DNA of 64,000 nucleotides, from contig AP021856.1 of the NCBI GenBank assembly GCA_017347445.1, forward strand, positions 1,186,613-1,250,612, read 5' to 3'. Within the stretch, counting starts at the first letter, position 1; each line of letters begins with the position of its first letter. Shown here one piece after another: positions 1 to 64,000 of the stretch. The translations under genes were made by a program, and so were the position numbers. A model generated the notes under the pieces. It did not search any database and was not told where the DNA came from. It worked only from the letters and a program-made list of their open reading frames with translations. Source of the stretch: Candidatus Brocadia pituitae. Its GTDB lineage: Bacteria > Planctomycetota > Brocadiia > Brocadiales > Brocadiaceae.

Positions 1-1252
1 AGAATATTGTGAATCCGGCTATGATCAAAGGCCAGAAAAGGCCGGTGTTTTTTAACCAGAACCAGAGAACGTTTTCGTTTCCTGCCGTCCAGCCAAAATT
101 TAGTTTGAAAAAACTTCCTCCACCCACGTGTCCTGAAAGATACGCCACTTGTGGTAGTGACAGGATAAAGGCCGGCATAAAGAACAGAAACCACTTTCGC
201 CAATCCCAAAATATAAGACCCAGGGGTATGGTCACCATAAGCATTGCCAGGAAGCTGTGAGAGTGAAAAAAAGGCAACGTCCCGGCAAGGATGCCGGCAA
301 ACAGGAATTCCCGCCACTGTTTATAGGTGATGCCGGTGCTGAGGAGAGAAAAGATTAAGAGGGTGATCGGAAAGCCGAAGAGAAAAGCCCGTTGCGGTAC
401 ATTGAGGCACGTCAGGGGAGTAATCCACTGGTAATTCAGCGGTAGAATTTTTGTGTAATCACGGGGTATGTGCATGAGAAATGACCAAAGCGTGTGAGAG
501 GTATTTGCAAGGTCATAAAAGAAATAATAGAAACCAAATCCGCCGGAAAAAATGAAAAGAAAGGTTGAAATAAGTGCAGCAATCCTTTTTTTCGTCAAAC
601 GATAGGTAAAGGAATAGAGGACACCATAGAGTGAAACCGTAAGCAGTAATCCAGGAATGAAAAGGATGTTCCTGAAACCGAGTCCCAATTTGAGAAAGAT
701 AGCGGAGAGAAAGTCAGAGAGGAATGGATACACCAGCTTCTCGCCGGCAAAAGAAGGGTCCTGGGGAGGGATATTGTTACCCCAGACAAAAGAAGTGATA
801 TAGGCCATATGCAGAGGAAGGTCGCCATAATTATTCGCTAAGCCAACATACAGTCCGTCTTCCTTAAAGAGGATTGTTCTGGAAAACAGACGCCAGAATA
901 TGGTGGCGAAAAAAGAAAATACTGCAAGATGAACAATGCAGGACGTCTTATCAAGAAGAAAATTATTTTTGATCTCCCGTACTTCATGCAGGATTTTATC
1001 TTTTAGGGATGTCCATTTGATCCAGAGAAAGAGTGAACAAAAAAGAATAAGTATGCTGGTTGAAAGATAAATGCCTTTGAACTGGAGTTTCCAAATCAGG
1101 GAAAAGAGGTAAACAAGCCAGGTATGCAGTCCGAATCCTACCGCTACTCCATAGGCAACTCTTTCAAAGATGGAGTACCTCGACGCGAGAAGATAGGTAA
1201 GGAGGAATCCGGTTACAATGGAAATGATGATGAAAAAAATCGAATATGTCAT
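1..1252 (-). CDS. Polytopic membrane protein, partial (C-terminus outside the window)
   Basis: An uninterrupted frame runs on the minus strand from an ATG at 1252 to the window edge, about 417 codons without a stop. The product is strongly hydrophobic, with many membrane segments (the N-terminus begins MTYSIFFIIISIVTGFLL), and has short polar loops such as one rich in Gly-Asn-Asn-Tyr-Gly-Asp followed by Leu-Pro-Leu-His-Met. That loop recalls the acidic first loop of GT-C-fold, lipid-linked-sugar glycosyltransferases, but no family was firmly recognised. The start was chosen as the first ATG after in-frame stops; the spacing to the next gene is short. A role in envelope glycan assembly is inference only. 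Confidence 0.6.
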   Translation of the reverse strand, partial: MTYSIFFIIISIVTGFLLTYLLASRYSIFERVAYGVAVGFGLHTWLVYLFSLIWKLQFKGIYLSTSILILFCSLFLWIKWTSLKDKILHEVREIKNNFLLDKTSCIVHLAVFSFFATIFWRLFSRTILFKEDGLYVGLANNYGDLPLHMAYITSFVWGNNIPPQDPSFAGEKLVYPFLSDFLSAIFLKLGLGFRNILFIPGLLLTVSLYGVLYSFTYRLTKKRIAALISTFLFIFSGGFGFYYFFYDLANTSHTLWSFLMHIPRDYTKILPLNYQWITPLTCLNVPQRAFLFGFPITLLIFSLLSTGITYKQWREFLFAGILAGTLPFFHSHSFLAMLMVTIPLGLIFWDWRKWFLFFMPAFILSLPQVAYLSGHVGGGSFFKLNFGWTAGNENVLWFWLKNTGLFWPLIIAGFTIF

Positions 1253-1336
1253 TAATTCTAATGTTTCCCTTTTTCTCTCTTGTTTTAAAAAAGATATGGA
1301 ATCGTTTCTTTGGTAAACGATTATGCCTCTTGTTTA

Positions 1337-2032
1337 TTAATGATCAAAATAGCTTTTAAAAAAGCCAGGGAGTTCGGCTTCAAAGGTTAGTTCTTTGCCA
1401 CTGTGTGGATGCCGGAACGTCAGATGGTGTGAATGAAGTGCCAGACGGCTCTTCGGCTCACCTTTTTTGCCGTATTTATTGTCGCCGACGATCGGATGCC
1501 CTTTCTCAGAGAAATGAACGCGTATCTGGTTTTTCTTGCCGGTGAGTAATTCAATTTCAAGCAAACTGAATTTTTTTGCCTCTTTGATCACCTGATAACG
1601 GGTTATTGCTAATTCCCCTTTCCTCGAATCTCTGACGGAAAAAACCTCATAATCCTCATTTTCAGCCAAATAGGTAGTAATTGTCCCGTTTTTTTCCTTT
1701 AAGACGCCATGAACTACCGCTACATATTTTTTCCTGACGTTTTTCCATTGCAGCTTAAGATTTTCTTTGGCTTCAATGCTCTTGGCAAAAATGAGGACAC
1801 CAGATGTGTCGCGGTCCAGCCGGTGTACGACGAAAAGTTGTTTTTTCGATTTAAAGCTGCCCTTGCGGATATAGTTGGTTAAAATGTGATGTGCCGTTTT
1901 TTCTTTTTCATACATTGCTTTGACCGTCAATAAGCCGGCGCTCTTATCGATAACAATAATATCCCGGTCTTCATAGAGAATCGTCAGGCCCTTGGGACGG
2001 TGTCTGTAAGGTATCGGTTTCATTTCTTCCAT
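1337..2032 (-). CDS. RluA-family 23S rRNA/tRNA pseudouridine synthase
   Basis: The product (231 aa) isomerises a uridine in structured RNA to pseudouridine in the cytoplasm. The family signature HRLDRDTSG lies at residues 70-78, with the catalytic Asp expected at 73; the downstream TGKKNQIRVHFSEKGHPIVGD block is the typical RluA/RluC/RluD C-terminal core. No N-terminal S4 domain is visible, and the length fits a minimal RluA-type catalytic protein, so RluA-like is preferred over RluC/RluD. Substrate position cannot be read from sequence. Met1 and Met4 are both possible starts. Confidence 0.88.
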   Translation of the reverse strand: MEEMKPIPYRHRPKGLTILYEDRDIIVIDKSAGLLTVKAMYEKEKTAHHILTNYIRKGSFKSKKQLFVVHRLDRDTSGVLIFAKSIEAKENLKLQWKNVRKKYVAVVHGVLKEKNGTITTYLAENEDYEVFSVRDSRKGELAITRYQVIKEAKKFSLLEIELLTGKKNQIRVHFSEKGHPIVGDNKYGKKGEPKSRLALHSHHLTFRHPHSGKELTFEAELPGFFKSYFDH

Positions 2033-2087
2033 GACATGAATATTTCCGGAAGCGGGAGATAAGGTGATAAAGGCGTAATGATTCGCA

Positions 2088-2522
2088 TTAAAGCTTCAAT
2101 ATGTTTAGTCCGGATACAGGGTCAAACTCCCTCACCGCATGGATGCCGCTGAGTTCAATAATTACCGCCTCGAGCACGAGAAATGTCTGTGCATTTTCCC
2201 GCAGACAACCGACTTTTACGGTGTCTTTTTTCCCGAATGCTGCATGAAAATGAACCTTCGGCTCATGATTTTGATAAAAGATCGTGCCGAAACCGACGAT
2301 TTCATGGCTCTCACCAAGTGTCCTCCATACGGGGGCAGGGGGGAGTTCGTCTTTTTCTGGTCCTACAACAATCTTTCCGTCACGCATCCCGCCCAGCAGA
2401 TAGAATGCTGCGGCGTGGATATCCTCCTTTTTTGCTATACTGCAGAGATTTCCGATAACGTCCTCTTTATCTTCAAATCTTGCAACAACTACCCTGCCGA
2501 CCTTCCCTATTTGATACTCCAT
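2088..2522 (-). CDS. PPC (DUF296) domain protein
   Basis: A protein of 144 aa made of one PPC domain, the fold shared by plant AT-hook proteins and bacterial single-domain proteins. Family features include the run FYLLGGMRDGKIVVGP and the metal-site-like histidines in EPKVHFHAAFGK. The start was set at the ATG at 2522 because it follows a good ribosome site (GGAGG, 6-7 bases upstream); an upstream in-frame ATG would add nine residues and lacks this. Bacterial single-domain members are mostly uncharacterised, so no reaction is assigned. Confidence 0.8.
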   Translation of the reverse strand: MEYQIGKVGRVVVARFEDKEDVIGNLCSIAKKEDIHAAAFYLLGGMRDGKIVVGPEKDELPPAPVWRTLGESHEIVGFGTIFYQNHEPKVHFHAAFGKKDTVKVGCLRENAQTFLVLEAVIIELSGIHAVREFDPVSGLNILKL

Positions 2523-2645
2523 CAAAATCCTCCGTATAAAAATGATCAATAATATTCACTCAGGCGGCTACTCAAACAGGTACGGCGTAGGTACGACTGA
2601 AAAAGAACTGCAATTGAATGGTTCCCCATTATGTCAATACCTATC

Positions 2646-3509
2646 TTATCTCAGGTATTTGCCAAAGATAACATCCAGTTTCTTTTTGGTGTTTTCTGGA
2701 ATGATGTCCTTGTGTGTGACAATAGCATTCTGGACTGCCGTTGTACATGCGCAGCTTCGTTTTTGCTCAATCTTGGGAATGGCTGCCTTGAGTATTCGCT
2801 TTGCTGTTTCGGCATTTTTACTCAGGTTTCCAAGGATCATTTCCAGGGTTACCGTTTCTTCGCTTACATGCCAACAGTCATAATCTGTGGCCATAGCCAG
2901 CGTACTGTAGCAGATTTCTGCCTCACGCGCCAGCTTTGCCTCCTGGAGGTTTGTCATGCCAATTACGCTGACCCCCCATTGACGGTATACATTTGATTCT
3001 GCACGGGTTGAGAATAAGGGGCCTTCCATACATAAATAGGTACCGCCTTTATGCACGTGTGCCCCAACGGATTGAGTGGCGTTGAAGAGGGTATCAGCAA
3101 GCACGTTACATATTGGATCCGCAAAGCTTACATGGCCTACAATCCCTTCTCCAAAAAAGGTGCTAATCCTGCCCCGTGTCCTGTCAAAAAATTGGTCAGG
3201 AATAACAATGTCTAATGGTTTAATCTCCTCCTTCATGCTTCCTACAGCGCTGACGGCGACGATATGGGTAACGCCTAACTGCTTCATCGCGTATATATTG
3301 GCTCTGAAGTTGAGCTCCGAAGGTAAAATCGTGTGCCCTTTACCGTGTCGTGGCAGAAAGGCTACCCTCCTGCCTTCCAGGGTGCCGGTGGTAAAACTAT
3401 CAGATGGTTTGCCAAACGGGGTATCAATAAATACAGATTTTACATCCTTAATTCCTTCAATATTGTAAAGGCCGCTGCCACCAATAATGCCGATCATCTG
3501 CTCTTCCAT
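2646..3509 (-). CDS. mtnP: S-methyl-5'-thioadenosine phosphorylase
   Basis: Phosphorolyses methylthioadenosine to adenine and 5-methylthioribose-1-phosphate, the first step of methionine salvage, in the cytosol. The 287-aa protein begins with the family's phosphate-binding GIIGGSGLYNIEG and has the LPRHGKGH block, VSAVGSMKEEIKP, and the GPLFSTRAESNVYRQWG / IGMTNLQEAKLAREAE substrate region, all in the order of MTAP-type enzymes. Length is normal. An AGGAG lies about eight bases before Met1. No other methionine-salvage gene is next to it in the window. Confidence 0.93.
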   Translation of the reverse strand: MEEQMIGIIGGSGLYNIEGIKDVKSVFIDTPFGKPSDSFTTGTLEGRRVAFLPRHGKGHTILPSELNFRANIYAMKQLGVTHIVAVSAVGSMKEEIKPLDIVIPDQFFDRTRGRISTFFGEGIVGHVSFADPICNVLADTLFNATQSVGAHVHKGGTYLCMEGPLFSTRAESNVYRQWGVSVIGMTNLQEAKLAREAEICYSTLAMATDYDCWHVSEETVTLEMILGNLSKNAETAKRILKAAIPKIEQKRSCACTTAVQNAIVTHKDIIPENTKKKLDVIFGKYLR

Positions 3510-3666
3510 TTTGCGGTTTCTCCTGTTTGTAAAAACTTTTTGTTACACAAGCAAAAAAGTTTGCTACCGTATAGTCTGTGAGTTTTTAGTGATTATCGTA
3601 ATGCTAAGAAGTTTATGAACTGTAGAATTATGCTAAAAATTCCCTCTGCGTGTCAATAAATAAAAA

Positions 3667-3695
3667 TTGATGTGTTCTGAGTCCATTGATATAAT
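3667..3695 (+). promoter_or_regulatory. Sigma-70-type promoter for polX
   Basis: TTGATG at 3667-3672 and a perfect TATAAT at 3690-3695 are separated by 17 bases. Transcription would start near 3702, giving a leader of about 150 nt before the proposed polX start at 3856. The rest of the 3510-3855 gap shows no gene. Confidence 0.6.
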
Positions 3696-3855
3696 CTTGG
3701 AACTTAAAGGAATCTTAAAGGTAGCTGATGAATCTTTTGCTTTCTATACTGGTTGGACGGCTGAATGTGTACTTCTTACGGCCGTATCTTTATAAAAATT
3801 CACTGAAATCTTATCTCCCGGGTTTGTCTTAGTTTCAAGGTGAGGAGTATTTCTC

Positions 3856-5574
3856 CTGAAAAATCACGAAATTGCATCATTATTTAAGCGAATTGCCGAT
3901 ATCCTGGAACTCAAAGGCGAAAATACCTTCAGGATCAATTCATACCGGAAAGCCGCGCGGGTAGTCGAAGATTTGACGGAGGATATTGAGGAGATTGCCA
4001 AAGCCAGGAAATTGACTGAGATTCCTGGCATAGGGGAAGGTACGGCGGAAAAAATAATTGAGTATCTTCATACCGGTAGGATGGCAAAATACGAAGAGGT
4101 GAAGGAGGGGGTTTCTGAAGAAACGGTAGCCCTGATGCACATACCGGGTTTAGGTCCAAAGACCGTGGCAATGTTAAACCGGGAGTTAGGTATCGTTCGG
4201 TTGAATGACCTTGAGAGGGCCTTGCACGAAGGTAAATTAAAAGGATTGTTTGGAATTGGTGAAAAGAAAATTGAAAACATCGTCAAAGGCATTGAATTAT
4301 TCAAGACGAGTCAGCAAAGAATATCCATTGGAATGGCCTATCCTATTGTGAAAAGAATTATCGCAGGATTGCAGCATGATACCAAGGTCAGGGATATCCA
4401 GGCTGCCGGCTCATTGCGGAGAATGAAAGAAACGGTTGGTGACATAGACATCCTCGTATCTGGCGCGAAAGGGGCGGACATTGTGAAGTCGTTTGTCAAT
4501 ATGCGGGGGGTAACGCAGGTATTGGCGGCGGGGGATACCAAAGGAAGTGTCCGGGTTGAGGAGGGTGTGCAGGTAGACATGCGGGTTGTTCGTGAAGACG
4601 AGTTTGGTTCGGCGTTACAGTACTTTACCGGTTCAAAGGAACACAATATCCATCTCCGTGAGATCGCGAAAAAGAAGGGATTCAAGATTAATGAATACGG
4701 CATTTTTGAGGGGGACGAAAAGATTGGAGGCCGGCGCGAAGAGGAGATCTACACGATCCTGGGGATGGATTGGATACCGCCTGAACTGCGAGAAAACCGT
4801 GGGGAGATCGAGGCTGCACGGGAGCGAAAATTGCCAAAACTCATTGAACTCTCAGATATTAAGGGAGACCTCCACAACCATTCCAACTGGAGCGATGGAA
4901 CTCCCACCTTCGAAGAGATGGCTGCATATGCCATGAAGATGGATTATCACTATCTTGTGGTTTCGGATCATTCAAAATCGCTTCGTGTAGCACATGGTCT
5001 GAAGGACGAAGAGCTGCTTGAAGAGATCGAGGAGATTGATAGGCTCAATAAAAAGTTTAAGGGGTTTACGTTGCTCAAGGGAACGGAGGTAGATATCAAG
5101 GCTAACGGTACATTGGATTTTCCTGACCAGCTGCTGGAAAAACTGGATGTTGTTGTTGCTTCTATTCATAGTGGTTTTAAGCAGGGAAAGGAAAAGATTA
5201 CTGAACGAATGATTGCGGCTATTCATAATCCTTATGTGAATATCATTGCCCATCCTACGGGCCGACTGATCAGCAAGCGTGAAGGATATGAAATAGATAT
5301 GGACAAGGTAATTGAAGCCTGTTTGGAGACGGGTACCGCTCTTGAGATTAATTGCTATTATGACCGGCTCGATCTGAATGATATTAACTGTAGAAAGGCC
5401 AAGGAGTCGGGTGTCATGATTGCGATTAGTACGGATGCCCACCATGTGGATCAAATGTGGATGATGGAGTTAGGGGTGGGTATAGCTCGCAGGGGATGGC
5501 TGGAAGCTAAGGATGTAATAAACACCCTTTCCGTTCATAAAGTGAAAGAATTTTGCATGAAAAAAAGGAAATAG
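3856..5574 (+). CDS. polX: PolX-type DNA polymerase/3'-5' exonuclease (Pol X + PHP domains)
   Basis: A repair polymerase of 572 aa with the bacterial PolX layout: N-terminal helix-hairpin-helix region (two GIG/GLG hairpins in the first ~150 residues), nucleotidyltransferase palm with the metal-binding GDIDILV (Asp196, Asp198) and a third Asp near 241, and a C-terminal PHP exonuclease domain beginning DLHNHSNWSDG near 338. The frame stays open 39 codons before the first TTG (3973), and those codons encode conserved family sequence (LFKRIADILELKGENTFRINSY), so the true start lies upstream. The only reasonable initiator is CTG at 3856, about nine bases after a GAGGAG ribosome site; no ATG, GTG or TTG is available before the upstream stop at 3841. 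Confidence 0.9.
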   Translation: MKNHEIASLFKRIADILELKGENTFRINSYRKAARVVEDLTEDIEEIAKARKLTEIPGIGEGTAEKIIEYLHTGRMAKYEEVKEGVSEETVALMHIPGLGPKTVAMLNRELGIVRLNDLERALHEGKLKGLFGIGEKKIENIVKGIELFKTSQQRISIGMAYPIVKRIIAGLQHDTKVRDIQAAGSLRRMKETVGDIDILVSGAKGADIVKSFVNMRGVTQVLAAGDTKGSVRVEEGVQVDMRVVREDEFGSALQYFTGSKEHNIHLREIAKKKGFKINEYGIFEGDEKIGGRREEEIYTILGMDWIPPELRENRGEIEAARERKLPKLIELSDIKGDLHNHSNWSDGTPTFEEMAAYAMKMDYHYLVVSDHSKSLRVAHGLKDEELLEEIEEIDRLNKKFKGFTLLKGTEVDIKANGTLDFPDQLLEKLDVVVASIHSGFKQGKEKITERMIAAIHNPYVNIIAHPTGRLISKREGYEIDMDKVIEACLETGTALEINCYYDRLDLNDINCRKAKESGVMIAISTDAHHVDQMWMMELGVGIARRGWLEAKDVINTLSVHKVKEFCMKKRK

Positions 5575-5670
5575 AGAGTGAAGGGATATTCAGAGATACC
5601 TGCTAAGAACGTTTTTGTCGGGCAGCAGGGTTGATGGATGGTCTTGAACACGGGTCACGTATTGTAATGC

Positions 5671-5697
5671 CGGGAAGGGTGATTCTCCCGTTTTGTT
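5671..5697 (+). terminator. Weak hairpin plus T-run after polX
   Basis: A CGGGA...TCCCG stem (5671-5675 / 5686-5690) is followed directly by TTTTGTT. The stem is short, so this is a tentative rho-independent terminator about 100 bases after the polX stop. Confidence 0.3.
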
Positions 5698-5791
5698 GGC
5701 ACGAGGCAAGTAAAATTACAGAAAAGAACGTATTGTATGGGTAAATCTCTTCGGTGTTATTATTTTTACATTAACTTAAGGGAGGTGTTAC

Positions 5792-6007
5792 ATGGATGAT
5801 CATATATATAAAGTAATTGAATTGGTGGGTACTTCCTCAACGACGATGGAAGATGCTATTCAGCATGCGCTTTCCAGGGCTTCCAAGACCTTGCGCAATA
5901 TGCGGTGGTTTCAGGTTGTTGAAACCAGAGGGCGTATTGAAAATAGCAAGATTGCCCGCTGGGAGGTAATACTTAAGGTGGGGTTTGCACTGGAGGATAC
6001 CCTTTAG
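5792..6007 (+). CDS. Dodecin, flavin-binding storage protein
   Basis: A 71-aa single-domain protein with the dodecin pattern: the opening VYKVIELVGTS-like strand (here HIYKVIELVGTSSTTMEDAI), the helix with AIQHALSRASKTLRNMRWFQVVE including the Trp used in flavin stacking, and a C-terminal strand ending WEVILKVGFALED. Dodecins assemble into hollow dodecamers that bind FMN/riboflavin in the cytoplasm. A strong ribosome site (GGGAGG, 5780-5785) precedes the ATG. It is followed by the two-TM gene at 6094 on the same strand. Confidence 0.9.
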   Translation: MDDHIYKVIELVGTSSTTMEDAIQHALSRASKTLRNMRWFQVVETRGRIENSKIARWEVILKVGFALEDTL

Positions 6008-6093
6008 TCTTCCGGGTTAGACCTTGTCCGGTAGAACAGACTCTTCAAAACTGTGAAATAGTTTTAATTGAGTGATAGTTATAAGGAGATGAA

Positions 6094-6783
6094 TTGATGA
6101 GTAGCGACATTGCTTATTCGATAATAAGGCGTGCGGTTGCTGACAATGTCTTTTTGCAGACTCTTGCAGATAATCCGGACGATGCTATTAAGAAGGAGGG
6201 AATAACGAACTCTAAAGAATTGTCAGAATTAAAACAGCTCTTGTGTACGCTGTTTGATACTAAACAGCGAAATACGACATTATATATGTTTATTGCTGAT
6301 CAGCTCAAATCAACTTCAGAGATAGCGGATGCCTTCAAATCTGGCTTAAAGAGGACAATTGATCAAATTGATATTGGTTTTCGTTGGACGATGATAATGT
6401 ACATGGTCGCCTTTTATATGGGTATTGGTTTAATTATTACCTCAATCGCTTTTGCAGTTGTTCTGGATAAAACGTTATTGCCGATAATATTTGCCGTGAT
6501 TGGTGTTGTTGATATTGTGGGTTTTTTTGTAAAAAAACCATCGCAACGTTTACAGGGGAGCAGGGCAGATCTTGCTCAACTTCAGGCTGTTTATTTCAAC
6601 TGGTTTGTTGACGTTTATAACTGGAATGGCTATATCAGCATCTTAGGGCAGACAAAGGGTCTCGATTATGACAAGGTGAAGCAAATTTCAGCAACACTCT
6701 TGGAAAATACCGACAAGACAATGTCTCTCGTCGAAAAGTACTGTGAATTTGAGAAAAAACCATTAAATGTGGGCATGGACTGA
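6094..6783 (+). CDS. Two-TM protein, possibly TRADD-N-associated membrane type
   Basis: A 229-aa protein of unknown function. Residues 1-50 (IIRRAVADNVFLQTLADNPDDAIKKEG) look like the small helical domain found in nitrile-hydratase-leader/Nif11-like peptides. Two adjacent membrane helices span about residues 98-150. A soluble C-terminal part contains LAQLQAVYFNWFVDVYNWNGYISIL. The arrangement of two helices followed by a Gln/Trp/Asn-bearing helix resembles the TRADD-N-associated 2-TM domain of conflict-type proteins, but this is recognition by eye. AAGGAG precedes the ATG (6096 is a second possible Met in the same frame). The gene lies between dodecin and the rRNA operon. Confidence 0.6.
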   Translation: MMSSDIAYSIIRRAVADNVFLQTLADNPDDAIKKEGITNSKELSELKQLLCTLFDTKQRNTTLYMFIADQLKSTSEIADAFKSGLKRTIDQIDIGFRWTMIMYMVAFYMGIGLIITSIAFAVVLDKTLLPIIFAVIGVVDIVGFFVKKPSQRLQGSRADLAQLQAVYFNWFVDVYNWNGYISILGQTKGLDYDKVKQISATLLENTDKTMSLVEKYCEFEKKPLNVGMD

Positions 6784-7005
6784 AAAAGTGTAAAAGGATG
6801 GAAGGAATACGGATGTCGTACTTCGTTTGAGTCTGCTGCGCGGGCAAGGGCATGGGTGTAAATAATTCGGAAGATTTCTTATTCATACTCAAGAATCTTC
6901 CTCAAGAAAATTTTTTATTTGCAATTAAGGTTTTTTAAAGTACAATAGTTTTATTACAGAGCAAAGAGAAATAATAATAAATATTAAAGATTTTATTTTT
7001 TTCTC

Positions 7006-7033
7006 TTGATTTTTTTAAAATTAACTTTATAAT
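7006..7033 (+). promoter_or_regulatory. rRNA operon promoter
   Basis: TTGATT (7006-7011) and TATAAT (7028-7033) are spaced 16 bases, in an AT-rich stretch about 150 bases before the mature 16S 5' end. This is the best promoter match in the 6784-7179 gap, which holds no gene. Confidence 0.6.
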
Positions 7034-7062
7034 AACTTGTCTCTGTGGTATAGTAGTTTTGT

Positions 7063-7074
7063 TGCTCTTTTAAA
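7063..7074 (+). promoter_or_regulatory. boxA antitermination site in the rRNA leader
   Basis: TGCTCTTTTAAA closely matches the boxA consensus used by NusB/S10 to keep RNA polymerase processive through rRNA. A second boxA-like TGTTCTTTGAAAA sits in the 16S-23S spacer at 9081-9093. Confidence 0.6.
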
Positions 7075-7080
7075 ATATAG

Positions 7081-7097
7081 AAGTCAAGTGCGTGCGA
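7081..7097 (+). other. 16S precursor processing stem, 5' arm
   Basis: The run AAGTCAAGTGCGTGCGA can pair with TCGCACGCAGTGACTT at 8796-8811, just after the 16S 3' end, apart from one mismatch and one bulged base. This forms the usual long stalk cut by RNase III. A shorter equivalent for 23S pairs 9127-9134 with 12175-12182. Confidence 0.6.
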
Positions 7098-7179
7098 GTA
7101 GTGCTGCTGATGTAATAATCAGCTTGTTGAGTTTATGTAAGTTAAGATCTCTGGGTTTTACCTGGAGCCTTTATAATTA

Positions 7180-8779
<1,600 letters not shown>

Positions 8780-8858
8780 TTTTTAAATGCCTGCTTCGCA
8801 CGCAGTGACTTCTAGTTTTATAGATAGTGGGCCCAAAGGGATATATGGGTTAATTTGG

Positions 8859-8935
8859 GGCCTATAGCTCAGTTGGTTTAGAGCATTCCCCTGATAAGGG
8901 AAAGGTCAGTGGTTCGAGTCCACTTAGGCCCACCA
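8859..8935 (+). tRNA. tRNA-Ile (GAT)
   Basis: The 77-base cloverleaf has acceptor arms GGGCCTA/TAGGCCC, anticodon loop CTGATAA (anticodon GAT), T-loop GGTTCGAGTCC and an encoded CCA. It lies in the 16S-23S spacer, the standard place for this tRNA. Confidence 0.97.
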
Positions 8936-8960
8936 TCATAAAGAAAGCAATTGTAAAAGA

Positions 8961-9036
8961 GGGGATGTAGCTCAATTGGGAGAGCGCTGCCCTTGCAAGG
9001 CAGAGGCTGGCGGTTCGACCCCGCTCATCTCCACCA
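8961..9036 (+). tRNA. tRNA-Ala (TGC)
   Basis: The 76-base cloverleaf has acceptor arms GGGGATG/CATCTCC (one G-T pair), anticodon stem CTGCC...GGCAG with anticodon TGC, T-loop GGTTCGACC and an encoded CCA. It follows tRNA-Ile in the same spacer. Confidence 0.97.
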
Positions 9037-9155
9037 CTTCAAGTCGTTGTAGAAGATTTAAGGTGGCGAGCAAAATATTTTGTTCTTTGAAAAGTGAATA
9101 CTTAACGGGTAGCAATTTGATCCTCAATTGTGTGTGATTATAAGATTTCTTAAAT

Positions 9156-12159
<3,004 letters not shown>

Positions 12160-12225
12160 TTTAAATACTCATTATACACAATAGGTAGCGTCAGTTGTTA
12201 CCGTTAAGTAATTCATGAATTTTTT

Positions 12226-12339
12226 TTTCCGGTGGGCATAGTAAGAAGGAAACACCCGTTCCCATTCCGAACACGGTAGTTAAGCTTTTTACGCTGATGG
12301 TACTGGCGAAAGCTGGGAGAGTAGGTTACTGCCGGGAAT
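12226..12339 (+). rRNA. rrf: 5S ribosomal RNA
   Basis: About 114 bases. It contains CCGGTGGGCATAGTAAG, CCCATTCCGAACACGG and GAGAGTAGGTTACTGCCGGG, which pair and align as a normal 5S. The ends were set by alignment to E. coli 5S. Confidence 0.95.
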
Positions 12340-12345
12340 TTTATT

Positions 12346-12380
12346 AAAAACCCGTCCCGATTCATCGGGATGGGTTTTTT
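12346..12380 (+). terminator. Rho-independent terminator of the rRNA operon
   Basis: AAAAACCCGTCCCGA and TCGGGATGGGTTTTTT form a long GC-rich stem with a four-base TTCA loop (one G-T pair), ending in a T-run right after 5S. Confidence 0.9.
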
Positions 12381-12431
12381 ATTTAGTAAAAATAGTGCCT
12401 AGTCAGGATATGAATAATTTTAAAGATTAAT

Positions 12432-12860
12432 ATGCTTTCAAAAGAAGACATATTCAGGGAATATCTTGAATCAAAGAAGCTGAAATTTACCATAGAAAGA
12501 CAAGCTATACTTGACCGGGTGTTCGCTAATCACAAACATTTTGAGGCGGATGAGTTACTGGTTGATCTCAGACAAAATAAACTCAAAATATCAAAGGCAA
12601 CGATTTACCGTACCTTGTACTTACTGGTAAAAAGTGGTTTGTTAAGAGAGGTAATTTTCGGCGAACGACATACTCATTATGAACAGGTGTACGGACATGA
12701 ACATCACGACCACCTCGTTTGTAATAAATGTGGAAAGATAATTGAATTTGTAGAACATAGAATTGAAAAATTGCAGGACGAAGTATGCAAAAGAAACAAA
12801 TTTGAGCCGGAATCTCATCGTTTGCAGATTCAGGGGCTTTGTGTAGATTGTCAAAAATGA
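12432..12860 (+). CDS. Fur-family metal-responsive transcriptional regulator
   Basis: A 142-aa dimeric repressor with an N-terminal winged helix (residues ~1-85, including the recognition region KISKATIYRTLYLLVKSGLL) and a C-terminal metal/dimerisation domain. HEHHDHLVCNKCGKIIEF gives the histidine-rich regulatory site and the first structural-zinc Cys pair; CVDC near the C-terminus gives the second. Presence of both CxxC pairs is usual for Fur/PerR types; which metal or peroxide it senses cannot be decided. It leads a same-strand run into rpmB and gatCAB. Confidence 0.9.
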   Translation: MLSKEDIFREYLESKKLKFTIERQAILDRVFANHKHFEADELLVDLRQNKLKISKATIYRTLYLLVKSGLLREVIFGERHTHYEQVYGHEHHDHLVCNKCGKIIEFVEHRIEKLQDEVCKRNKFEPESHRLQIQGLCVDCQK

Positions 12861-12911
12861 TGTAGAAGAAGTGAAAAAACGGAATAAATTCAAGAAGCGG
12901 GGGTATCCTTC

Positions 12912-13142
12912 ATGTCTCAAGTATGCATGATGTGCGGAAAAAAGACTCAGGTTGGTAATCAGATAGAACGCAGAGGTTTGGCTAAATGGAAAGGCGGTGT
13001 TGGTAGAAAAATAACTGGTAAAACGAAGAGAAAGTTTAAGATAAATCTGCAACGAGTGAGGGCAAATATAGAAGGCACAGTAAAAAAGATTAAGGTTTGT
13101 ACCCGATGTATCAGTGCAGGCAAGGTTACAAAGGCAACTTAA
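12912..13142 (+). CDS. rpmB: 50S ribosomal protein L28
   Basis: 76 aa, basic. The opening QVCMMCGKKTQVGNQIE and the following KRKFKINLQRVRANIEG are the L28 core; MCGK and CTRC are consistent with the zinc-ribbon (C+) form. It sits 51 bases after the Fur-family gene and 28 bases before gatC. Confidence 0.95.
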   Translation: MSQVCMMCGKKTQVGNQIERRGLAKWKGGVGRKITGKTKRKFKINLQRVRANIEGTVKKIKVCTRCISAGKVTKAT

Positions 13143-13170
13143 TATCAAATTAGGATTGCCTGACATTACT

Positions 13171-13458
13171 ATGAAAATCGAACAAAAAGACATTGAATAT
13201 ATCGCTTATCTTTCCAGAATAGAGCTTTCTGAGAATGAAAAAGAAACATTCATTCACCAACTTAGTGATATTTTATCCTATATTGAAACGCTTAACCGTT
13301 TGAATACGGAAACGGTAGAGCCATTGTCTTGTGCGATAAATACAACAAATGTCTTTCGAGAGGATATGCTTGAGCCGTCTACTCCTCTGAAAGATGCTCT
13401 TTTAAATGCTCCTGCCTCACAAAGTGTCTTTTTTAAAGTACCAAAGGTAATTGAGTAA
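13171..13458 (+). CDS. gatC: Asp/Glu-tRNA amidotransferase subunit C
   Basis: 95 aa. The pattern DIEYIAYLSRIELSENEKETFIHQLSDILSYIETL and the later EPLS...NVFREDMLEPS are the GatC helical segments that wrap GatA and GatB. The ATG at 13171 was chosen because the residues after it fit the family; an earlier in-frame start would overlap rpmB. Confidence 0.93.
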   Translation: MKIEQKDIEYIAYLSRIELSENEKETFIHQLSDILSYIETLNRLNTETVEPLSCAINTTNVFREDMLEPSTPLKDALLNAPASQSVFFKVPKVIE

Positions 13459-13485
13459 TGATTTTTTGACTTAAGAGAAGCGTCT

Positions 13486-14970
13486 TTGAGACTTTTTGAA
13501 AACACAGCATTCCAAATAAAAGAAAAAATCTTATCCAGAGAGATCTGTCCAGTAGAACTTACCGAGCATTTCATCGAACGGATAAAAAATATTGATCCTC
13601 ATGTGCAGTCTTTTTTGAGTATACATGAAGCAGAGGCTTTAAAAAAGGCTGCTCAAATTCAAAAAAAGATTGAGAACGCTGAAGATGTCGGTTTCCTTGC
13701 AGGCATTCCTATAGCAATCAAAGACAACATTTGCACAAAAGGCTTGCATACTACGTGCGCCTCAAAAATCCTTAAAAATTTTATCCCGCCCTATGACGCT
13801 TTTGTAATCAAACGTCTTAAAGAAAGGGATGCGATTATCCTTGGAAAGACAAATTTAGACGAATTTGCTATGGGATCGTCAACCGAAAATTCCGCTTATA
13901 ACATAACGAGAAATCCATGGAATCTTGATTATGTACCGGGTGGATCGAGTGGTGGTTCTGCGGCGGCTGTGGCAGCGGGCATGTCTGTTATGGCTTTGGG
14001 ATCGGATACCGGAGGTTCTGTTAGGCAGCCGGCAGCACTGTGTGGTGTAGTTGGTGTAAAACCAACATACGGAAGAGTTTCACGTTTTGGTCTCATTGCA
14101 TTTGGCTCTTCATTAGATCAAATTGGCACTTTTACGCGGGATGTTAAAGATGCCGCCCTTTTGCTTCAGGCAATTGCAGGACATGACTCCTATGATTCAA
14201 CTTCTATGCCGATTTCAGTGCCTGATTACTTGAGTGAGATCGATGCAGGGGTTTGTGGTTTACGAATTGGTATTCCGAAAGAATATTTTGCTGCTGGTTT
14301 AAACGAGGATGTCCAAAACGCGCTGAAAAGCGCTTTGAGTATGTATGAGCAGTTTGGCGCAAAGGTTATTGATATATCATTACCGCATACCGAGTATGCG
14401 GTTGCAGTTTATTATATTGTGGCAAACGCAGAGGCAAGTTCGAATTTGGCAAGATATGATGGGGTTCGGTATGGGTACAGAACATCAAAATCAAATGGAA
14501 TTGTTGATATGTATTGCCGCACCAGGTCAGAAGGATTTGGCAATGAGGTGAAACGGCGTATTATGTTAGGCAACTATGCCTTGAGCTCGGGGTACTATGA
14601 TGCTTACTATCTGAAGGCTTCAAAGGTCAGGAATTTAATCAAAAAAGATTTCGATCTTGCATTTCAAAATATTGACTGTATTGTTTGTCCGACATCGCCA
14701 GTTCCTGGTTTTAAGATAGGGGAGCGTGCAAAAAATCCATTAGAAATGTATCTTTCCGATATTTATACCATACCTGCAAATCTAGCCGGTATTCCGGGTA
14801 TTTCTCTTCCGTGTGGGTTTTCGAAAGAAGGTTTGCCCATAGGCATGCAGATTCTTGGAAAACATTTTGAAGAGAAAAAATTATTACAGATTGCATATGC
14901 TTTCGAGCGGGAAACTGATTTTCACGGTAAGAAACCTATCTTGAAATTTTCTTCTGCGCAAAGAGGGTAA
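13486..14970 (+). CDS. gatA: Asp/Glu-tRNA amidotransferase subunit A
   Basis: The amidase subunit (494 aa) that releases ammonia from glutamine for conversion of Glu-tRNAGln and Asp-tRNAAsn. The amidase-signature triad is intact: Lys79 (AIKDN), cis-Ser154 (PGGSSGGSAAAVAAG) and nucleophile Ser178 (GSDTGGS). Translation appears to begin at a TTG (13486), with a purine-rich AAGAGAAG ahead of it. It lies between gatC and gatB in the same direction. Confidence 0.96.
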   Translation: MRLFENTAFQIKEKILSREICPVELTEHFIERIKNIDPHVQSFLSIHEAEALKKAAQIQKKIENAEDVGFLAGIPIAIKDNICTKGLHTTCASKILKNFIPPYDAFVIKRLKERDAIILGKTNLDEFAMGSSTENSAYNITRNPWNLDYVPGGSSGGSAAAVAAGMSVMALGSDTGGSVRQPAALCGVVGVKPTYGRVSRFGLIAFGSSLDQIGTFTRDVKDAALLLQAIAGHDSYDSTSMPISVPDYLSEIDAGVCGLRIGIPKEYFAAGLNEDVQNALKSALSMYEQFGAKVIDISLPHTEYAVAVYYIVANAEASSNLARYDGVRYGYRTSKSNGIVDMYCRTRSEGFGNEVKRRIMLGNYALSSGYYDAYYLKASKVRNLIKKDFDLAFQNIDCIVCPTSPVPGFKIGERAKNPLEMYLSDIYTIPANLAGIPGISLPCGFSKEGLPIGMQILGKHFEEKKLLQIAYAFERETDFHGKKPILKFSSAQRG

Positions 14971-14987
14971 ACAAAGAGGTTCTGCTT

Positions 14988-16424
14988 ATGGAATACGAGG
15001 TTGTTATTGGTTTAGAAACCCATGCAGAGTTGGCGACGGTAACGAAATTGTTTTGCGGATGCAGCACAAGATTCGGTAGCGAGCCAAATACTCAAGTGTG
15101 CCCCGTGTGTCTTGGTATGCCAGGTGTTTTACCGGTAATGAATAGAAAGGCCTTTGAATATGCATTGAAGTCGGCTATCGCTCTTAATTGTAAGATTTGT
15201 GAGTTTACGAATTTTGACCGGAAAAGTTATTATTATCCCGATTTGCCAAAAAATTACCAGATTTCTCAAAATTATCATAATTTAGGCATCGATGGTTATA
15301 TGGACATCAGCGTACAGGGCAGGGGAAACCGGGTTCGTATCCATAACGTCCATTTGGAAGAGGAGGCCGGCAAGCTTATTCATCCCGAAGAAGCCGGTGC
15401 AGATTACAGTCTTGTTGATTTCAACAGGGCGGGTATTCCGTTGCTTGAGATTGTGTCATATCCGGACATGAGAAACGTGACCGAGGTGGAAAGTTATATG
15501 CAAACCTTGAGAAAAATACTTTTGTATACGGAAGTGTCTGATTGCAAAATGCAAGAAGGGTCTCTGCGTTTTGAAGCAAGCATTTCGCTGCGGAAGAAAG
15601 GTGCTGATACCTTAGGCAACAGGGTAGAAATAAAGAACCTGAATTCAATGAAGTCGGTTCTCAAGGCGATTGACTATGAGGCAAAAAGACAGGCTAATTC
15701 GTTAGATCGGGGTGAGCCCATAGACAGGGAAACGAGATTGTGGGATGAAGTAAACGAGAAGAGTGCCCGTATGCGTTCTAAGGAAGAGGCTCAGGATTAC
15801 CGGTATTTTCCTGAACCAGACCTGTTGCCGGTGGTGATTGGCGGGAAGTGGATTGATGCAGTAAAGATGACCATGCCGGAACTTCCTCTGGCAAGAAAAC
15901 AACGATTTATGGAAGTATTTAAACTATCTGATTATGACACGGGTCAACTCGTCGAAGAGAAAATCCTTGCAGATTTTTTTGAGGACTGTATAAAGATTGT
16001 TGATCGTCCAAAGGCCTTTTGTAATTGGATTACGAATGATTTACTCAGGGAGGTAAATGAGAGAAAACTGGATATCCATCATTTACCCGTCAGGCCAAAA
16101 CAGATGGCGGCTTTAGTTGAAATCATTGAAAAAGGCACGATAAGCTCTACTATTGCCAAGGAAGTATTTTCAGAAATGATTCAAACCGGTAAGGACCCTC
16201 AGGCAATCATTGAAGAAAAGAAATTAGCGCAGATTAGCGATGAAGGATTGATTGAGGCATTGATCGTTAAGATTATATCAGGCAATCCGGCGGTAATAGA
16301 AGATTATAAAAAGGGGAAAAAGAATGCCCTTACCTTTTTGGTAGGACTAGTAATGAAAGAAACCAAAGGAAAGGCGAATCCCAAAATGGTAAATGAGCTT
16401 TTGCAAAAAAAAATAGATGTTTGA
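14988..16424 (+). CDS. gatB: Asp/Glu-tRNA amidotransferase subunit B
   Basis: 478 aa. GatB activates the misacylated tRNA by phosphorylation and receives ammonia from GatA. The opening YEVVIGLETHAEL, the zinc-site cysteines in FCGCSTRFGSEPNTQVCPVCLGMPG, and the VDFNRAGIPLLEIVSYPDM block are diagnostic. The C-terminal YqeY-like domain ends ETKGKANPKMVNELLQKK. A degraded copy of this last segment appears about 1.1 kb downstream at 17521-17559. Confidence 0.96.
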   Translation: MEYEVVIGLETHAELATVTKLFCGCSTRFGSEPNTQVCPVCLGMPGVLPVMNRKAFEYALKSAIALNCKICEFTNFDRKSYYYPDLPKNYQISQNYHNLGIDGYMDISVQGRGNRVRIHNVHLEEEAGKLIHPEEAGADYSLVDFNRAGIPLLEIVSYPDMRNVTEVESYMQTLRKILLYTEVSDCKMQEGSLRFEASISLRKKGADTLGNRVEIKNLNSMKSVLKAIDYEAKRQANSLDRGEPIDRETRLWDEVNEKSARMRSKEEAQDYRYFPEPDLLPVVIGGKWIDAVKMTMPELPLARKQRFMEVFKLSDYDTGQLVEEKILADFFEDCIKIVDRPKAFCNWITNDLLREVNERKLDIHHLPVRPKQMAALVEIIEKGTISSTIAKEVFSEMIQTGKDPQAIIEEKKLAQISDEGLIEALIVKIISGNPAVIEDYKKGKKNALTFLVGLVMKETKGKANPKMVNELLQKKIDV

Positions 16425-16445
16425 CAGGGTGCCTGAGAATTGTCA

Positions 16446-16476
16446 TTCCGAACGCATTTCGGAAGCCCCCTTTTTT
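16446..16476 (+). terminator. Possible terminator after gatB
   Basis: A TTCCGAA/TTCGGAA stem (16446-16452 / 16458-16464) is followed six bases later by a run of six T. The stem is short and the gap unusual, so confidence is limited. The remaining bases to 16665 show no gene. Confidence 0.35.
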
Positions 16477-16665
16477 GTACCCTTGAAAGTAAGTGATTCT
16501 GATGTAAGCTTGCCCTGATGAAAAACCGGCTTCAGAATGCAAACATTGTATCCTCCTCCTCCGCATCAATGATAGGTGCTTGATTCCAGCTCAACCGCAG
16601 TGGGCATCTCTTTCTTCTTGCGTGTTTTCTCCTTTTAATTTTTTCTGATCTTTTTTGTCTCGCTT

Positions 16666-17154
16666 TTAAATCTTCTCATCCGCCTTCATTCCCTTATGGA
16701 ATGTCGTATACACAAAAATGGGAATAGCAAGTCCGCCCAAATGGTTTGTGATCAGCGGGAATACATTCTCCCAGCTTAAACCTCCAACGCCTGTGGCAAG
16801 TCTTGGTAGCGCCAGGCTCGTAAATTTTTCAGCCTCTACTGTTTTATGCAATGCCCGTAAGGTGTGATTGACATATTCCACCCGGGCGCGTCCTGGCTTT
16901 GCGCCGTGCCCATATGCAGACTCCTGGGTGAAAAGATTTGCGATCCGTTTACCTTCTGGACTGCTCCACATCCAGGTTTCACCAGCCTTTGGATGCATCG
17001 TATGGCAATAATGGCGGAACTCCTTATACATTGCCGGCCAGTGTTCTCGAAGACTGAGGGCAAGGACTGAGGTAAAATCATCGTTTGGCGCAACGCCATG
17101 GGCAATAACCTGTGCTTTTGTTAGAAGAATATCACCAGCTACTTCATGTATCAT
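16666..17154 (-). CDS. Macro-domain (ADP-ribose-binding) protein
   Basis: 162 aa, one macro domain. The N-terminal EVAGDILLTKAQVIAHGVAPNDDF matches the first strand and the ADP-ribose contact region, and SLALPRLATGVGGLSWENVFPLI matches the second substrate loop. Family members bind or hydrolyse ADP-ribose derivatives, including ADP-ribosyl-1''-phosphate and ADP-ribosylated macromolecules. No DarT-like partner is next to it, so a toxin-antitoxin role is not supported by context. Confidence 0.85.
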   Translation of the reverse strand: MIHEVAGDILLTKAQVIAHGVAPNDDFTSVLALSLREHWPAMYKEFRHYCHTMHPKAGETWMWSSPEGKRIANLFTQESAYGHGAKPGRARVEYVNHTLRALHKTVEAEKFTSLALPRLATGVGGLSWENVFPLITNHLGGLAIPIFVYTTFHKGMKADEKI

Positions 17155-17560
17155 ATCTTATTCCTTTCTTATTAAGTTGCATTTTTAATATAATTATTAT
17201 AATGATTTTCTCATGTTCTTTCACGCTAAAATTTAAACAAGAGACTGGGTGAAAGATAAATTTCTTTTCTCGTAACAATTTCGCTTTTTGAGAGAGGGGG
17301 GATCAGGTAAGAAGCTTGGTGCATTTTCAATGGTATATCAGGTGTGGCTATTACTATGAACTATAACCAAATGAGTGCTGAACTGATTTAAAGAAATAAT
17401 CACTTAATTTTTAAGATGGGGAATAATAAATATTACCTTCGTTGATCAGGTAATCATCCGAACTCCGTCAGATGAGAGATTCGAGAATCTGAGAGTCCAC
17501 GAGCTCGCTTCTCTGTAGGACAGGTAATGAGGGAAACCGAAGGCAAGGCAAATCCAAAAA
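17155..17560. other. Intergenic region with a gatB 3'-end remnant
   Basis: No gene is visible apart from a stretch (17521-17559) resembling the last codons of gatB. The rest is AT-rich and shows no clear structure. Confidence 0.4.
17521..17559 (+). pseudogene. Fragment of the gatB 3' end
   Basis: Bases 17524-17559 align with 16350-16386 of gatB with about six mismatches in 36 positions and read VMRETEGKANPK against VMKETKGKANPK. The fragment is in open frame only briefly and ends just before the L,D-transpeptidase start. Confidence 0.6.
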
Positions 17561-17611
17561 GTGAATGGCGTGTTGCTGATAAAACGATGTTATACATGTG
17601 AAGGAGTTGTC

Positions 17612-18502
17612 ATGGTATCGACCATGAAATACCTTTTCATACCGTTTCTTTTCCTGCTAATCCCTATTCCGCGCGTCTCTGAAGCTCAGAAGATTATTGG
17701 CGGAGAGACTGTTTATGTTGTTGAAAAGGGTGATACCTTTGAACTCATTGGTGCAAAGTTAGGAGTTAACTGGAAAGGTATCATCAAAAAAAACAACCTT
17801 GATGGCAGAAAGATGCTCAGGACAGGGCAAAAACTCAGGGTAGATACACGGAAGATCGTTCCAAGAATGATAGATGACGGCATAATAATTAATATTCCTG
17901 ATAGAATGCTTTATTTGTTTAAAAAGGGTAACCTGAAGGGTGCTCTTCCTGTTGGTCTTGGAATGCCCTTTTGGAGAGGAATCAAACGCTGGAGAACACC
18001 TGAGGGAAAGTTCAGGGTGCTCAAGAAGCTTGAAAATCCGACATGGTATGTGCCAGAATCCATTCAACTGAAAATGAAGATGGAGGGTAAGGCTGTTAAG
18101 ACCGTTATTCAACCAGGTACCCAAAACCCTCTGGGAAGATATGCTATTAAAACTTCTATCTGCGGGATCATGATCCATGAGACTATATGGCCGTCTACTG
18201 TCTATCAGTATAAAAGTCACGGTTGCATCAGAGTGCTCCCCGAACATATGGAAAAGTTCTTTGAAGAGGTTAAAATAAATATGGTAGGGGAACTGATTTA
18301 CCGGCCTGTCAAAATTGCAATCTCAGGAAAGGGAAGGGTGTTTATGGAGGTCAACAGAGACATTTATGGAAAGATGAAAGACCTGCGAATCGAGGCAAGA
18401 AGGGTAATAGAAGAAAGCATGGTTGCCCACAAAGTGGATTGGCATAGGGTGGATACGGTACTGAAAGAGAAATCAGGTATTCCGGAGGATGTCACCTTTT
18501 AA
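17612..18502 (+). CDS. Exported LysM / L,D-transpeptidase (YkuD) protein
   Basis: About 296 aa. An N-terminal signal peptide (MKYLFIPFLFLLIPIPRVSEA) is followed by a LysM repeat (YVVEKGDTFELIGAKLGVNWKGIIKKNNL) and a YkuD catalytic domain with the active-site motif SHGCIRV. The family makes 3-3 peptide cross-links in peptidoglycan or attaches proteins to it in the periplasm. This supports a peptidoglycan-like wall. An ATG at 17561 is in frame, but the ATG at 17612 follows GAAGGAG and gives the better signal peptide. Confidence 0.88.
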   Translation: MVSTMKYLFIPFLFLLIPIPRVSEAQKIIGGETVYVVEKGDTFELIGAKLGVNWKGIIKKNNLDGRKMLRTGQKLRVDTRKIVPRMIDDGIIINIPDRMLYLFKKGNLKGALPVGLGMPFWRGIKRWRTPEGKFRVLKKLENPTWYVPESIQLKMKMEGKAVKTVIQPGTQNPLGRYAIKTSICGIMIHETIWPSTVYQYKSHGCIRVLPEHMEKFFEEVKINMVGELIYRPVKIAISGKGRVFMEVNRDIYGKMKDLRIEARRVIEESMVAHKVDWHRVDTVLKEKSGIPEDVTF

Positions 18503-18512
18503 CCATAAAGAC

Positions 18513-18584
18513 GAATCTCCAGCATTGTAATGCCGACAAAATAGGTGTTCCGGCATGTTGTCAAGCAACACTCGCTGGGGATTC
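18513..18584. repeat. Nested inverted-repeat element able to form a three-way junction
   Basis: GAATCTCCAGC (18513-18523) pairs with GCTGGGGATTC (18574-18584), one pair being G-T. Inside, TGCCG/CGGCA (18531-18535 / 18551-18555) and GTTG/CAAC form two further hairpins. It lies between two convergent genes and may act as a terminator for one or both, or be a REP-type repeat. Confidence 0.5.
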
Positions 18585-18642
18585 TTGCACATGTCTTACT
18601 CCTTGAGCATACCTGTTTGCTCGCAGATAAGTCCATTTTATT

Positions 18643-19758
18643 TTAGTTCTTTGAAAAAACACCATCAACGGCAACGCCTGTGTCCTGGCCGCATGGTATC
18701 AGCTCGTAATCCATACTGCCCAGGCCAATCTCCTGTGCATAGGCAATTTGAATGGTGTAATCAATTTGAGGCCAGGCGTCTTTAAAGAAATCCGTTCCGA
18801 CACGATCCCTGATAATATCCGCCGTTGCTTTTTCAATGGCAACGGGATCCATGGACGCAACTATGCCAATGTCGGCAATATCAGGTTTAAATGGTTTGTC
18901 CATACAATCGCAGTGCTTGGTAATATGAGTCAGAAAATTGAAAAAGACGGCCTTGCCTGTCTTTCCTTTTAAAATTGCCAGGCAGTATTCTGCGACCTTT
19001 TTTTGGAGATTGACCGTATTTTCATCCCAGGCAATTTTCACTGCGCCGAACTGACAGACGGCCAGACATTCCCCGCACCCGATGCATAGCTTTGGATCAA
19101 TAACGGCATACTGCTCATCCATCTGTATTGCCCCCACCGGACACCATTTACCGCATGCACCACAGGTGTTGCAGCGTTTTTTTAGAATTTGAGGAATTAC
19201 GCCTGAGTGTTGGGCAAGTTTCCCGCCACGTGAGGAGAGTCCCATGCCAATATTTTTCAGAGTAGCTCCCATACCGGTGGCCAGATGTCCCGTTACGTGT
19301 GCGATTGAGACGATGACATTCGCCGCCTGGGCCACGCCGGCTACATGTGCATATTTGCACAGTTTCTGGTTAATCTCTACCTGCACACCATGCTCGCCAA
19401 AGAGCCCGTCTCCAATAATAATGGGCGCCCCGATATTTTCATAGCTGAAACCGTGCTCGTGGGCATGTGAGATATGATCTACGGCATTCGTGCGACGGCC
19501 GACATACAGCGTATTCGTCTCTATTAAAAAGGGTTTGCCATGACACGCCTTTACTTTATCCACAACCGCCTTGATAATCGGCGGTTTAAGGTGTCCAATA
19601 TTCCCTCTTTCACCAAAGCTGGTTTTTACTGCTACCATGTCATTTTTATGAATTGCATGAGAAAGGCCAGCAAAATTAAAAAGCTGTTTCGTCTTTTTTG
19701 CAATAGATGAAACATCCTCACCATTTTCTACTTTGATAAAATAGACCTTACTCTTCAT
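18643..19758 (-). CDS. DUF362 protein with two 4Fe-4S clusters
   Basis: 371 aa. A DUF362 domain occupies the N-terminal part and wraps around a bacterial ferredoxin insert with CNTCGACGKWCPVGAI and CIGCGECLAVCQFGAV, each providing a 4Fe-4S ligand set with Pro. The C-terminus contains the family's DIGIVASMDPVAIEKATADII. The family is found in anaerobes; its substrate is unknown, and an electron-transfer or cofactor role is only inferred. The start is placed at the internal ATG (19758) giving MKSKVYFIK. Confidence 0.85.
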   Translation of the reverse strand: MKSKVYFIKVENGEDVSSIAKKTKQLFNFAGLSHAIHKNDMVAVKTSFGERGNIGHLKPPIIKAVVDKVKACHGKPFLIETNTLYVGRRTNAVDHISHAHEHGFSYENIGAPIIIGDGLFGEHGVQVEINQKLCKYAHVAGVAQAANVIVSIAHVTGHLATGMGATLKNIGMGLSSRGGKLAQHSGVIPQILKKRCNTCGACGKWCPVGAIQMDEQYAVIDPKLCIGCGECLAVCQFGAVKIAWDENTVNLQKKVAEYCLAILKGKTGKAVFFNFLTHITKHCDCMDKPFKPDIADIGIVASMDPVAIEKATADIIRDRVGTDFFKDAWPQIDYTIQIAYAQEIGLGSMDYELIPCGQDTGVAVDGVFSKN

Positions 19759-19829
19759 AATAGTTCTCCACAAAACATCAAAAGTATCGTCAAACTTTCA
19801 TCACAGAATTCTCATAGAGAAAAAAGTAT

Positions 19830-20366
19830 TTAAACAGAAAAGTTTTTTATTTCGGTTCGTGACTTTAGATTGATTACACACTCATATACGCCGCCGGGGA
19901 TATTAACATTGACATGGTAGTGAGATCGCCGCCCTTCTGTATCTGGTGGTTCGATGAAATGTTCACTGAAAATAATAGATAACAACCAGAACACAAGGAC
20001 AGAAAAATACAAAAAGCTGACAGAATACGTTGTAGGCATAAACCAAAAGCGAGGCGCACCCCGCATAGTGCTAAAGATTTGATATGATAACCGTTTCTCC
20101 AAAGCAACGGCGCGGACGGTGAAATGGAGCCATAGAATGACAGCACTCACCTCCGCTACCCAAAAGGTGCATGTTACAAAAATGCCTATGATCTTGAATA
20201 CAAACTGGAGTAAAGGTGTTAAATTCGAATCTCCCTTAAAAATGAACGTCAGAATACCTCCTGTGAGTGCAGCAAAAACGGTAAGCGTGGCAAAACGGAC
20301 ATTTCCGTAAAACCGCATATATTCCATTAACTCTGAATACTCTTCCTTATCTCGATTATTGTTCAT
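19830..20366 (-). CDS. Membrane protein of unknown function
   Basis: 178 aa. Three hydrophobic segments can be seen (about residues 24-43, 52-77 and 112-132), followed by a hydrophilic C-terminal tail. The N-terminus is charged and cytoplasm-like. No family was recognised. The gene ends about 70 bases before the upstream start of the DUF362 gene on the same strand, so the two may be co-transcribed. Confidence 0.6.
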   Translation of the reverse strand: MNNNRDKEEYSELMEYMRFYGNVRFATLTVFAALTGGILTFIFKGDSNLTPLLQFVFKIIGIFVTCTFWVAEVSAVILWLHFTVRAVALEKRLSYQIFSTMRGAPRFWFMPTTYSVSFLYFSVLVFWLLSIIFSEHFIEPPDTEGRRSHYHVNVNIPGGVYECVINLKSRTEIKNFSV

Positions 20367-20936
20367 TACGGAGTGCCCTTGTTCAGAAATGCATTCAAGA
20401 TGGCACTAATATGCCCCGTTTAAATAAGTGTAACGTATGGAATTAATAATATATATAGTGCTATCTTGATTGCATAATAGAATTAATCTAGCCGTCTAAC
20501 ATTAACAGATATCAGAAATATTTATCATGCTACAATATAATAAACGAGACCAATTTGTCAATAAGGATATGATTGTGAAACTACCCGCTCAAATCCATAA
20601 TGGTACTAATTTAGCTTTTTGAAATGCATCTTTAGTAAAACTCTTATAGATTCTTCATTTCGCTCCGCTTCATTCAGAAGATACAGTGTCGCCATAATCT
20701 AACGGGGTGGCACGGACAAGCTATGCTTGTCCGTGTTTTTGCAATACTTCTTAATGCCTTGTGCTTGAGTGGTCTGTCTTGTATTGTCTATCCAAATGTT
20801 AAAATGAATATTTCGCAAACAATATCGTGCAAGTCCAACACGGACAAACAGAGTTTGTCCGTGCCACCCTGTTACCAATGTAAAATTCACCTTTTATGAG
20901 CATCTTGAGTATACCACCAGTAACGGGACATATTCC
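20367..20936. other. Intergenic region carrying a MITE-like element
   Basis: AT-rich sequence to about 20680 without a gene, then the 234-bp repeat described separately, ending 58 bases before the proposed mqnE ATG. Confidence 0.5.
20681..20914 (+). mobile_element. MITE-like 234-bp repeat, copy 1
   Basis: The core is bounded by TAACGGGGTGGCACGGACAA and, inverted, TTGTCCGTGCCACCCTGTTA. Each end also folds back on itself (CACGGACAAGC...GCTTGTCCGTG at one end, CACGGACAAAC...GTTTGTCCGTG at the other). A second copy in the opposite orientation lies at 53375-53608. Similarity between copies extends past the terminal repeats to about 20681 and 20914. No transposase is encoded; a 63-codon frame inside is not credible. 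Confidence 0.75.
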
Positions 20937-20972
20937 TTGATTTTGACGTCAAATTCTGATATTTTCTTAAAA

Positions 20973-22088
20973 ATGGAAAAGATACTGCGATTGTCGCCCA
21001 TATATAATATCCTTCAAAAGGCAGAGCATGGTGAACGCCTGAGCTTCGAGGACGGTGTGCGGCTCTTCAAGTCCAACGATATCCTTCATATCGGTCATAT
21101 AGCAAACATCGTCCGTGAACGGAAAAATGGCAATAAGACATATTATATTACCAATCGCCATATCAACTACTCCAATATCTGCAAGAACCGTTGCAAATTC
21201 TGCGCCTTTAGCAGAGAGAAAACAGAGTCTGGCTCCTATGAGATGGCCTTGGAAGAAATTCTTGAAAAGGCCATGACGGCAGTTGAAGAAGGGGCAACGG
21301 AACTCCATATTGTAGGCGGATTGCATCCCGATCTTCCCTTTGATTTTTACGTAAAGATGATTCATGAGATTCATGAGAGTTGCCCTGACGTACACCTCCA
21401 GGCATTTACTGCTGTGGAAATTGAACATCTGTCCCAAATTGCAAGGCTTTCCGTACGGCAAACGCTAAGAGAACTCAGAGAGGCAGGGCTGGGTTCAATG
21501 CCGGGAGGCGGCGCTGAGGTGTTTTCCCCAAAAATTCGTGAGCAATTATGTCCGGAAAAACTTAGTGGTGAGGGGTGGTTACAGGTAATGCGCGAGGCCC
21601 ATGCCCTGGGATTGCGTAGCAATGCAACCATGCTTTACGGTCACGTAGAAACAGCCGAAGATAGAATCAACCATCTTATGAAGTTACGGGAGCTTCAGGA
21701 CGAAACCGGTGGATTTCTGGCCTTTATTCCGCTTGCATTTCATCCAAAAAATACTGAACTGTCAAACAGTACGGGTACTACCGCTATGTTAGATTTAAAA
21801 GTCATTTCCATAAGCCGGTTGATGCTCGACAACTTTGATCATATCAAGGCATACTGGATTATGCTGGGAATTAAGCTATCCCAGGTTTCTCTCAGTTTCG
21901 GCGTGGACGATATCGACGGAACGGTGCAGGAGGAAAAGATTACCCATGCCGCCGGAGCAGAAACGCCGGAGGCATTGTCCGTCCGCGAAATCATCAAACT
22001 CATCAAAGAGTCTGGCCGTGAACCAGTTGAACGGGACACACTCTATAACCCCGTAAGAAGAAAAAGGGCATTAGCCCAAACACGATAG
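20973..22088 (+). CDS. mqnE: Radical SAM aminofutalosine synthase
   Basis: 371 aa. The radical SAM cluster motif is CKNRCKFCAF (CxxxCxxC). Downstream are HIVGGLHPDLPFDFY, MLYGHVETAEDRI and FIPLAFHPKNTEL, shared by the MqnE/MqnC/CofH group, and FGVDDIDGTVQEEKITHAAGA. The overall pattern suits MqnE, which joins SAM to 3-[(1-carboxyvinyl)oxy]benzoate in futalosine-pathway menaquinone synthesis; MqnC is the main alternative. A TTG at 20937 would add 12 residues, but the ATG at 20973 fits the family start better. Confidence 0.8.
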   Translation: MEKILRLSPIYNILQKAEHGERLSFEDGVRLFKSNDILHIGHIANIVRERKNGNKTYYITNRHINYSNICKNRCKFCAFSREKTESGSYEMALEEILEKAMTAVEEGATELHIVGGLHPDLPFDFYVKMIHEIHESCPDVHLQAFTAVEIEHLSQIARLSVRQTLRELREAGLGSMPGGGAEVFSPKIREQLCPEKLSGEGWLQVMREAHALGLRSNATMLYGHVETAEDRINHLMKLRELQDETGGFLAFIPLAFHPKNTELSNSTGTTAMLDLKVISISRLMLDNFDHIKAYWIMLGIKLSQVSLSFGVDDIDGTVQEEKITHAAGAETPEALSVREIIKLIKESGREPVERDTLYNPVRRKRALAQTR

Positions 22089-22174
22089 CCACAAAAAATG
22101 CAGAAAAAAAGCCGATTACAGGCACCAAACATCAAATAATTCAACCCGATACCAAGGTGGAGGTTTTATAATTC

Positions 22175-24100
22175 ATGAATGCCTTTCCAAAACTCTTCAG
22201 TCCATTTCAGCTCGGTTCTCTGAGCGTAAAGAATCGCATGGTAATGTCCCCTATGGAGACGCATTTATGCGACACAGAGGGCTTTGTGACGGAGGAGATT
22301 ATTGCTTACTACAAAGAGCGTGCTGTGGGAGGAGTGGGTTATATTACCCTGGAAAATACCGCTGTCGACCCTGTCGGTAGGGTCAATGACGGCATGTTAT
22401 GCATCCATGATGACAAATATATTCCAGGTTTAAAAAAACTCACGGATTGTATCCATACCGCAGGCGGAAAGATTGTGATTCAATTAAGTCATGCGGGGAA
22501 AGAGGCATTGCCGTACTTTACCGGTTTGAAGCCGGTTGCCCCGTCTGCTATTCCGAGCCCTTTAACCAAAGAAATGCCCAGGGAATTAACGGCTGAAGAA
22601 ATCAGGGACATCATCAGTAAATTCACTCAAGGCGCTGTCCGCGCCATAAAAGCAGGATTTGACGGCGTTGAAATCCATATGGCGCACGGGTATCTGGTGA
22701 ATCAATTTCTTTCTCCGGAATCTAACATGCGCACAGATGATTACGGAGGCAACACTGCACGCCGTTCACGATTTGCCCGGGAAATTGTTGAAGGTATCAG
22801 AATGCATGCCCCCAAGGATTATCCTGTTATTTGTCGCATCAGCGCAGATGAATATACTGATACGGGGTTGAAATTGGAGGAAAGTAGTGAGATCGCCAGA
22901 ATACTTGAAAGGGCTGGCACAAGCGCTCTTCACGTCTCTGCATGCAACTATGCATCTGCATTTTATAATATACCTTGTTATTATTTGGAAGAAGGATGTT
23001 TTGTTCACCTTGCTGCAGGTATCAAATCCGTGGTAAAAATACCCGTCCTGGTTGTTGGCAGGATTTTAAATCCCACCATGGCTGAAAATATCCTACAGGA
23101 AAACAAGGCAGATCTTATTGTATTGGGACGTACCCTTATCGCTGATCCCCATTACCCGAACAAGGTGAAGGAGGAGCGTCTCCATGACATAAGAACCTGT
23201 ATAAGTTGCAACCGGTGTATCGAAAGCATCTCTGATAAGAGGCTTGTATGTACGGTCAACCCTTACATTGGTAAAGAAGACAGGTGTCGTACAGCAAAAA
23301 CCACAAAGCCAAAAAAGATACTCATTGTTGGTGGTGGCCCCGCAGGGCTGTCAGCCGCCCAGGTGTTGTCAGACCGGGGACATACGGTTACTCTCTGGGA
23401 AAAAGAATCACAACTTGGAGGAAATTTCAGTTATGCATCACTGGCACCTAAGAAGGAGCTGTTAGGAAAATTTCTCGATTATTTAATACTTCAGGCTAAA
23501 AAGGCCAACGTTGAAATACATCTGAACACCAAGGCGACTGCAGAATCAATTAAACAGTTTTCACCGGATGCAGTTGTGCTTGCCCATGGAGCCAAGGATG
23601 TACCGGTTGAGATCAGCGGTGCACAAAAGAATGGCGCCATTGGCGTTAAGACAGCCTTTCTTCGTGCAAATTCCCTTGGAAACAACATTGCTATCGTTGG
23701 CGGTGGCCCTGAGGGCTGTGAGCTTGCCGATTTTCTCGTCTCCAACGGCAAAAAGATTACCCTTGTAGAAATGAGACGTGTGCTGGGTTTGGGATTAGTC
23801 GCACATCCCCGGTATCATGTGTGCGAACGACTTAAGAAAACGGGTACTCAATTGCATATCAACACAAAAGTCGTTGAGATTGGACATCATTCTATTGTTA
23901 TTAATCGCCGACGGGAGGCAGATCAAAGACTCGATGGGTTTGATACCATCGTTATTCCCACCCTTCACCAAACGAACACCGCACTCACAGACCAGATCAA
24001 ATCCTTTGTTCCTGAAGTTTATACGATCGGTGACGCTGCAGAAGGCCGTACCGCGCTTGAGGCGATCGCTGAAGGTGTTGAGACGGGGGTGAAACTATAG
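22175..24100 (+). CDS. Old Yellow Enzyme-type NADH:flavin oxidoreductase with 4Fe-4S and FAD/NAD domains
   Basis: 641 aa with the layout of 2,4-dienoyl-CoA reductase (FadH) and trimethylamine dehydrogenase: an N-terminal FMN TIM barrel (LFSPFQLGSLSVKNRMVMSPME, AGFDGVEIHMAHGYLVNQFLSP), a cysteine cluster near residue 340 (CISCNRC followed by C about a dozen residues on), and a C-terminal dinucleotide-binding part with GGGPAGLSAAQVL and a second glycine motif GGGPEGCELADFL. The enone or amine substrate cannot be read from sequence. It sits 86 bases after mqnE. Confidence 0.9.
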   Translation: MNAFPKLFSPFQLGSLSVKNRMVMSPMETHLCDTEGFVTEEIIAYYKERAVGGVGYITLENTAVDPVGRVNDGMLCIHDDKYIPGLKKLTDCIHTAGGKIVIQLSHAGKEALPYFTGLKPVAPSAIPSPLTKEMPRELTAEEIRDIISKFTQGAVRAIKAGFDGVEIHMAHGYLVNQFLSPESNMRTDDYGGNTARRSRFAREIVEGIRMHAPKDYPVICRISADEYTDTGLKLEESSEIARILERAGTSALHVSACNYASAFYNIPCYYLEEGCFVHLAAGIKSVVKIPVLVVGRILNPTMAENILQENKADLIVLGRTLIADPHYPNKVKEERLHDIRTCISCNRCIESISDKRLVCTVNPYIGKEDRCRTAKTTKPKKILIVGGGPAGLSAAQVLSDRGHTVTLWEKESQLGGNFSYASLAPKKELLGKFLDYLILQAKKANVEIHLNTKATAESIKQFSPDAVVLAHGAKDVPVEISGAQKNGAIGVKTAFLRANSLGNNIAIVGGGPEGCELADFLVSNGKKITLVEMRRVLGLGLVAHPRYHVCERLKKTGTQLHINTKVVEIGHHSIVINRRREADQRLDGFDTIVIPTLHQTNTALTDQIKSFVPEVYTIGDAAEGRTALEAIAEGVETGVKL

Positions 24101-24104
24101 AACC

Positions 24105-25445
24105 ATGAGTAACCATACGAAAAAAAAATCGGTCGTTCTTGGACTTGATGGTACGCCTTACAGCCTTATTAGCAAATTCATACAACAAGGCACCTGTCCG
24201 CAGTTATCAAAACTAGTATCAGTTGGTACACTCCGGGAGATGAAGTCCACACATCCGGCGGTATCTTCTGTGGCGTGGACATCTTTTATGACGGGGAAGA
24301 ATCCTGCTAAACACGGTATTTTTGGCTTTATGGAGAGAATTCCCAATAGCTATGACATCTATTTCCCAAATTCCAGACATATACAGAGTAAACCAATATG
24401 GGACATCCTCGGCAATTACAATAAGCGGTCTGTTGTGATAAATGTTCCATCAACATACCCAGCTTCAGAAATGAACGGCATGCTCATCGCGGGATTCGTG
24501 GCAATTGATCTTGCCCGCGCATCATTTCCACCTTCCCTTGTGCCTGCTTTGAAAGAAATGGGTTACAAAATCGATGTTGAAACGCAACTTATCCATGAAT
24601 CAAAGGATAAATTGTTTGAAGATTTGTTTCTCACCCTGGAGAAAAGAACACAGGCAATCCTTCATTTTCTGAAAAACGAAGTTTGGGATCTTTTTGTCGG
24701 AATCTTTACTGAAACCGACCGACTTCATCACTTCTTCTGGGAATACCTGGAGAAAAATGACCCCAAATACAGTCCGTTATTCCTGAACTATTATCAAAAA
24801 ATCGATGAGGCCATCGGCAGAGTTGCGGAAAATATTGATAGTGACACATCCCTTATCCTTCTTTCAGACCATGGATTCTGTACCTTGCAGCAGGAGGTAT
24901 TTATTAATCACTGGTTACACGAAGCTGGTTTTTTGAATTTCAAAGTGACTCCGCCGAAATCTCTGGCTGATATCGGAGAGAAGTCAAGAGCTTACTGTCT
25001 GGACCCGGGAAGAATTTATATCAATCTAAAAGGGCGGGAACCGAATGGATGCGTAGAACCAGGAAATGAGTATGAACAATTGCGAAACACGCTCATCGCC
25101 AAACTTACCGGGCTGAAAGACCCCGGCGCCAACATGAACATCATTGACAAAATCCACAAACGGGAAGAAATATACCATGGGAAATATTTTGATAGAGCGC
25201 CCGATCTGGTAATAGAACCCAAACATGGCTATGACTTAAAAGGGGCATTCAGCAAGGAATCACTTCTGAGTAAGGGCGTTTTCAGTGGTATGCATACCTA
25301 TGATAATGCCTTTGTGTATGTTAATTGTAAAGATATTACCATCCCGTCTTTAGAAATCACTGATGTCGCCGCGACCATTTTGAATTCGCTCGATATTCCA
25401 ATACCCATCGACATGGATGGAAAGAATTTTGTGAAATGGAACTAA
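24105..25445 (+). CDS. Type I phosphodiesterase / alkaline-phosphatase-superfamily protein
   Basis: 446 aa, no signal peptide seen. The N-terminal VVLGLDGTPYSLI supplies the first metal-binding Asp, SVAWTSFMTGKNPAKHGIFGF contains the probable nucleophile Thr/Ser and the family His, TDRLHHFFW and LSDHGF give the remaining metal ligands. The family hydrolyses phosphodiesters or transfers phospho-groups; the substrate is unknown. It begins four bases after the reductase stop and overlaps the next gene by ten bases, so translation is probably coupled. Confidence 0.85.
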   Translation: MSNHTKKKSVVLGLDGTPYSLISKFIQQGTCPQLSKLVSVGTLREMKSTHPAVSSVAWTSFMTGKNPAKHGIFGFMERIPNSYDIYFPNSRHIQSKPIWDILGNYNKRSVVINVPSTYPASEMNGMLIAGFVAIDLARASFPPSLVPALKEMGYKIDVETQLIHESKDKLFEDLFLTLEKRTQAILHFLKNEVWDLFVGIFTETDRLHHFFWEYLEKNDPKYSPLFLNYYQKIDEAIGRVAENIDSDTSLILLSDHGFCTLQQEVFINHWLHEAGFLNFKVTPPKSLADIGEKSRAYCLDPGRIYINLKGREPNGCVEPGNEYEQLRNTLIAKLTGLKDPGANMNIIDKIHKREEIYHGKYFDRAPDLVIEPKHGYDLKGAFSKESLLSKGVFSGMHTYDNAFVYVNCKDITIPSLEITDVAATILNSLDIPIPIDMDGKNFVKWN

Positions 25446-26203
25446 CGATTATTGGTTCTGGTACGGGATTACCTTCAAAGACGCGGGCGTATCCCTGTAC
25501 TCTCGTAAAGATCAAGAAGAGCCACCTTGTTTTTGATACTGGTCCAGGCTCGTTACGTCAATTGTTCCTTGCAGGGATTACCTATTTAGATATCGACCAC
25601 ATCTACTATTCCCATTTTCACCCGGATCACTCGTTAGACCTCGTTTCCATTCTTTTTGCAATGCGATATAGTGACCCCAAAAGAACCAAGCCACTTTCCA
25701 TTACCGGCCCCACGGGTTTAAAGGCATTTTATGAAGGTTTGCTCCTGGTATTTGGTGAAACCATAAAACCGAAGACTTTTGAACTGCTTTTCAGAGAAAT
25801 TGAGAAAGGGGAAATGGTCTTTGACGATTGGAAAATTGTTGTAAAACCATTACAACATTCACAACACAGTATTGGCTACCGTATTGAATCCATGGAAGGT
25901 AAAACGTTAACATACTCTGGCGATACGGGGTATTGCGACGGAATTCTTCATCTTGCCAAAAAAGTTAATACGTTGGTTCTTGAGTGTTCTTTCCCAGACG
26001 ATCAAAAGGTTGAGGGACATCTGACTCCTCGTCTCTGTGCGCAAATTGCGAGTGAATCCCAATGTGACAGATTGGTATTATCGCACTTTTATCCCGTATG
26101 CGATACTTCCAGAAAGAATAATAAACAGTTGGACAACGCCCTAAAAGGCATTTATAAAGGCGAGATTGTACTTGCGGAAGATTTTGTCCGTATTACCGTC
26201 TAA
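25436..26203 (+). CDS. MBL-fold metallo-hydrolase (RNase Z-like)
   Basis: 255 aa. The metallo-beta-lactamase motif is SHFHPDHSLD, with further ligands in LQHSQHSIGY, YSGDTGYCDG and LSHFYP. The opening TIIGSGTGLPSKTRAY is like RNase Z and related phosphodiesterases, but the RNase Z exosite arm is not evident, so a general hydrolase label is safer. It overlaps the preceding gene by ten bases. Confidence 0.85.
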   Translation: MELTIIGSGTGLPSKTRAYPCTLVKIKKSHLVFDTGPGSLRQLFLAGITYLDIDHIYYSHFHPDHSLDLVSILFAMRYSDPKRTKPLSITGPTGLKAFYEGLLLVFGETIKPKTFELLFREIEKGEMVFDDWKIVVKPLQHSQHSIGYRIESMEGKTLTYSGDTGYCDGILHLAKKVNTLVLECSFPDDQKVEGHLTPRLCAQIASESQCDRLVLSHFYPVCDTSRKNNKQLDNALKGIYKGEIVLAEDFVRITV

Positions 26204-26235
26204 CACTTGGTTTTTCTGAGGAAATGAGCTGAGGT

Positions 26236-26787
26236 ATGAAAACGTTAAAGCGACATGATAAAGCACGCTATGCACTTCTTATCTGTGATATGCTCAACGA
26301 TTTCGTCAAAGAAGGAGCTACCCTTGAAGTACCAAAGGCAAGAGCCATAATCAGTAATATAAAAAGAGAGATAAAAAAGGCACGGAAGAACAGTATTCCC
26401 GTTATCTATTGCTGCGATGCACATAAAAACAGTGATACAGAATTTAAACTATGGCCCAGACATGCCGTAAAGGGTACCGATGGTGCTCGGGTTATCGAAC
26501 AACTCCAACCACACAAACATGATTACGTCGTTTATAAAACCAGGTATTCCTGTTTCTACAAAACCTCTCTGGACAGGATATTGAAGAAATTAGGTATTAC
26601 CCATGTGATCATGACCGGTGTGGTTACCAATATCTGTATATTGTATACCACTTCGGATGCCTATATGAGATCGTATTACATTGTAATACCTGAAAATTGC
26701 GTTGCGGCGCTTACACAACGTGAACACCAATTTACCTTAGAACAGATGAAGCGTGTCTTCCATGCTGATATCATTTCTGTGTCATGA
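26236..26787 (+). CDS. Isochorismatase-fold cysteine hydrolase
   Basis: 183 aa. The triad of the family is visible: Asp in LLICDMLNDF, Lys in YVVYKTRYSCFY and Cys in MTGVVTNICILYTT preceded by a cis-peptide-type VV. Nicotinamidase is one possibility; other members hydrolyse amides or carbamates. It ends the same-strand run that starts at mqnE, 32 bases after the MBL gene. Confidence 0.85.
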   Translation: MKTLKRHDKARYALLICDMLNDFVKEGATLEVPKARAIISNIKREIKKARKNSIPVIYCCDAHKNSDTEFKLWPRHAVKGTDGARVIEQLQPHKHDYVVYKTRYSCFYKTSLDRILKKLGITHVIMTGVVTNICILYTTSDAYMRSYYIVIPENCVAALTQREHQFTLEQMKRVFHADIISVS

Positions 26788-26803
26788 TTTTTTAGAAAAA
26801 CAA

Positions 26804-26839
26804 AAAGGGCATATGAAAATCATCATTCATATGCCCTTT
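26804..26839. terminator. Bidirectional terminator between convergent genes
   Basis: AAAGGGCATATGA and TCATATGCCCTTT form a perfect 13-bp stem with a ten-base loop. T-rich sequence follows on the plus side and the minus-strand reading ends in TTTTTG, so it can serve both the hydrolase gene and the cytochrome gene. Confidence 0.75.
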
Positions 26840-26883
26840 ATCTTTAATTCCAGAAAAAATTGTTTTAATAACCCGCGAAGAGA

Positions 26884-27264
26884 TTATTTCGTGCCAAAAT
26901 TCCTTACAATCTCCACCATCTTCTCAATCATTTCAGGGGACATCTTTCCCTGGTAGCCTGGACATTTCCCTTTCCCTGCATTAATATGCTTTACCAGTTG
27001 CTCATCCGTCTTTGAGCTCTGGAATGCTGGGTCGGTAAAATCAGGTACTCCATATTCATGTCCCTTCGCAGTTCCCTTGCCACCATTCCCGTGGCAGTAA
27101 TAACAGCTTTCCTGCACGGCAAAACCTAGTCCGGCGAAAATTGTATATGGACTTTTTGTTGTATCACCAGGGGTATGGTGAGTTAATGCCCAAGCAGAGC
27201 TTCCTAAAGAAAGTCCCAATCCGGCGACAACAGGTATGATATACGATAAACGGAACAATTTCAT
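26884..27264 (-). CDS. Small periplasmic monohaem cytochrome c (class I)
   Basis: 126 aa. A signal peptide (first ~27 residues, cleaved near SAWA) precedes one haem site, CYYCH at 54-58; Met108 in YQGKM is the probable sixth ligand. The length and order (CxxCH early, Met late) are class I. The ATG at 27264 was chosen because a GAGGAGGG ribosome site lies just before it, inside the longer frame that starts at 27282. A soluble electron carrier is inferred. Confidence 0.88.
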   Translation of the reverse strand: MKLFRLSYIIPVVAGLGLSLGSSAWALTHHTPGDTTKSPYTIFAGLGFAVQESCYYCHGNGGKGTAKGHEYGVPDFTDPAFQSSKTDEQLVKHINAGKGKCPGYQGKMSPEMIEKMVEIVRNFGTK

Positions 27265-27306
27265 TATTCTATCCCTCCTCATTATAATTATTACATGTTA
27301 AGTATG

Positions 27307-27717
27307 TTACGGAACCAGCTTGAGCTCTGACCTATAAATTTTATGACAATTCCTGCAGGCTATGGTTAACCTCCTGAATTGCACTTGGATTTCTTCCAAA
27401 TCTTTGTTTCCTGCTGCTTTATCAATCTCATTTGAATGATAAAGGACTTCATCATTCAATACATTATAATTTTTATCCGTTGCGAATTTGCTCTTGGAAG
27501 TCTCTGTATCAGCAGTGATTGACTTTGCTGCTCCTGAAAATTTTGCGAAATCCCCATCAGTAGCTGCAGAAAGCCCCGTCATTGCTCTCATTGTCTGGAA
27601 GTTATCCCACATTTTTTTGCACAACTCGCCCTGGCTTGCCTGCCCGTAACTAACTGACGACACCGCTGCAATGAACAAGGTAATTGTTCCTGCAAAAATC
27701 CCTTTTTTTAACCTCAT
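27307..27717 (-). CDS. Cytochrome c'-like monohaem protein
   Basis: 136 aa with a signal peptide (about 25 residues) and four likely helices. The only haem site, CRNCHKIYR, is at residues 121-125 near the C-terminus, as in cytochrome c' (class II), where the sixth position is often open to NO or CO. It lies 42 bases upstream of the class I cytochrome on the same strand, with its own ribosome site (GAGGAGGG), suggesting one transcript. Confidence 0.82.
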   Translation of the reverse strand: MRLKKGIFAGTITLFIAAVSSVSYGQASQGELCKKMWDNFQTMRAMTGLSAATDGDFAKFSGAAKSITADTETSKSKFATDKNYNVLNDEVLYHSNEIDKAAGNKDLEEIQVQFRRLTIACRNCHKIYRSELKLVP

Positions 27718-28319
27718 TTTTTTCCCTCCTCACTTTCCTTTTTAAAGTTACGCATACTCACACAGACTATGTATCAAATTTCTCTAAAACAATTTTTCCG
27801 AAGAATTAAGACTACAAAAATAAAAACGGGCTCCTATCTTCAATCAGCATATCATCTCTGAAGTTTAGAAATTTGCCCAATGCTTCTGACCTTTCACTTC
27901 ACCTCCCTTCGCTACTAAGTACTCAAAGTCGCATTAATGTAACATTCATTGTTTTTAAAAATTCAGAAAAGACACACTCCCGATTTTTTATCCACAAATC
28001 TCTCAGTTGTTTCTATGAAAGAAAATTTCTCTTTTTCCCATAAAAGGCAAACGATAAGGGGATCAAAATTATTCTTGGTGCAAAGACACATGCGTCTTTG
28101 ACGCAGAAAGAAGTACGTGAATAAAGGGTGTAGCGGGTAGCAGCTTGCTCTTAATTACAGAGCTATGCGGTTGTTTCCCGGACATAGATTCTATTATAAG
28201 ATATAACCAAATTAGCGTATAAAACCCAAATCTAGCACAATATATCACTGAAAATAAGATGAGTCAAGCGAAATTTACTTAACACAACAATCTAAGAACT
28301 TACCACATGAGGTATCTAT
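27718..28319. other. Intergenic region between cytochrome genes
   Basis: About 600 AT-rich bases without a gene. A small hairpin (CAAAGAC/GTCTTTG, near 28080-28099) is the only structure noted. Confidence 0.4.
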
Positions 28320-28859
28320 TTACCAATCTTTTGGTACGCCTGGTGCATCGGTTTGTTTTGGCACAGGAATTTCTTCCTGACCAGGCGGTAGTTCCTCTTT
28401 TTTACCAGGGTACAGCTGTGGATAAAGGTGAATCCCCAAATGCTTATGACATACTGCGCATGTCTGCCGTAATCGCCTCACCTGCCATTGCGCATCTTCC
28501 AATGCGCCTCTCTCATCCTTACGAGAAGTAACTTCCAACATCTTTTCTGCCTCTGACAACATTATTTTGTTAAGATCCTGATACTTTTTGTCATCAGGCC
28601 GCGAAAATTTATTAATGACTACCTTTGTCAATTGAATGATATTTGTGCTCGCTTCTGCTATGACCTTCCAATCCTTATCACTGTAATTATAATAGCCTGA
28701 TATTTGTTCTACCGCTTTATAGCTTTTGTCTATTTCACCCATAAGCTTGGCTAACTCACTTTTTTCCTTCTCGCTCTTCTGGACCTCTTCGGCAAACCCA
28801 TGGGTTACAATCAAGCAGATACCAGTAATTAAGCCTGCAAAAAAAATCTTTCTTACCAA
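28320..28859 (-). CDS. Cytochrome c'-like monohaem protein, second paralogue
   Basis: 179 aa. A signal peptide of about 23 residues is followed by a helical domain; the haem site CAVCH is at 134-138. After it comes a Pro- and Glu-rich tail of about 40 residues not seen in the shorter paralogue at 27307. Translation probably begins at TTG (28859), preceded by GGAGG. Similar helix spacing suggests class II, but sequence match to its neighbour is low. Confidence 0.75.
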   Translation of the reverse strand: MVRKIFFAGLITGICLIVTHGFAEEVQKSEKEKSELAKLMGEIDKSYKAVEQISGYYNYSDKDWKVIAEASTNIIQLTKVVINKFSRPDDKKYQDLNKIMLSEAEKMLEVTSRKDERGALEDAQWQVRRLRQTCAVCHKHLGIHLYPQLYPGKKEELPPGQEEIPVPKQTDAPGVPKDW

Positions 28860-29296
28860 TTCCTTAAACCTCCGTCAATGAAGTAACTTTAACCCGTTCT
28901 AAAAGCATAACGAACTCACTCGTTTCCTGTCATGCAATTTTTTGAGAGAATACGGTATATCTTAAATTTTATTTATCAATTCTCTTTGAGGTTGCTTCAA
29001 AAACGAATTCATTGCTCTCCCTGTAGAAGCACCGCATATCTTGTGCCCAAATAAAGAAAAACAATTAAAAGTGACAACCTATTTGTTGGCAAAGATTTAT
29101 TGTCGACACTGATAAACCATCTGTCTGTTTTGTTGAAACCGTTTGGTTCAAAGTAACCATAAAATGAATGAGATGCGCTAAAATTTACCGTAAAAAAACA
29201 AAGAGTGATAATTATAAATAAAAAATACTATATGTCAAATATTTAATCCAAGGTTCCGGGAAGAGAGAGGAGGACAAGATGCAACATACAAATGAA
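28860..29296. other. Intergenic region, no gene seen
   Basis: AT-rich, between the cytochrome and phosphohexomutase genes. No RNA gene, repeat or clear promoter was identified. Confidence 0.4.
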
Positions 29297-30925
29297 TTAT
29301 GCAAGCACCTCTCTTGTCAACCGCTCGGTCGTTTCAATGATATCTTTCAGCGTTTCTGAAGACCGTGTTTCAACATAAAATCTTACCTTTGGTTCCGTTC
29401 CTGATGGTCGTATCAAAAACCATGACCCGTCATCGAGCACCACCTTGATTCCATCAATGGTTATTACGGTCTTAATACTTTTGGAACTTTTCCCAACGGC
29501 TATTTTTGCTCCCGGAGTAAGCTTGTTCTTCAAGCGTGAAAGCCTTTCAAGAAGCGGTGCACCGGCAAGAGAGCGATCAACCTCGATGCCAGCTCTTTCG
29601 GGAAAATAAGCGCCAAATTTTTCTTCAAGTTCACGGAGATATTCACCGAGGTTTTTTTTCGTCAGGGACATCATCTCAAGTGCGAGCAGGAACCCGAAGA
29701 TGGCGTCTTTTTCGAGAGTATTATTATAGCCGGATATACCGTCGCTCTCCTCATAGGTGACGATAGCTCTCTCCCTTGCATTCTGAAGCATATACGGTCT
29801 GAAGTTTTTAAAACCAACCGGCGTTTCCCGAATAGGAATGCCGAGCTTCTCGGCAATGGCATTTCCAAAGTTGCTCGTAGCGACAGATTTTACCAATACG
29901 CCAGAAATATTTTTGTATACATGCAAAAAATGCAGTGCCATGGCCCCAAAATGGTTCATGGTAATATCCATTTCCCCATCCGTAAGCCGTATCCTATCGC
30001 CATCAGGGTCCATGATCACACCCACCTTGAATTTTGCCTTACTGTTTTTTAACAAATCCATTATCGGCCTTATGTTTTTTGCCGATGGTTCAGGGGGTAT
30101 GCCTTCGAAGAGATAGTCATCCTCCGTCCTTAGATATTTTATTTTTGGACTCTCACCAAGAAACACGTTCGGCCGTCTCCTCGTAGCGCCATGCACATGG
30201 TCAATGCCAACACAACAATCCTCTTCATCGATAAAACGTCGGACCCTGTCAAGGTCCAACGTAGCCCGTTTTTTAAGAAAGTCCTCATATAGCCTTGTTA
30301 CGTCTATTTTCTGGAAGCTTTTTGGTTGTACCTCCCGTACGATCGCCTTCTCTGCCATCAGCCTGTTTGCATGGTTTTCAATAACCTTGGTAATCTCTGG
30401 TCCGGCAGGGCCGCCGTCCGCCGGATTAAACTTAAATCCTGCATAATTTGCCGGATTGTGTGAAGGGGTAAGGTTTATGGAGCATGCCGCTTGGAGCATG
30501 TCAATAGCGGCAGAAAATTCAGGGGTAATAGCCTCCCCTGCATAGTAGACCTTTATACCCTCGTTTGAGAGCAATCCCATTACTTCGGCGGCAAATTCCG
30601 GCCCTAAAAACCGGTTGTCGTGACCCACGATGATGCCGCGTCTCTTGACCTCATCAAAATCCTTCACACCGAGCGACATCATCACCCCTTGTTCACCCGT
30701 TTTAAACATTTCAATAAGTGCAGTAGTTACGATGCGCAGATTGCGAAAGGTAAAGTCGGTGCCTATCTCACCCCGCCATCCTGAAGTGCCAAAGCTAATC
30801 TCTGCCGCGTTGGTGTTTTCGGTTGCAAATCTTTTTATTTCTTGGAGAAGGCCGGCGTTTCGTTTTACGTCTGAAAGGATAGTCTTCCAGCATTCACCGG
30901 CATCTTTAAAACCCTCTGTTTTCAT
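29297..30925 (-). CDS. Phosphoglucomutase / phosphomannomutase family enzyme
   Basis: 542 aa, alpha-D-phosphohexomutase superfamily. Order of motifs: FGTSGWRGEIG near the N-terminus, catalytic serine loop TPSHNP, metal loop DPDGDRIR, sugar loop TYEESDGISGY, and the C-terminal phosphate-binding RPSGTEPKVRFYVE. The enzyme interconverts hexose 1- and 6-phosphates in the cytosol for glycogen or envelope sugars. The substrate (glucose or mannose) is not decided by these motifs. A CGGAGG ribosome site precedes the ATG. Confidence 0.9.
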   Translation of the reverse strand: MKTEGFKDAGECWKTILSDVKRNAGLLQEIKRFATENTNAAEISFGTSGWRGEIGTDFTFRNLRIVTTALIEMFKTGEQGVMMSLGVKDFDEVKRRGIIVGHDNRFLGPEFAAEVMGLLSNEGIKVYYAGEAITPEFSAAIDMLQAACSINLTPSHNPANYAGFKFNPADGGPAGPEITKVIENHANRLMAEKAIVREVQPKSFQKIDVTRLYEDFLKKRATLDLDRVRRFIDEEDCCVGIDHVHGATRRRPNVFLGESPKIKYLRTEDDYLFEGIPPEPSAKNIRPIMDLLKNSKAKFKVGVIMDPDGDRIRLTDGEMDITMNHFGAMALHFLHVYKNISGVLVKSVATSNFGNAIAEKLGIPIRETPVGFKNFRPYMLQNARERAIVTYEESDGISGYNNTLEKDAIFGFLLALEMMSLTKKNLGEYLRELEEKFGAYFPERAGIEVDRSLAGAPLLERLSRLKNKLTPGAKIAVGKSSKSIKTVITIDGIKVVLDDGSWFLIRPSGTEPKVRFYVETRSSETLKDIIETTERLTREVLA

Positions 30926-31006
30926 AGATACCTCCGGAATAAGATCAAAGTAGTTCCTCGCTAGTCTTTGATTTTACCGGCATCTCCAAGGCTTTCAAGG
31001 AAATTT

Positions 31007-31834
31007 TCAAAAGAATTCTGGATTTTTTAGCATGATCCCTGCTCCGAATCTACCCGTTCCCACAGGGTGATAGCGATGTGAAAAGAATAGGGTGTGATTG
31101 CACTTGGTACACAGGTGGGCGATTTCGATATTTCTCTCCGGAATACCCATTTGGATCAGCTGAAGCTTGTTTGCTTCCCGGAGATTAAAATATCCCTTAT
31201 CCTGAAAATTCTCCTGCTGGAGATATTTATTTGCATTACGGAAAACCTTCCTGATTTCAGCAATTGTTTCCTGGCCAACCTCATAACAACAGGGACCAAT
31301 AGAGGGCCCAATTCCTACAACGATATTGTCCGGGGAGCAACAGAATTTTTCCATGAATATCTTAACCGTATTTTGCGCCACCTTACGAAGAGTTCCCCGC
31401 CATCCTGCATGGGCAACCCCAATTACCTTTTTCTTCGTATCAAAGAAGAGAAAAGGAACACAATCTGCCTGGAGAACCAGAAGACAAATATTCGGGATAT
31501 TCGTTACCATAGCATCAGCATCGTTTATTGCTGTATTCTCTTGAAACGCACCGCTGCCTCTTAAATCTGCCGTTATAATTTTTACCTTGTTTCCATGTAC
31601 CTGTCTGGTAAAAGTGAAATTCTCAAGGGGAATTCCAACAGACAATGCAAGCCGTTGTCGGTTCTTCTGTACCGTTTCCGGATTGTCGCCGACATGATAT
31701 CCCAAATTAAGTGAGTCATACGGTTGATCACCGAAGCCGCCCACTCTCGATGAAACAAAATGGCATATTTCTTTATAGTTCAGCAGATTTTGAAAATACC
31801 ATAACGGTAATGAGCCGGCTTCCTGCTTAATCAT
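31007..31834 (-). CDS. pgeF: PgeF/YfiH-family multicopper-type purine nucleoside phosphorylase
   Basis: 275 aa. The family core is visible: TRQVHGNKV, the Cys/His pair in ADCVPFLFFD and GVAHAGWRGTLRKVAQNTV, and GPSIGPCCYEVGQE. Members were annotated as laccase-like and later shown to act on purine nucleosides and, in E. coli, to correct peptidoglycan cytoplasmic precursors. The exact substrate here is not known. Located between the phosphohexomutase and the P-II genes, same strand. Confidence 0.85.
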   Translation of the reverse strand: MIKQEAGSLPLWYFQNLLNYKEICHFVSSRVGGFGDQPYDSLNLGYHVGDNPETVQKNRQRLALSVGIPLENFTFTRQVHGNKVKIITADLRGSGAFQENTAINDADAMVTNIPNICLLVLQADCVPFLFFDTKKKVIGVAHAGWRGTLRKVAQNTVKIFMEKFCCSPDNIVVGIGPSIGPCCYEVGQETIAEIRKVFRNANKYLQQENFQDKGYFNLREANKLQLIQMGIPERNIEIAHLCTKCNHTLFFSHRYHPVGTGRFGAGIMLKNPEFF

Positions 31835-31923
31835 CGTATCAAATAAAGTTATAAAAAAAACGAGGGCGTTGAGTAAACGAGCTCAACGCCCATCGTACCA
31901 TACCACAAAAAAAGAAAGCCCTA

Positions 31924-32274
<351 letters not shown>

Positions 32275-32350
32275 TCATAAATGAGAATGCCTTAATTTCC
32301 TGAGCAATGAGTTGGGTTGTTGTAACCTTATGATGCAACACCATAAATAA

Positions 32351-33691
32351 TTACGTGCTTTCGGTCTCATAATAGTGGTAAGCAATTTCTTTGTGCTGAG
32401 AAATATCCATACCGGCAACTTCCTCTGATTCGCTTGGCCTTAAACCAATAACTGCATTTACAAACCAACCTAACAGTGTTGTAATCCCAAAAGCCCATGC
32501 CCACGCAGCAAGAATGCCGATCCATTGTTTTCCAACGATAGCAATATTGCCGTAAATGAGACCATCAACCCCGGCAGGATTTACTGCTGAACTGCAAAAG
32601 ATCCCTGTAGCAAATGCCCCCCAGGTTCCGCCCATTGCATGCACACCGATAACGTCAAGGGCATCATCGTATCCCAAGGCCTTCTTCATTTTTGTTACAC
32701 AGTAAAAACATACAAGTCCTCCACCGACACCTATGGCAATCGACGCCATGGGGCCAACAAAACCCGATGCCGGCGTAATGGCAACTAAACCAGCGACAGC
32801 GCCCGAACAGGCACCAAGTATAGTTGGTTTTTTGTGGTGTATCCATTCCAGGACAGACCAGGTAAATCCTGCTGCCGCCGCTGCGGTGTTGGTAACGACA
32901 AATGCGCTTGCAGCGAGTCCGTCTGCAGCCACCGCACTACCCGCGTTAAAACCGAACCATCCAAACCACAATAAGCCGGTACCCAACATCATGAAAGGCA
33001 AATTATGCGGTGGTTTTATTTCTTTCGGAAAACCCTTTCTCTTCCCCACAAGCATCATTAATGCCGCACCCGATGCGCCAGAACAAATGTGCACAACGGT
33101 TCCCCCGGCAAAATCCAGCGCCCCTAATTTAAACAACCAGCCATCCGGAGCCCACACCCAATGCGCCATAGGTGCATAAACTGCCGCCGTCCATAAGAGT
33201 ACGATTAGCAGCCATGCGTTAAATTTAAACCGTTCTGCAAAGGTGCCCGTCATCAATGCCGGTGTAATAATGGCAAACATACATTGGAAAATCATAAAAG
33301 TCAGATGGGGTATTGTTGTCGCATAAATATCACTCGGCGCCTGCCCAACGGTACCTGCCCCCAATCCACACCATTGAAGACCGCCAATAAACCAACCACC
33401 CGGAGCAAAAGAGAGACTGTAGCCGTAGAGTACCCATTGGACACTCACAATGCACATAACAATAAAACTCAACCACATCGTATTCACCATGTTCTTTGCC
33501 CTTACCATACCTCCGTAAAACAAGGCAAGGCCGGGCGTCATAATCAGAACCAACGCCGATGACGTGAGCAACCACGCATTATTTCCTTTGTCGATTTGCG
33601 GTGCATCTTCTGCCAATGCGTTTGATGCAAATAGCATTATCATCGACAATGCAAAAACCGAGGACATACCTAAAAAGGCCCCTTTTCTCAT
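32351..33691 (-). CDS. amt: Ammonium transporter (amt1)
   Basis: 446 aa. The first ~28 residues look like a cleavable signal peptide (ending SNALA). Eleven membrane helices are expected. The pore elements are present: Asp193 in ALDFAGGTVVHI, twin histidines at about 201 and 351 (VIGVHAMGGTWG), and the periplasmic FNAGS motif. The start is placed at an ATG at 33691 preceded by AAGGAGGGG; the frame is open farther upstream. The P-II gene immediately downstream fits control of this channel. Confidence 0.93.
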   Translation of the reverse strand: MRKGAFLGMSSVFALSMIMLFASNALAEDAPQIDKGNNAWLLTSSALVLIMTPGLALFYGGMVRAKNMVNTMWLSFIVMCIVSVQWVLYGYSLSFAPGGWFIGGLQWCGLGAGTVGQAPSDIYATTIPHLTFMIFQCMFAIITPALMTGTFAERFKFNAWLLIVLLWTAAVYAPMAHWVWAPDGWLFKLGALDFAGGTVVHICSGASGAALMMLVGKRKGFPKEIKPPHNLPFMMLGTGLLWFGWFGFNAGSAVAADGLAASAFVVTNTAAAAAGFTWSVLEWIHHKKPTILGACSGAVAGLVAITPASGFVGPMASIAIGVGGGLVCFYCVTKMKKALGYDDALDVIGVHAMGGTWGAFATGIFCSSAVNPAGVDGLIYGNIAIVGKQWIGILAAWAWAFGITTLLGWFVNAVIGLRPSESEEVAGMDISQHKEIAYHYYETEST

Positions 33692-33845
33692 AAACCCCTC
33701 CTTTTTAAAGTTTTTATTTAACTTTTTCATCCCAGACCACATGCAATTAAACACTATCTAACAGATACTTTTCATTACAGAAAACTACAGAACAGAACAT
33801 TAGCTCATCCTATCACCTCCCGCCTTATTCAAAGTGCTTAAAATA

Positions 33846-34790
33846 CTAATTTTCATAGGGCCTAAGCTTTATTTCCCACAAATAGCTGGCTAAACTATCC
33901 AGGTCTTTCTGGAGAAACAGCGAAGGTTCTTTTTCTTTCATCCGGTCGACAATGCTCTTGCATCTCCGTTTTGAATATAACAACGAAACGTCTGATATTT
34001 GTAATGGATTATGGCAGGGTACACAGTTGTTCATATACACACTTTCTGTAATGTCGGCTACGTCTTTTTTGGAAATCTCTTTGAGCGATTGAAACTCTGC
34101 AAGTTTACCTTTGTCAATTTCACCCTTTTGGTATTTTTTAAACAGGTCGATTACTTTCTGTTCATCCGAAGTAAATCTTTCTTCATTATCCATTTGCATT
34201 CTATTGAATGCATGCAATATATCCTCCTCTACCCAATTTTTATGAGCAAATATATACCCTAAAATATGACACTGCCCACACTTTTTTTTCAAAGTCACTT
34301 CCATTTCCTCTTCTGAATGAATAATTGATCCTGGAATCCCCTGGTGGTCGTTATTTAACGAAATCAATAGTTTGGCATCTTTTGGAGAACTTACTATCGT
34401 TACACCATCGGCCAATGCAATGTAGGGCATAAATCCTAAAAAGCTTTTCTCCCTTCCTACCTCTATTTCAGTATTGTTCCGATAATAGAAAATGCGCCGT
34501 GCTGTTTCATCATAAACGATTTCCTTTGGCAAGAGATACAAGGTTTCTTTGTATCTCTTTTGGTTTGTAACGCTTCTGGCGCCTTCATCAAGCACTATTT
34601 GGATATAAACTCTATTGTCTTTAATGGTTAAGGATTTCTTGCGTACGATACTATCCCTAAGAACCACTTCCGGCTCTTTTTTTTCTGAAATCCCGTTAAT
34701 TACAAAATTTTCTGAAAATGCGGGAAAAGATAAAAACTCAAGCATGAAAAACATTATAACGAGTAGAAGATGAAAATTATGATTGAGCAT
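33846..34790 (-). CDS. Exported di-haem protein with unknown N-terminal domain
   Basis: 314 aa. A signal peptide of ~26 residues is followed by about 140 residues of beta-rich sequence of no recognised family, then a helical part with two haem sites: CGQCH near 171-175 and CVPCH near 256-260. A periplasmic electron-transfer or sensing role is inferred from this. Its placement between amt2 and amt1, 154 bases upstream of the amt1 start on the same strand, is unusual. The ATG at 34790 follows GAGGGTG; one upstream ATG (34802) is also in frame. Confidence 0.75.
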   Translation of the reverse strand: MLNHNFHLLLVIMFFMLEFLSFPAFSENFVINGISEKKEPEVVLRDSIVRKKSLTIKDNRVYIQIVLDEGARSVTNQKRYKETLYLLPKEIVYDETARRIFYYRNNTEIEVGREKSFLGFMPYIALADGVTIVSSPKDAKLLISLNNDHQGIPGSIIHSEEEMEVTLKKKCGQCHILGYIFAHKNWVEEDILHAFNRMQMDNEERFTSDEQKVIDLFKKYQKGEIDKGKLAEFQSLKEISKKDVADITESVYMNNCVPCHNPLQISDVSLLYSKRRCKSIVDRMKEKEPSLFLQKDLDSLASYLWEIKLRPYEN

Positions 34791-35072
34791 AGACACCCTC
34801 ATGGTTAAGGTTACTATGTGGCATGGAAGTAATCAGAAAACTATCATTGAGAGCGATCAAACAATGATACCAAAGCGATAAAATGTTCATTTGATTCCAT
34901 TTTATAGATACTATTTTTTATCTATCCATGGAATCATTATATAGCACATTATAAACCAAAGCTAAATGTTGTGTGTTGATAATTACATAACCTATTGTGT
35001 TTAAATTTGTTGCGATTTATTTAAAATAATAATCAACAATTTTGCATACTATTTGCTTGTGATATTCAATGT

Positions 35073-35086
35073 GGCTTATTTAAGCC
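35073..35086. promoter_or_regulatory. Palindromic motif, possible operator (site 1)
   Basis: GGCTTATTTAAGCC is a near-perfect inverted repeat about 280 bases upstream of the di-haem gene. Related sequences occur at 39166-39179 (GGCTTATTTCAGCC) and 39325-39337 (GGCTTATCTGAGC). Confidence 0.35.
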
Positions 35087-35171
35087 AAATAATATCTTGC
35101 TATATTATCGATGAAAGACAAAGAAGTGGTAAGAGCGTTCTTTAGGAAATCGTAATAATTGGGCTCTTTGA

Positions 35172-35200
35172 AAAAGGCTTACAAAGCAAAAAAGCCTTTT
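35172..35200 (-). terminator. Possible terminator downstream of amt2
   Basis: AAAAGGCTT and AAGCCTTTT form a nine-bp stem with an 11-base loop. Read on the minus strand it ends with TTTTTC, about 130 bases after the amt2 stop. Confidence 0.4.
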
Positions 35201-35332
35201 AAAATAAGGAATAAGGAATATGGAAAGAAACGAGAGGAGTATTGAAATATTATTAATGAAAAATGAATCTAAATATGCAGCAATTACACAACAAAATGCA
35301 GATTTTATAACATCCTGAGGAATACAAAAAGA

Positions 35333-36697
35333 TCACATTCCAGGATAACAACTCGTGCCGTGTTCATAAATATCTATGCCACTGCGTTCAATGTTAACAG
35401 GCACCCGAAGACCAAACGTTCGTTTTAAAACAAAGAAAAAAAGGAAACCAGCAGAAAAACACCAGGCAACCAAAGTAATACAGGAGATAAACTGTGCCAG
35501 TAACTGCCAGCCAGAACCCATGATAAGCCCTTTTACCCCCCCATACGTTCCGTCAGAAAAGATACCTACCGAAAGTAACCCCCACAATCCATTTGCGCCA
35601 TGCACAGAAATAGCGCCGACCGGGTCGTCTATTTTTAATTTGGTTTCAATACTGTACAGGGAAATGCGTGTGATTAAAGAAGCAATAATTCCTATAATGA
35701 TTGCAGCCCACGGCGGTACATATGCGCCTGATGCTGTGATTGCGACACAGCCTGCCAGCGCACCGTTACAGGTCATGATGATATCCGACTTTTTTGTTAT
35801 GCGAAAGGAAAGATAGAGAAGGGTAACGGCTCCTGCTGCGGCAGCCAAAAAGGTATTTACCGCTATGATAGACACCCGAAGTTCTGTTACTGCGAGGGTG
35901 CTTCCTGCGTTAAAGCCGAACCATCCAAAAATTAAGGTAAGGGTGCCGATTACGATGTAAAGCAGATTATGCCCATGAATAACGTTGGAGCTTCCATCGG
36001 GATTGTACTTTCCGTATCGCGGCCCTACCATCCACGCTGCAATGAATGCAGTCAAACCACCTATTCCATGTACTAACCCCGCGCCAGCAAAATCCCGGGC
36101 ACCCGCTCCAAATGGCAGCAATTCCAGCCACCCCTTTCCCCACATCCAGTGTCCGAATACAGGATAAAGCACCGCGCATAAAAAGATACTATAAATGATA
36201 TGTGCATGAAATTTAAAACGTTCTGCCACTGCACCCGTTACGATGGTGCAGGAAGTGGCAGCGAACATAATCTGAAACATCCACAGTGCTGCTGTTGATA
36301 CGTCATAAGAATCGCCAAGCAGTAAAAATCCGCTATAACCAATAAAACGATTTCCTAACGATAGCCCGGGGGCCAGCCTGGAACCACCAAACATCAGACC
36401 AAACCCGATGAGCCAAAAAACCAATGCCCCAATACAAAAATCGATAAAGCTCATGGAGAGATAATTGAGCGTATTTTTCTTTTGAACAAAGCCTGCGCCA
36501 AGGAAGGTGAACCCGGCTTGCATATTAAACACCAAAAAGGCGCTAAGTAACGTCCATGCAAAGTTTACAGAGAATTTCAATCCCTGTATGCTTTCAGAAT
36601 AGGTATTGGCACCGCTAGGATCTCCGGCAAATACCTGATTGAATAAAAAAAATCCCGTCCCAGCGATAAGCATAAGAAAGAATATGAACGTGCGCAT
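35333..36697 (-). CDS. amt: Ammonium transporter (amt2)
   Basis: 454 aa. A signal-peptide-like N-terminus (MRTFIFFLMLIAGTGFFLF, processed near FAG) precedes the Amt helices. The pore signature has Asp and His in ARDFAGAGLVHGIGG and the second His in PVGAISVHGANGLWG; FNAGSTLA and GNRFIGYSG are Amt-type loops. It is closer to amt3 than to amt1 in these motifs. The frame is open to a TTG at 36754, but that codon lies inside a strong hairpin (36726-36762), so the ATG at 36697 is preferred. It is the third gene of amt3-glnB2-amt2. Confidence 0.92.
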   Translation of the reverse strand: MRTFIFFLMLIAGTGFFLFNQVFAGDPSGANTYSESIQGLKFSVNFAWTLLSAFLVFNMQAGFTFLGAGFVQKKNTLNYLSMSFIDFCIGALVFWLIGFGLMFGGSRLAPGLSLGNRFIGYSGFLLLGDSYDVSTAALWMFQIMFAATSCTIVTGAVAERFKFHAHIIYSIFLCAVLYPVFGHWMWGKGWLELLPFGAGARDFAGAGLVHGIGGLTAFIAAWMVGPRYGKYNPDGSSNVIHGHNLLYIVIGTLTLIFGWFGFNAGSTLAVTELRVSIIAVNTFLAAAAGAVTLLYLSFRITKKSDIIMTCNGALAGCVAITASGAYVPPWAAIIIGIIASLITRISLYSIETKLKIDDPVGAISVHGANGLWGLLSVGIFSDGTYGGVKGLIMGSGWQLLAQFISCITLVAWCFSAGFLFFFVLKRTFGLRVPVNIERSGIDIYEHGTSCYPGM

Positions 36698-36725
36698 TTT
36701 CAATATGATGCCTTTGTCGAAAGTG

Positions 36726-36762
36726 CGGATATTGTCCCGCATTCCACGGGACAATATCCGCT
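36726..36762 (-). promoter_or_regulatory. Intercistronic 15-bp hairpin between glnB2 and amt2
   Basis: GCGGATATTGTCCCG and CGGGACAATATCCGC form a perfect 15-bp stem with a seven-base loop, 25 bases after the glnB2 stop and 29 bases before the amt2 start. No T-run follows, so stabilisation or translational control is likelier than termination. Confidence 0.55.
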
Positions 36763-36786
36763 AAAAAGTTGTTTAACCTACTTGGG

Positions 36787-37125
36787 TTAAACTGCCGTAT
36801 CGCCTGACTCTTTTGTGCGAATACGATATACGTTTTCTACATTGAAAACAAAAATCTTTCCATCCCCGATGCTCCCGGTTTGCGCCTCGTTAATAATGGT
36901 ATTAACAATCTTTTCCACATCGGCATCCTGGACCGTAATCTCAACCTTTATTTTTGAAAGAAGATCGACTCTGTACCTCCTTCCACGCCATACCTCGCTG
37001 ATGCCCTTTTGGCTGCCATGCCCTTTTACCTCGGTAACTGTCATTCCCGGGTAACCTAATTCCGTCAGGGCATCCCGGACAATGTTAAACTTCTCTGGCC
37101 TGATTATTGCTTCTATTTTCTTCAT
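36787..37125 (-). CDS. P-II nitrogen regulatory protein, Tyr51 form
   Basis: 112 aa. [13 protein letters not shown] opens the protein and the [11 protein letters not shown]-loop is present. The T-loop reads KGHGSQKGISEVWRGRRYRVD, placing Tyr at position 51, so uridylylation-type modification remains possible, unlike the paralogue at 31924. It lies between amt3 (56 bases upstream) and amt2 (89 bases downstream) on the same strand, implying one transcript. The start is the ATG giving MKKIEA rather than the four-codon longer frame. Confidence 0.93.
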   Translation of the reverse strand: MKKIEAIIRPEKFNIVRDALTELGYPGMTVTEVKGHGSQKGISEVWRGRRYRVDLLSKIKVEITVQDADVEKIVNTIINEAQTGSIGDGKIFVFNVENVYRIRTKESGDTAV

Positions 37126-37181
37126 ACCATTCTCCAATCATGAAAAATACCGTAAAACGACTTCATTCTCACATGCAATCT

Positions 37182-38735
37182 TTATTTCTTTTTTGACGGT
37201 TTTACCAATGCATAAACCCATCTGCCAAGCTTCTCAGAGTAGATCTTTTCCCGCGTAGCATCGTTGCTTATTGCTTTCTCTAGGATAGTCAGTTGCTCCC
37301 TGTCCATCTCTTTCTGTTCCTCAACCACCTCTCCGGAAATGGAAACAAGGCCTTCCTCTACCGGATAACATGGTGAACCGTGAACATGTATGTCTATACC
37401 TTCAAACTCAACAAGATCGGACACCCTGACGCCCATATGATATCTTATTATATAAAACACGCCGCAGCCCCATGCAAATGCCCAGGCCAAAGCGACTACC
37501 GTCCCAATAAACTGTGCCAGCAATTGCCATCCGGAACCGGTAATTAATCCACTTACCCCACCATAGGTGCCATCTGCAAAGAAGCCTACCGCTAGCATGC
37601 CCCACATACCGTTTGCAGCGTGTACAGCAACTGCACCCAGCGGGTCGTCAACCTTCATCTTTACTTCTACAAGCCAAATCGACCCCCGCATGATTAGTGC
37701 AGCAATCACTCCAATTACCACGGAAGCCCATGGTGCAACATAGGCGCAAGGGGCCGTTATTGCAACTAACCCGGCAAGCGCACCGTTACAAAGATAAGGG
37801 ACATCAATATAACCTGTCATACCCCATGTTAAAAACAACATCACCGTGGCGCCGGCTGCGGCAGCAATAAAGGTGTTCGCTGCAATTACAGAAATACGCA
37901 AATCGGTTGCTGCAAGGGTACTGCCGGCATTAAAACCAAACCATCCAAATGCAAGGATAAGAGTGCCGATAACCATATAAGCAATATTGTGACCTGGAAT
38001 AGCGTTGGGAGAACCGTCCGGATTATATTTTCCTTTCCTCGGACCAAGTGCCCAAGCCCCAACAAATGCCATGACGCCTCCAATCGTATGTACACATGCG
38101 CAACCGGCAAAATCTTTTACCCCTGCGCCAAAGGGTATTGTGCTCAACCAACCGCCACCCCAGACCCAATGCCCGTATATCGGATAGATCAGGCCACACA
38201 TCAGGAAACTATAAATAAGATATGCTCCGAATTTCAATCGTTCCGCTACCGCACCCGCAATAATTGAAACTGTCTTCGTGGCAAATACCATTTGGAAGAG
38301 CCAAAACATGATTGTTTGCACATCATATGAGTTTCCCAAGAGCATAAACCCATCGCTCCCAATCCAGGCATTGCCATCTTCAAGTCCTGGCGCTAATTTT
38401 GAGCCGCCAAACATCAACCCAAACCCAAAAAAATAAAAGACCATTGCGCCAAACGTTGAATCTATAAAGCAATGTGCCATATAACTCAGCATGTTCTTTT
38501 GCCTTAAAAAGCCACCTAAAAAAGCAAATCCTGCCTGCATGATAAATACTAAAAAAGCACCCAATAACGTCCAGATAAAATTGACAGAAAATTTTAACCC
38601 TGCAATGCTGTCCGAATAAGTTTGAGAACCGTTGGGGTCTCCTGCGTAAACAATCCCAGTTCCTAAAACAAATATCCCCGTAGTTACAAACAGCAACCAC
38701 GCACTTATTTTTAATTTGTTGGTAAAGAATTTCAT
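37182..38735 (-). CDS. amt: Ammonium transporter with C-terminal extension (amt3)
   Basis: 517 aa, the longest of the three. A signal peptide (cleaved near VYA) precedes the Amt domain; the pore motifs are VKDFAGCACVHTIGG and PLGAVAVHAANGMWG. After the usual cytosolic tail (IHVHGSPCYPVEEG) there are about 60 extra residues, mostly charged and helical (GEVVEEQKEMDREQLTILEK), not present in amt1 or amt2. The ATG at 38735 follows GGAGAGGGAC. It is the first gene of amt3-glnB2-amt2. Confidence 0.93.
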   Translation of the reverse strand: MKFFTNKLKISAWLLFVTTGIFVLGTGIVYAGDPNGSQTYSDSIAGLKFSVNFIWTLLGAFLVFIMQAGFAFLGGFLRQKNMLSYMAHCFIDSTFGAMVFYFFGFGLMFGGSKLAPGLEDGNAWIGSDGFMLLGNSYDVQTIMFWLFQMVFATKTVSIIAGAVAERLKFGAYLIYSFLMCGLIYPIYGHWVWGGGWLSTIPFGAGVKDFAGCACVHTIGGVMAFVGAWALGPRKGKYNPDGSPNAIPGHNIAYMVIGTLILAFGWFGFNAGSTLAATDLRISVIAANTFIAAAAGATVMLFLTWGMTGYIDVPYLCNGALAGLVAITAPCAYVAPWASVVIGVIAALIMRGSIWLVEVKMKVDDPLGAVAVHAANGMWGMLAVGFFADGTYGGVSGLITGSGWQLLAQFIGTVVALAWAFAWGCGVFYIIRYHMGVRVSDLVEFEGIDIHVHGSPCYPVEEGLVSISGEVVEEQKEMDREQLTILEKAISNDATREKIYSEKLGRWVYALVKPSKKK

Positions 38736-39165
38736 AAATTTAGTCCCTCTCCTCATAAAATACTACATTTTATCCAGATTAATTACAACAATATTAAAAT
38801 TTTTTATTTATATCGTCCACCTCCTTATGACCAATTTCCATTGAATATAATTGATGAAGAGAAAAAAATAAATTCTATCATGTCGCATGTAGAGTCTTTA
38901 ACTAAACTAATCTAAAAGGAGCAATTATTATTCCAATAATACGTTATAATCCTTTTGCAACCCATTCATGAGAGATCATTGTAATTACGTATTTCATTTG
39001 TAGTAAATTAGATATAACTTATTCATAATCAAAATAATCATGGTGTAAAAGCCATTATAAAAGAAAAATGGCATTATACATTATTCTCCCTAGTCTATTC
39101 GTTGATTTTTCACAACTATAAATTTTCATGGTGCTTATAACATTATCTCAAACTACCTGCCAATC

Positions 39166-39179
39166 GGCTTATTTCAGCC
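39166..39179. promoter_or_regulatory. Palindromic motif, possible operator (site 2)
   Basis: GGCTTATTTCAGCC is a 13-of-14 match to site 1, about 430 bases upstream of amt3. Confidence 0.35.
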
Positions 39180-39272
39180 ATGCAGGATACGCTTCTCGTT
39201 GTCTTTATTCGATGAAATAGTTTTAATTTTTTAAAATTTTCGTTCACAAATAGTCTGATTTCTGGTACAAGT

Positions 39273-39278
39273 TATAGA
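39273..39278 (+). promoter_or_regulatory. Possible -10 box for the candidate RNA
   Basis: TATAGA lies just before the closing stem of the RNA. The -35 region (near TAGTCT at 39251) is weak. Confidence 0.35.
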
Positions 39279-39366
39279 TAGTCGGTGTTGGGGAAAAGCC
39301 TTGGTAGCAATTAGCTCAGTTTTGGGCTTATCTGAGCAGCTTCAACACCGACGCTCTTTTTTATTA
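39279..39366 (+). ncRNA. Candidate structured small RNA ending in a terminator-like stem
   Basis: An outer stem GTCGGTGTTG (39281-39290) pairs perfectly with CAACACCGAC (39343-39352) and is followed by GCTCTTTTTT. Inside, GCTCAG (39314-39319) pairs with CTGAGC (39332-39337), and AAGCC (39296-39300) can pair with GGCTT (39325-39329) in that hairpin's loop, giving a pseudoknot. I do not recognise the class. It may be a free small RNA or a leader element of moxR, 115 bases downstream. Confidence 0.5.
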
Positions 39367-39480
39367 TCTGGTTATCCGCTTGATTGCAATTTTTGCTATA
39401 TCTAGTGCCATTCTATGCCAAAAATATACTACATTTTGTGAGTATTGTAATCAAGCGTACAGCCATATTTTATTATTGCT

Positions 39481-40494
39481 ATGAACCATACCGAAACTGA
39501 TAAGACAGATCATCAGACTATAGAAAAAATAGTAAACGGCCGCCGTAAGATAAAAAAGGAGATTGCCAAGATTATCATTGGGCAGGAAGAAGTGATCGAC
39601 TATCTTCTTGTTGCCCTTTTTTGTAAAGGGCATTGCCTCTTTGTAGGAGTGCCGGGGCTTGCCAAGACACTGCTGGTTAGTACCCTGGCAGATGTTTTGA
39701 ACCTGAAGTTTAATCGTATTCAGTTTACCCCGGATCTTATGCCGGCAGACATTACCGGAACGGATATTTTAGAACAAGACCACGCAACGGGAAAAAGATT
39801 CTTCAAGTTTATTAAAGGCCCGATCTTTTCCAACATTCTCCTTGCCGACGAGATCAACCGCACACCTCCAAAAACACAGGCAGCGTTGCTTCAGTCAATG
39901 CAAGAGTATAAAGTAACAGCGAGCGGAACCACCTATCTTCTCGATCTCCCCTTTATTGTCTTTGCTACCCAAAATCCCATTGAGCAGGAGGGGACATATC
40001 CCTTGCCAGAGGCGCAGCTTGACCGTTTCATGTTTCAAATAGATGTCCAGTATCCTTCTGCGGAAGAAGAGCTTGAAATTGTGCGAACTACAACATCTGC
40101 TTTTAAACCAACAGCAGACAAGGTGTTCAATCCCACGGAGATTATGGAGCTTCAGGATTTAGTTACCAGGGTGCCTGTTGCCGATTATGTGCTCGAATAT
40201 GCCATCAGATTGGTCCGTGCGTCGAGACCAACAGACCCCAGTGCTCCCGACTTTATAAAAAAATGGATTAGCTGGGGGGCTGGACCGCGAGCGTCTCAAT
40301 TCCTTATTCTTGGAGGTAAGGCGCGTGCACTTCTTGACGGGAGATTTGCCGCTACCTGTAACGATGTGCGCGCAATTGCCAGGCCGATCCTGCAGCACCG
40401 TATTATCACTAATTTCAATGCTGAGGCAGAAGGAAAAACATCCTTGCATGTGATCGAGCAATTGCTTGATACTCTTAAAGAACACGCAAAATAA
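39481..40494 (+). CDS. MoxR-family AAA+ ATPase
   Basis: 337 aa. Walker A is GVPGLAKTLL, Walker B ILLADEINRTPPKTQAALLQSMQE, with sensor-1 FATQNPIEQEGTYPLPEAQLDRF, all typical of MoxR. These ATPases act with VWA proteins as chaperones or metal-insertion machines for envelope or redox proteins. It begins a run with a DUF58 gene (23 bases on) and a BatA-like gene, the standard grouping. Confidence 0.92.
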   Translation: MNHTETDKTDHQTIEKIVNGRRKIKKEIAKIIIGQEEVIDYLLVALFCKGHCLFVGVPGLAKTLLVSTLADVLNLKFNRIQFTPDLMPADITGTDILEQDHATGKRFFKFIKGPIFSNILLADEINRTPPKTQAALLQSMQEYKVTASGTTYLLDLPFIVFATQNPIEQEGTYPLPEAQLDRFMFQIDVQYPSAEEELEIVRTTTSAFKPTADKVFNPTEIMELQDLVTRVPVADYVLEYAIRLVRASRPTDPSAPDFIKKWISWGAGPRASQFLILGGKARALLDGRFAATCNDVRAIARPILQHRIITNFNAEAEGKTSLHVIEQLLDTLKEHAK

Positions 40495-40517
40495 AAACAC
40501 CGGACAAAATCAGTTGC

Positions 40518-41423
40518 ATGGCAGAGAATCCTTTTGATCCCGTAACGTTGTCTAAAATTGCCAATATGGAATTACGCGCAAGACTTATAGTCGATGGCGT
40601 GTTGTCCGGTATTCACAAAAGTCCCTACACCGGTTCCAGTATCGAATTTCTGGAACATAAAGAATATTCTCCCGGCAACGAGATAAAACACATCGATTGG
40701 AAGGTGCTGGCAAAGACCGACAAGTATTATGTCAAGCAATTTGAAGAAGAAACCAATCTCAGATGTTATATCTTCCTTGATGCCAGCGGATCGATGGGCT
40801 ATAAATCAACGGGCATCAGTAAGTTTGCATATGCTGCTACTCTGGCTGCTTCTTTGTCTTATTTATTTCTAAAACAATCTGACCTTGTTGGGCTTATCAG
40901 TTTTAATGACAGGGTACTGCATTACATACCACCCCGATCCCGCATTACTTACCTCCATACCATACTCAATGTCCTGGCAGGATTAAAACCTGCCGGAAAA
41001 TCAAATATCAGTGCCGTGTTGAACAGCTTTGTCGAAAAGATTAGCCACCGGTCATTAATTATTATCATTTCCGATTTTTTCGACCAGGTAGAAAAAATAA
41101 TCCATCAGGTGCAACATTTTCAGTTTAAGCAAAACGAGGTCATTTTATTTCATATCCTTGATTCCTATGAATTGACGTTTCCGTTCGAGACGGTAACTCT
41201 TTTTGAATCAATGGAAGATGAAAGACGTATCCTGGCAGATCCAAAGTCCATCAAGGCGCACTATCTCTTTGAAATGCATCACTTTCTTGAACAATTCAAG
41301 CAATCCTGCTTTGAAAATCAGATAGATTACTGTCTTATTGATTCATCGTCACCGATGGATCAGGCATTAATCAAGTTTCTTGCCAGAAGAGAAAGTACCC
41401 TGCGTCCAGTCCACAAGACTTGA
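40518..41423 (+). CDS. DUF58 / VWA-like protein
   Basis: 301 aa. The DUF58 signature SIEFLEHKEYSPGNEIKHIDWKVLAKTDKYYVKQFEEE is followed by a von Willebrand A-like strand with FLDASGSMGYK, a nearly complete MIDAS metal motif (DxSxS). Members act with MoxR ATPases; the client is unknown. Same strand as and close to moxR. Confidence 0.9.
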   Translation: MAENPFDPVTLSKIANMELRARLIVDGVLSGIHKSPYTGSSIEFLEHKEYSPGNEIKHIDWKVLAKTDKYYVKQFEEETNLRCYIFLDASGSMGYKSTGISKFAYAATLAASLSYLFLKQSDLVGLISFNDRVLHYIPPRSRITYLHTILNVLAGLKPAGKSNISAVLNSFVEKISHRSLIIIISDFFDQVEKIIHQVQHFQFKQNEVILFHILDSYELTFPFETVTLFESMEDERRILADPKSIKAHYLFEMHHFLEQFKQSCFENQIDYCLIDSSSPMDQALIKFLARRESTLRPVHKT

Positions 41424-41580
41424 GACCAACCATGTATTCTGATGGCTATTCCTGTTGCAGACCTCTGCTGCCTTCAAAACAGAGTGTTCGGCATTCTTGA
41501 GAACGGAAAGGACAAGAGGTGCTTTTTCCCTGGTGTTGTTATCTTTTCGCCTTTGTTTTTTAAACTTCTGAAAATAAGCC

Positions 41581-43713
41581 ATGCTATCTTTTCTTAACCC
41601 CGTCCTGTTGTTGGGTATCCTTGGTGCAAGCATTCCCATCATCATCCATCTTATAAACAAAAGAAAGTCGGTATCCCATAAGTTTGCAGCAATTGATTTT
41701 TTATTAGAAACGAACAAGCGGATTTCGATAAAATTTAAAATTCGACAACTGATCCTTTTGATCCTGAGGGCCAGCCTGCTCATGTTTCTCGCTCTGTCCC
41801 TTGCCAAGCCTTTTATAAAAAATTCTGGCGGAGGTGCCGAAGAAAAAAACATTCCCACGAGTAACGTCATTATTATCGATGATTCGTTCAGTATGCAGTA
41901 TTCAGATCGGCAAGACTCATTCTTTTCATCTGCTAAAACAGCCGCAAAGCAAATCGTTGACACCTTTCAAAAAGATGATGAAGCCGCGGTAATTGCCTGT
42001 TCCAGCTCAAAACCCCTGGTTCTCCCGGAACTCGAAGACGATAAAAAACATCTTTTCAACGCTATAGACCAGTTTCACCCCGGTTTTACAGCGACCCATA
42101 TTATGTCCGCACTCGATACCGCTGTGGAAATTTTAGCAAGCGCCAAGACATCCATTAGACGGATATTTCTGCTTACTGACATGACCAGAAACGGATGGGA
42201 TCCTCATTGGTTCAAGAGCGGACATGAGAAATTACAGCGTCATGTAACCAGATTTCATATTCTCGATGTGTCGGAAGGTAGGATCCTTAAAAATATAGCG
42301 ATTACACACGCCGAACTGCAACTTAACCTGATGGAAAGAAATGCGGAGATTCGTATTAAGGCAACCATTTCCAATTTTTCTCCGGTACCGGTGAAGGATC
42401 TCCCGGTACACATTTATATTCATGGAAAAAAATCGGCTCAGGGATTTTTCAATATAGAAACCAATGCATCGGAAACAAAGGAATTTTTCATTACTGCTGA
42501 AAGAGGGAAAGATATTTACGGTTGGGTTGAAATTCCAGGAGACAATTTATTGGCTGATAACAAACGATATTTTACGATCAATGCATCGCAGCCCATCGAA
42601 GCCCTCCTGATTGATGGTGATCCCAAGACAAATATTTATGAAAGTGAAACCTTTTATTTGGAGAAGGCATTAAATCCCGGACGAGAACATCTGTCTTCGA
42701 TAAAGCCTTCCCTCTGTGCCATCCATGAAGTAAATAACATGACCTTTGCCGATTTCAATATTATTTTTTTATGTAATGTTGAAACTTTACCACCCGAAAA
42801 AATTCAAGAGCTTGGAAAGTTTGTGCAAGAGGGAGGAACGGTTATTTTTACCCTCGGCAATAATGTAGACGCAGATTACTACAATACTGCATTTGGCGCC
42901 CTCCTTCCGCACCGGCTCCATACAATAAGGACTTTTTCCAGTAACAGTCCGTTATCTGAAGAACAACCTCTTCATTTAAAGACCACAGAACCTATTCACC
43001 CTGTTATGAGCATCCTTTCAGAAAGCCAGATCAGTATGTTGTCGTTGGTAAAGTTTTACCGAATCTTTTATGTCGACCCAACTCCCTTGGGAAGTTGTAA
43101 GACGATACTCTCCTTTTCTAATGATACCCCTGCCCTTATTGAACGACAAGTCGGACAAGGAAAGTCTGTGCTCTTTGCTGCATCGATCGATCGGGATTGG
43201 ACGGATTTTCCCGTAAACCCCTTTTTTCTTCCGGTTATGCAACAATTGTGCAGATATGTGACCGGAAGCATACCAGAAGAAATATCTAAAGAAATCCTGG
43301 TTAAAGACGCCTGGCAATATCCTTGCGCTTTCGATACGAACGTCATAGAGATAACCGATCCTGATGGCACGCAAACCGTCGTACAGCCACAATTTGCTGA
43401 TAATGAAAAATATTTTAAATACGAGGAAACAAAGATGCCGGGGATTTATGCAGTTACCATTGACGGAAAATTGCATCCACAATTCCCTGCCTATTTTTCT
43501 GTGAACGTAGATCCCGCCGAGTCGAACCTGAAGAAGATAAACAAAAGTGAAATTACGGCTTTAATGGGTGGTACAAAACTCAGCATAACAACCTCTCACA
43601 CAGGTGAAGAATCCAACGTGCTTTTAGGAGAAGCAAAGAAGACCCTTTGGGGACAACTCCTGTTTCTTACCCTATGTATCCTTTTTCTCGAATCTTTTAT
43701 TTCGAGGAAATAA
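41581..43713 (+). CDS. BatA-type membrane protein with VWA domain
   Basis: 710 aa. The N-terminus (FLNPVLLLGILGASIPIIIHLINKRK) is the BatA membrane domain, with a second helix near residues 57-75. A VWA-like domain follows (IIDDSFSMQYSD). A large periplasmic part resembles the glutamine-amidotransferase-like segment of these proteins (GGTVIFTLGNNVD), and a hydrophobic helix ends the protein. It completes moxR-DUF58-batA after a gap of 157 bases in which no gene is seen. The long minus-strand frame overlapping its start is a shadow. Confidence 0.85.
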   Translation: MLSFLNPVLLLGILGASIPIIIHLINKRKSVSHKFAAIDFLLETNKRISIKFKIRQLILLILRASLLMFLALSLAKPFIKNSGGGAEEKNIPTSNVIIIDDSFSMQYSDRQDSFFSSAKTAAKQIVDTFQKDDEAAVIACSSSKPLVLPELEDDKKHLFNAIDQFHPGFTATHIMSALDTAVEILASAKTSIRRIFLLTDMTRNGWDPHWFKSGHEKLQRHVTRFHILDVSEGRILKNIAITHAELQLNLMERNAEIRIKATISNFSPVPVKDLPVHIYIHGKKSAQGFFNIETNASETKEFFITAERGKDIYGWVEIPGDNLLADNKRYFTINASQPIEALLIDGDPKTNIYESETFYLEKALNPGREHLSSIKPSLCAIHEVNNMTFADFNIIFLCNVETLPPEKIQELGKFVQEGGTVIFTLGNNVDADYYNTAFGALLPHRLHTIRTFSSNSPLSEEQPLHLKTTEPIHPVMSILSESQISMLSLVKFYRIFYVDPTPLGSCKTILSFSNDTPALIERQVGQGKSVLFAASIDRDWTDFPVNPFFLPVMQQLCRYVTGSIPEEISKEILVKDAWQYPCAFDTNVIEITDPDGTQTVVQPQFADNEKYFKYEETKMPGIYAVTIDGKLHPQFPAYFSVNVDPAESNLKKINKSEITALMGGTKLSITTSHTGEESNVLLGEAKKTLWGQLLFLTLCILFLESFISRK

Positions 43714-44557
43714 CAACGATGTCTATATTTGCAACATCGCTGTCCAATATATATACGTATGTGTATAAAATATCAACATGATATTGTCGTTTATCAAAAG
43801 AACTTAAACGTAGAAGCTCTGGAGCCATGCCCATGCTAAAAATAAATACAGATAAAATACACAATATATTGTATAGTTGCTAGTTGTTTATTATATATAT
43901 TGTGCTGCATGATATTGTTGAAGAGTGAGTTTAAAATTTCTTCTCTGATATTGTTGTATATTTTATCATTGGCACATTGCGTGCTAAATATTCCTAACGG
44001 TAAGTCGGTATGAAAGCGTTGACAAACCAACAACACAAATGCCGAATTACCTCTCCTCCTATCCCTCCTTCTTGCTGGGATGTCGTCAAAATGATGACAT
44101 CCCAGCAAAAGGTAGCATGTATGATTCCACGGTAGAGTAAATTGTCTGGTCGTACCTCATACATCCTGCTTAAACTAAGTCCCTCTTTTATCAGGCCGAT
44201 AACTTTTATATCTTTAGAAGGGCGTTTCACCTGAAAACAACAACCTGCTGTCACGCTGCCCCCTTCGCATTTTGTCATTCTAAGCGAAACGAAGAATCTT
44301 TTTTACCGCTCAGAGCAACATTCTCATTATCTCTTGTGAACCAGAGGATTACCGAAGTTTCATTGGTATTTCTCGATGTTTCTTAGTCGTGTCTTTTTCA
44401 TAAACGTATGGTTTCTGTTAAGCACTATCATGCCTTATATACATGGTTTATAGCAAAGAGCAGTTTTAACATAGAACATTATCTTGAATGTCTTTAAAAT
44501 GCTGGTAAAATTACATAAAATTCAAAAAATAATTCATTCACCCATATATGATTTTGC
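43714..44557. other. Intergenic region with a 15-bp palindrome
   Basis: About 840 AT-rich bases with no credible gene. GCTGGGATGTCGTCA and TGATGACATCCCAGC (44074-44107) form a near-perfect hairpin with a short A-loop. A stretch near 44275 (CATTCTAAGCGAAACGAAGAATC) resembles a common short dispersed repeat. A 94-codon minus frame (43994-44278) spanning the hairpin was not accepted. Confidence 0.45.
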
Positions 44558-45787
44558 ATGGCAACAAGATATCGATATAGCATAATTATACTCTTCACTT
44601 TGATAACGTTTGCGCTCTTTACAAATAAGAGTTTCTGCGACAGCCTGTCTGACTTACTTACTTCTTTATATGGGGGAAATGGTATTCCGGTAACAAAGGT
44701 ATCTGAGAAACAAGATGCATCGGGAAACATAGTAGACGTAAAGACGTCCGTTCCAGTGCCACTCGATTCATTTCAGGAGATCCAAACTCTTAATTCAGAA
44801 CTAAACACCGGAAAGGGATCCTTTCCGGTAAGTTCAACAGGCGGTGGTTTTACCTTTCAATATGACAGTACTTTAGAGGTCTTCACACGGACGACGGATA
44901 GTCTTGGACCTATTTTTGCTGAAAGAGCGCCTACCCTGGGAAAAGGAAAATTAAATTTTGGTTTCTCTTATACCTATATTCACTTTTCCACCCTGGAAGG
45001 AGATGACCTGGGCAACTTAACGTCCGTTATGCCCCTGGACGAAAAGCAAAAAAATAAAAATTTGCTTTATGCAGAATTTGACGTGGATGTAGAGAGTAAT
45101 TTATTCTCTTTTTATGGTACTTATGGAATAACAGACCGATGGGACATTTCGATACTTGTGCCTGTTTTGCAGGTTCAACTCGATATCGACAGTACTTCGC
45201 GGATATTAAATCAGACCAAGAAAAAAGGGGCAACTGGCAAAACGCTTGGTTACAGCTTTAACTCTCAAGATTCAGTTAGCGACTCGGTTTCCGGTGCTTC
45301 TACCGGTTTAGGTGATATCTTCCTGAGGAACAAATATCAACTGATTACCTCGCAATGGATAGATTTTACCCCTGCACTTGATATAAAGCTGCAAACCGGA
45401 GACGATAATGAATTTTTAGGGACAGGCAGGACGAGCATAAAACCATTTCTTATCTTTTCAAAAAATATTAGCCACTTTACACCCCATTTGAATTTGGGGT
45501 ACGAGATTAACAGCGGAAGCAACGGAGAAGACAGGCTTGTGTATGCTGCAGGCGCTGATTACGCATTTTCCCGAGAGAACAACTATTTTTCTGTTGCAAT
45601 GGATATCCTTGGTAATCATAAAATAGAAAACCGGGATGTCGGCAACGATATTGTCGATTTTTCAATAGGATTCAAGTGGAGTCCGCGACCGGGAATGCTT
45701 GTATATGCCAATGTGCTAACGCCATTGAATGAAGACGGCATTAGAGCCGATTGGATACCAACCGTTGGATATGAGTTAAATTTCTAA
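44558..45787 (+). CDS. Outer-membrane beta-barrel protein (phenol-degradation MetA-like)
   Basis: 409 aa. A signal peptide (MATRYRYSIIILFTLITFALFTNK region) is followed by alternating amphipathic strands (LNFGFSYTYIHFST, YGTYGITDRWDISILVPVLQVQLD, FTPHLNLGYEINSG) and a terminal Phe (VGYELNF), the usual outer-membrane assembly signal. The family sits in the outer membrane; the substrate is unknown. An alternative is a channel of the transporter-type described as MetA-pathway. Confidence 0.75.
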   Translation: MATRYRYSIIILFTLITFALFTNKSFCDSLSDLLTSLYGGNGIPVTKVSEKQDASGNIVDVKTSVPVPLDSFQEIQTLNSELNTGKGSFPVSSTGGGFTFQYDSTLEVFTRTTDSLGPIFAERAPTLGKGKLNFGFSYTYIHFSTLEGDDLGNLTSVMPLDEKQKNKNLLYAEFDVDVESNLFSFYGTYGITDRWDISILVPVLQVQLDIDSTSRILNQTKKKGATGKTLGYSFNSQDSVSDSVSGASTGLGDIFLRNKYQLITSQWIDFTPALDIKLQTGDDNEFLGTGRTSIKPFLIFSKNISHFTPHLNLGYEINSGSNGEDRLVYAAGADYAFSRENNYFSVAMDILGNHKIENRDVGNDIVDFSIGFKWSPRPGMLVYANVLTPLNEDGIRADWIPTVGYELNF

Positions 45788-45817
45788 CCCAATTCTTGAG
45801 GAATACTGCTTAAAAGC

Positions 45818-45847
45818 AAGGAGCCGACCCATCTGGACCGGCTCCTT
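45818..45847. terminator. Terminator between the outer-membrane gene and the sigma factor gene
   Basis: AAGGAGCCG and CGGCTCCTT form a nine-bp stem with a 12-base loop, followed by ATCTTTC. It stands between convergent genes and may serve both. Confidence 0.6.
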
Positions 45848-45855
45848 ATCTTTCA

Positions 45856-46701
45856 TCAAGCGCTTTTGAGCATGCTTTTTTTATTGATACGTTGCTCACG
45901 ATAACTCATGAGCTGGTTTAACCGTAACAAGGCTTTTTTTTCAATCTTTCTCACCCACTCACGGCTAATATTGAGCTTATTGCTAATCTCCCGTAGCGTC
46001 ATGGGTTCTTCATTGTCAAACCCGTATCGCATTTTTAACACCTTTGCTTCCTGACGGTCAATTGTTTCAAGCAATTTTGTCAATTTTTTTTTGTCATGAG
46101 ATTCAATCAACTCCTCATCAGGCATTTTTACACTTTCATCAGGAATATATTCGCTCAGTTCTACAACATCACCTCTATCTAAACTCTTCTCAGTAAGTGT
46201 TTGCGTGTGCATTACCGCCCTTTCGACCCATCGTGTCTGTTTTTCATTGAGATTCAACTCTTGGGCAATTTCACTCCGGTCGGGTAATCTATGAAGGGCA
46301 TTTGTTAACTTTGATGATGTTTTTTTCCACTTAGAAACCCGTTCAGCCATATAAATGGGAATATGTATGGTCTTTGAATTATTAATCAAAGCGCGTTGGA
46401 TGGACCATTTCACCCACCATGATGCATACTTGCCAAACCGTTGGCCTAGCGTGTAGTCGAATCTTTCCATAGCCCGGATAAGCCCAATATTTCCCTCACT
46501 AATTAAATCCGAAAGGGGGGTTCCGTAGTAGACAAACTTACTGGCAATCTTTACAACCAGAGGAAGATATGCCGTAATAATATCCTCCTTTGCCTTTGAG
46601 TCGCCATTGTTAACTTTTTCAAACAACTCTCGTTCCCCTTCCATAGTAAGCGGGGGTATTTTTCTCAACTCTTTTAGGTAAACCTGAAGTGCAAATTCCA
46701 T
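45856..46701 (-). CDS. Sigma-70-family RNA polymerase sigma factor
   Basis: 281 aa, group 2/3 sigma without region 1.1. Region 1.2 (YLKELRKIPPLTMEGERELF), region 2 (DLISEGNIGLIRAMERFDYTLGQRFGKYASWWVKWSIQRAL, with the Trp/Tyr promoter-melting residues) and region 4 (MTLREISNKLNISREWVRKIEKKAL, helix-turn-helix) are clear. It resembles housekeeping-type recognition regions, so its promoters should look like -35/-10 sites. The start is an ATG after AAGGAG at 46701. No anti-sigma gene is adjacent. Confidence 0.9.
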   Translation of the reverse strand: MEFALQVYLKELRKIPPLTMEGERELFEKVNNGDSKAKEDIITAYLPLVVKIASKFVYYGTPLSDLISEGNIGLIRAMERFDYTLGQRFGKYASWWVKWSIQRALINNSKTIHIPIYMAERVSKWKKTSSKLTNALHRLPDRSEIAQELNLNEKQTRWVERAVMHTQTLTEKSLDRGDVVELSEYIPDESVKMPDEELIESHDKKKLTKLLETIDRQEAKVLKMRYGFDNEEPMTLREISNKLNISREWVRKIEKKALLRLNQLMSYREQRINKKSMLKSA

Positions 46702-47002
46702 TTTATTTTTCTCCTTCCTCATTTATCATCTTAAAAGAAAGCTGTGAAGGTCATATGCCTCAGCTTTCTCTCGTAATACAGATCCCCATCCGGGTAGGAA
46801 TAAGGCATAAAGGGGCTGCAAAATTAAAACTAAGATGTAAATAATGATTGACAACGATGTTTAAAATAGCAGCTACTATGCCACGAGCTATTAAAAAAGC
46901 ATAGTATTCATTTTAAAGGTTATAACACTTGTAAATAGCAGATCTTATGAATAATTAAAAATATTTTTTTTAACAAAGATGTGAAAAGAGGGAGGATAAC
47001 TA

Positions 47003-47203
47003 ATGGTGACGTTTTCTGATGACATTGTTTTTTTAAATACACAGAAACCATTGCAGGAAAGAGAGATACAATGCGGTTACTTTTTGTTGCATGGTGAATA
47101 TGTAACGATTACACACACAATGCATCATCTTATATGGAATAATTTGATGGATTTGTTTTTAAGACTGCTTTCAAAGCATTCAGATGATAAATTTATTGAC
47201 TAA
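47003..47203 (+). CDS. Small protein of unknown function
   Basis: 66 aa, no recognised family. It is accepted mainly because GGGAGG lies seven to eight bases before the ATG. It overlaps the end of the convergent DJ-1/PfpI gene by 11 bases. Composition is rich in His and Leu near the C-terminus. It may be spurious. Confidence 0.4.
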   Translation: MVTFSDDIVFLNTQKPLQEREIQCGYFLLHGEYVTITHTMHHLIWNNLMDLFLRLLSKHSDDKFID

Positions 47204-47807
47204 GTGCCTTGACAAGAGCCTCTCCAAACTTATGTGCTGCAGCAGGACCGCTGGCGGTAATAATATTCCCATCCTTTTCTACATCGGAACCAGTATAGTT
47301 TGCACCAGCCGCCTTTATCTCATTTACCGTAGAGGAATAGGTAGTGGCCCTTTTATTTTTTAACAAGCCTGCCTTTGCAAGGGTTACCGGTGCAATGCAA
47401 ATAGCCCCTACAATCTTTTTTGCATTATGCGCGTCATTCACGATCTTATGGGCAGTTGGGTTATCCCAATATTCGTTAGCCCCGGAACCGCCGACAAATA
47501 CAACTGCGTCATAATCTGTTACCTTTATGTCAGTAAAAAGGATGTCAGGCTTTACTTTTGCTCCCAGCATACCCTTTGATTCTTTTAACGAAGAAGAAGC
47601 CACGGTAACCGTTACGCCATTTTTTTCTAAAACATCCTTGGGTTGTAACAACTCCTCATCCCTGAAATTATTACTGGCAATAATCATTACCGCTCTTTTT
47701 CCTTTTACAGATTGCATAACACTCTCCCCCATAATATGACCGACAAATATGCCTGATAAAAGAAATGTCACAAATATCAAGCCTGGTAAAAAAAAACCGC
47801 TTTTCAT
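47193..47807 (-). CDS. Exported DJ-1/PfpI-family protein
   Basis: 204 aa. A signal peptide or anchor (FFLPGLIFVTFLLSGIFVG) precedes a DJ-1/PfpI domain with the nucleophile-elbow Cys in VGAICIAPVTLAKAG and the VFVGGSGANEYW block. Family members include glyoxalases, deglycases and peptidases; the reaction is unknown. Export is unusual for the family, though known. Position of start: ATG at 47807 giving MKSGFF, with GAGGTG upstream. Confidence 0.85.
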   Translation of the reverse strand: MKSGFFLPGLIFVTFLLSGIFVGHIMGESVMQSVKGKRAVMIIASNNFRDEELLQPKDVLEKNGVTVTVASSSLKESKGMLGAKVKPDILFTDIKVTDYDAVVFVGGSGANEYWDNPTAHKIVNDAHNAKKIVGAICIAPVTLAKAGLLKNKRATTYSSTVNEIKAAGANYTGSDVEKDGNIITASGPAAAHKFGEALVKALSQ

Positions 47808-47850
47808 AATGATACACCTCATAAATCACACCCCGTTACTTCGTGTACTT

Positions 47851-48159
47851 TTATTTTTTCAAACTCTTTCCGAGTTCCTTCTCTACGGCCAGCACTTTAT
47901 GCTCGATCATCTTTTCCTTCTTGTCTTTTCTCTCATCTATCTTTACGGTGGTGTATACCCTTTCCGATAACTCCAGCATCTTGTTATGACATTTCTTTAT
48001 TAGATCAAAGACCTGATCGCTCTCCCCTTCAACCACCGTACCCATGGCATGGAGCTTGTAGTCCAATCCACTCGCATCAATGATTTTGACAATGCAGGCA
48101 ACGTGACTGGCCAGGTCAATTCCCTTCCCGATGGGAATCACACTAATCTCAGCAATCAT
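47851..48159 (-). CDS. MTH1187/YqgV-type thiamine-binding protein
   Basis: 102 aa. MIAEISVIPIGKGIDLASHVACIVKIIDASGLDYKLHAMGTVVEGE follows the small ferredoxin-like family that binds thiamine or related pyrimidines. No transporter gene is adjacent. Ribosome site GGAGGTG precedes the ATG. Confidence 0.85.
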   Translation of the reverse strand: MIAEISVIPIGKGIDLASHVACIVKIIDASGLDYKLHAMGTVVEGESDQVFDLIKKCHNKMLELSERVYTTVKIDERKDKKEKMIEHKVLAVEKELGKSLKK

Positions 48160-48301
48160 ACGACACCTCCTTCAAAGCTCTTTTAGGAATAATTGCATGC
48201 TTTTTAACATACGCTTCAAACTAACGATTCCTGGTACATGAGAAATACGATAATTTCAAGTATGAAAGAAATGAAGCCAATATCTTATAAGGTTTACTAC
48301 C

Positions 48302-48889
48302 TTATCCCCCTTCAAAATCCTCGCTAAATACCTTGCCCAAATCCAGGGCGAAATCCTTTAAAACCTTAGACTGAATGGTTCTATTCCCACCTTCATCCAT
48401 ATAACCTTCCGAAGAGAGTACATATGTGCCTTTTTCATTCAATGACAACACCTCTATGCATTTCATATAAGGATTGACTATCCAATACTCTCTTATCTTA
48501 AACCGCGCATACAAATCTTTCTTTTCGTAAACGTCTCTATATTGGGTGGATGGGGAGACTATTTCCACGACTAGGTCAGGTGGGCCAAAGACACCTTTTT
48601 TCCTGATAATATCTTTATTCTCCTTCGAGATAAACAGGATATCAGGCTGTACTACGTTCTCTTCATCAAGCACGACGTCAGTGGGGGCATCTACTACATA
48701 ACCTAGACCATATTTTTCTACAAACAAGTAAAATTTAACCGCCAGCTTCATGGCGATCCTTTGGTGGTTAAATTCTGGCGCAGGAACCATCATTGATAAT
48801 TTCCCCCCCAAAATTTCGTATCTCTTATCATCTGTCAAATGCAGGTAATCCCCATACGTCCATCTTTTTTCTTCTATGATATGTGTCAT
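48302..48889 (-). CDS. Uma2-family PD-(D/E)XK protein
   Basis: 195 aa. The nuclease-fold core is visible: DVVLDEENVVQPDILFIS, then PDLVVEIVSPSTQYRDVYEKKDLYARFKIREYWIVNP, with the Asp and Glu-x-Val-Ser catalytic-type residues intact. Uma2 proteins are abundant in cyanobacteria and planctomycetes; their targets are unknown. Nothing in the neighbourhood suggests a restriction system. Confidence 0.85.
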   Translation of the reverse strand: MTHIIEEKRWTYGDYLHLTDDKRYEILGGKLSMMVPAPEFNHQRIAMKLAVKFYLFVEKYGLGYVVDAPTDVVLDEENVVQPDILFISKENKDIIRKKGVFGPPDLVVEIVSPSTQYRDVYEKKDLYARFKIREYWIVNPYMKCIEVLSLNEKGTYVLSSEGYMDEGGNRTIQSKVLKDFALDLGKVFSEDFEGG

Positions 48890-49326
48890 CTGTAATCCCT
48901 CAGGACGTGTAAATGCATAGGCGCTCTGCCCACTACCGGCGCAAAGCTTAAAATCAAGCCCGTTTCGACTTGAGATTTAGCCAAGTAATACTCCTTCATA
49001 CGGTATTTCCTTAATACTTATTAATTTATCCTTACAGCTCATTTTAGTCAAGGGATAATAATGAGCTGAATGGTAGGGGCGAAGCATTTGTTGAAATCAG
49101 TGTAGACAAGTTCCTGCTCTTGACAACAAATGCTTCGCCCTTATACTGCTGGAACTTTTCAAAAGATAAACTATTACAAAATTTTATTTTTCCATTGACA
49201 GGGAAAATATATTTGCGGGTCATCGTGTAGTAGTGTGGGTAAAAAAGAGAGTAAAATGGTATAAGTTGGTTTTAGATAAAGGGAGAAGATCTTTTAAGGG
49301 GTTTGTAAAATCTGTATGATTAGCCT
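48890..49326. other. Intergenic region with an 18-base inverted repeat
   Basis: No gene seen. GGGGCGAAGCATTTGTTG (49076-49093) and CAACAAATGCTTCGCCC (49124-49140) form a long stem around a 30-base loop, typical of a palindromic repeat. The region may include the 5' edge of the broken ISL3 element, whose end was not found. Confidence 0.5.
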
Positions 49327-50294
49327 ATGGGAAAAAAGAGACGATTATTGGATGAATACCACTTTCCCGGGTTTAGCCCGCAATCTGATATACAGGGGAA
49401 ATTTGGAGATCCACGCGCTCGGATTATCCGGCTTAAGAGGATCCCAAAAAACGATCTGCGGATGTTGTGGCACGACACATCGGAGCCACTAAGACAAGAA
49501 AGTGCAGCAGACACGGGATCTATCCTGCGGGGATGCCAGGATATACCTGGAGGCGGAGGTACGGAGAGTTAAGTGCAAGAAGTGCGGTACCGTGAAACGA
49601 GAGAAACTGCCTTGGCTGGCGAACAATCCTTTTTACACAAAACGATTTGTCTACTATGTAGGCCGGAAGTGCCGAGCCATGACGATCAAAGATGTAGTAA
49701 AAAGAGTTGAAACTGGATTGGCACACGGTAAAGGCACTGGAAAAGGAGTACATGCAGGAGCAGTCGCGGTGCAATCCTGTTGCAGCACCCAGGACAATCG
49801 GGATAGACGAAATATCTCTGCGAAAAGGGCATACCTACCGAATCGTGGTCAGCGATCTGGAAAGGGGGAAGCCGATCTGGTTTGGTGGCGAGGACCGCTC
49901 AGAGGCGAGTCTTGATATGTTTTACACCTCATTGGGGCCGAAGAAGAGCAAGAAGATTGGGCTTGCGGTAATGGACATGTGGAAAGCCTTTGAGAAATCG
50001 ACGAGAAAGAATGTTCCCAAGGCGGCAATCCTGTACGACAAGTTTCACGTTATGAGGCACCCGGGAGATGCATTGGACAAGATAAGGAAGATGGAGTACG
50101 GGCGTCTTTCCGGGAAAGATAGGTCATACATCAAGGGACAGAAGTATACGCTTTTGTCGAACCGTGAGAATCTCACGCTTGACGGTCGTAAGGCATTAAA
50201 GAAACTGCTGGGGGCTAATAAACGGCTCAATACAGCTTATGTTTTAAGAGAATCCTTTGGGCAGCGCTGGAGCTATAAGATGGAAGGTTGGATG
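49327..50294 (+). pseudogene. ISL3-family transposase, broken and interrupted
   Basis: Three reading frames together give an ISL3 transposase: EYHFPGFSPQSDIQGKFGDPRARIIRLKR (frame of 49327), then the zinc-finger and CKKCGTVKREKLPWL part (frame of 49502), then KLDWHTVKALEKEYMQEQ and the DDE core IGIDEISLRKGHTYRIVVSD...MDMWKAFEK (frame of 49707). The lesions are a frame change at an A-run near 49445, an in-frame TAA at 49490, and a frame change near 49705. The C-terminal ~80-100 residues are missing: the frame stops against the intron at 50295. Confidence 0.85.
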
Positions 50295-50992
50295 GTGGGT
50301 GTCAAACCTTGATTAGGGGGGCGATGGAAACGTAGCCTTCTGAAGCCCATCGACAAAGTCTGCAATAAGGCAGGCGAGCAACTATCCGGGTTGTAACGAA
50401 CGTGAACGTAGAAGTAGCCTCGTAAAGATGTGATTTCGCTGGTCGAGCCTTTCACAAATAGGCGAAGACAGAATTCTTTTGCCATACTGGTTAATAAGGT
50501 ATAAGGACGGTGACGGGGTATCAGCGGCGACACGGATAGAAAGAAGCGGTATCAACTGGGGAAACCCTCCTTGTCCCTGATAGAAGTATCAGGAGCAAGG
50601 TAAGCCTTATAAGTTGAAAGGCGAAGTAGGCTGACAGGCGAGAGGGTGGCGGATGAGTTCGTAGTAGTGAGGATGGTAAGGACAACATAACCTGACCGGA
50701 GCGAAGGGACTCTGCTGTATCTCAAATCTTTCTTTGGAGGTGCGGTAGGGAAGAATGATAAAAACTTCCATAAGTCTACAGGAGCTGAGGGGGAAGATAT
50801 ACAGCAAGGCGAAGACTGATTGATTTTGGTCGATTAGTGGACATGCCTTGCTGAGAAGGAAACAGGAAAGCCGTATGAGGGAAAACCTCACGTACGGTTT
50901 GATGAGAAGATGCTGGAAATAGGGTATGGTTGAGATGGTGTGACACTCTCAGAGGAAACGGAGAGAAACGGGGAAGACAAACCTCAACCTAT
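50295..50992 (+). ncRNA. Group II intron lacking its reverse transcriptase ORF
   Basis: Domain V is clear at 50867-50900 (34 bases): AAAGCC...GGTTT pairing with AGC triad at 50869, and the inner TGAGG/CCTCA stem. The 5' end begins GTGGGTG, consistent with the GTGYG family start. A downstream helix GGTTGAG (50928-50934) / CTCAACC (50983-50989) is a candidate domain VI, giving a 3' end near 50992. No intron-encoded protein frame is visible anywhere in the ~700 bases. The 3' boundary is uncertain. Confidence 0.8.
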
Positions 50993-51447
50993 AGCCACTA
51001 CGCCGGTGTTTTACTCTACATTATAAATAAGCCAGGAGAAGTCAGGTAGACATTCTATGTCAAGCTCCTTTTTTTCTTGTAGGAAAAAAGCCAGGTAGGG
51101 TAGGCCTCGCCTACCATTTTTCAATTTTACACGGATAACTTGCGTGGATGCGGAACGAATGAAATGGATGGAATGATTTTGGCATTAAACGAATTATAGC
51201 GATGGTGAGACAGTGATTGTCTTGCAACATGTTAATGGATTTGATGTGGCAGGTGGTGCCATGCCCTACATGAACAACGTGTAGCCGCACGGCTTTAGCC
51301 TGCGGGGTTTTCAACAAATACACGCTTTTGCAATTGGTAGCCGCCATGTTCATCCTTGGGTTTAAAGGGATGCGGCTACTTTCAGGAATAGGCCCGGGGG
51401 TTTTTACTCTTGCTGTTTGAGTCTGGAAGATTGATTTAATGCCTGAT
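50993..51447. other. Intergenic region after the intron, with direct repeat copy 1
   Basis: The sequence right after the intron does not continue the transposase recognisably, so the 3' exon seems deleted. The stretch 51094-51190 is repeated at 52287-52387. Confidence 0.5.
51094..51190 (+). repeat. Direct repeat, copy 1 (beside the VapBC-like pair)
   Basis: Begins with the hairpin GGTAGGGTAGGC...GCCTACC and contains TTGCGTGGATGCGGA and GAATGAAATG. Copy 2 at 52287-52387 shares these blocks in the same order. Confidence 0.65.
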
Positions 51448-51843
51448 TTACAACCACTCAACGTTTACGAGCTTTTCAACAAGCTTGAATTCCGGATCTC
51501 CGGTAATAACTGTGGCCATTTCCTTACACGCAGTAGCAACGGCGAAACAATCTGCGTAAGAAATGGGATATGTGGCCTTAATTCTAGAGGCTTCAATTAC
51601 TTCCTGTAACGTATTGTCGATATGGGCTATGGGTAAAGTGGGTAAAATTACCTGCAAAAAGTAGTCTGCTTTTTCTATGCCACGCTCTCGCGCCAGAATA
51701 TAAAAGGTTTCGCCTATGTTTATGTCGTTCATTAAGACGTGGATATTATGCGATGAAAGAACATTTTTTACTTTTTCATAATTACTTTCTTCTTTTAGAT
51801 ATGCCAGAAGGGCGAAAGAGTCCAACAGGTACTTTTTCTTCAT
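51448..51843 (-). CDS. PIN-domain ribonuclease toxin (VapC-like)
   Basis: 131 aa. The four acidic metal-site residues of PIN domains can be placed: Asp in LLDSFALLAYLKEE, Glu in NIGETFYILAR, Asp in YADCFAVATA and Asp in TGDPEF. The gene begins inside the 3' end of the AbrB-type gene (62-base overlap), with GGGAGG before its ATG. Toxin activity and target RNA are inferred from the pairing. Confidence 0.85.
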   Translation of the reverse strand: MKKKYLLDSFALLAYLKEESNYEKVKNVLSSHNIHVLMNDINIGETFYILARERGIEKADYFLQVILPTLPIAHIDNTLQEVIEASRIKATYPISYADCFAVATACKEMATVITGDPEFKLVEKLVNVEWL

Positions 51844-52069
51844 GCTTTTTTTCCTCCCTTCTTTCTCTTAATAATGCCCTGGTAAGAGAGGTTCCGTCTT
51901 TGAATATTCCGCAAAAGACATCTACCGGCTTCTCCGGAAGAGGCTCTATCACAGCATAGTTTTTCACGATCTTTAATAAAACTTTCTGCTTTGGTTTTAT
52001 ACCAAGGATATCTCTTATTTCTTTTGGTATTACTAACTGTCCTTTTGATGATACTATAGCTATAGGCAT
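51782..52069 (-). CDS. SpoVT/AbrB-type antitoxin (VapB-like)
   Basis: 95 aa. The N-terminal AbrB fold is AIVSSKGQLVIPKEIRDILGIKPKQKVLLKI, followed by a charged C-terminal region (REEKKHEEK) that should contact the toxin. Start at ATG 52069, preceded by GGAGG, rather than the longer frame. The 62-base overlap with the PIN gene is long for such pairs but both frames look intact. Confidence 0.8.
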   Translation of the reverse strand: MPIAIVSSKGQLVIPKEIRDILGIKPKQKVLLKIVKNYAVIEPLPEKPVDVFCGIFKDGTSLTRALLRERREEKKHEEKVPVGLFRPSGISKRRK

Positions 52070-52471
52070 AGACTTACCTCCATAATAAGTTCTTACTATT
52101 TTTTGGAGTATAACGATGTTTGTTGGGTTTGTCAATCATCTGATTTTCAGACGACTGTTGAATAGGGTGGATTAAGCGAAAGCGAATCAACCTTCTGTTG
52201 GAATAATGTCGGTGGATTCGGCGCCAAAAGGCAAGCGCCGTAAACCACCCCGCTCGCTGCAATGGTTTCACATCGTGGTTGAGTCGGGTAGGGTAGGCTT
52301 CGCCTACCACACATTTAGTTTGCGCGCTATGAATTTGCGTGGATGTGGAGTGAATGAAATGTTTGGGAACGATTTTGACATTGAATGGCTTTGGCTGGTT
52401 CAATCTTGCAGGTTGAACCAAAACATTTTTCTTAATAATATGATGATAAATTTAAAGAAAGGAGACTAGGA
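52070..52471. other. Intergenic region with direct repeat copy 2
   Basis: No gene accepted. It contains two GGTGGATT-type repeat segments (near 52157 and 52212) and the copy at 52287-52387. Confidence 0.45.
52287..52387 (+). repeat. Direct repeat, copy 2
   Basis: Same order of blocks as copy 1: GGTAGGGTAGGC, hairpin, TTGCGTGGATGTGGA, GAATGAAATG and GATTTTGACATT. The two copies bracket the VapBC-like pair. Confidence 0.65.
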
Positions 52472-53343
52472 TTGATTAGTCTAAGACGAGTAATGTTAAG
52501 GATGACACTAGTTTTCGTATTTCTGTCTGTTTTTTATGTGCTAATGCACCCCGTGAAGGCAGAGACCGAAACGATTTATACGTATGATTTTGAATCAGGA
52601 CAGGGAGACTGGTATTCGGATAATGGCGTTTGGGAGATCGGGGTGCCCTAATCTGGCCACAATGAAAGCCATGGTGGCACTCAATGCGCCGCGACGGTGC
52701 TTTCGGGAGATGCTATTACGCATACGGACAACCGCCTGATCAGCCCTTCCATTACACTTTCACCTGTCAGCGGCAATGAAGAGCTATGGCTTCAATTTTG
52801 GCATTGGTTTTCATTTTGTTTCTCACAAGGTGAAAAAACTCAGATATCCGTTTGCGATAGTACATCAGGCATTTGGTCAGACTGGCAAACCATTGGTAGT
52901 ACTATTATGCAGAGTTCAGGCGTCTGGTCATACCACCGGGTAGACATTACGGGTTATGCGGGGAAAAAGGTAAGGGTTGTCTTTTATTATCAGGGTGGCG
53001 GAGGTCCTGGCTGGTATATCGATGATGTAGAGATTACGGGTATTTCTACCGAACCAACGCCCACTCTAACCCCCAATCCATCGCCCACACCCGCAATAAC
53101 ACCGACACCAACAGCTACGCCAACACCCGTGCCATGTAAACCTGAAAATATGACAACAGATTCGAAGAAGATGCAAATCACACAAGGTTCCAGCGAATTG
53201 GTGACAATAACAGTGACATGTGAAGTGGTACACCTGTTGCCGGTGAGACGGTAAAGGCAAAGGTTGAATTCAAGGGTAAGAAAGGCCGGTCTGAAGACGA
53301 AGGTAAAGGTAGAGGTTTTAGAATAAGAATGAAGGAAAAATAA
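52472..53343 (+). pseudogene. Secreted protein with Pro/Thr linker, inactivated
   Basis: The reading frame begins at TTG 52472 (GGAG upstream) with a signal peptide (FVFLSVFYVLMHPVKA) and continues through a jelly-roll-like domain (TYDFESGQGDWYSD...GWYIDDVEI). A TAA at 52649 stops it. After an alternating Pro-Thr linker (53058-53135) a second domain starts (GSSELVTITV) and a frame change near 53222 leads into GTPVAGETVKAKVEF, ending at 53343. Together this looks like a cell-surface or secreted protein with an Ig-like end. Confidence 0.7.
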
Positions 53344-53374
53344 TCCTTAGCACGATTGTAGGGGAATTTTCATT

Positions 53375-53608
53375 ATATATTCAAGATGCTTATAAAATGT
53401 GAATTTTAAATTGATAACAGGGTGGCACGGACAAACTCGTTTGTCCGTGTTGGACTTGCACGACATTGTTTACGAGTTATTCATTTTAAAATTTGGATAG
53501 ACAATACAAGTCAGACCATTACAAGCACAAAGCAATAAGCAGTATTACAAAAACACGGACAAGCATCGCTTGTCCGTGCCACCCCGTTAGATTATGGTGG
53601 CTCTGTAT
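53375..53608 (-). mobile_element. MITE-like 234-bp repeat, copy 2 (inverted)
   Basis: The same element as at 20681-20914, in the opposite orientation and of the same length. Its core runs from TAACAGGGTGGCACGGACAA to TTGTCCGTGCCACCCCGTTA, and its flanks (TCAAGATGCTTATAAAATG on one side, ATTATGGTGGC on the other) match those of copy 1. Confidence 0.75.
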
Positions 53609-54007
53609 TAAGTTTATAAATCACAAATAGTGAGCCGCTCGTGTATAGTTATGCGATTTGTAGAACGGAGAGCCGCTTCGCTTTACAGTGAAAAGTCGTT
53701 GAAGACTTAAAAGGTCTCTGCGTACTCCGCGTTCTCTGCGGTGAACGGGCTTTATATTTCTAGAAATGAAGGGGAAAAGTACGTGTTTGATACCAGCAGT
53801 CCTTTTGCCATTGAGCGAATTATGGTAATGGGTTTGACTGGCCAAACGTTTTGCTATGAACAGTGGGTGAAATATGCGGTAGTCATTGAATTCAATACTA
53901 TCCGGATTCTTGCTTTTCCCTGTAGTTTTACATTAAAATAAGAAAAATTTGCATTTTTATTGAGAACCGGACGCCTTTAATTTTATAAACACACAAATAT
54001 TCCCCGT

Positions 54008-54090
54008 CTGGGAGGGGTAATGGGTGCGTATTTTTGCCGGGAGATGGTCAATTACTTACTTCTCGTACCCACCCCTCAATCCCCTCCCAG
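54008..54090. repeat. Palindromic element just before mfd
   Basis: CTGGGAGGGG (54008-54017) pairs with CCCCTCCCAG (54081-54090), and TGGGTGCG further in pairs with CGTACCCA. Its end reads AGGAGGGG (54089-54096), placed eight bases before the mfd ATG at 54105, so the repeat seems to provide the ribosome site. Confidence 0.55.
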
Positions 54091-54104
54091 GAGGGGACTT
54101 TATC

Positions 54105-57100
54105 ATGGGTATTTTTCACTTGTACATGGCTGCTATGAAAAAGTTTGTCAGGCTCCTTCAGGAACATAAGCGATATAAGGAAATCACCAGAAATTTGCGG
54201 TCCGGGAAGGATAGCGCTGTTAACGGACTATGGGGGTCGTCTGCAGTGTTCCTTACCGCGGCCCTGGCGAATGAGCGTTTAAGGACGTCAAAAGCAGCAC
54301 TCCAAATACTTCTGGTGGTGTCCCATATTGAAGAAGCCAGAAATGATTTTGAAGACCTGAATACCTTTTTGCCTGGACATACGAGTCTTTTCCCGGCGCT
54401 TGAAGATCTGTATGACGCCGATTCAGCAGATAATGCCGAGATCCAGGAGCAAAGGATTCTTGTCCTCAACCGGATACTTCACAGCGATGTCCAAACAGGG
54501 AACGGCATAGATATCATTGTAACGCCGGTTCAGGGACTTTTACAGGCCGTGCCGTCTCCTAAAACCCTTTCTGAAAATATGCTGAGAATCCGGAGGAATC
54601 ATGAATATCCTCAGGAAGAGCTTATCGCATGGCTGCAGGATCACCACTACGGTGTTACGAGTCAGGTTGAAAATGCCGGGGAATATGCATTGCGTGGCGG
54701 TATTGTTGATATTTTCCCGTTTGCCTCAGATACCCCTTACCGTATCGAGTATTTTGGAGATGCAGTTGAGTCCATCCGGAGATTTCAGGCTGAGTCCCAG
54801 CTTTCCGAGCAGGAACTGGACGTCTGCCAGATACTTGCCCTTGATACCATTCACAACACAAAAAACGGCATTCAGCTTTCTTCTCCTGCCCCCTTTCCTT
54901 CACAAGGGGGGCACGGGAAGCGTGGAATACTTGCCGGCAAAGAGGCCCTTCCAGGGAATACCACTGCCAGTATCCATCCGGAACCTGAAAACACCTCCTT
55001 CCTCTCTTACCTTGGGAAAGATACCTGGATTGTCCTGAAAGAGCCGACAGGGATAGAAGATCGGGCGCGAACGATGTTGGCCAGCATGGGTGTCCAGGAA
55101 GAAATTTCCCGTGGGAATGAAGAAGACCCGGTCAAACAACCCTTGTCCGGAGAAGGCGGGGATAGGGTAGATTCGTGTCACTCATTCTTTGACAAAAAGA
55201 CCGTGTTTTCCTATGAAGAAGTTCTTTGCCAGTTACGTTCCTTCAGAAAGATTACCGTGTCAAAATTGCCCATATCCTCAAACGGTGACGACCATGCTTT
55301 TCATGTTAAATCGGCAGATAATTTTCCCCAAAAAATTCAGGAAATTACCGCGGAACTGGGCAGGATCATTGACACCAATAACCATACGATAGTTTTTTGC
55401 AATAACGAGGCCGAGGAGCAGCGGTTTCAGGAGATTCTCGCCGAGGCAGGGCTGAAAAATAACCATCGTCTGTCACTGCGTATAGGGCACCTGCACTGCG
55501 GGTTTCAATTCTCAGACATTCACATTGCGATTCTTGCGCACCATGAGATCTTTCATCGGTATCAGCAGCGCCGCGAGACAAAAAAACCGATACAAACCAG
55601 GGCGATTGATTCCTTTCTGGATTTGAAAAAAGGGGATTATGTGGTGCACTTAAGCCATGGGATTGGACGTTACCTTGGGCTGGATACCCTTGAAGAGGAG
55701 GGACAGAAAAGGGAGTATCTCACGCTGGAATTTGATGAGGGTACGAAGATCTATGTGCCTGCAACAAAGATTGAACTGGTGCAGAAGTATATTGGCAGTT
55801 CTGACCACAAGCCCAGGCTCGATAAAATCGGATCAAAGTATTGGGAGGTCAGAAAGAAACGTGCAGAACATGCCGTTAAGGACGTTGCCAGTGATCTGCT
55901 GCATATTCAGGCATTACGGAATGCAAAGGAAGGCATTGCATACCAGAAGGATACGGAGTGGCAGAGGGAATTTGAGGAGTCGTTTCTTTACGAAGAGACC
56001 CCTGACCAGCTTCAGGTGCTGGAGGACATGAAGCGTGACATGGAGTCGAAGAGACCTATGGACCGGCTCATCTGCGGTGACGTTGGGTATGGCAAGACCG
56101 AGCTTGCCATGCGGGCAGCCTTCAAGGCGGTTATGGAGGGAAAACAGGTGGCCGTCCTCGTGCCCACGACAATCCTTGCCCAGCAGCACTATGTCACCTT
56201 CTCGGAACGCATGGCTGATTATCCGGTGAGGCTAGGGGTGTTGAGCAGGTTTAAAACGCGCAGGGAGCAGAAAGATACCCTGGAGAAGGCGGCGGCCGGT
56301 TCTCTTGACATCCTCATCGGCACCCACCGGCTTTTACAGAAAGACGTCTATTTTAAGGATCTTGGACTGGTTATTATTGATGAAGAGCAGCGATTCGGGG
56401 TCGAACACAAGGAGCGGCTCAAGCGATTGCGGCAGACTGTGGATGTGCTTACCCTTACCGCCACGCCGATTCCCAGAACCCTCCATATGTCGCTCATGGG
56501 GATTAAGGATATCTCCTCCCTGAATACGCCGCCATTAGGCAGGCAGGCTATTCACACGCACATTATACGATTTGACCCGGCACGTATCCGGCAAGCGATC
56601 ATGCTGGAACTCAACCGTGACGGACAGGTTTACTTTGTTCATAATCGTGTGTACAACATCGAGCGCATTGCCAGAAACTTAACAGAGATTGTGCCTGAGG
56701 CAAGAATCATGACGGTGCACGGGCAAATGGATGAAAAACTTATGGAACAGCGGATGCGGGACTTTATTGATGGTCGTGCAGATATCCTGGTGGCCACGAC
56801 GATCATTGAATCAGGCCTGGATATACCAAACGTCAACACGATCTTTATCAATTGCGCCGACACCTTTGGGCTGGCGGATCTGCATCAGTTGCGGGGGAGG
56901 GTGGGGCGATATAGACATCGTGCCTATGCCTATATCATCTTACCCGTCGACCGGCCCATTACCCCTGAGGCAGAAAAACGGGTAAAGGCCATCGAAGAAT
57001 TTGCCGAATTAGGCGCAGGATTCCGCATTGCCATGCGTGACCTGGAAATCCGTGGCGCCGGAAATATCCTGGGAACGGAGCAGCATGGTCATATCGCTGC

Positions 57101-57596
57101 GGTAGGATACGAGATGTATTGCCGGTTATTAGAGTTGGCCGTGAAAAAGGCAAGGCACGAATCGATACCGGAACTCATAGATGTTTCCATCGATCTGCAT
57201 CTGGAATCCTTCATTCCCCATACCTACATTCGGGAAGATGCTTTAAAAATGGACATCTACCGGAGATTGAATCGTTCCACCACCTTTCGGGAAGTAAAGG
57301 CGATTGCTGAAGAAATGGCAGACCGTTTTGGGGAGATTCCTCATCCGGTAAGGAATCTCCTGTCTGAAAGCGAGTTAAGGATCGTTGCCCAGCAGTCGAA
57401 GATTCGTTCCATGGTAAAGGTGGATGGTGTCTTAGTTATTCAAGTTGCTGATTTGAAAAAAGCGGAGGCAAGTTTTGACAAACTGAAAAAATCTATACGG
57501 GTTATTAACGACAACACGTTACACTTAGGACTTCCCGCAAAAAAGATGTTGCCGGAGGATTTGCTAGACTTTTTGAAGAAATCCATTAAAATTTAA
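54105..57596 (+). CDS. mfd: Transcription-repair coupling factor
   Basis: 1163 aa (E. coli Mfd is about 1150). Mfd pushes stalled RNA polymerase off DNA and recruits UvrA. In order: UvrB-like N-terminal domains, an RNA-polymerase-interacting CarD-type domain (KKGDYVVHLSHGIGRYLGLDTLEEEG), helicase motifs CGDVGYGKTELAMRAAF (Walker A) and IIDEEQRFGVEHKERLK (DEEQ), LTATPIPRT, ESGLDIPNVNTIF, and the C-terminal TRCF domain. Start at ATG 54105; an ATG at 54135 is possible. About residue 264 a short palindrome-encoded insert is seen (see finding). Confidence 0.95.
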   Translation: MGIFHLYMAAMKKFVRLLQEHKRYKEITRNLRSGKDSAVNGLWGSSAVFLTAALANERLRTSKAALQILLVVSHIEEARNDFEDLNTFLPGHTSLFPALEDLYDADSADNAEIQEQRILVLNRILHSDVQTGNGIDIIVTPVQGLLQAVPSPKTLSENMLRIRRNHEYPQEELIAWLQDHHYGVTSQVENAGEYALRGGIVDIFPFASDTPYRIEYFGDAVESIRRFQAESQLSEQELDVCQILALDTIHNTKNGIQLSSPAPFPSQGGHGKRGILAGKEALPGNTTASIHPEPENTSFLSYLGKDTWIVLKEPTGIEDRARTMLASMGVQEEISRGNEEDPVKQPLSGEGGDRVDSCHSFFDKKTVFSYEEVLCQLRSFRKITVSKLPISSNGDDHAFHVKSADNFPQKIQEITAELGRIIDTNNHTIVFCNNEAEEQRFQEILAEAGLKNNHRLSLRIGHLHCGFQFSDIHIAILAHHEIFHRYQQRRETKKPIQTRAIDSFLDLKKGDYVVHLSHGIGRYLGLDTLEEEGQKREYLTLEFDEGTKIYVPATKIELVQKYIGSSDHKPRLDKIGSKYWEVRKKRAEHAVKDVASDLLHIQALRNAKEGIAYQKDTEWQREFEESFLYEETPDQLQVLEDMKRDMESKRPMDRLICGDVGYGKTELAMRAAFKAVMEGKQVAVLVPTTILAQQHYVTFSERMADYPVRLGVLSRFKTRREQKDTLEKAAAGSLDILIGTHRLLQKDVYFKDLGLVIIDEEQRFGVEHKERLKRLRQTVDVLTLTATPIPRTLHMSLMGIKDISSLNTPPLGRQAIHTHIIRFDPARIRQAIMLELNRDGQVYFVHNRVYNIERIARNLTEIVPEARIMTVHGQMDEKLMEQRMRDFIDGRADILVATTIIESGLDIPNVNTIFINCADTFGLADLHQLRGRVGRYRHRAYAYIILPVDRPITPEAEKRVKAIEEFAELGAGFRIAMRDLEIRGAGNILGTEQHGHIAAVGYEMYCRLLELAVKKARHESIPELIDVSIDLHLESFIPHTYIREDALKMDIYRRLNRSTTFREVKAIAEEMADRFGEIPHPVRNLLSESELRIVAQQSKIRSMVKVDGVLVIQVADLKKAEASFDKLKKSIRVINDNTLHLGLPAKKMLPEDLLDFLKKSIKI

Positions 57597-57644
57597 AAAA
57601 AAGTAAAACAAATTTCAGGAATCTTTTCATAGAGGAACGCAATA

Positions 57645-58646
57645 TTGAAAGTGTTTATACGGTTTCATATATTCTTTTTGCTGGTTCTTTTCATGGTCTC
57701 CTCCGTTTCCTACGGGGCAATGAGCGACATAAGTGAAGAGAGGGTCAATTCTATCAAGGCCATTGTGGGCGATGAGATCATTACCCAGGGAGATGTTATC
57801 AAACGTGCTGCCGTGGCTCTCAAGGAGGCGCAGGCAAGATACCAGGAAAAGGAGTTTTTTGAGAAGATGGACGAGATACTGAAGGACACCCTGGATGAAT
57901 TGATTAACAGAAAGGTGTTGATTAAAGAAGCACAAAAGCTGTTCGGTACGGATGAGATGCAGATGAAAGAGGTGGAAAAGGACCTGGATTCTTTTATGAA
58001 AGGTGCGGTTAAAAACGTTGGATCTTTATCAAAATACTATGAGATTGCCGAAGCGCAGGGAATCAATCCCCTGGAAAAGAAAAATGAACTCAAAGAAGAT
58101 ATTATGATAGACAGGATCATGAAAGAGAATGTCTATAACAAGGTGAAAGTTCAGCCGAAATTGTTAAGGCGCTATTATACCGAAAATATCGACGAATTTC
58201 GGCAAAAAAAAGAGGTGAGCATGCGACAGATCATGATCAAGTTTTCCGCGCATGACCATGATAAGGAAAAAACACTTTCTCTTGCGCAGCAGATCATGAA
58301 GCGCCTTGACAAGGGCGAGGACTTTTCAACCCTGGCAAAACAGTATTCAGACGGGCCAAAGGCAGAGGAGGGCGGACTGCTGAGCTTTGAAGAAGTTAAC
58401 GAAATGAGAAAAGACCTCCGGGATGCAGTCTATCAGTTAAAAGACAACGAACGGAGTGGAATTCTAGCGTCACCGGTCGGATATCACATCTTTAAAATGG
58501 AACTGATTAAGCCGGAAAAAGTTCAGGAATTTGAAGAAGTGCAGGAAGAGATTTACAAGAAAATTTACCGTGAAGAAATCAGCCGGTTAAAAAACCAGTA
58601 TCTAAACAGCCTGAAGGCCGGTATGTTTGTCAAGGTTATCCAGTAA
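57645..58646 (+). CDS. SurA/PrsA-type peptidyl-prolyl isomerase
   Basis: 333 aa. A signal peptide (VFIRFHIFFLLVLFMVSSVSYG) is followed by a SurA_N-like helical chaperone domain (VGDEIITQGDVIKRAAVALKEA) and a parvulin domain (VSMRQIMIKFSAH...FSTLAKQYSDGPKAEEGGLLSF...LKDNERSGILASPVGYHIFKM). It helps fold outer-membrane or exported proteins in the periplasm. Start is a TTG at 57645, 48 bases after mfd, with GAGG upstream. Confidence 0.88.
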   Translation: MKVFIRFHIFFLLVLFMVSSVSYGAMSDISEERVNSIKAIVGDEIITQGDVIKRAAVALKEAQARYQEKEFFEKMDEILKDTLDELINRKVLIKEAQKLFGTDEMQMKEVEKDLDSFMKGAVKNVGSLSKYYEIAEAQGINPLEKKNELKEDIMIDRIMKENVYNKVKVQPKLLRRYYTENIDEFRQKKEVSMRQIMIKFSAHDHDKEKTLSLAQQIMKRLDKGEDFSTLAKQYSDGPKAEEGGLLSFEEVNEMRKDLRDAVYQLKDNERSGILASPVGYHIFKMELIKPEKVQEFEEVQEEIYKKIYREEISRLKNQYLNSLKAGMFVKVIQ

Positions 58647-59083
58647 TTCCTGAGCATGTTTCCAAGCGTGCTTTGCTAATGACTTTAAACTCCAAATCTC
58701 AGATGCAAGACCATGCTCTTTGTGTTTCATGTGTTGGCGATGTTCGTGACTGTGAAATTGTTTTCAAATATTTTCGTTGCTCGTCATTTAATGCTAATTT
58801 TGCCCTTTTGCTTTTTCCTGACACAATAACCTCTAATTTTGTTTTTGAGGTGATTGTGCCATAATACTTACAATCTGCGTAATACTTTAGTCTTTTGAAA
58901 AATTGCCTTTAAACAAACCGCTACTGCTCGCTCCCAAACTCCTGTTTGGGAGCGAGCAGTTGAAAGATATTTTTTTCAAAAAGCTAAATTGTAACCAATC
59001 TGTAAAGATTTTATAAAAACGTTATACTAGAAACGCCATCCTCTGCCGGGCATGCCAAGACTCACGTGCAGATCCCATATCGC
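58647..59083. other. Intergenic region between convergent genes
   Basis: No gene seen. It contains a perfect 17-bp hairpin at 58923-58960. Confidence 0.5.
58923..58960. repeat. Perfect 17-bp hairpin
   Basis: ACTGCTCGCTCCCAAAC (58923-58939) and GTTTGGGAGCGAGCAGT (58944-58960) pair completely around a four-base loop. Lying between convergent genes it may act as a bidirectional terminator, though no T-run follows directly; it resembles a dispersed GTTTGGGAGC-type repeat. Confidence 0.6.
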
Positions 59084-62000
59084 CTATCGATCAATGATCT
59101 CAGCCGACAGAAAGTTCACCTTAAATCCTGGTTTGAAAGGAAACACATTTACACTAAACAGCGGGTATTCCTGTTTGATAAATCCCGCGAGTGTTATTTC
59201 GATACTGAATGATGCCGATGATTCTACCAATCCTTCTCGCGCGCTGTTGACTCCTAGCTTACCGCGAGATAGCAAAGCTGTCTGCCCGATCTCCAGCCCG
59301 CATGGCCGAAAACTTTCGAAAGTATAATTCTCGCCAAACGAACTAAAGAACCTCGCGGGTGGTCCAGTAACTTCAAGACTTCCACGTGTGCCATCTTCTT
59401 TTACTACTGAGAATTTCATTCCCATGACACCTCCTCCAAGTAAAAGTATGAGGTCAACCTTTTTTATGCGGTCACCAAGTGAACCAAAACGTTTTCTATC
59501 AATTGAAACAAGAGGGATTACAGTTTTAGCCGGGGAATATCCGAAAACAGAGGCCATAATAAGGCCAGCGTTGGCTAAATCGAACGTAACGTTAGACCAA
59601 AAGAAAAAGGAATCCAATGCCTCAAGTTTCTGAAGTGGCCGGCAATAAATCGTAGCCTTCCTAATTGTATCTATCGCTTTTAGCGTATTGCTAATAAGCT
59701 GACCCAGCGAAATTTCAGGGAGATTAAAAAGCCCCGTTGGATCGCTATTGTTCACTGGATCGGCATTGGCGTAGAGGTAGCGATGGAGGGAGACCGGTAC
59801 TCGTGACCGTCCACCTAACGGGTCACGTGACATGAACCTCCCGAGTTGTGGGTTGTAATACCGCGCACGGAGGTGATACAACCCCAGGCCTGTATCCAGT
59901 CGTTCACCACTGTACCGATACGGATTGATTGTACTGCCGATTGCGCTCATTGTGTGCCCGTACCCGTCGTACTGATAAATATCCGTCACGGCTCCTGTAC
60001 TATCCGTTAGCGAACGGACACTGCCATGAGCATCGTGATGATAGAACCTGGCGACTCCACCGCGCACCATAGCCAATCGCTCAGTTCCATAAGTGTATCG
60101 CGCCTGGAGTGTCCCTGTCCCGTCATTTTCTTCTAAAATCTGTGAAAGGCCCGTGTTGTTCTCTGTATCCACCAGAAATTGGGTTGTGCTGCTGGACGAC
60201 GTACTCTGGACACGGTTTCCGTCTGCATCATAGGTAAATTGGGTGGTGCCAGTAGCATCGACGAAGCTCGTTAACCGATTCTCGCTATCGTAGCGATACT
60301 GAGCAATCACGGCTCCGGCCGTCTGCGTGGTTAAGTTACCGTTTGCGTCATATGTGTATGTCGCGGTGCCATCACTCAGCAGACGATCATTCACATCGTA
60401 GGTGAATGTGGTTGATATTCCATCCTTCACCGTTTGGGTTCGATTACCGGTCGCATCGTAGGTATGAGTGATACCAAACGGATTGCTCCCCGTTCGCACC
60501 TCTTCCGTGAGTCGTCCCTGAGCATCATAGGTGTAATTCTCTACTGAACCGTCGAGTTCCGTTACCTGTGTCCGTCGCCCGGACGAGGAGAATACATTGC
60601 TAAACGATTGCAATACCGACCCACTCACCGTGCGATGGGTGAGCTGTATCGGACGGTTGCGCACGTCATAGACAGCGTCTGAGATCAGACTGTTCGCAGC
60701 CGCAAGACGGACCCGGTTGCCCGCCAGGTCATAAAAGTACTGACTCTGGCCTTCCGGTGCAATGACTCCGGTCAGTCGATTCAGTGCATCGTAACTGTAA
60801 CTCACCGTTCCGGCTGGTGCTGCTAGTGAAAGAAGGTTGCCATTGATATCACGGCTGTAACTGACGATATCTCCCGTGGGATGAGTGACACGAGTAACTT
60901 GACCAAGGGCATCGTAGCTATAGGTGGTTGTGCCCCGTGCATCAGTCACTGAGGCGCGTTGCCCGTCATTTGTGTAGGTGAAGATAATGACGCTGCCATC
61001 TGGCAACGTTTTCCGCGTCACGCGGTTGTCATTGTCATAGGTCAGCGTGATCACCTGCCCATTGGCATTGGTAATCAAGGTAACATTGCCAAGGGCGTCA
61101 TACGCAAGTCGTTCAGTTTCCCCGCCTGGATACTGCTTTTCGGTTAAACGGTTCAGGATATCGTAACGAAAGCGCGTGATGCGGCCTAACGCGTCAGTTT
61201 GTGTCAACAGATTGCCACCTTCGTCATAGGTGTAGCTCGCATTGCCATCGAGTCCTGTAACGGTTTTGAGTCGTCCCAAACTGTCGTAGCTGAACGTGGT
61301 AATCTGTCCTTCTTCGTTAGTGCGATTGACAATCCGGCCAAGTGCATCATACTGTTGAGTGACAAAACTCCCGTCTGCAAACGTAATCCGGATCGGACGG
61401 CCAGCCGTATCGTATTGATACGCAATTTGTCGCCCATTAGGATCGGTAACGATATCCGGACTCCCTGCACGATTGATGGCCAGAGAAATCTGCGGACGTA
61501 CGAGCCCACCTCCCACCCCATCGGTAACTTGTGGCGAAGTGATGGCAGTACGCCTTCCGGCGGTGTCGTAGGTATAGTCCGTACGATTACCCTTCGCATC
61601 GATCGTTGCAGCAATACGGCCACCAGCTGAATAAATGGTACGCATTGAGGCCCCGTTGGGAATTATGATCTTTACTTGCCGATTGAGTTCATCGTACTCA
61701 AATGTTGTCGTTCGGCCGGCGCGGTCGTTTTGTGAAACCAGATTCCCCTCAGCATCGTAGATAGCCGTCTCGAATGTGCCATCGGGATAATTCGTACGTA
61801 TTTTGTGTCCGCGTGCGTCATAAACAAAGGTTGTTCGCTGTCCGAGTGGGTTGGTCCGTGCTGTTTCGTGTCCTGCCGCGTCGTATTCGATCCCTGTGAT
61901 TCCGCCAGCCGGATCAGTAATGAAAATAACCCGATTTGCTGCATCATAGGTAAACTGAGTGGTAAGCGGCGTGAGGGTTCCGTCAATCGTACGATACAGG

Positions 62001-64000
62001 GTCTCACTGAGTTTGTTGCCATTGGCGTCATAGGTAAGATCTGTGCGACGTAGCAACGTGATAGATCCGTCAAACACCTCTTCACGGGTGACATTTCCAA
62101 AGGAGTCGTGTGTCAGGATACGGGTGTTCCCAAGAATGTCCTGAATAAGGCTCGGTTGTCCTTGGGCATTGAAGATGGCCGTAGTCGTTCCCGTTATTGG
62201 CGTATTCACTTGAGTGATATTCCCATTGCTATTGTATGAGAGGGAGAATGTTCGTCCAGCCGGATCGACGACAGAGGTGATATCATTACGGGCATTATAG
62301 GTATAGGCGGTGACAAGATTCACTCCACTAGGATCAACAACCTGCGATAAGGGCATGATGCCGTTATAGGTACTGGTGATGAGGAGTCCATCTGGGTCAA
62401 TCCTGGATGTTTCGTTGCCCTGGGCATCATAGGTAGAGGTAGTGACGGCATTCACTGCAGTGCCGTTAATCGTAACGACCTGCTCGTCAGAAGTCACATT
62501 TCCCTGGGCATTGTAGAGTATCCGACGTATCGCTCCCCGCGTGTTTGTAACCAGTTCCTCCTGGGCAGCAAGGTTATGGGTAAACGTGACCCGATTGCCA
62601 TTGGCATCCGTAGTCGCAATCAGCCGTCCGCTGGCGTCATACTCATTGCGCACAACATGGTGCCCAAGCGGATCCGTGATCTGCAACAGATCATGCTGGC
62701 GATTATAGATAAAACGTGTCATATTTCCAAGCTGGTCTGTGTGAGAGATCAGGTCGCCGTTCCCGTCATAAGCATACGTTTGGCTTTTTCCGTTCGGATC
62801 GGTAATCTGGGTAATCCGCCCCTGAGCATCGCGGGCGAACGAGACGCTTTTTCCTGTTGAATGTGAAATACCATCGGGCCCGAAGGTCAAGGTATTACTG
62901 CCACAACAGTCTTGCACACTCAGCACTCCATCCACCTTGTCGATGATAAATACCTGCCCGCCCGGGCTCGTGTATTGGAATTGCTGCGGGTTGTAGGTAT
63001 TGAGTGTCCCAATATCGACCAGTTCGTCTTCTGCCCCTGCATTCACGATCAACAGACTGTTATTGCCCAGGGCTGTAAGCGTCCCAGTTGTTCCCGCCCG
63101 TGGGGTGAAATCAACAACATTTGTGGCGTCGAGCCCGCCAAAGCCAGATGTCGGCGACACCTGCATATCGAATTCTTCGACTTGCCCGTCAGGCAGGGTA
63201 AGGCTGACCTTGTGGGCGTCGGTTGGTAACAGCGAGATGACCGCCCCCGACTGCTGCCGTATCCAACCCGTACCAAGCACACGATTCGTGCGAATGCGCA
63301 GCGTCTGTATCTCCAGACGCCAGCCAATGCCAAAGTCACCCTTGCGTTTGTCACGACTATCATAGGTGCGGTTGATAATGATGGGAATACCGGATAACGG
63401 AATGCTGAGGTCATGGAAAGTTAACGTGAAAAGACCAACTTTTTGGTTTTCTTTCACCTGAATCGTGACCGTAACCGAAACTTGGTTACCACCAGTGTCG
63501 AAAACGGTCAACCGAATTGTATACAGATCATTAATTAAGAGGGTTGGATCGAGTTTGCCCAGAACACCATTCGTGACAGGCGAGATACCGTTTACCAATG
63601 GGGTATATGTGGTTTCCCCTGCCGGTGCATACTCTAAGACATATTTGAGAAAGTTGGCGTCGCTAGCGGTTCCAATGACATCAATCGGACTGTTCACCTC
63701 GGCGTCACCAATGGGTGAGGTGATAGCTGCCGTGGGTTCGGTGAAGTCGCCCTGTACTTTGGCACGGACAGTAAGCACGGTGTTGCCGCTGATACTGCCT
63801 GTCGTCGCAGCAACTGTCGTCACACCATCGGCAAGACCGGTAGCAACACCGTTGGGTGCAATCGATGCGTAGCTCGGACTGCTGCTGGTCCACGTCACCA
63901 TGGCGGTAAGATTCTGGCTGGTGCCATCAGAAAAGATCCCGGTCGCCATGAATGCCTGAGTATCGCCGGCCAGAATCAAAGGGTTGCCCGGCTCGACGAC
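59084..64000 (-). CDS. RHS/YD-repeat protein with Ig-like N-terminal region, partial
   Basis: The frame stays open to the right edge; at least 1631 codons are seen and the 5' end is outside. The visible N-terminal part is a bacterial Ig-like (Big) domain (FSDGTSQNLTAMVTWTSSSPSYASIAPNGVATGLADG). It is followed by many YD repeats (YDANGN, YDALGR types), the RHS-associated core (YSGERLDTGLGLYHLRARYYNP; GRFMSRDPLGG) and PTGLF. A C-terminal tip of about 213 aa follows. Base composition is visibly richer in G+C than the rest of the window, consistent with horizontal transfer. Such proteins are large secreted or surface shells; no secretion or immunity gene is seen nearby. Confidence 0.9.
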   Translation of the reverse strand, partial: VVEPGNPLILAGDTQAFMATGIFSDGTSQNLTAMVTWTSSSPSYASIAPNGVATGLADGVTTVAATTGSISGNTVLTVRAKVQGDFTEPTAAITSPIGDAEVNSPIDVIGTASDANFLKYVLEYAPAGETTYTPLVNGISPVTNGVLGKLDPTLLINDLYTIRLTVFDTGGNQVSVTVTIQVKENQKVGLFTLTFHDLSIPLSGIPIIINRTYDSRDKRKGDFGIGWRLEIQTLRIRTNRVLGTGWIRQQSGAVISLLPTDAHKVSLTLPDGQVEEFDMQVSPTSGFGGLDATNVVDFTPRAGTTGTLTALGNNSLLIVNAGAEDELVDIGTLNTYNPQQFQYTSPGGQVFIIDKVDGVLSVQDCCGSNTLTFGPDGISHSTGKSVSFARDAQGRITQITDPNGKSQTYAYDGNGDLISHTDQLGNMTRFIYNRQHDLLQITDPLGHHVVRNEYDASGRLIATTDANGNRVTFTHNLAAQEELVTNTRGAIRRILYNAQGNVTSDEQVVTINGTAVNAVTTSTYDAQGNETSRIDPDGLLITSTYNGIMPLSQVVDPSGVNLVTAYTYNARNDITSVVDPAGRTFSLSYNSNGNITQVNTPITGTTTAIFNAQGQPSLIQDILGNTRILTHDSFGNVTREEVFDGSITLLRRTDLTYDANGNKLSETLYRTIDGTLTPLTTQFTYDAANRVIFITDPAGGITGIEYDAAGHETARTNPLGQRTTFVYDARGHKIRTNYPDGTFETAIYDAEGNLVSQNDRAGRTTTFEYDELNRQVKIIIPNGASMRTIYSAGGRIAATIDAKGNRTDYTYDTAGRRTAITSPQVTDGVGGGLVRPQISLAINRAGSPDIVTDPNGRQIAYQYDTAGRPIRITFADGSFVTQQYDALGRIVNRTNEEGQITTFSYDSLGRLKTVTGLDGNASYTYDEGGNLLTQTDALGRITRFRYDILNRLTEKQYPGGETERLAYDALGNVTLITNANGQVITLTYDNDNRVTRKTLPDGSVIIFTYTNDGQRASVTDARGTTTYSYDALGQVTRVTHPTGDIVSYSRDINGNLLSLAAPAGTVSYSYDALNRLTGVIAPEGQSQYFYDLAGNRVRLAAANSLISDAVYDVRNRPIQLTHRTVSGSVLQSFSNVFSSSGRRTQVTELDGSVENYTYDAQGRLTEEVRTGSNPFGITHTYDATGNRTQTVKDGISTTFTYDVNDRLLSDGTATYTYDANGNLTTQTAGAVIAQYRYDSENRLTSFVDATGTTQFTYDADGNRVQSTSSSSTTQFLVDTENNTGLSQILEENDGTGTLQARYTYGTERLAMVRGGVARFYHHDAHGSVRSLTDSTGAVTDIYQYDGYGHTMSAIGSTINPYRYSGERLDTGLGLYHLRARYYNPQLGRFMSRDPLGGRSRVPVSLHRYLYANADPVNNSDPTGLFNLPEISLGQLISNTLKAIDTIRKATIYCRPLQKLEALDSFFFWSNVTFDLANAGLIMASVFGYSPAKTVIPLVSIDRKRFGSLGDRIKKVDLILLLGGGVMGMKFSVVKEDGTRGSLEVTGPPARFFSSFGENYTFESFRPCGLEIGQTALLSRGKLGVNSAREGLVESSASFSIEITLAGFIKQEYPLFSVNVFPFKPGFKVNFLSAEIIDR

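Follow-up and report, generated by a model that had tools for sequence, protein, structure and literature searches.

A near-invariant structured RNA, probably of an undescribed class, upstream of moxR, truA or cobS in three families of anammox bacteria

Hairpin-type pseudoknot riboswitches, such as SAM-V, preQ1 and others, are small RNAs with a near-invariant core, in which the loop of a hairpin pairs with a strand outside it. The HMP-PP (thiS) riboswitch is an aptamer embedded in a terminator, and drew attention through a possible pseudoknot and a loop of unusual conservation; HET-P genes are the only ones with which thiS RNAs associate (PMC6478431). 6S RNA is co-transcribed with ygfA, an arrangement that is widely conserved (PMC2848244). 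Anammox bacteria cause much of the nitrogen loss from the oceans, about half by a quoted estimate, and a transcriptome study of Kuenenia filtered out reads from annotated structural RNAs ahead of its analysis and is silent on moxR (PMC7438415). The open-access literature, outside of which most subscription journals lie, yielded no paper on a regulatory RNA of anammox bacteria and none describing the RNA reported here. Neither Kuenenia nor moxR nor truA is named in a 2010 survey of 104 motifs.

The window analysed here is a 64-kb stretch (64,000 nt) of the genome of Candidatus Brocadia pituitae, its genus (g1) being the one to which the Brocadia records belong. A sequence-only reading had singled out a structured RNA of this window, with a possible pseudoknot, upstream of moxR. 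Its perfect 10-bp outer stem (P1) is present as described, except that it begins at 39281, two bases later than the start given for the element (39279). The inner 6-bp hairpin (P2), the complementarity of AAGCC in the leading strand to GGCTT in the hairpin loop, and the T-run after the stem were all confirmed (Table 1). The two pseudoknot strands make six pairs if a terminal U.G is counted, and otherwise five.

Table 1. Features of the RNA locus and the adjacent gene (window coordinates).
Feature	Position	Strand	Remarks
Promoter-like site	TTCACA 39243-39248, 17-nt spacer, TACAAG 39266-39271	+	same place in Brocadiaceae
P1 closing stem	39281-39290 (GTCGGTGTTG) with 39343-39352 (CAACACCGAC)	+	perfect 10 bp
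P1 extension	39291-39293 with 39340-39342	+	G.U, G.U, G-C
Near-invariant strand GGGGAAAAGCCTTG	39290..39303	+	13 of 14 columns invariant (35 sequences)
Alternative local hairpin TGGGG/CCTTG	39289..39303	+	can form in 35 of 35 sequences, without covariation
Putative pseudoknot, 5′ strand	AAGCCT 39296-39301	+	part of near-invariant strand
P2 hairpin	GCTCAG 39314-39319 / CTGAGC 39332-39337	+	12-base loop TTTTGGGCTTAT
Putative pseudoknot, 3′ strand	GGGCTT 39324-39329	+	in near-invariant P2 loop
T6 run after P1	39357-39362	+	intrinsic-terminator-like end
moxR (AAA_3 ATPase)	39481..40494	+	Pfam PF07726; heads moxR-DUF58-batA

The RNA is common to Brocadia, Kuenenia, Jettenia and Loosdrechtia (all Brocadiaceae), Scalindua and Anammoxibacter. 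A covariance model (R1), built from 35 distinct sequences, detected it in 47 of 52 genomes: 30 of 33 in the Brocadiaceae (f1), 15 of 17 in the Scalindua family (f4) and both genomes of the Anammoxibacter lineage (f5). Each of the 47 carries one strong copy (E 1e-13 to 1e-24). Likewise, blastn against 59 related genomes placed the element in nearly all Brocadiaceae and in two other families of the order. Loss of the RNA from three Brocadiaceae genomes of genus g10 was considered and rejected: a close moxR orthologue is missing from them as well, so the region is probably unassembled.

No strong R1 match was found in f2 (presumably the Bathyanammoxibiaceae), in f3 or in the rest of the class. 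Nine sister-family genomes, most of them with hydrazine synthase, gave no copy of the RNA, and a laxer search of the RNA-negative genomes gave only weak matches, with E values of 0.17 or worse. In a phylum-wide sample of 392 Planctomycetota genomes, the top match outside the three families had an E value of 0.0025; each species was represented by one genome in the searches, and weak homologues can escape the stricter filters applied to large sets. A GTDB-wide pattern scan returned these anammox lineages and seven loci outside Planctomycetota, and nothing else. By eye, the seven loci lack the flanking stems and were judged to be chance matches, as was the only match on plasmids (32 bp). Viral contigs gave no match to the pattern, and neither strand of the window has another sequence close to either of the two conserved segments. 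A tie to anammox metabolism was also rejected, because the hydrazine synthase gene (hzsA) and the RNA occur apart: most f2 genomes have hzsA and are without the RNA, so that presence of the RNA tracks lineage rather than metabolism, and a search for hzsA found none in some Brocadiaceae assemblies, many of them fragmented, that do have the RNA.

By chance alone, a perfect 10-bp inverted repeat such as P1 is unremarkable; the window has eight of this class, against 0–5 in ten Markov-randomised windows. The single-sequence fold of the RNA beats its shuffles (z = -3.1), and the strong evidence for an RNA is comparative. Within the alignment, 100% of the P2 cells and 94% of the P1 cells pair, and two-sided changes occur at three of the six P2 pairs and at five of the ten P1 pairs counted. 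Taken together, 97.1% of the cells of the two helices pair, and they show 36 two-sided changes compared to 12.5 in shuffles. The compensatory changes in both helices exceed those of all 500 shuffles and of all slid controls, in which paired cells drop to 28–50%. The sequence of P1 is very different between families, yet it pairs in every family. The test proposed with the sequence-only reading, a search of homologues for compensating base changes, thus came out in favour of both P1 and P2.

A stem followed by T6 could also represent a simple intrinsic terminator or a chance hairpin, 10-bp inverted repeats with such spacing not being rare, but this is contradicted by the near-invariant core in three families and the compensatory changes in both helices. 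In addition, the adjacent upstream gene is divergent here, which would leave only the RNA itself to terminate, and we regard this explanation as hardly credible. A protein-coding reading was rejected by eye, as the frame is not kept, stops fall at varying places and one sequence (L028) carries an indel. On the comparative evidence, the element is a genuine conserved structured RNA under strong selection, and what is said below of its function beyond this we infer.

Across the three families 31 alignment columns are invariant, mainly those of GGGGAAAAGCCUUG, AGUUUUGGGCUUAUCUG and CUUC. The pseudoknot AAGCCU/GGGCUU can form in 209 of 210 cells (99.5%), and its strands are so nearly invariant that the changes consist of two one-sided ones, both to G.U, with no two-sided change. 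The pairing suspected in the sequence-only reading is therefore maintained and consistent with the alignment, while compensatory change is absent and the pseudoknot is unproven. As an alternative, all 35 sequences allow a local hairpin of the YGGGG segment with CCUUG, a hairpin that could not coexist with the upper part of P1 or with the pseudoknot. RNAalifold alone prefers the local hairpin (columns 12-16/22-26). The P1 pair 12-67 covaries and the local-hairpin pair 12-26 does not, which favours P1 at this position, though the RNA may have two states.

Searched against Rfam 15, the region 39279-39366 gave no match at gathering score, and relaxing the threshold to E<=10 added only unrelated weak matches, so that the description of the RNA as unclassified has held against a covariance search. 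Together with the covariation of P1 and P2, this supports the original view of an unclassified structured RNA, either a small RNA or a transcription-terminating leader. Elsewhere in the window, Rfam detects a group II catalytic intron (RF00029, 47.9 bits) at 50866-51019. It is fairly probable that the RNA, almost unchanged in three anammox families, is an undescribed class, which would either sense a ligand from within the terminator or belong to a dedicated ribonucleoprotein with a housekeeping or global regulatory task.

The Brocadiaceae share a conserved promoter-like block (TTCACA-17-TAnAA) preceded by an A/T-rich stretch, and this block occurs once in the genome of the window. In most Brocadiaceae the -10 box ends 17–19 nt 5′ of the GGGG core, and the start predicted in the window (~39278-39281) falls at the foot of P1. 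Two genera of the Scalindua family have TTGACA-17-TAnAAT-like boxes at the corresponding place; in the other f4 and f5 genomes the boxes resemble a promoter less closely, and in a few of these genomes no more than expected by chance. Of the 47 sequences, 39 have a T-rich tract (at least 5 of 8) after P1, and one f5 genome is among the eight without a good U-run. A transcript that is predicted to begin with a strong stem, close to the moxR start in most Brocadiaceae, would suit a leader that acts on the downstream mRNA at the level of RNA stability or translation, the protective fold itself being the function (a 5′ stabiliser or processing signal). We consider this improbable, since a plain stabiliser would not need a near-invariant loop and strand across three families, and there is no Shine-Dalgarno sequence before moxR that could be masked; in the window none was found 5′ of moxR, DUF58 or batA.

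The RNA and the gene 3′ of it invariably share a strand. Every Brocadiaceae locus examined has moxR in this place, most f4 genomes and the f5 genomes have truA, and one genus of the Scalindua family (g20) has cobS, so the link to moxR made in the sequence-only reading is correct for the Brocadiaceae and does not extend to the other families. Further downstream (~2 kb) in Scalindua is a thiC-like gene, identified by eye, which was not seen in the Brocadiaceae or Anammoxibacter loci read. While the downstream neighbour stays, the upstream neighbours vary and fall into 17 clusters, some of them small uncertain ORFs. In the window, the genes divergent from the RNA (35333-38756, minus strand) encode an ammonium transporter, a PII (GlnK-like) protein and a second ammonium transporter; an ammonium transporter adjoins the RNA in only part of the family. 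The truA loci of f1, f2, f3 and g20 carry no copy of the RNA, nor do the moxR orthologues of f2 and f5. As the neighbour changes between genes of no common function, and orthologues of these genes occur without the RNA, the RNA is not tied to one gene.

In most Brocadiaceae moxR starts ~20 nt past P1, which would leave hardly any space for a separate moxR promoter, and moxR there probably relies on read-through transcription from the promoter of the RNA. Insertions lengthen the gap in several species, including the window. Compared to the Brocadia relative L003, the window has an insertion of ~109 bp between the T-run and moxR (39366-39475) that carries an inverted repeat (CGCTTGATTGCA / TGTAATCAAGCG) and recurs in part (64 bp, 83%) at another place in the genome; it resembles a small dispersed repeat element. 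The corresponding gap of L016 (Kuenenia group) contains an inverted repeat, GGGCGAAGCATTTGCC...GGCAAATGCTTCGCCC, ~80-190 bases past the GGGG core. An inverted repeat starting with GGGCGAAGCATT, as in the L016 gap, is found at 49077-49140 of the window, and the two possibly belong to one repeat family common to anammox genomes.

A same-strand gene always kept downstream of the RNA, with varying genes upstream, is leader-like. This constancy, and the closeness of the moxR start to P1, would fit a cis regulator within the terminator, in which a ligand or protein bound at the pseudoknot core sets the closure of P1 and hence transcription of moxR, truA or cobS. The HMP-PP riboswitch is likewise marked by an unusually conserved terminator loop and pseudoknot (PMC6478431), and the mutually exclusive local hairpin, which can form in all sequences, would suit a switch of this type. 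However, P1 is long, stable alone and compatible with both P2 and the pseudoknot, so that there is no clear antiterminator, and the U-run is not universal. Moreover, moxR, truA and cobS share no common pathway, and the RNA is single copy even where the partner gene has changed. Regulation in cis is, in our view, the main rival explanation, though a rather unlikely one.

With modest confidence, we lean towards an autonomous small RNA gene that has P1 as its terminator and acts via the invariant core, its neighbour being transcribed by read-through. The single copy, the RNA's own signals, the invariant core and the exchangeable, unrelated neighbours favour such a gene over a single-pathway riboswitch, and co-transcription of 6S RNA with ygfA (PMC2848244) means that a conserved downstream linkage does not contradict it. 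Transcription would start from the dedicated promoter at the foot of P1, and in the folded RNA a long P1 would enclose P2, with the near-invariant GGGGAAAAGCCUUG strand pairing to the P2 loop. P1 and the U-run would usually end transcription to give a product of ~80 nt, and polymerases reading through P1 would transcribe the downstream gene (moxR here). The near-invariant pseudoknot core would be the working part, most likely binding a protein or small molecule in trans. That the RNA is transcribed, with these ends, that the pseudoknot forms in the cell, and that the core has such a partner and effect are all predictions. Against an autonomous small RNA are the leader-like gene order, the little space for a moxR promoter in most Brocadiaceae, the poor U-run in 8 of 47 sequences and the weak promoter in several f4 and f5 genomes. 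Hfq (PF17209) was absent from 20 genomes of the order and found in 5 of 14 controls, making a base-pairing small RNA of the Hfq type unlikely and a role in binding a protein or ligand, we infer, more likely. Being near-invariant and single copy in these anammox bacteria, and undetected in the other sampled Planctomycetota, the RNA makes a clear target, and the defined core, alignment and covariance model can be used to find it in transcriptomes and to fish out its partner.

Compared with described RNAs, the locus resembles the SAM-V and preQ1 type of riboswitch in its small size, loop-to-outside-strand pairing and near-invariant core, and differs in that the downstream genes have no common pathway and the RNA has no Rfam match. 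With the HMP-PP (thiS) riboswitch it shares a design rather than a sequence: a strong stem followed by U's, with a conserved loop and possible pseudoknot within the terminator. The thiS terminator and aptamer are mutually exclusive, whereas P1, P2 and the pseudoknot can coexist here, and the genes that follow (moxR, truA, cobS) are not the HET-P or thiamin thiazole genes of thiS RNAs. RF00013 (6S RNA) has matches at other places in these genomes, many of them below gathering score, and none within the window; those of Brocadia genomes are mostly below this score, which may mean that their 6S RNA has diverged. At ~80 nt and probably pseudoknotted, the RNA is unlike 6S RNA (~180 nt), but it has the arrangement of 6S RNA and ygfA, a single-copy structured RNA with a promoter-like site of its own and a gene following on the same strand.
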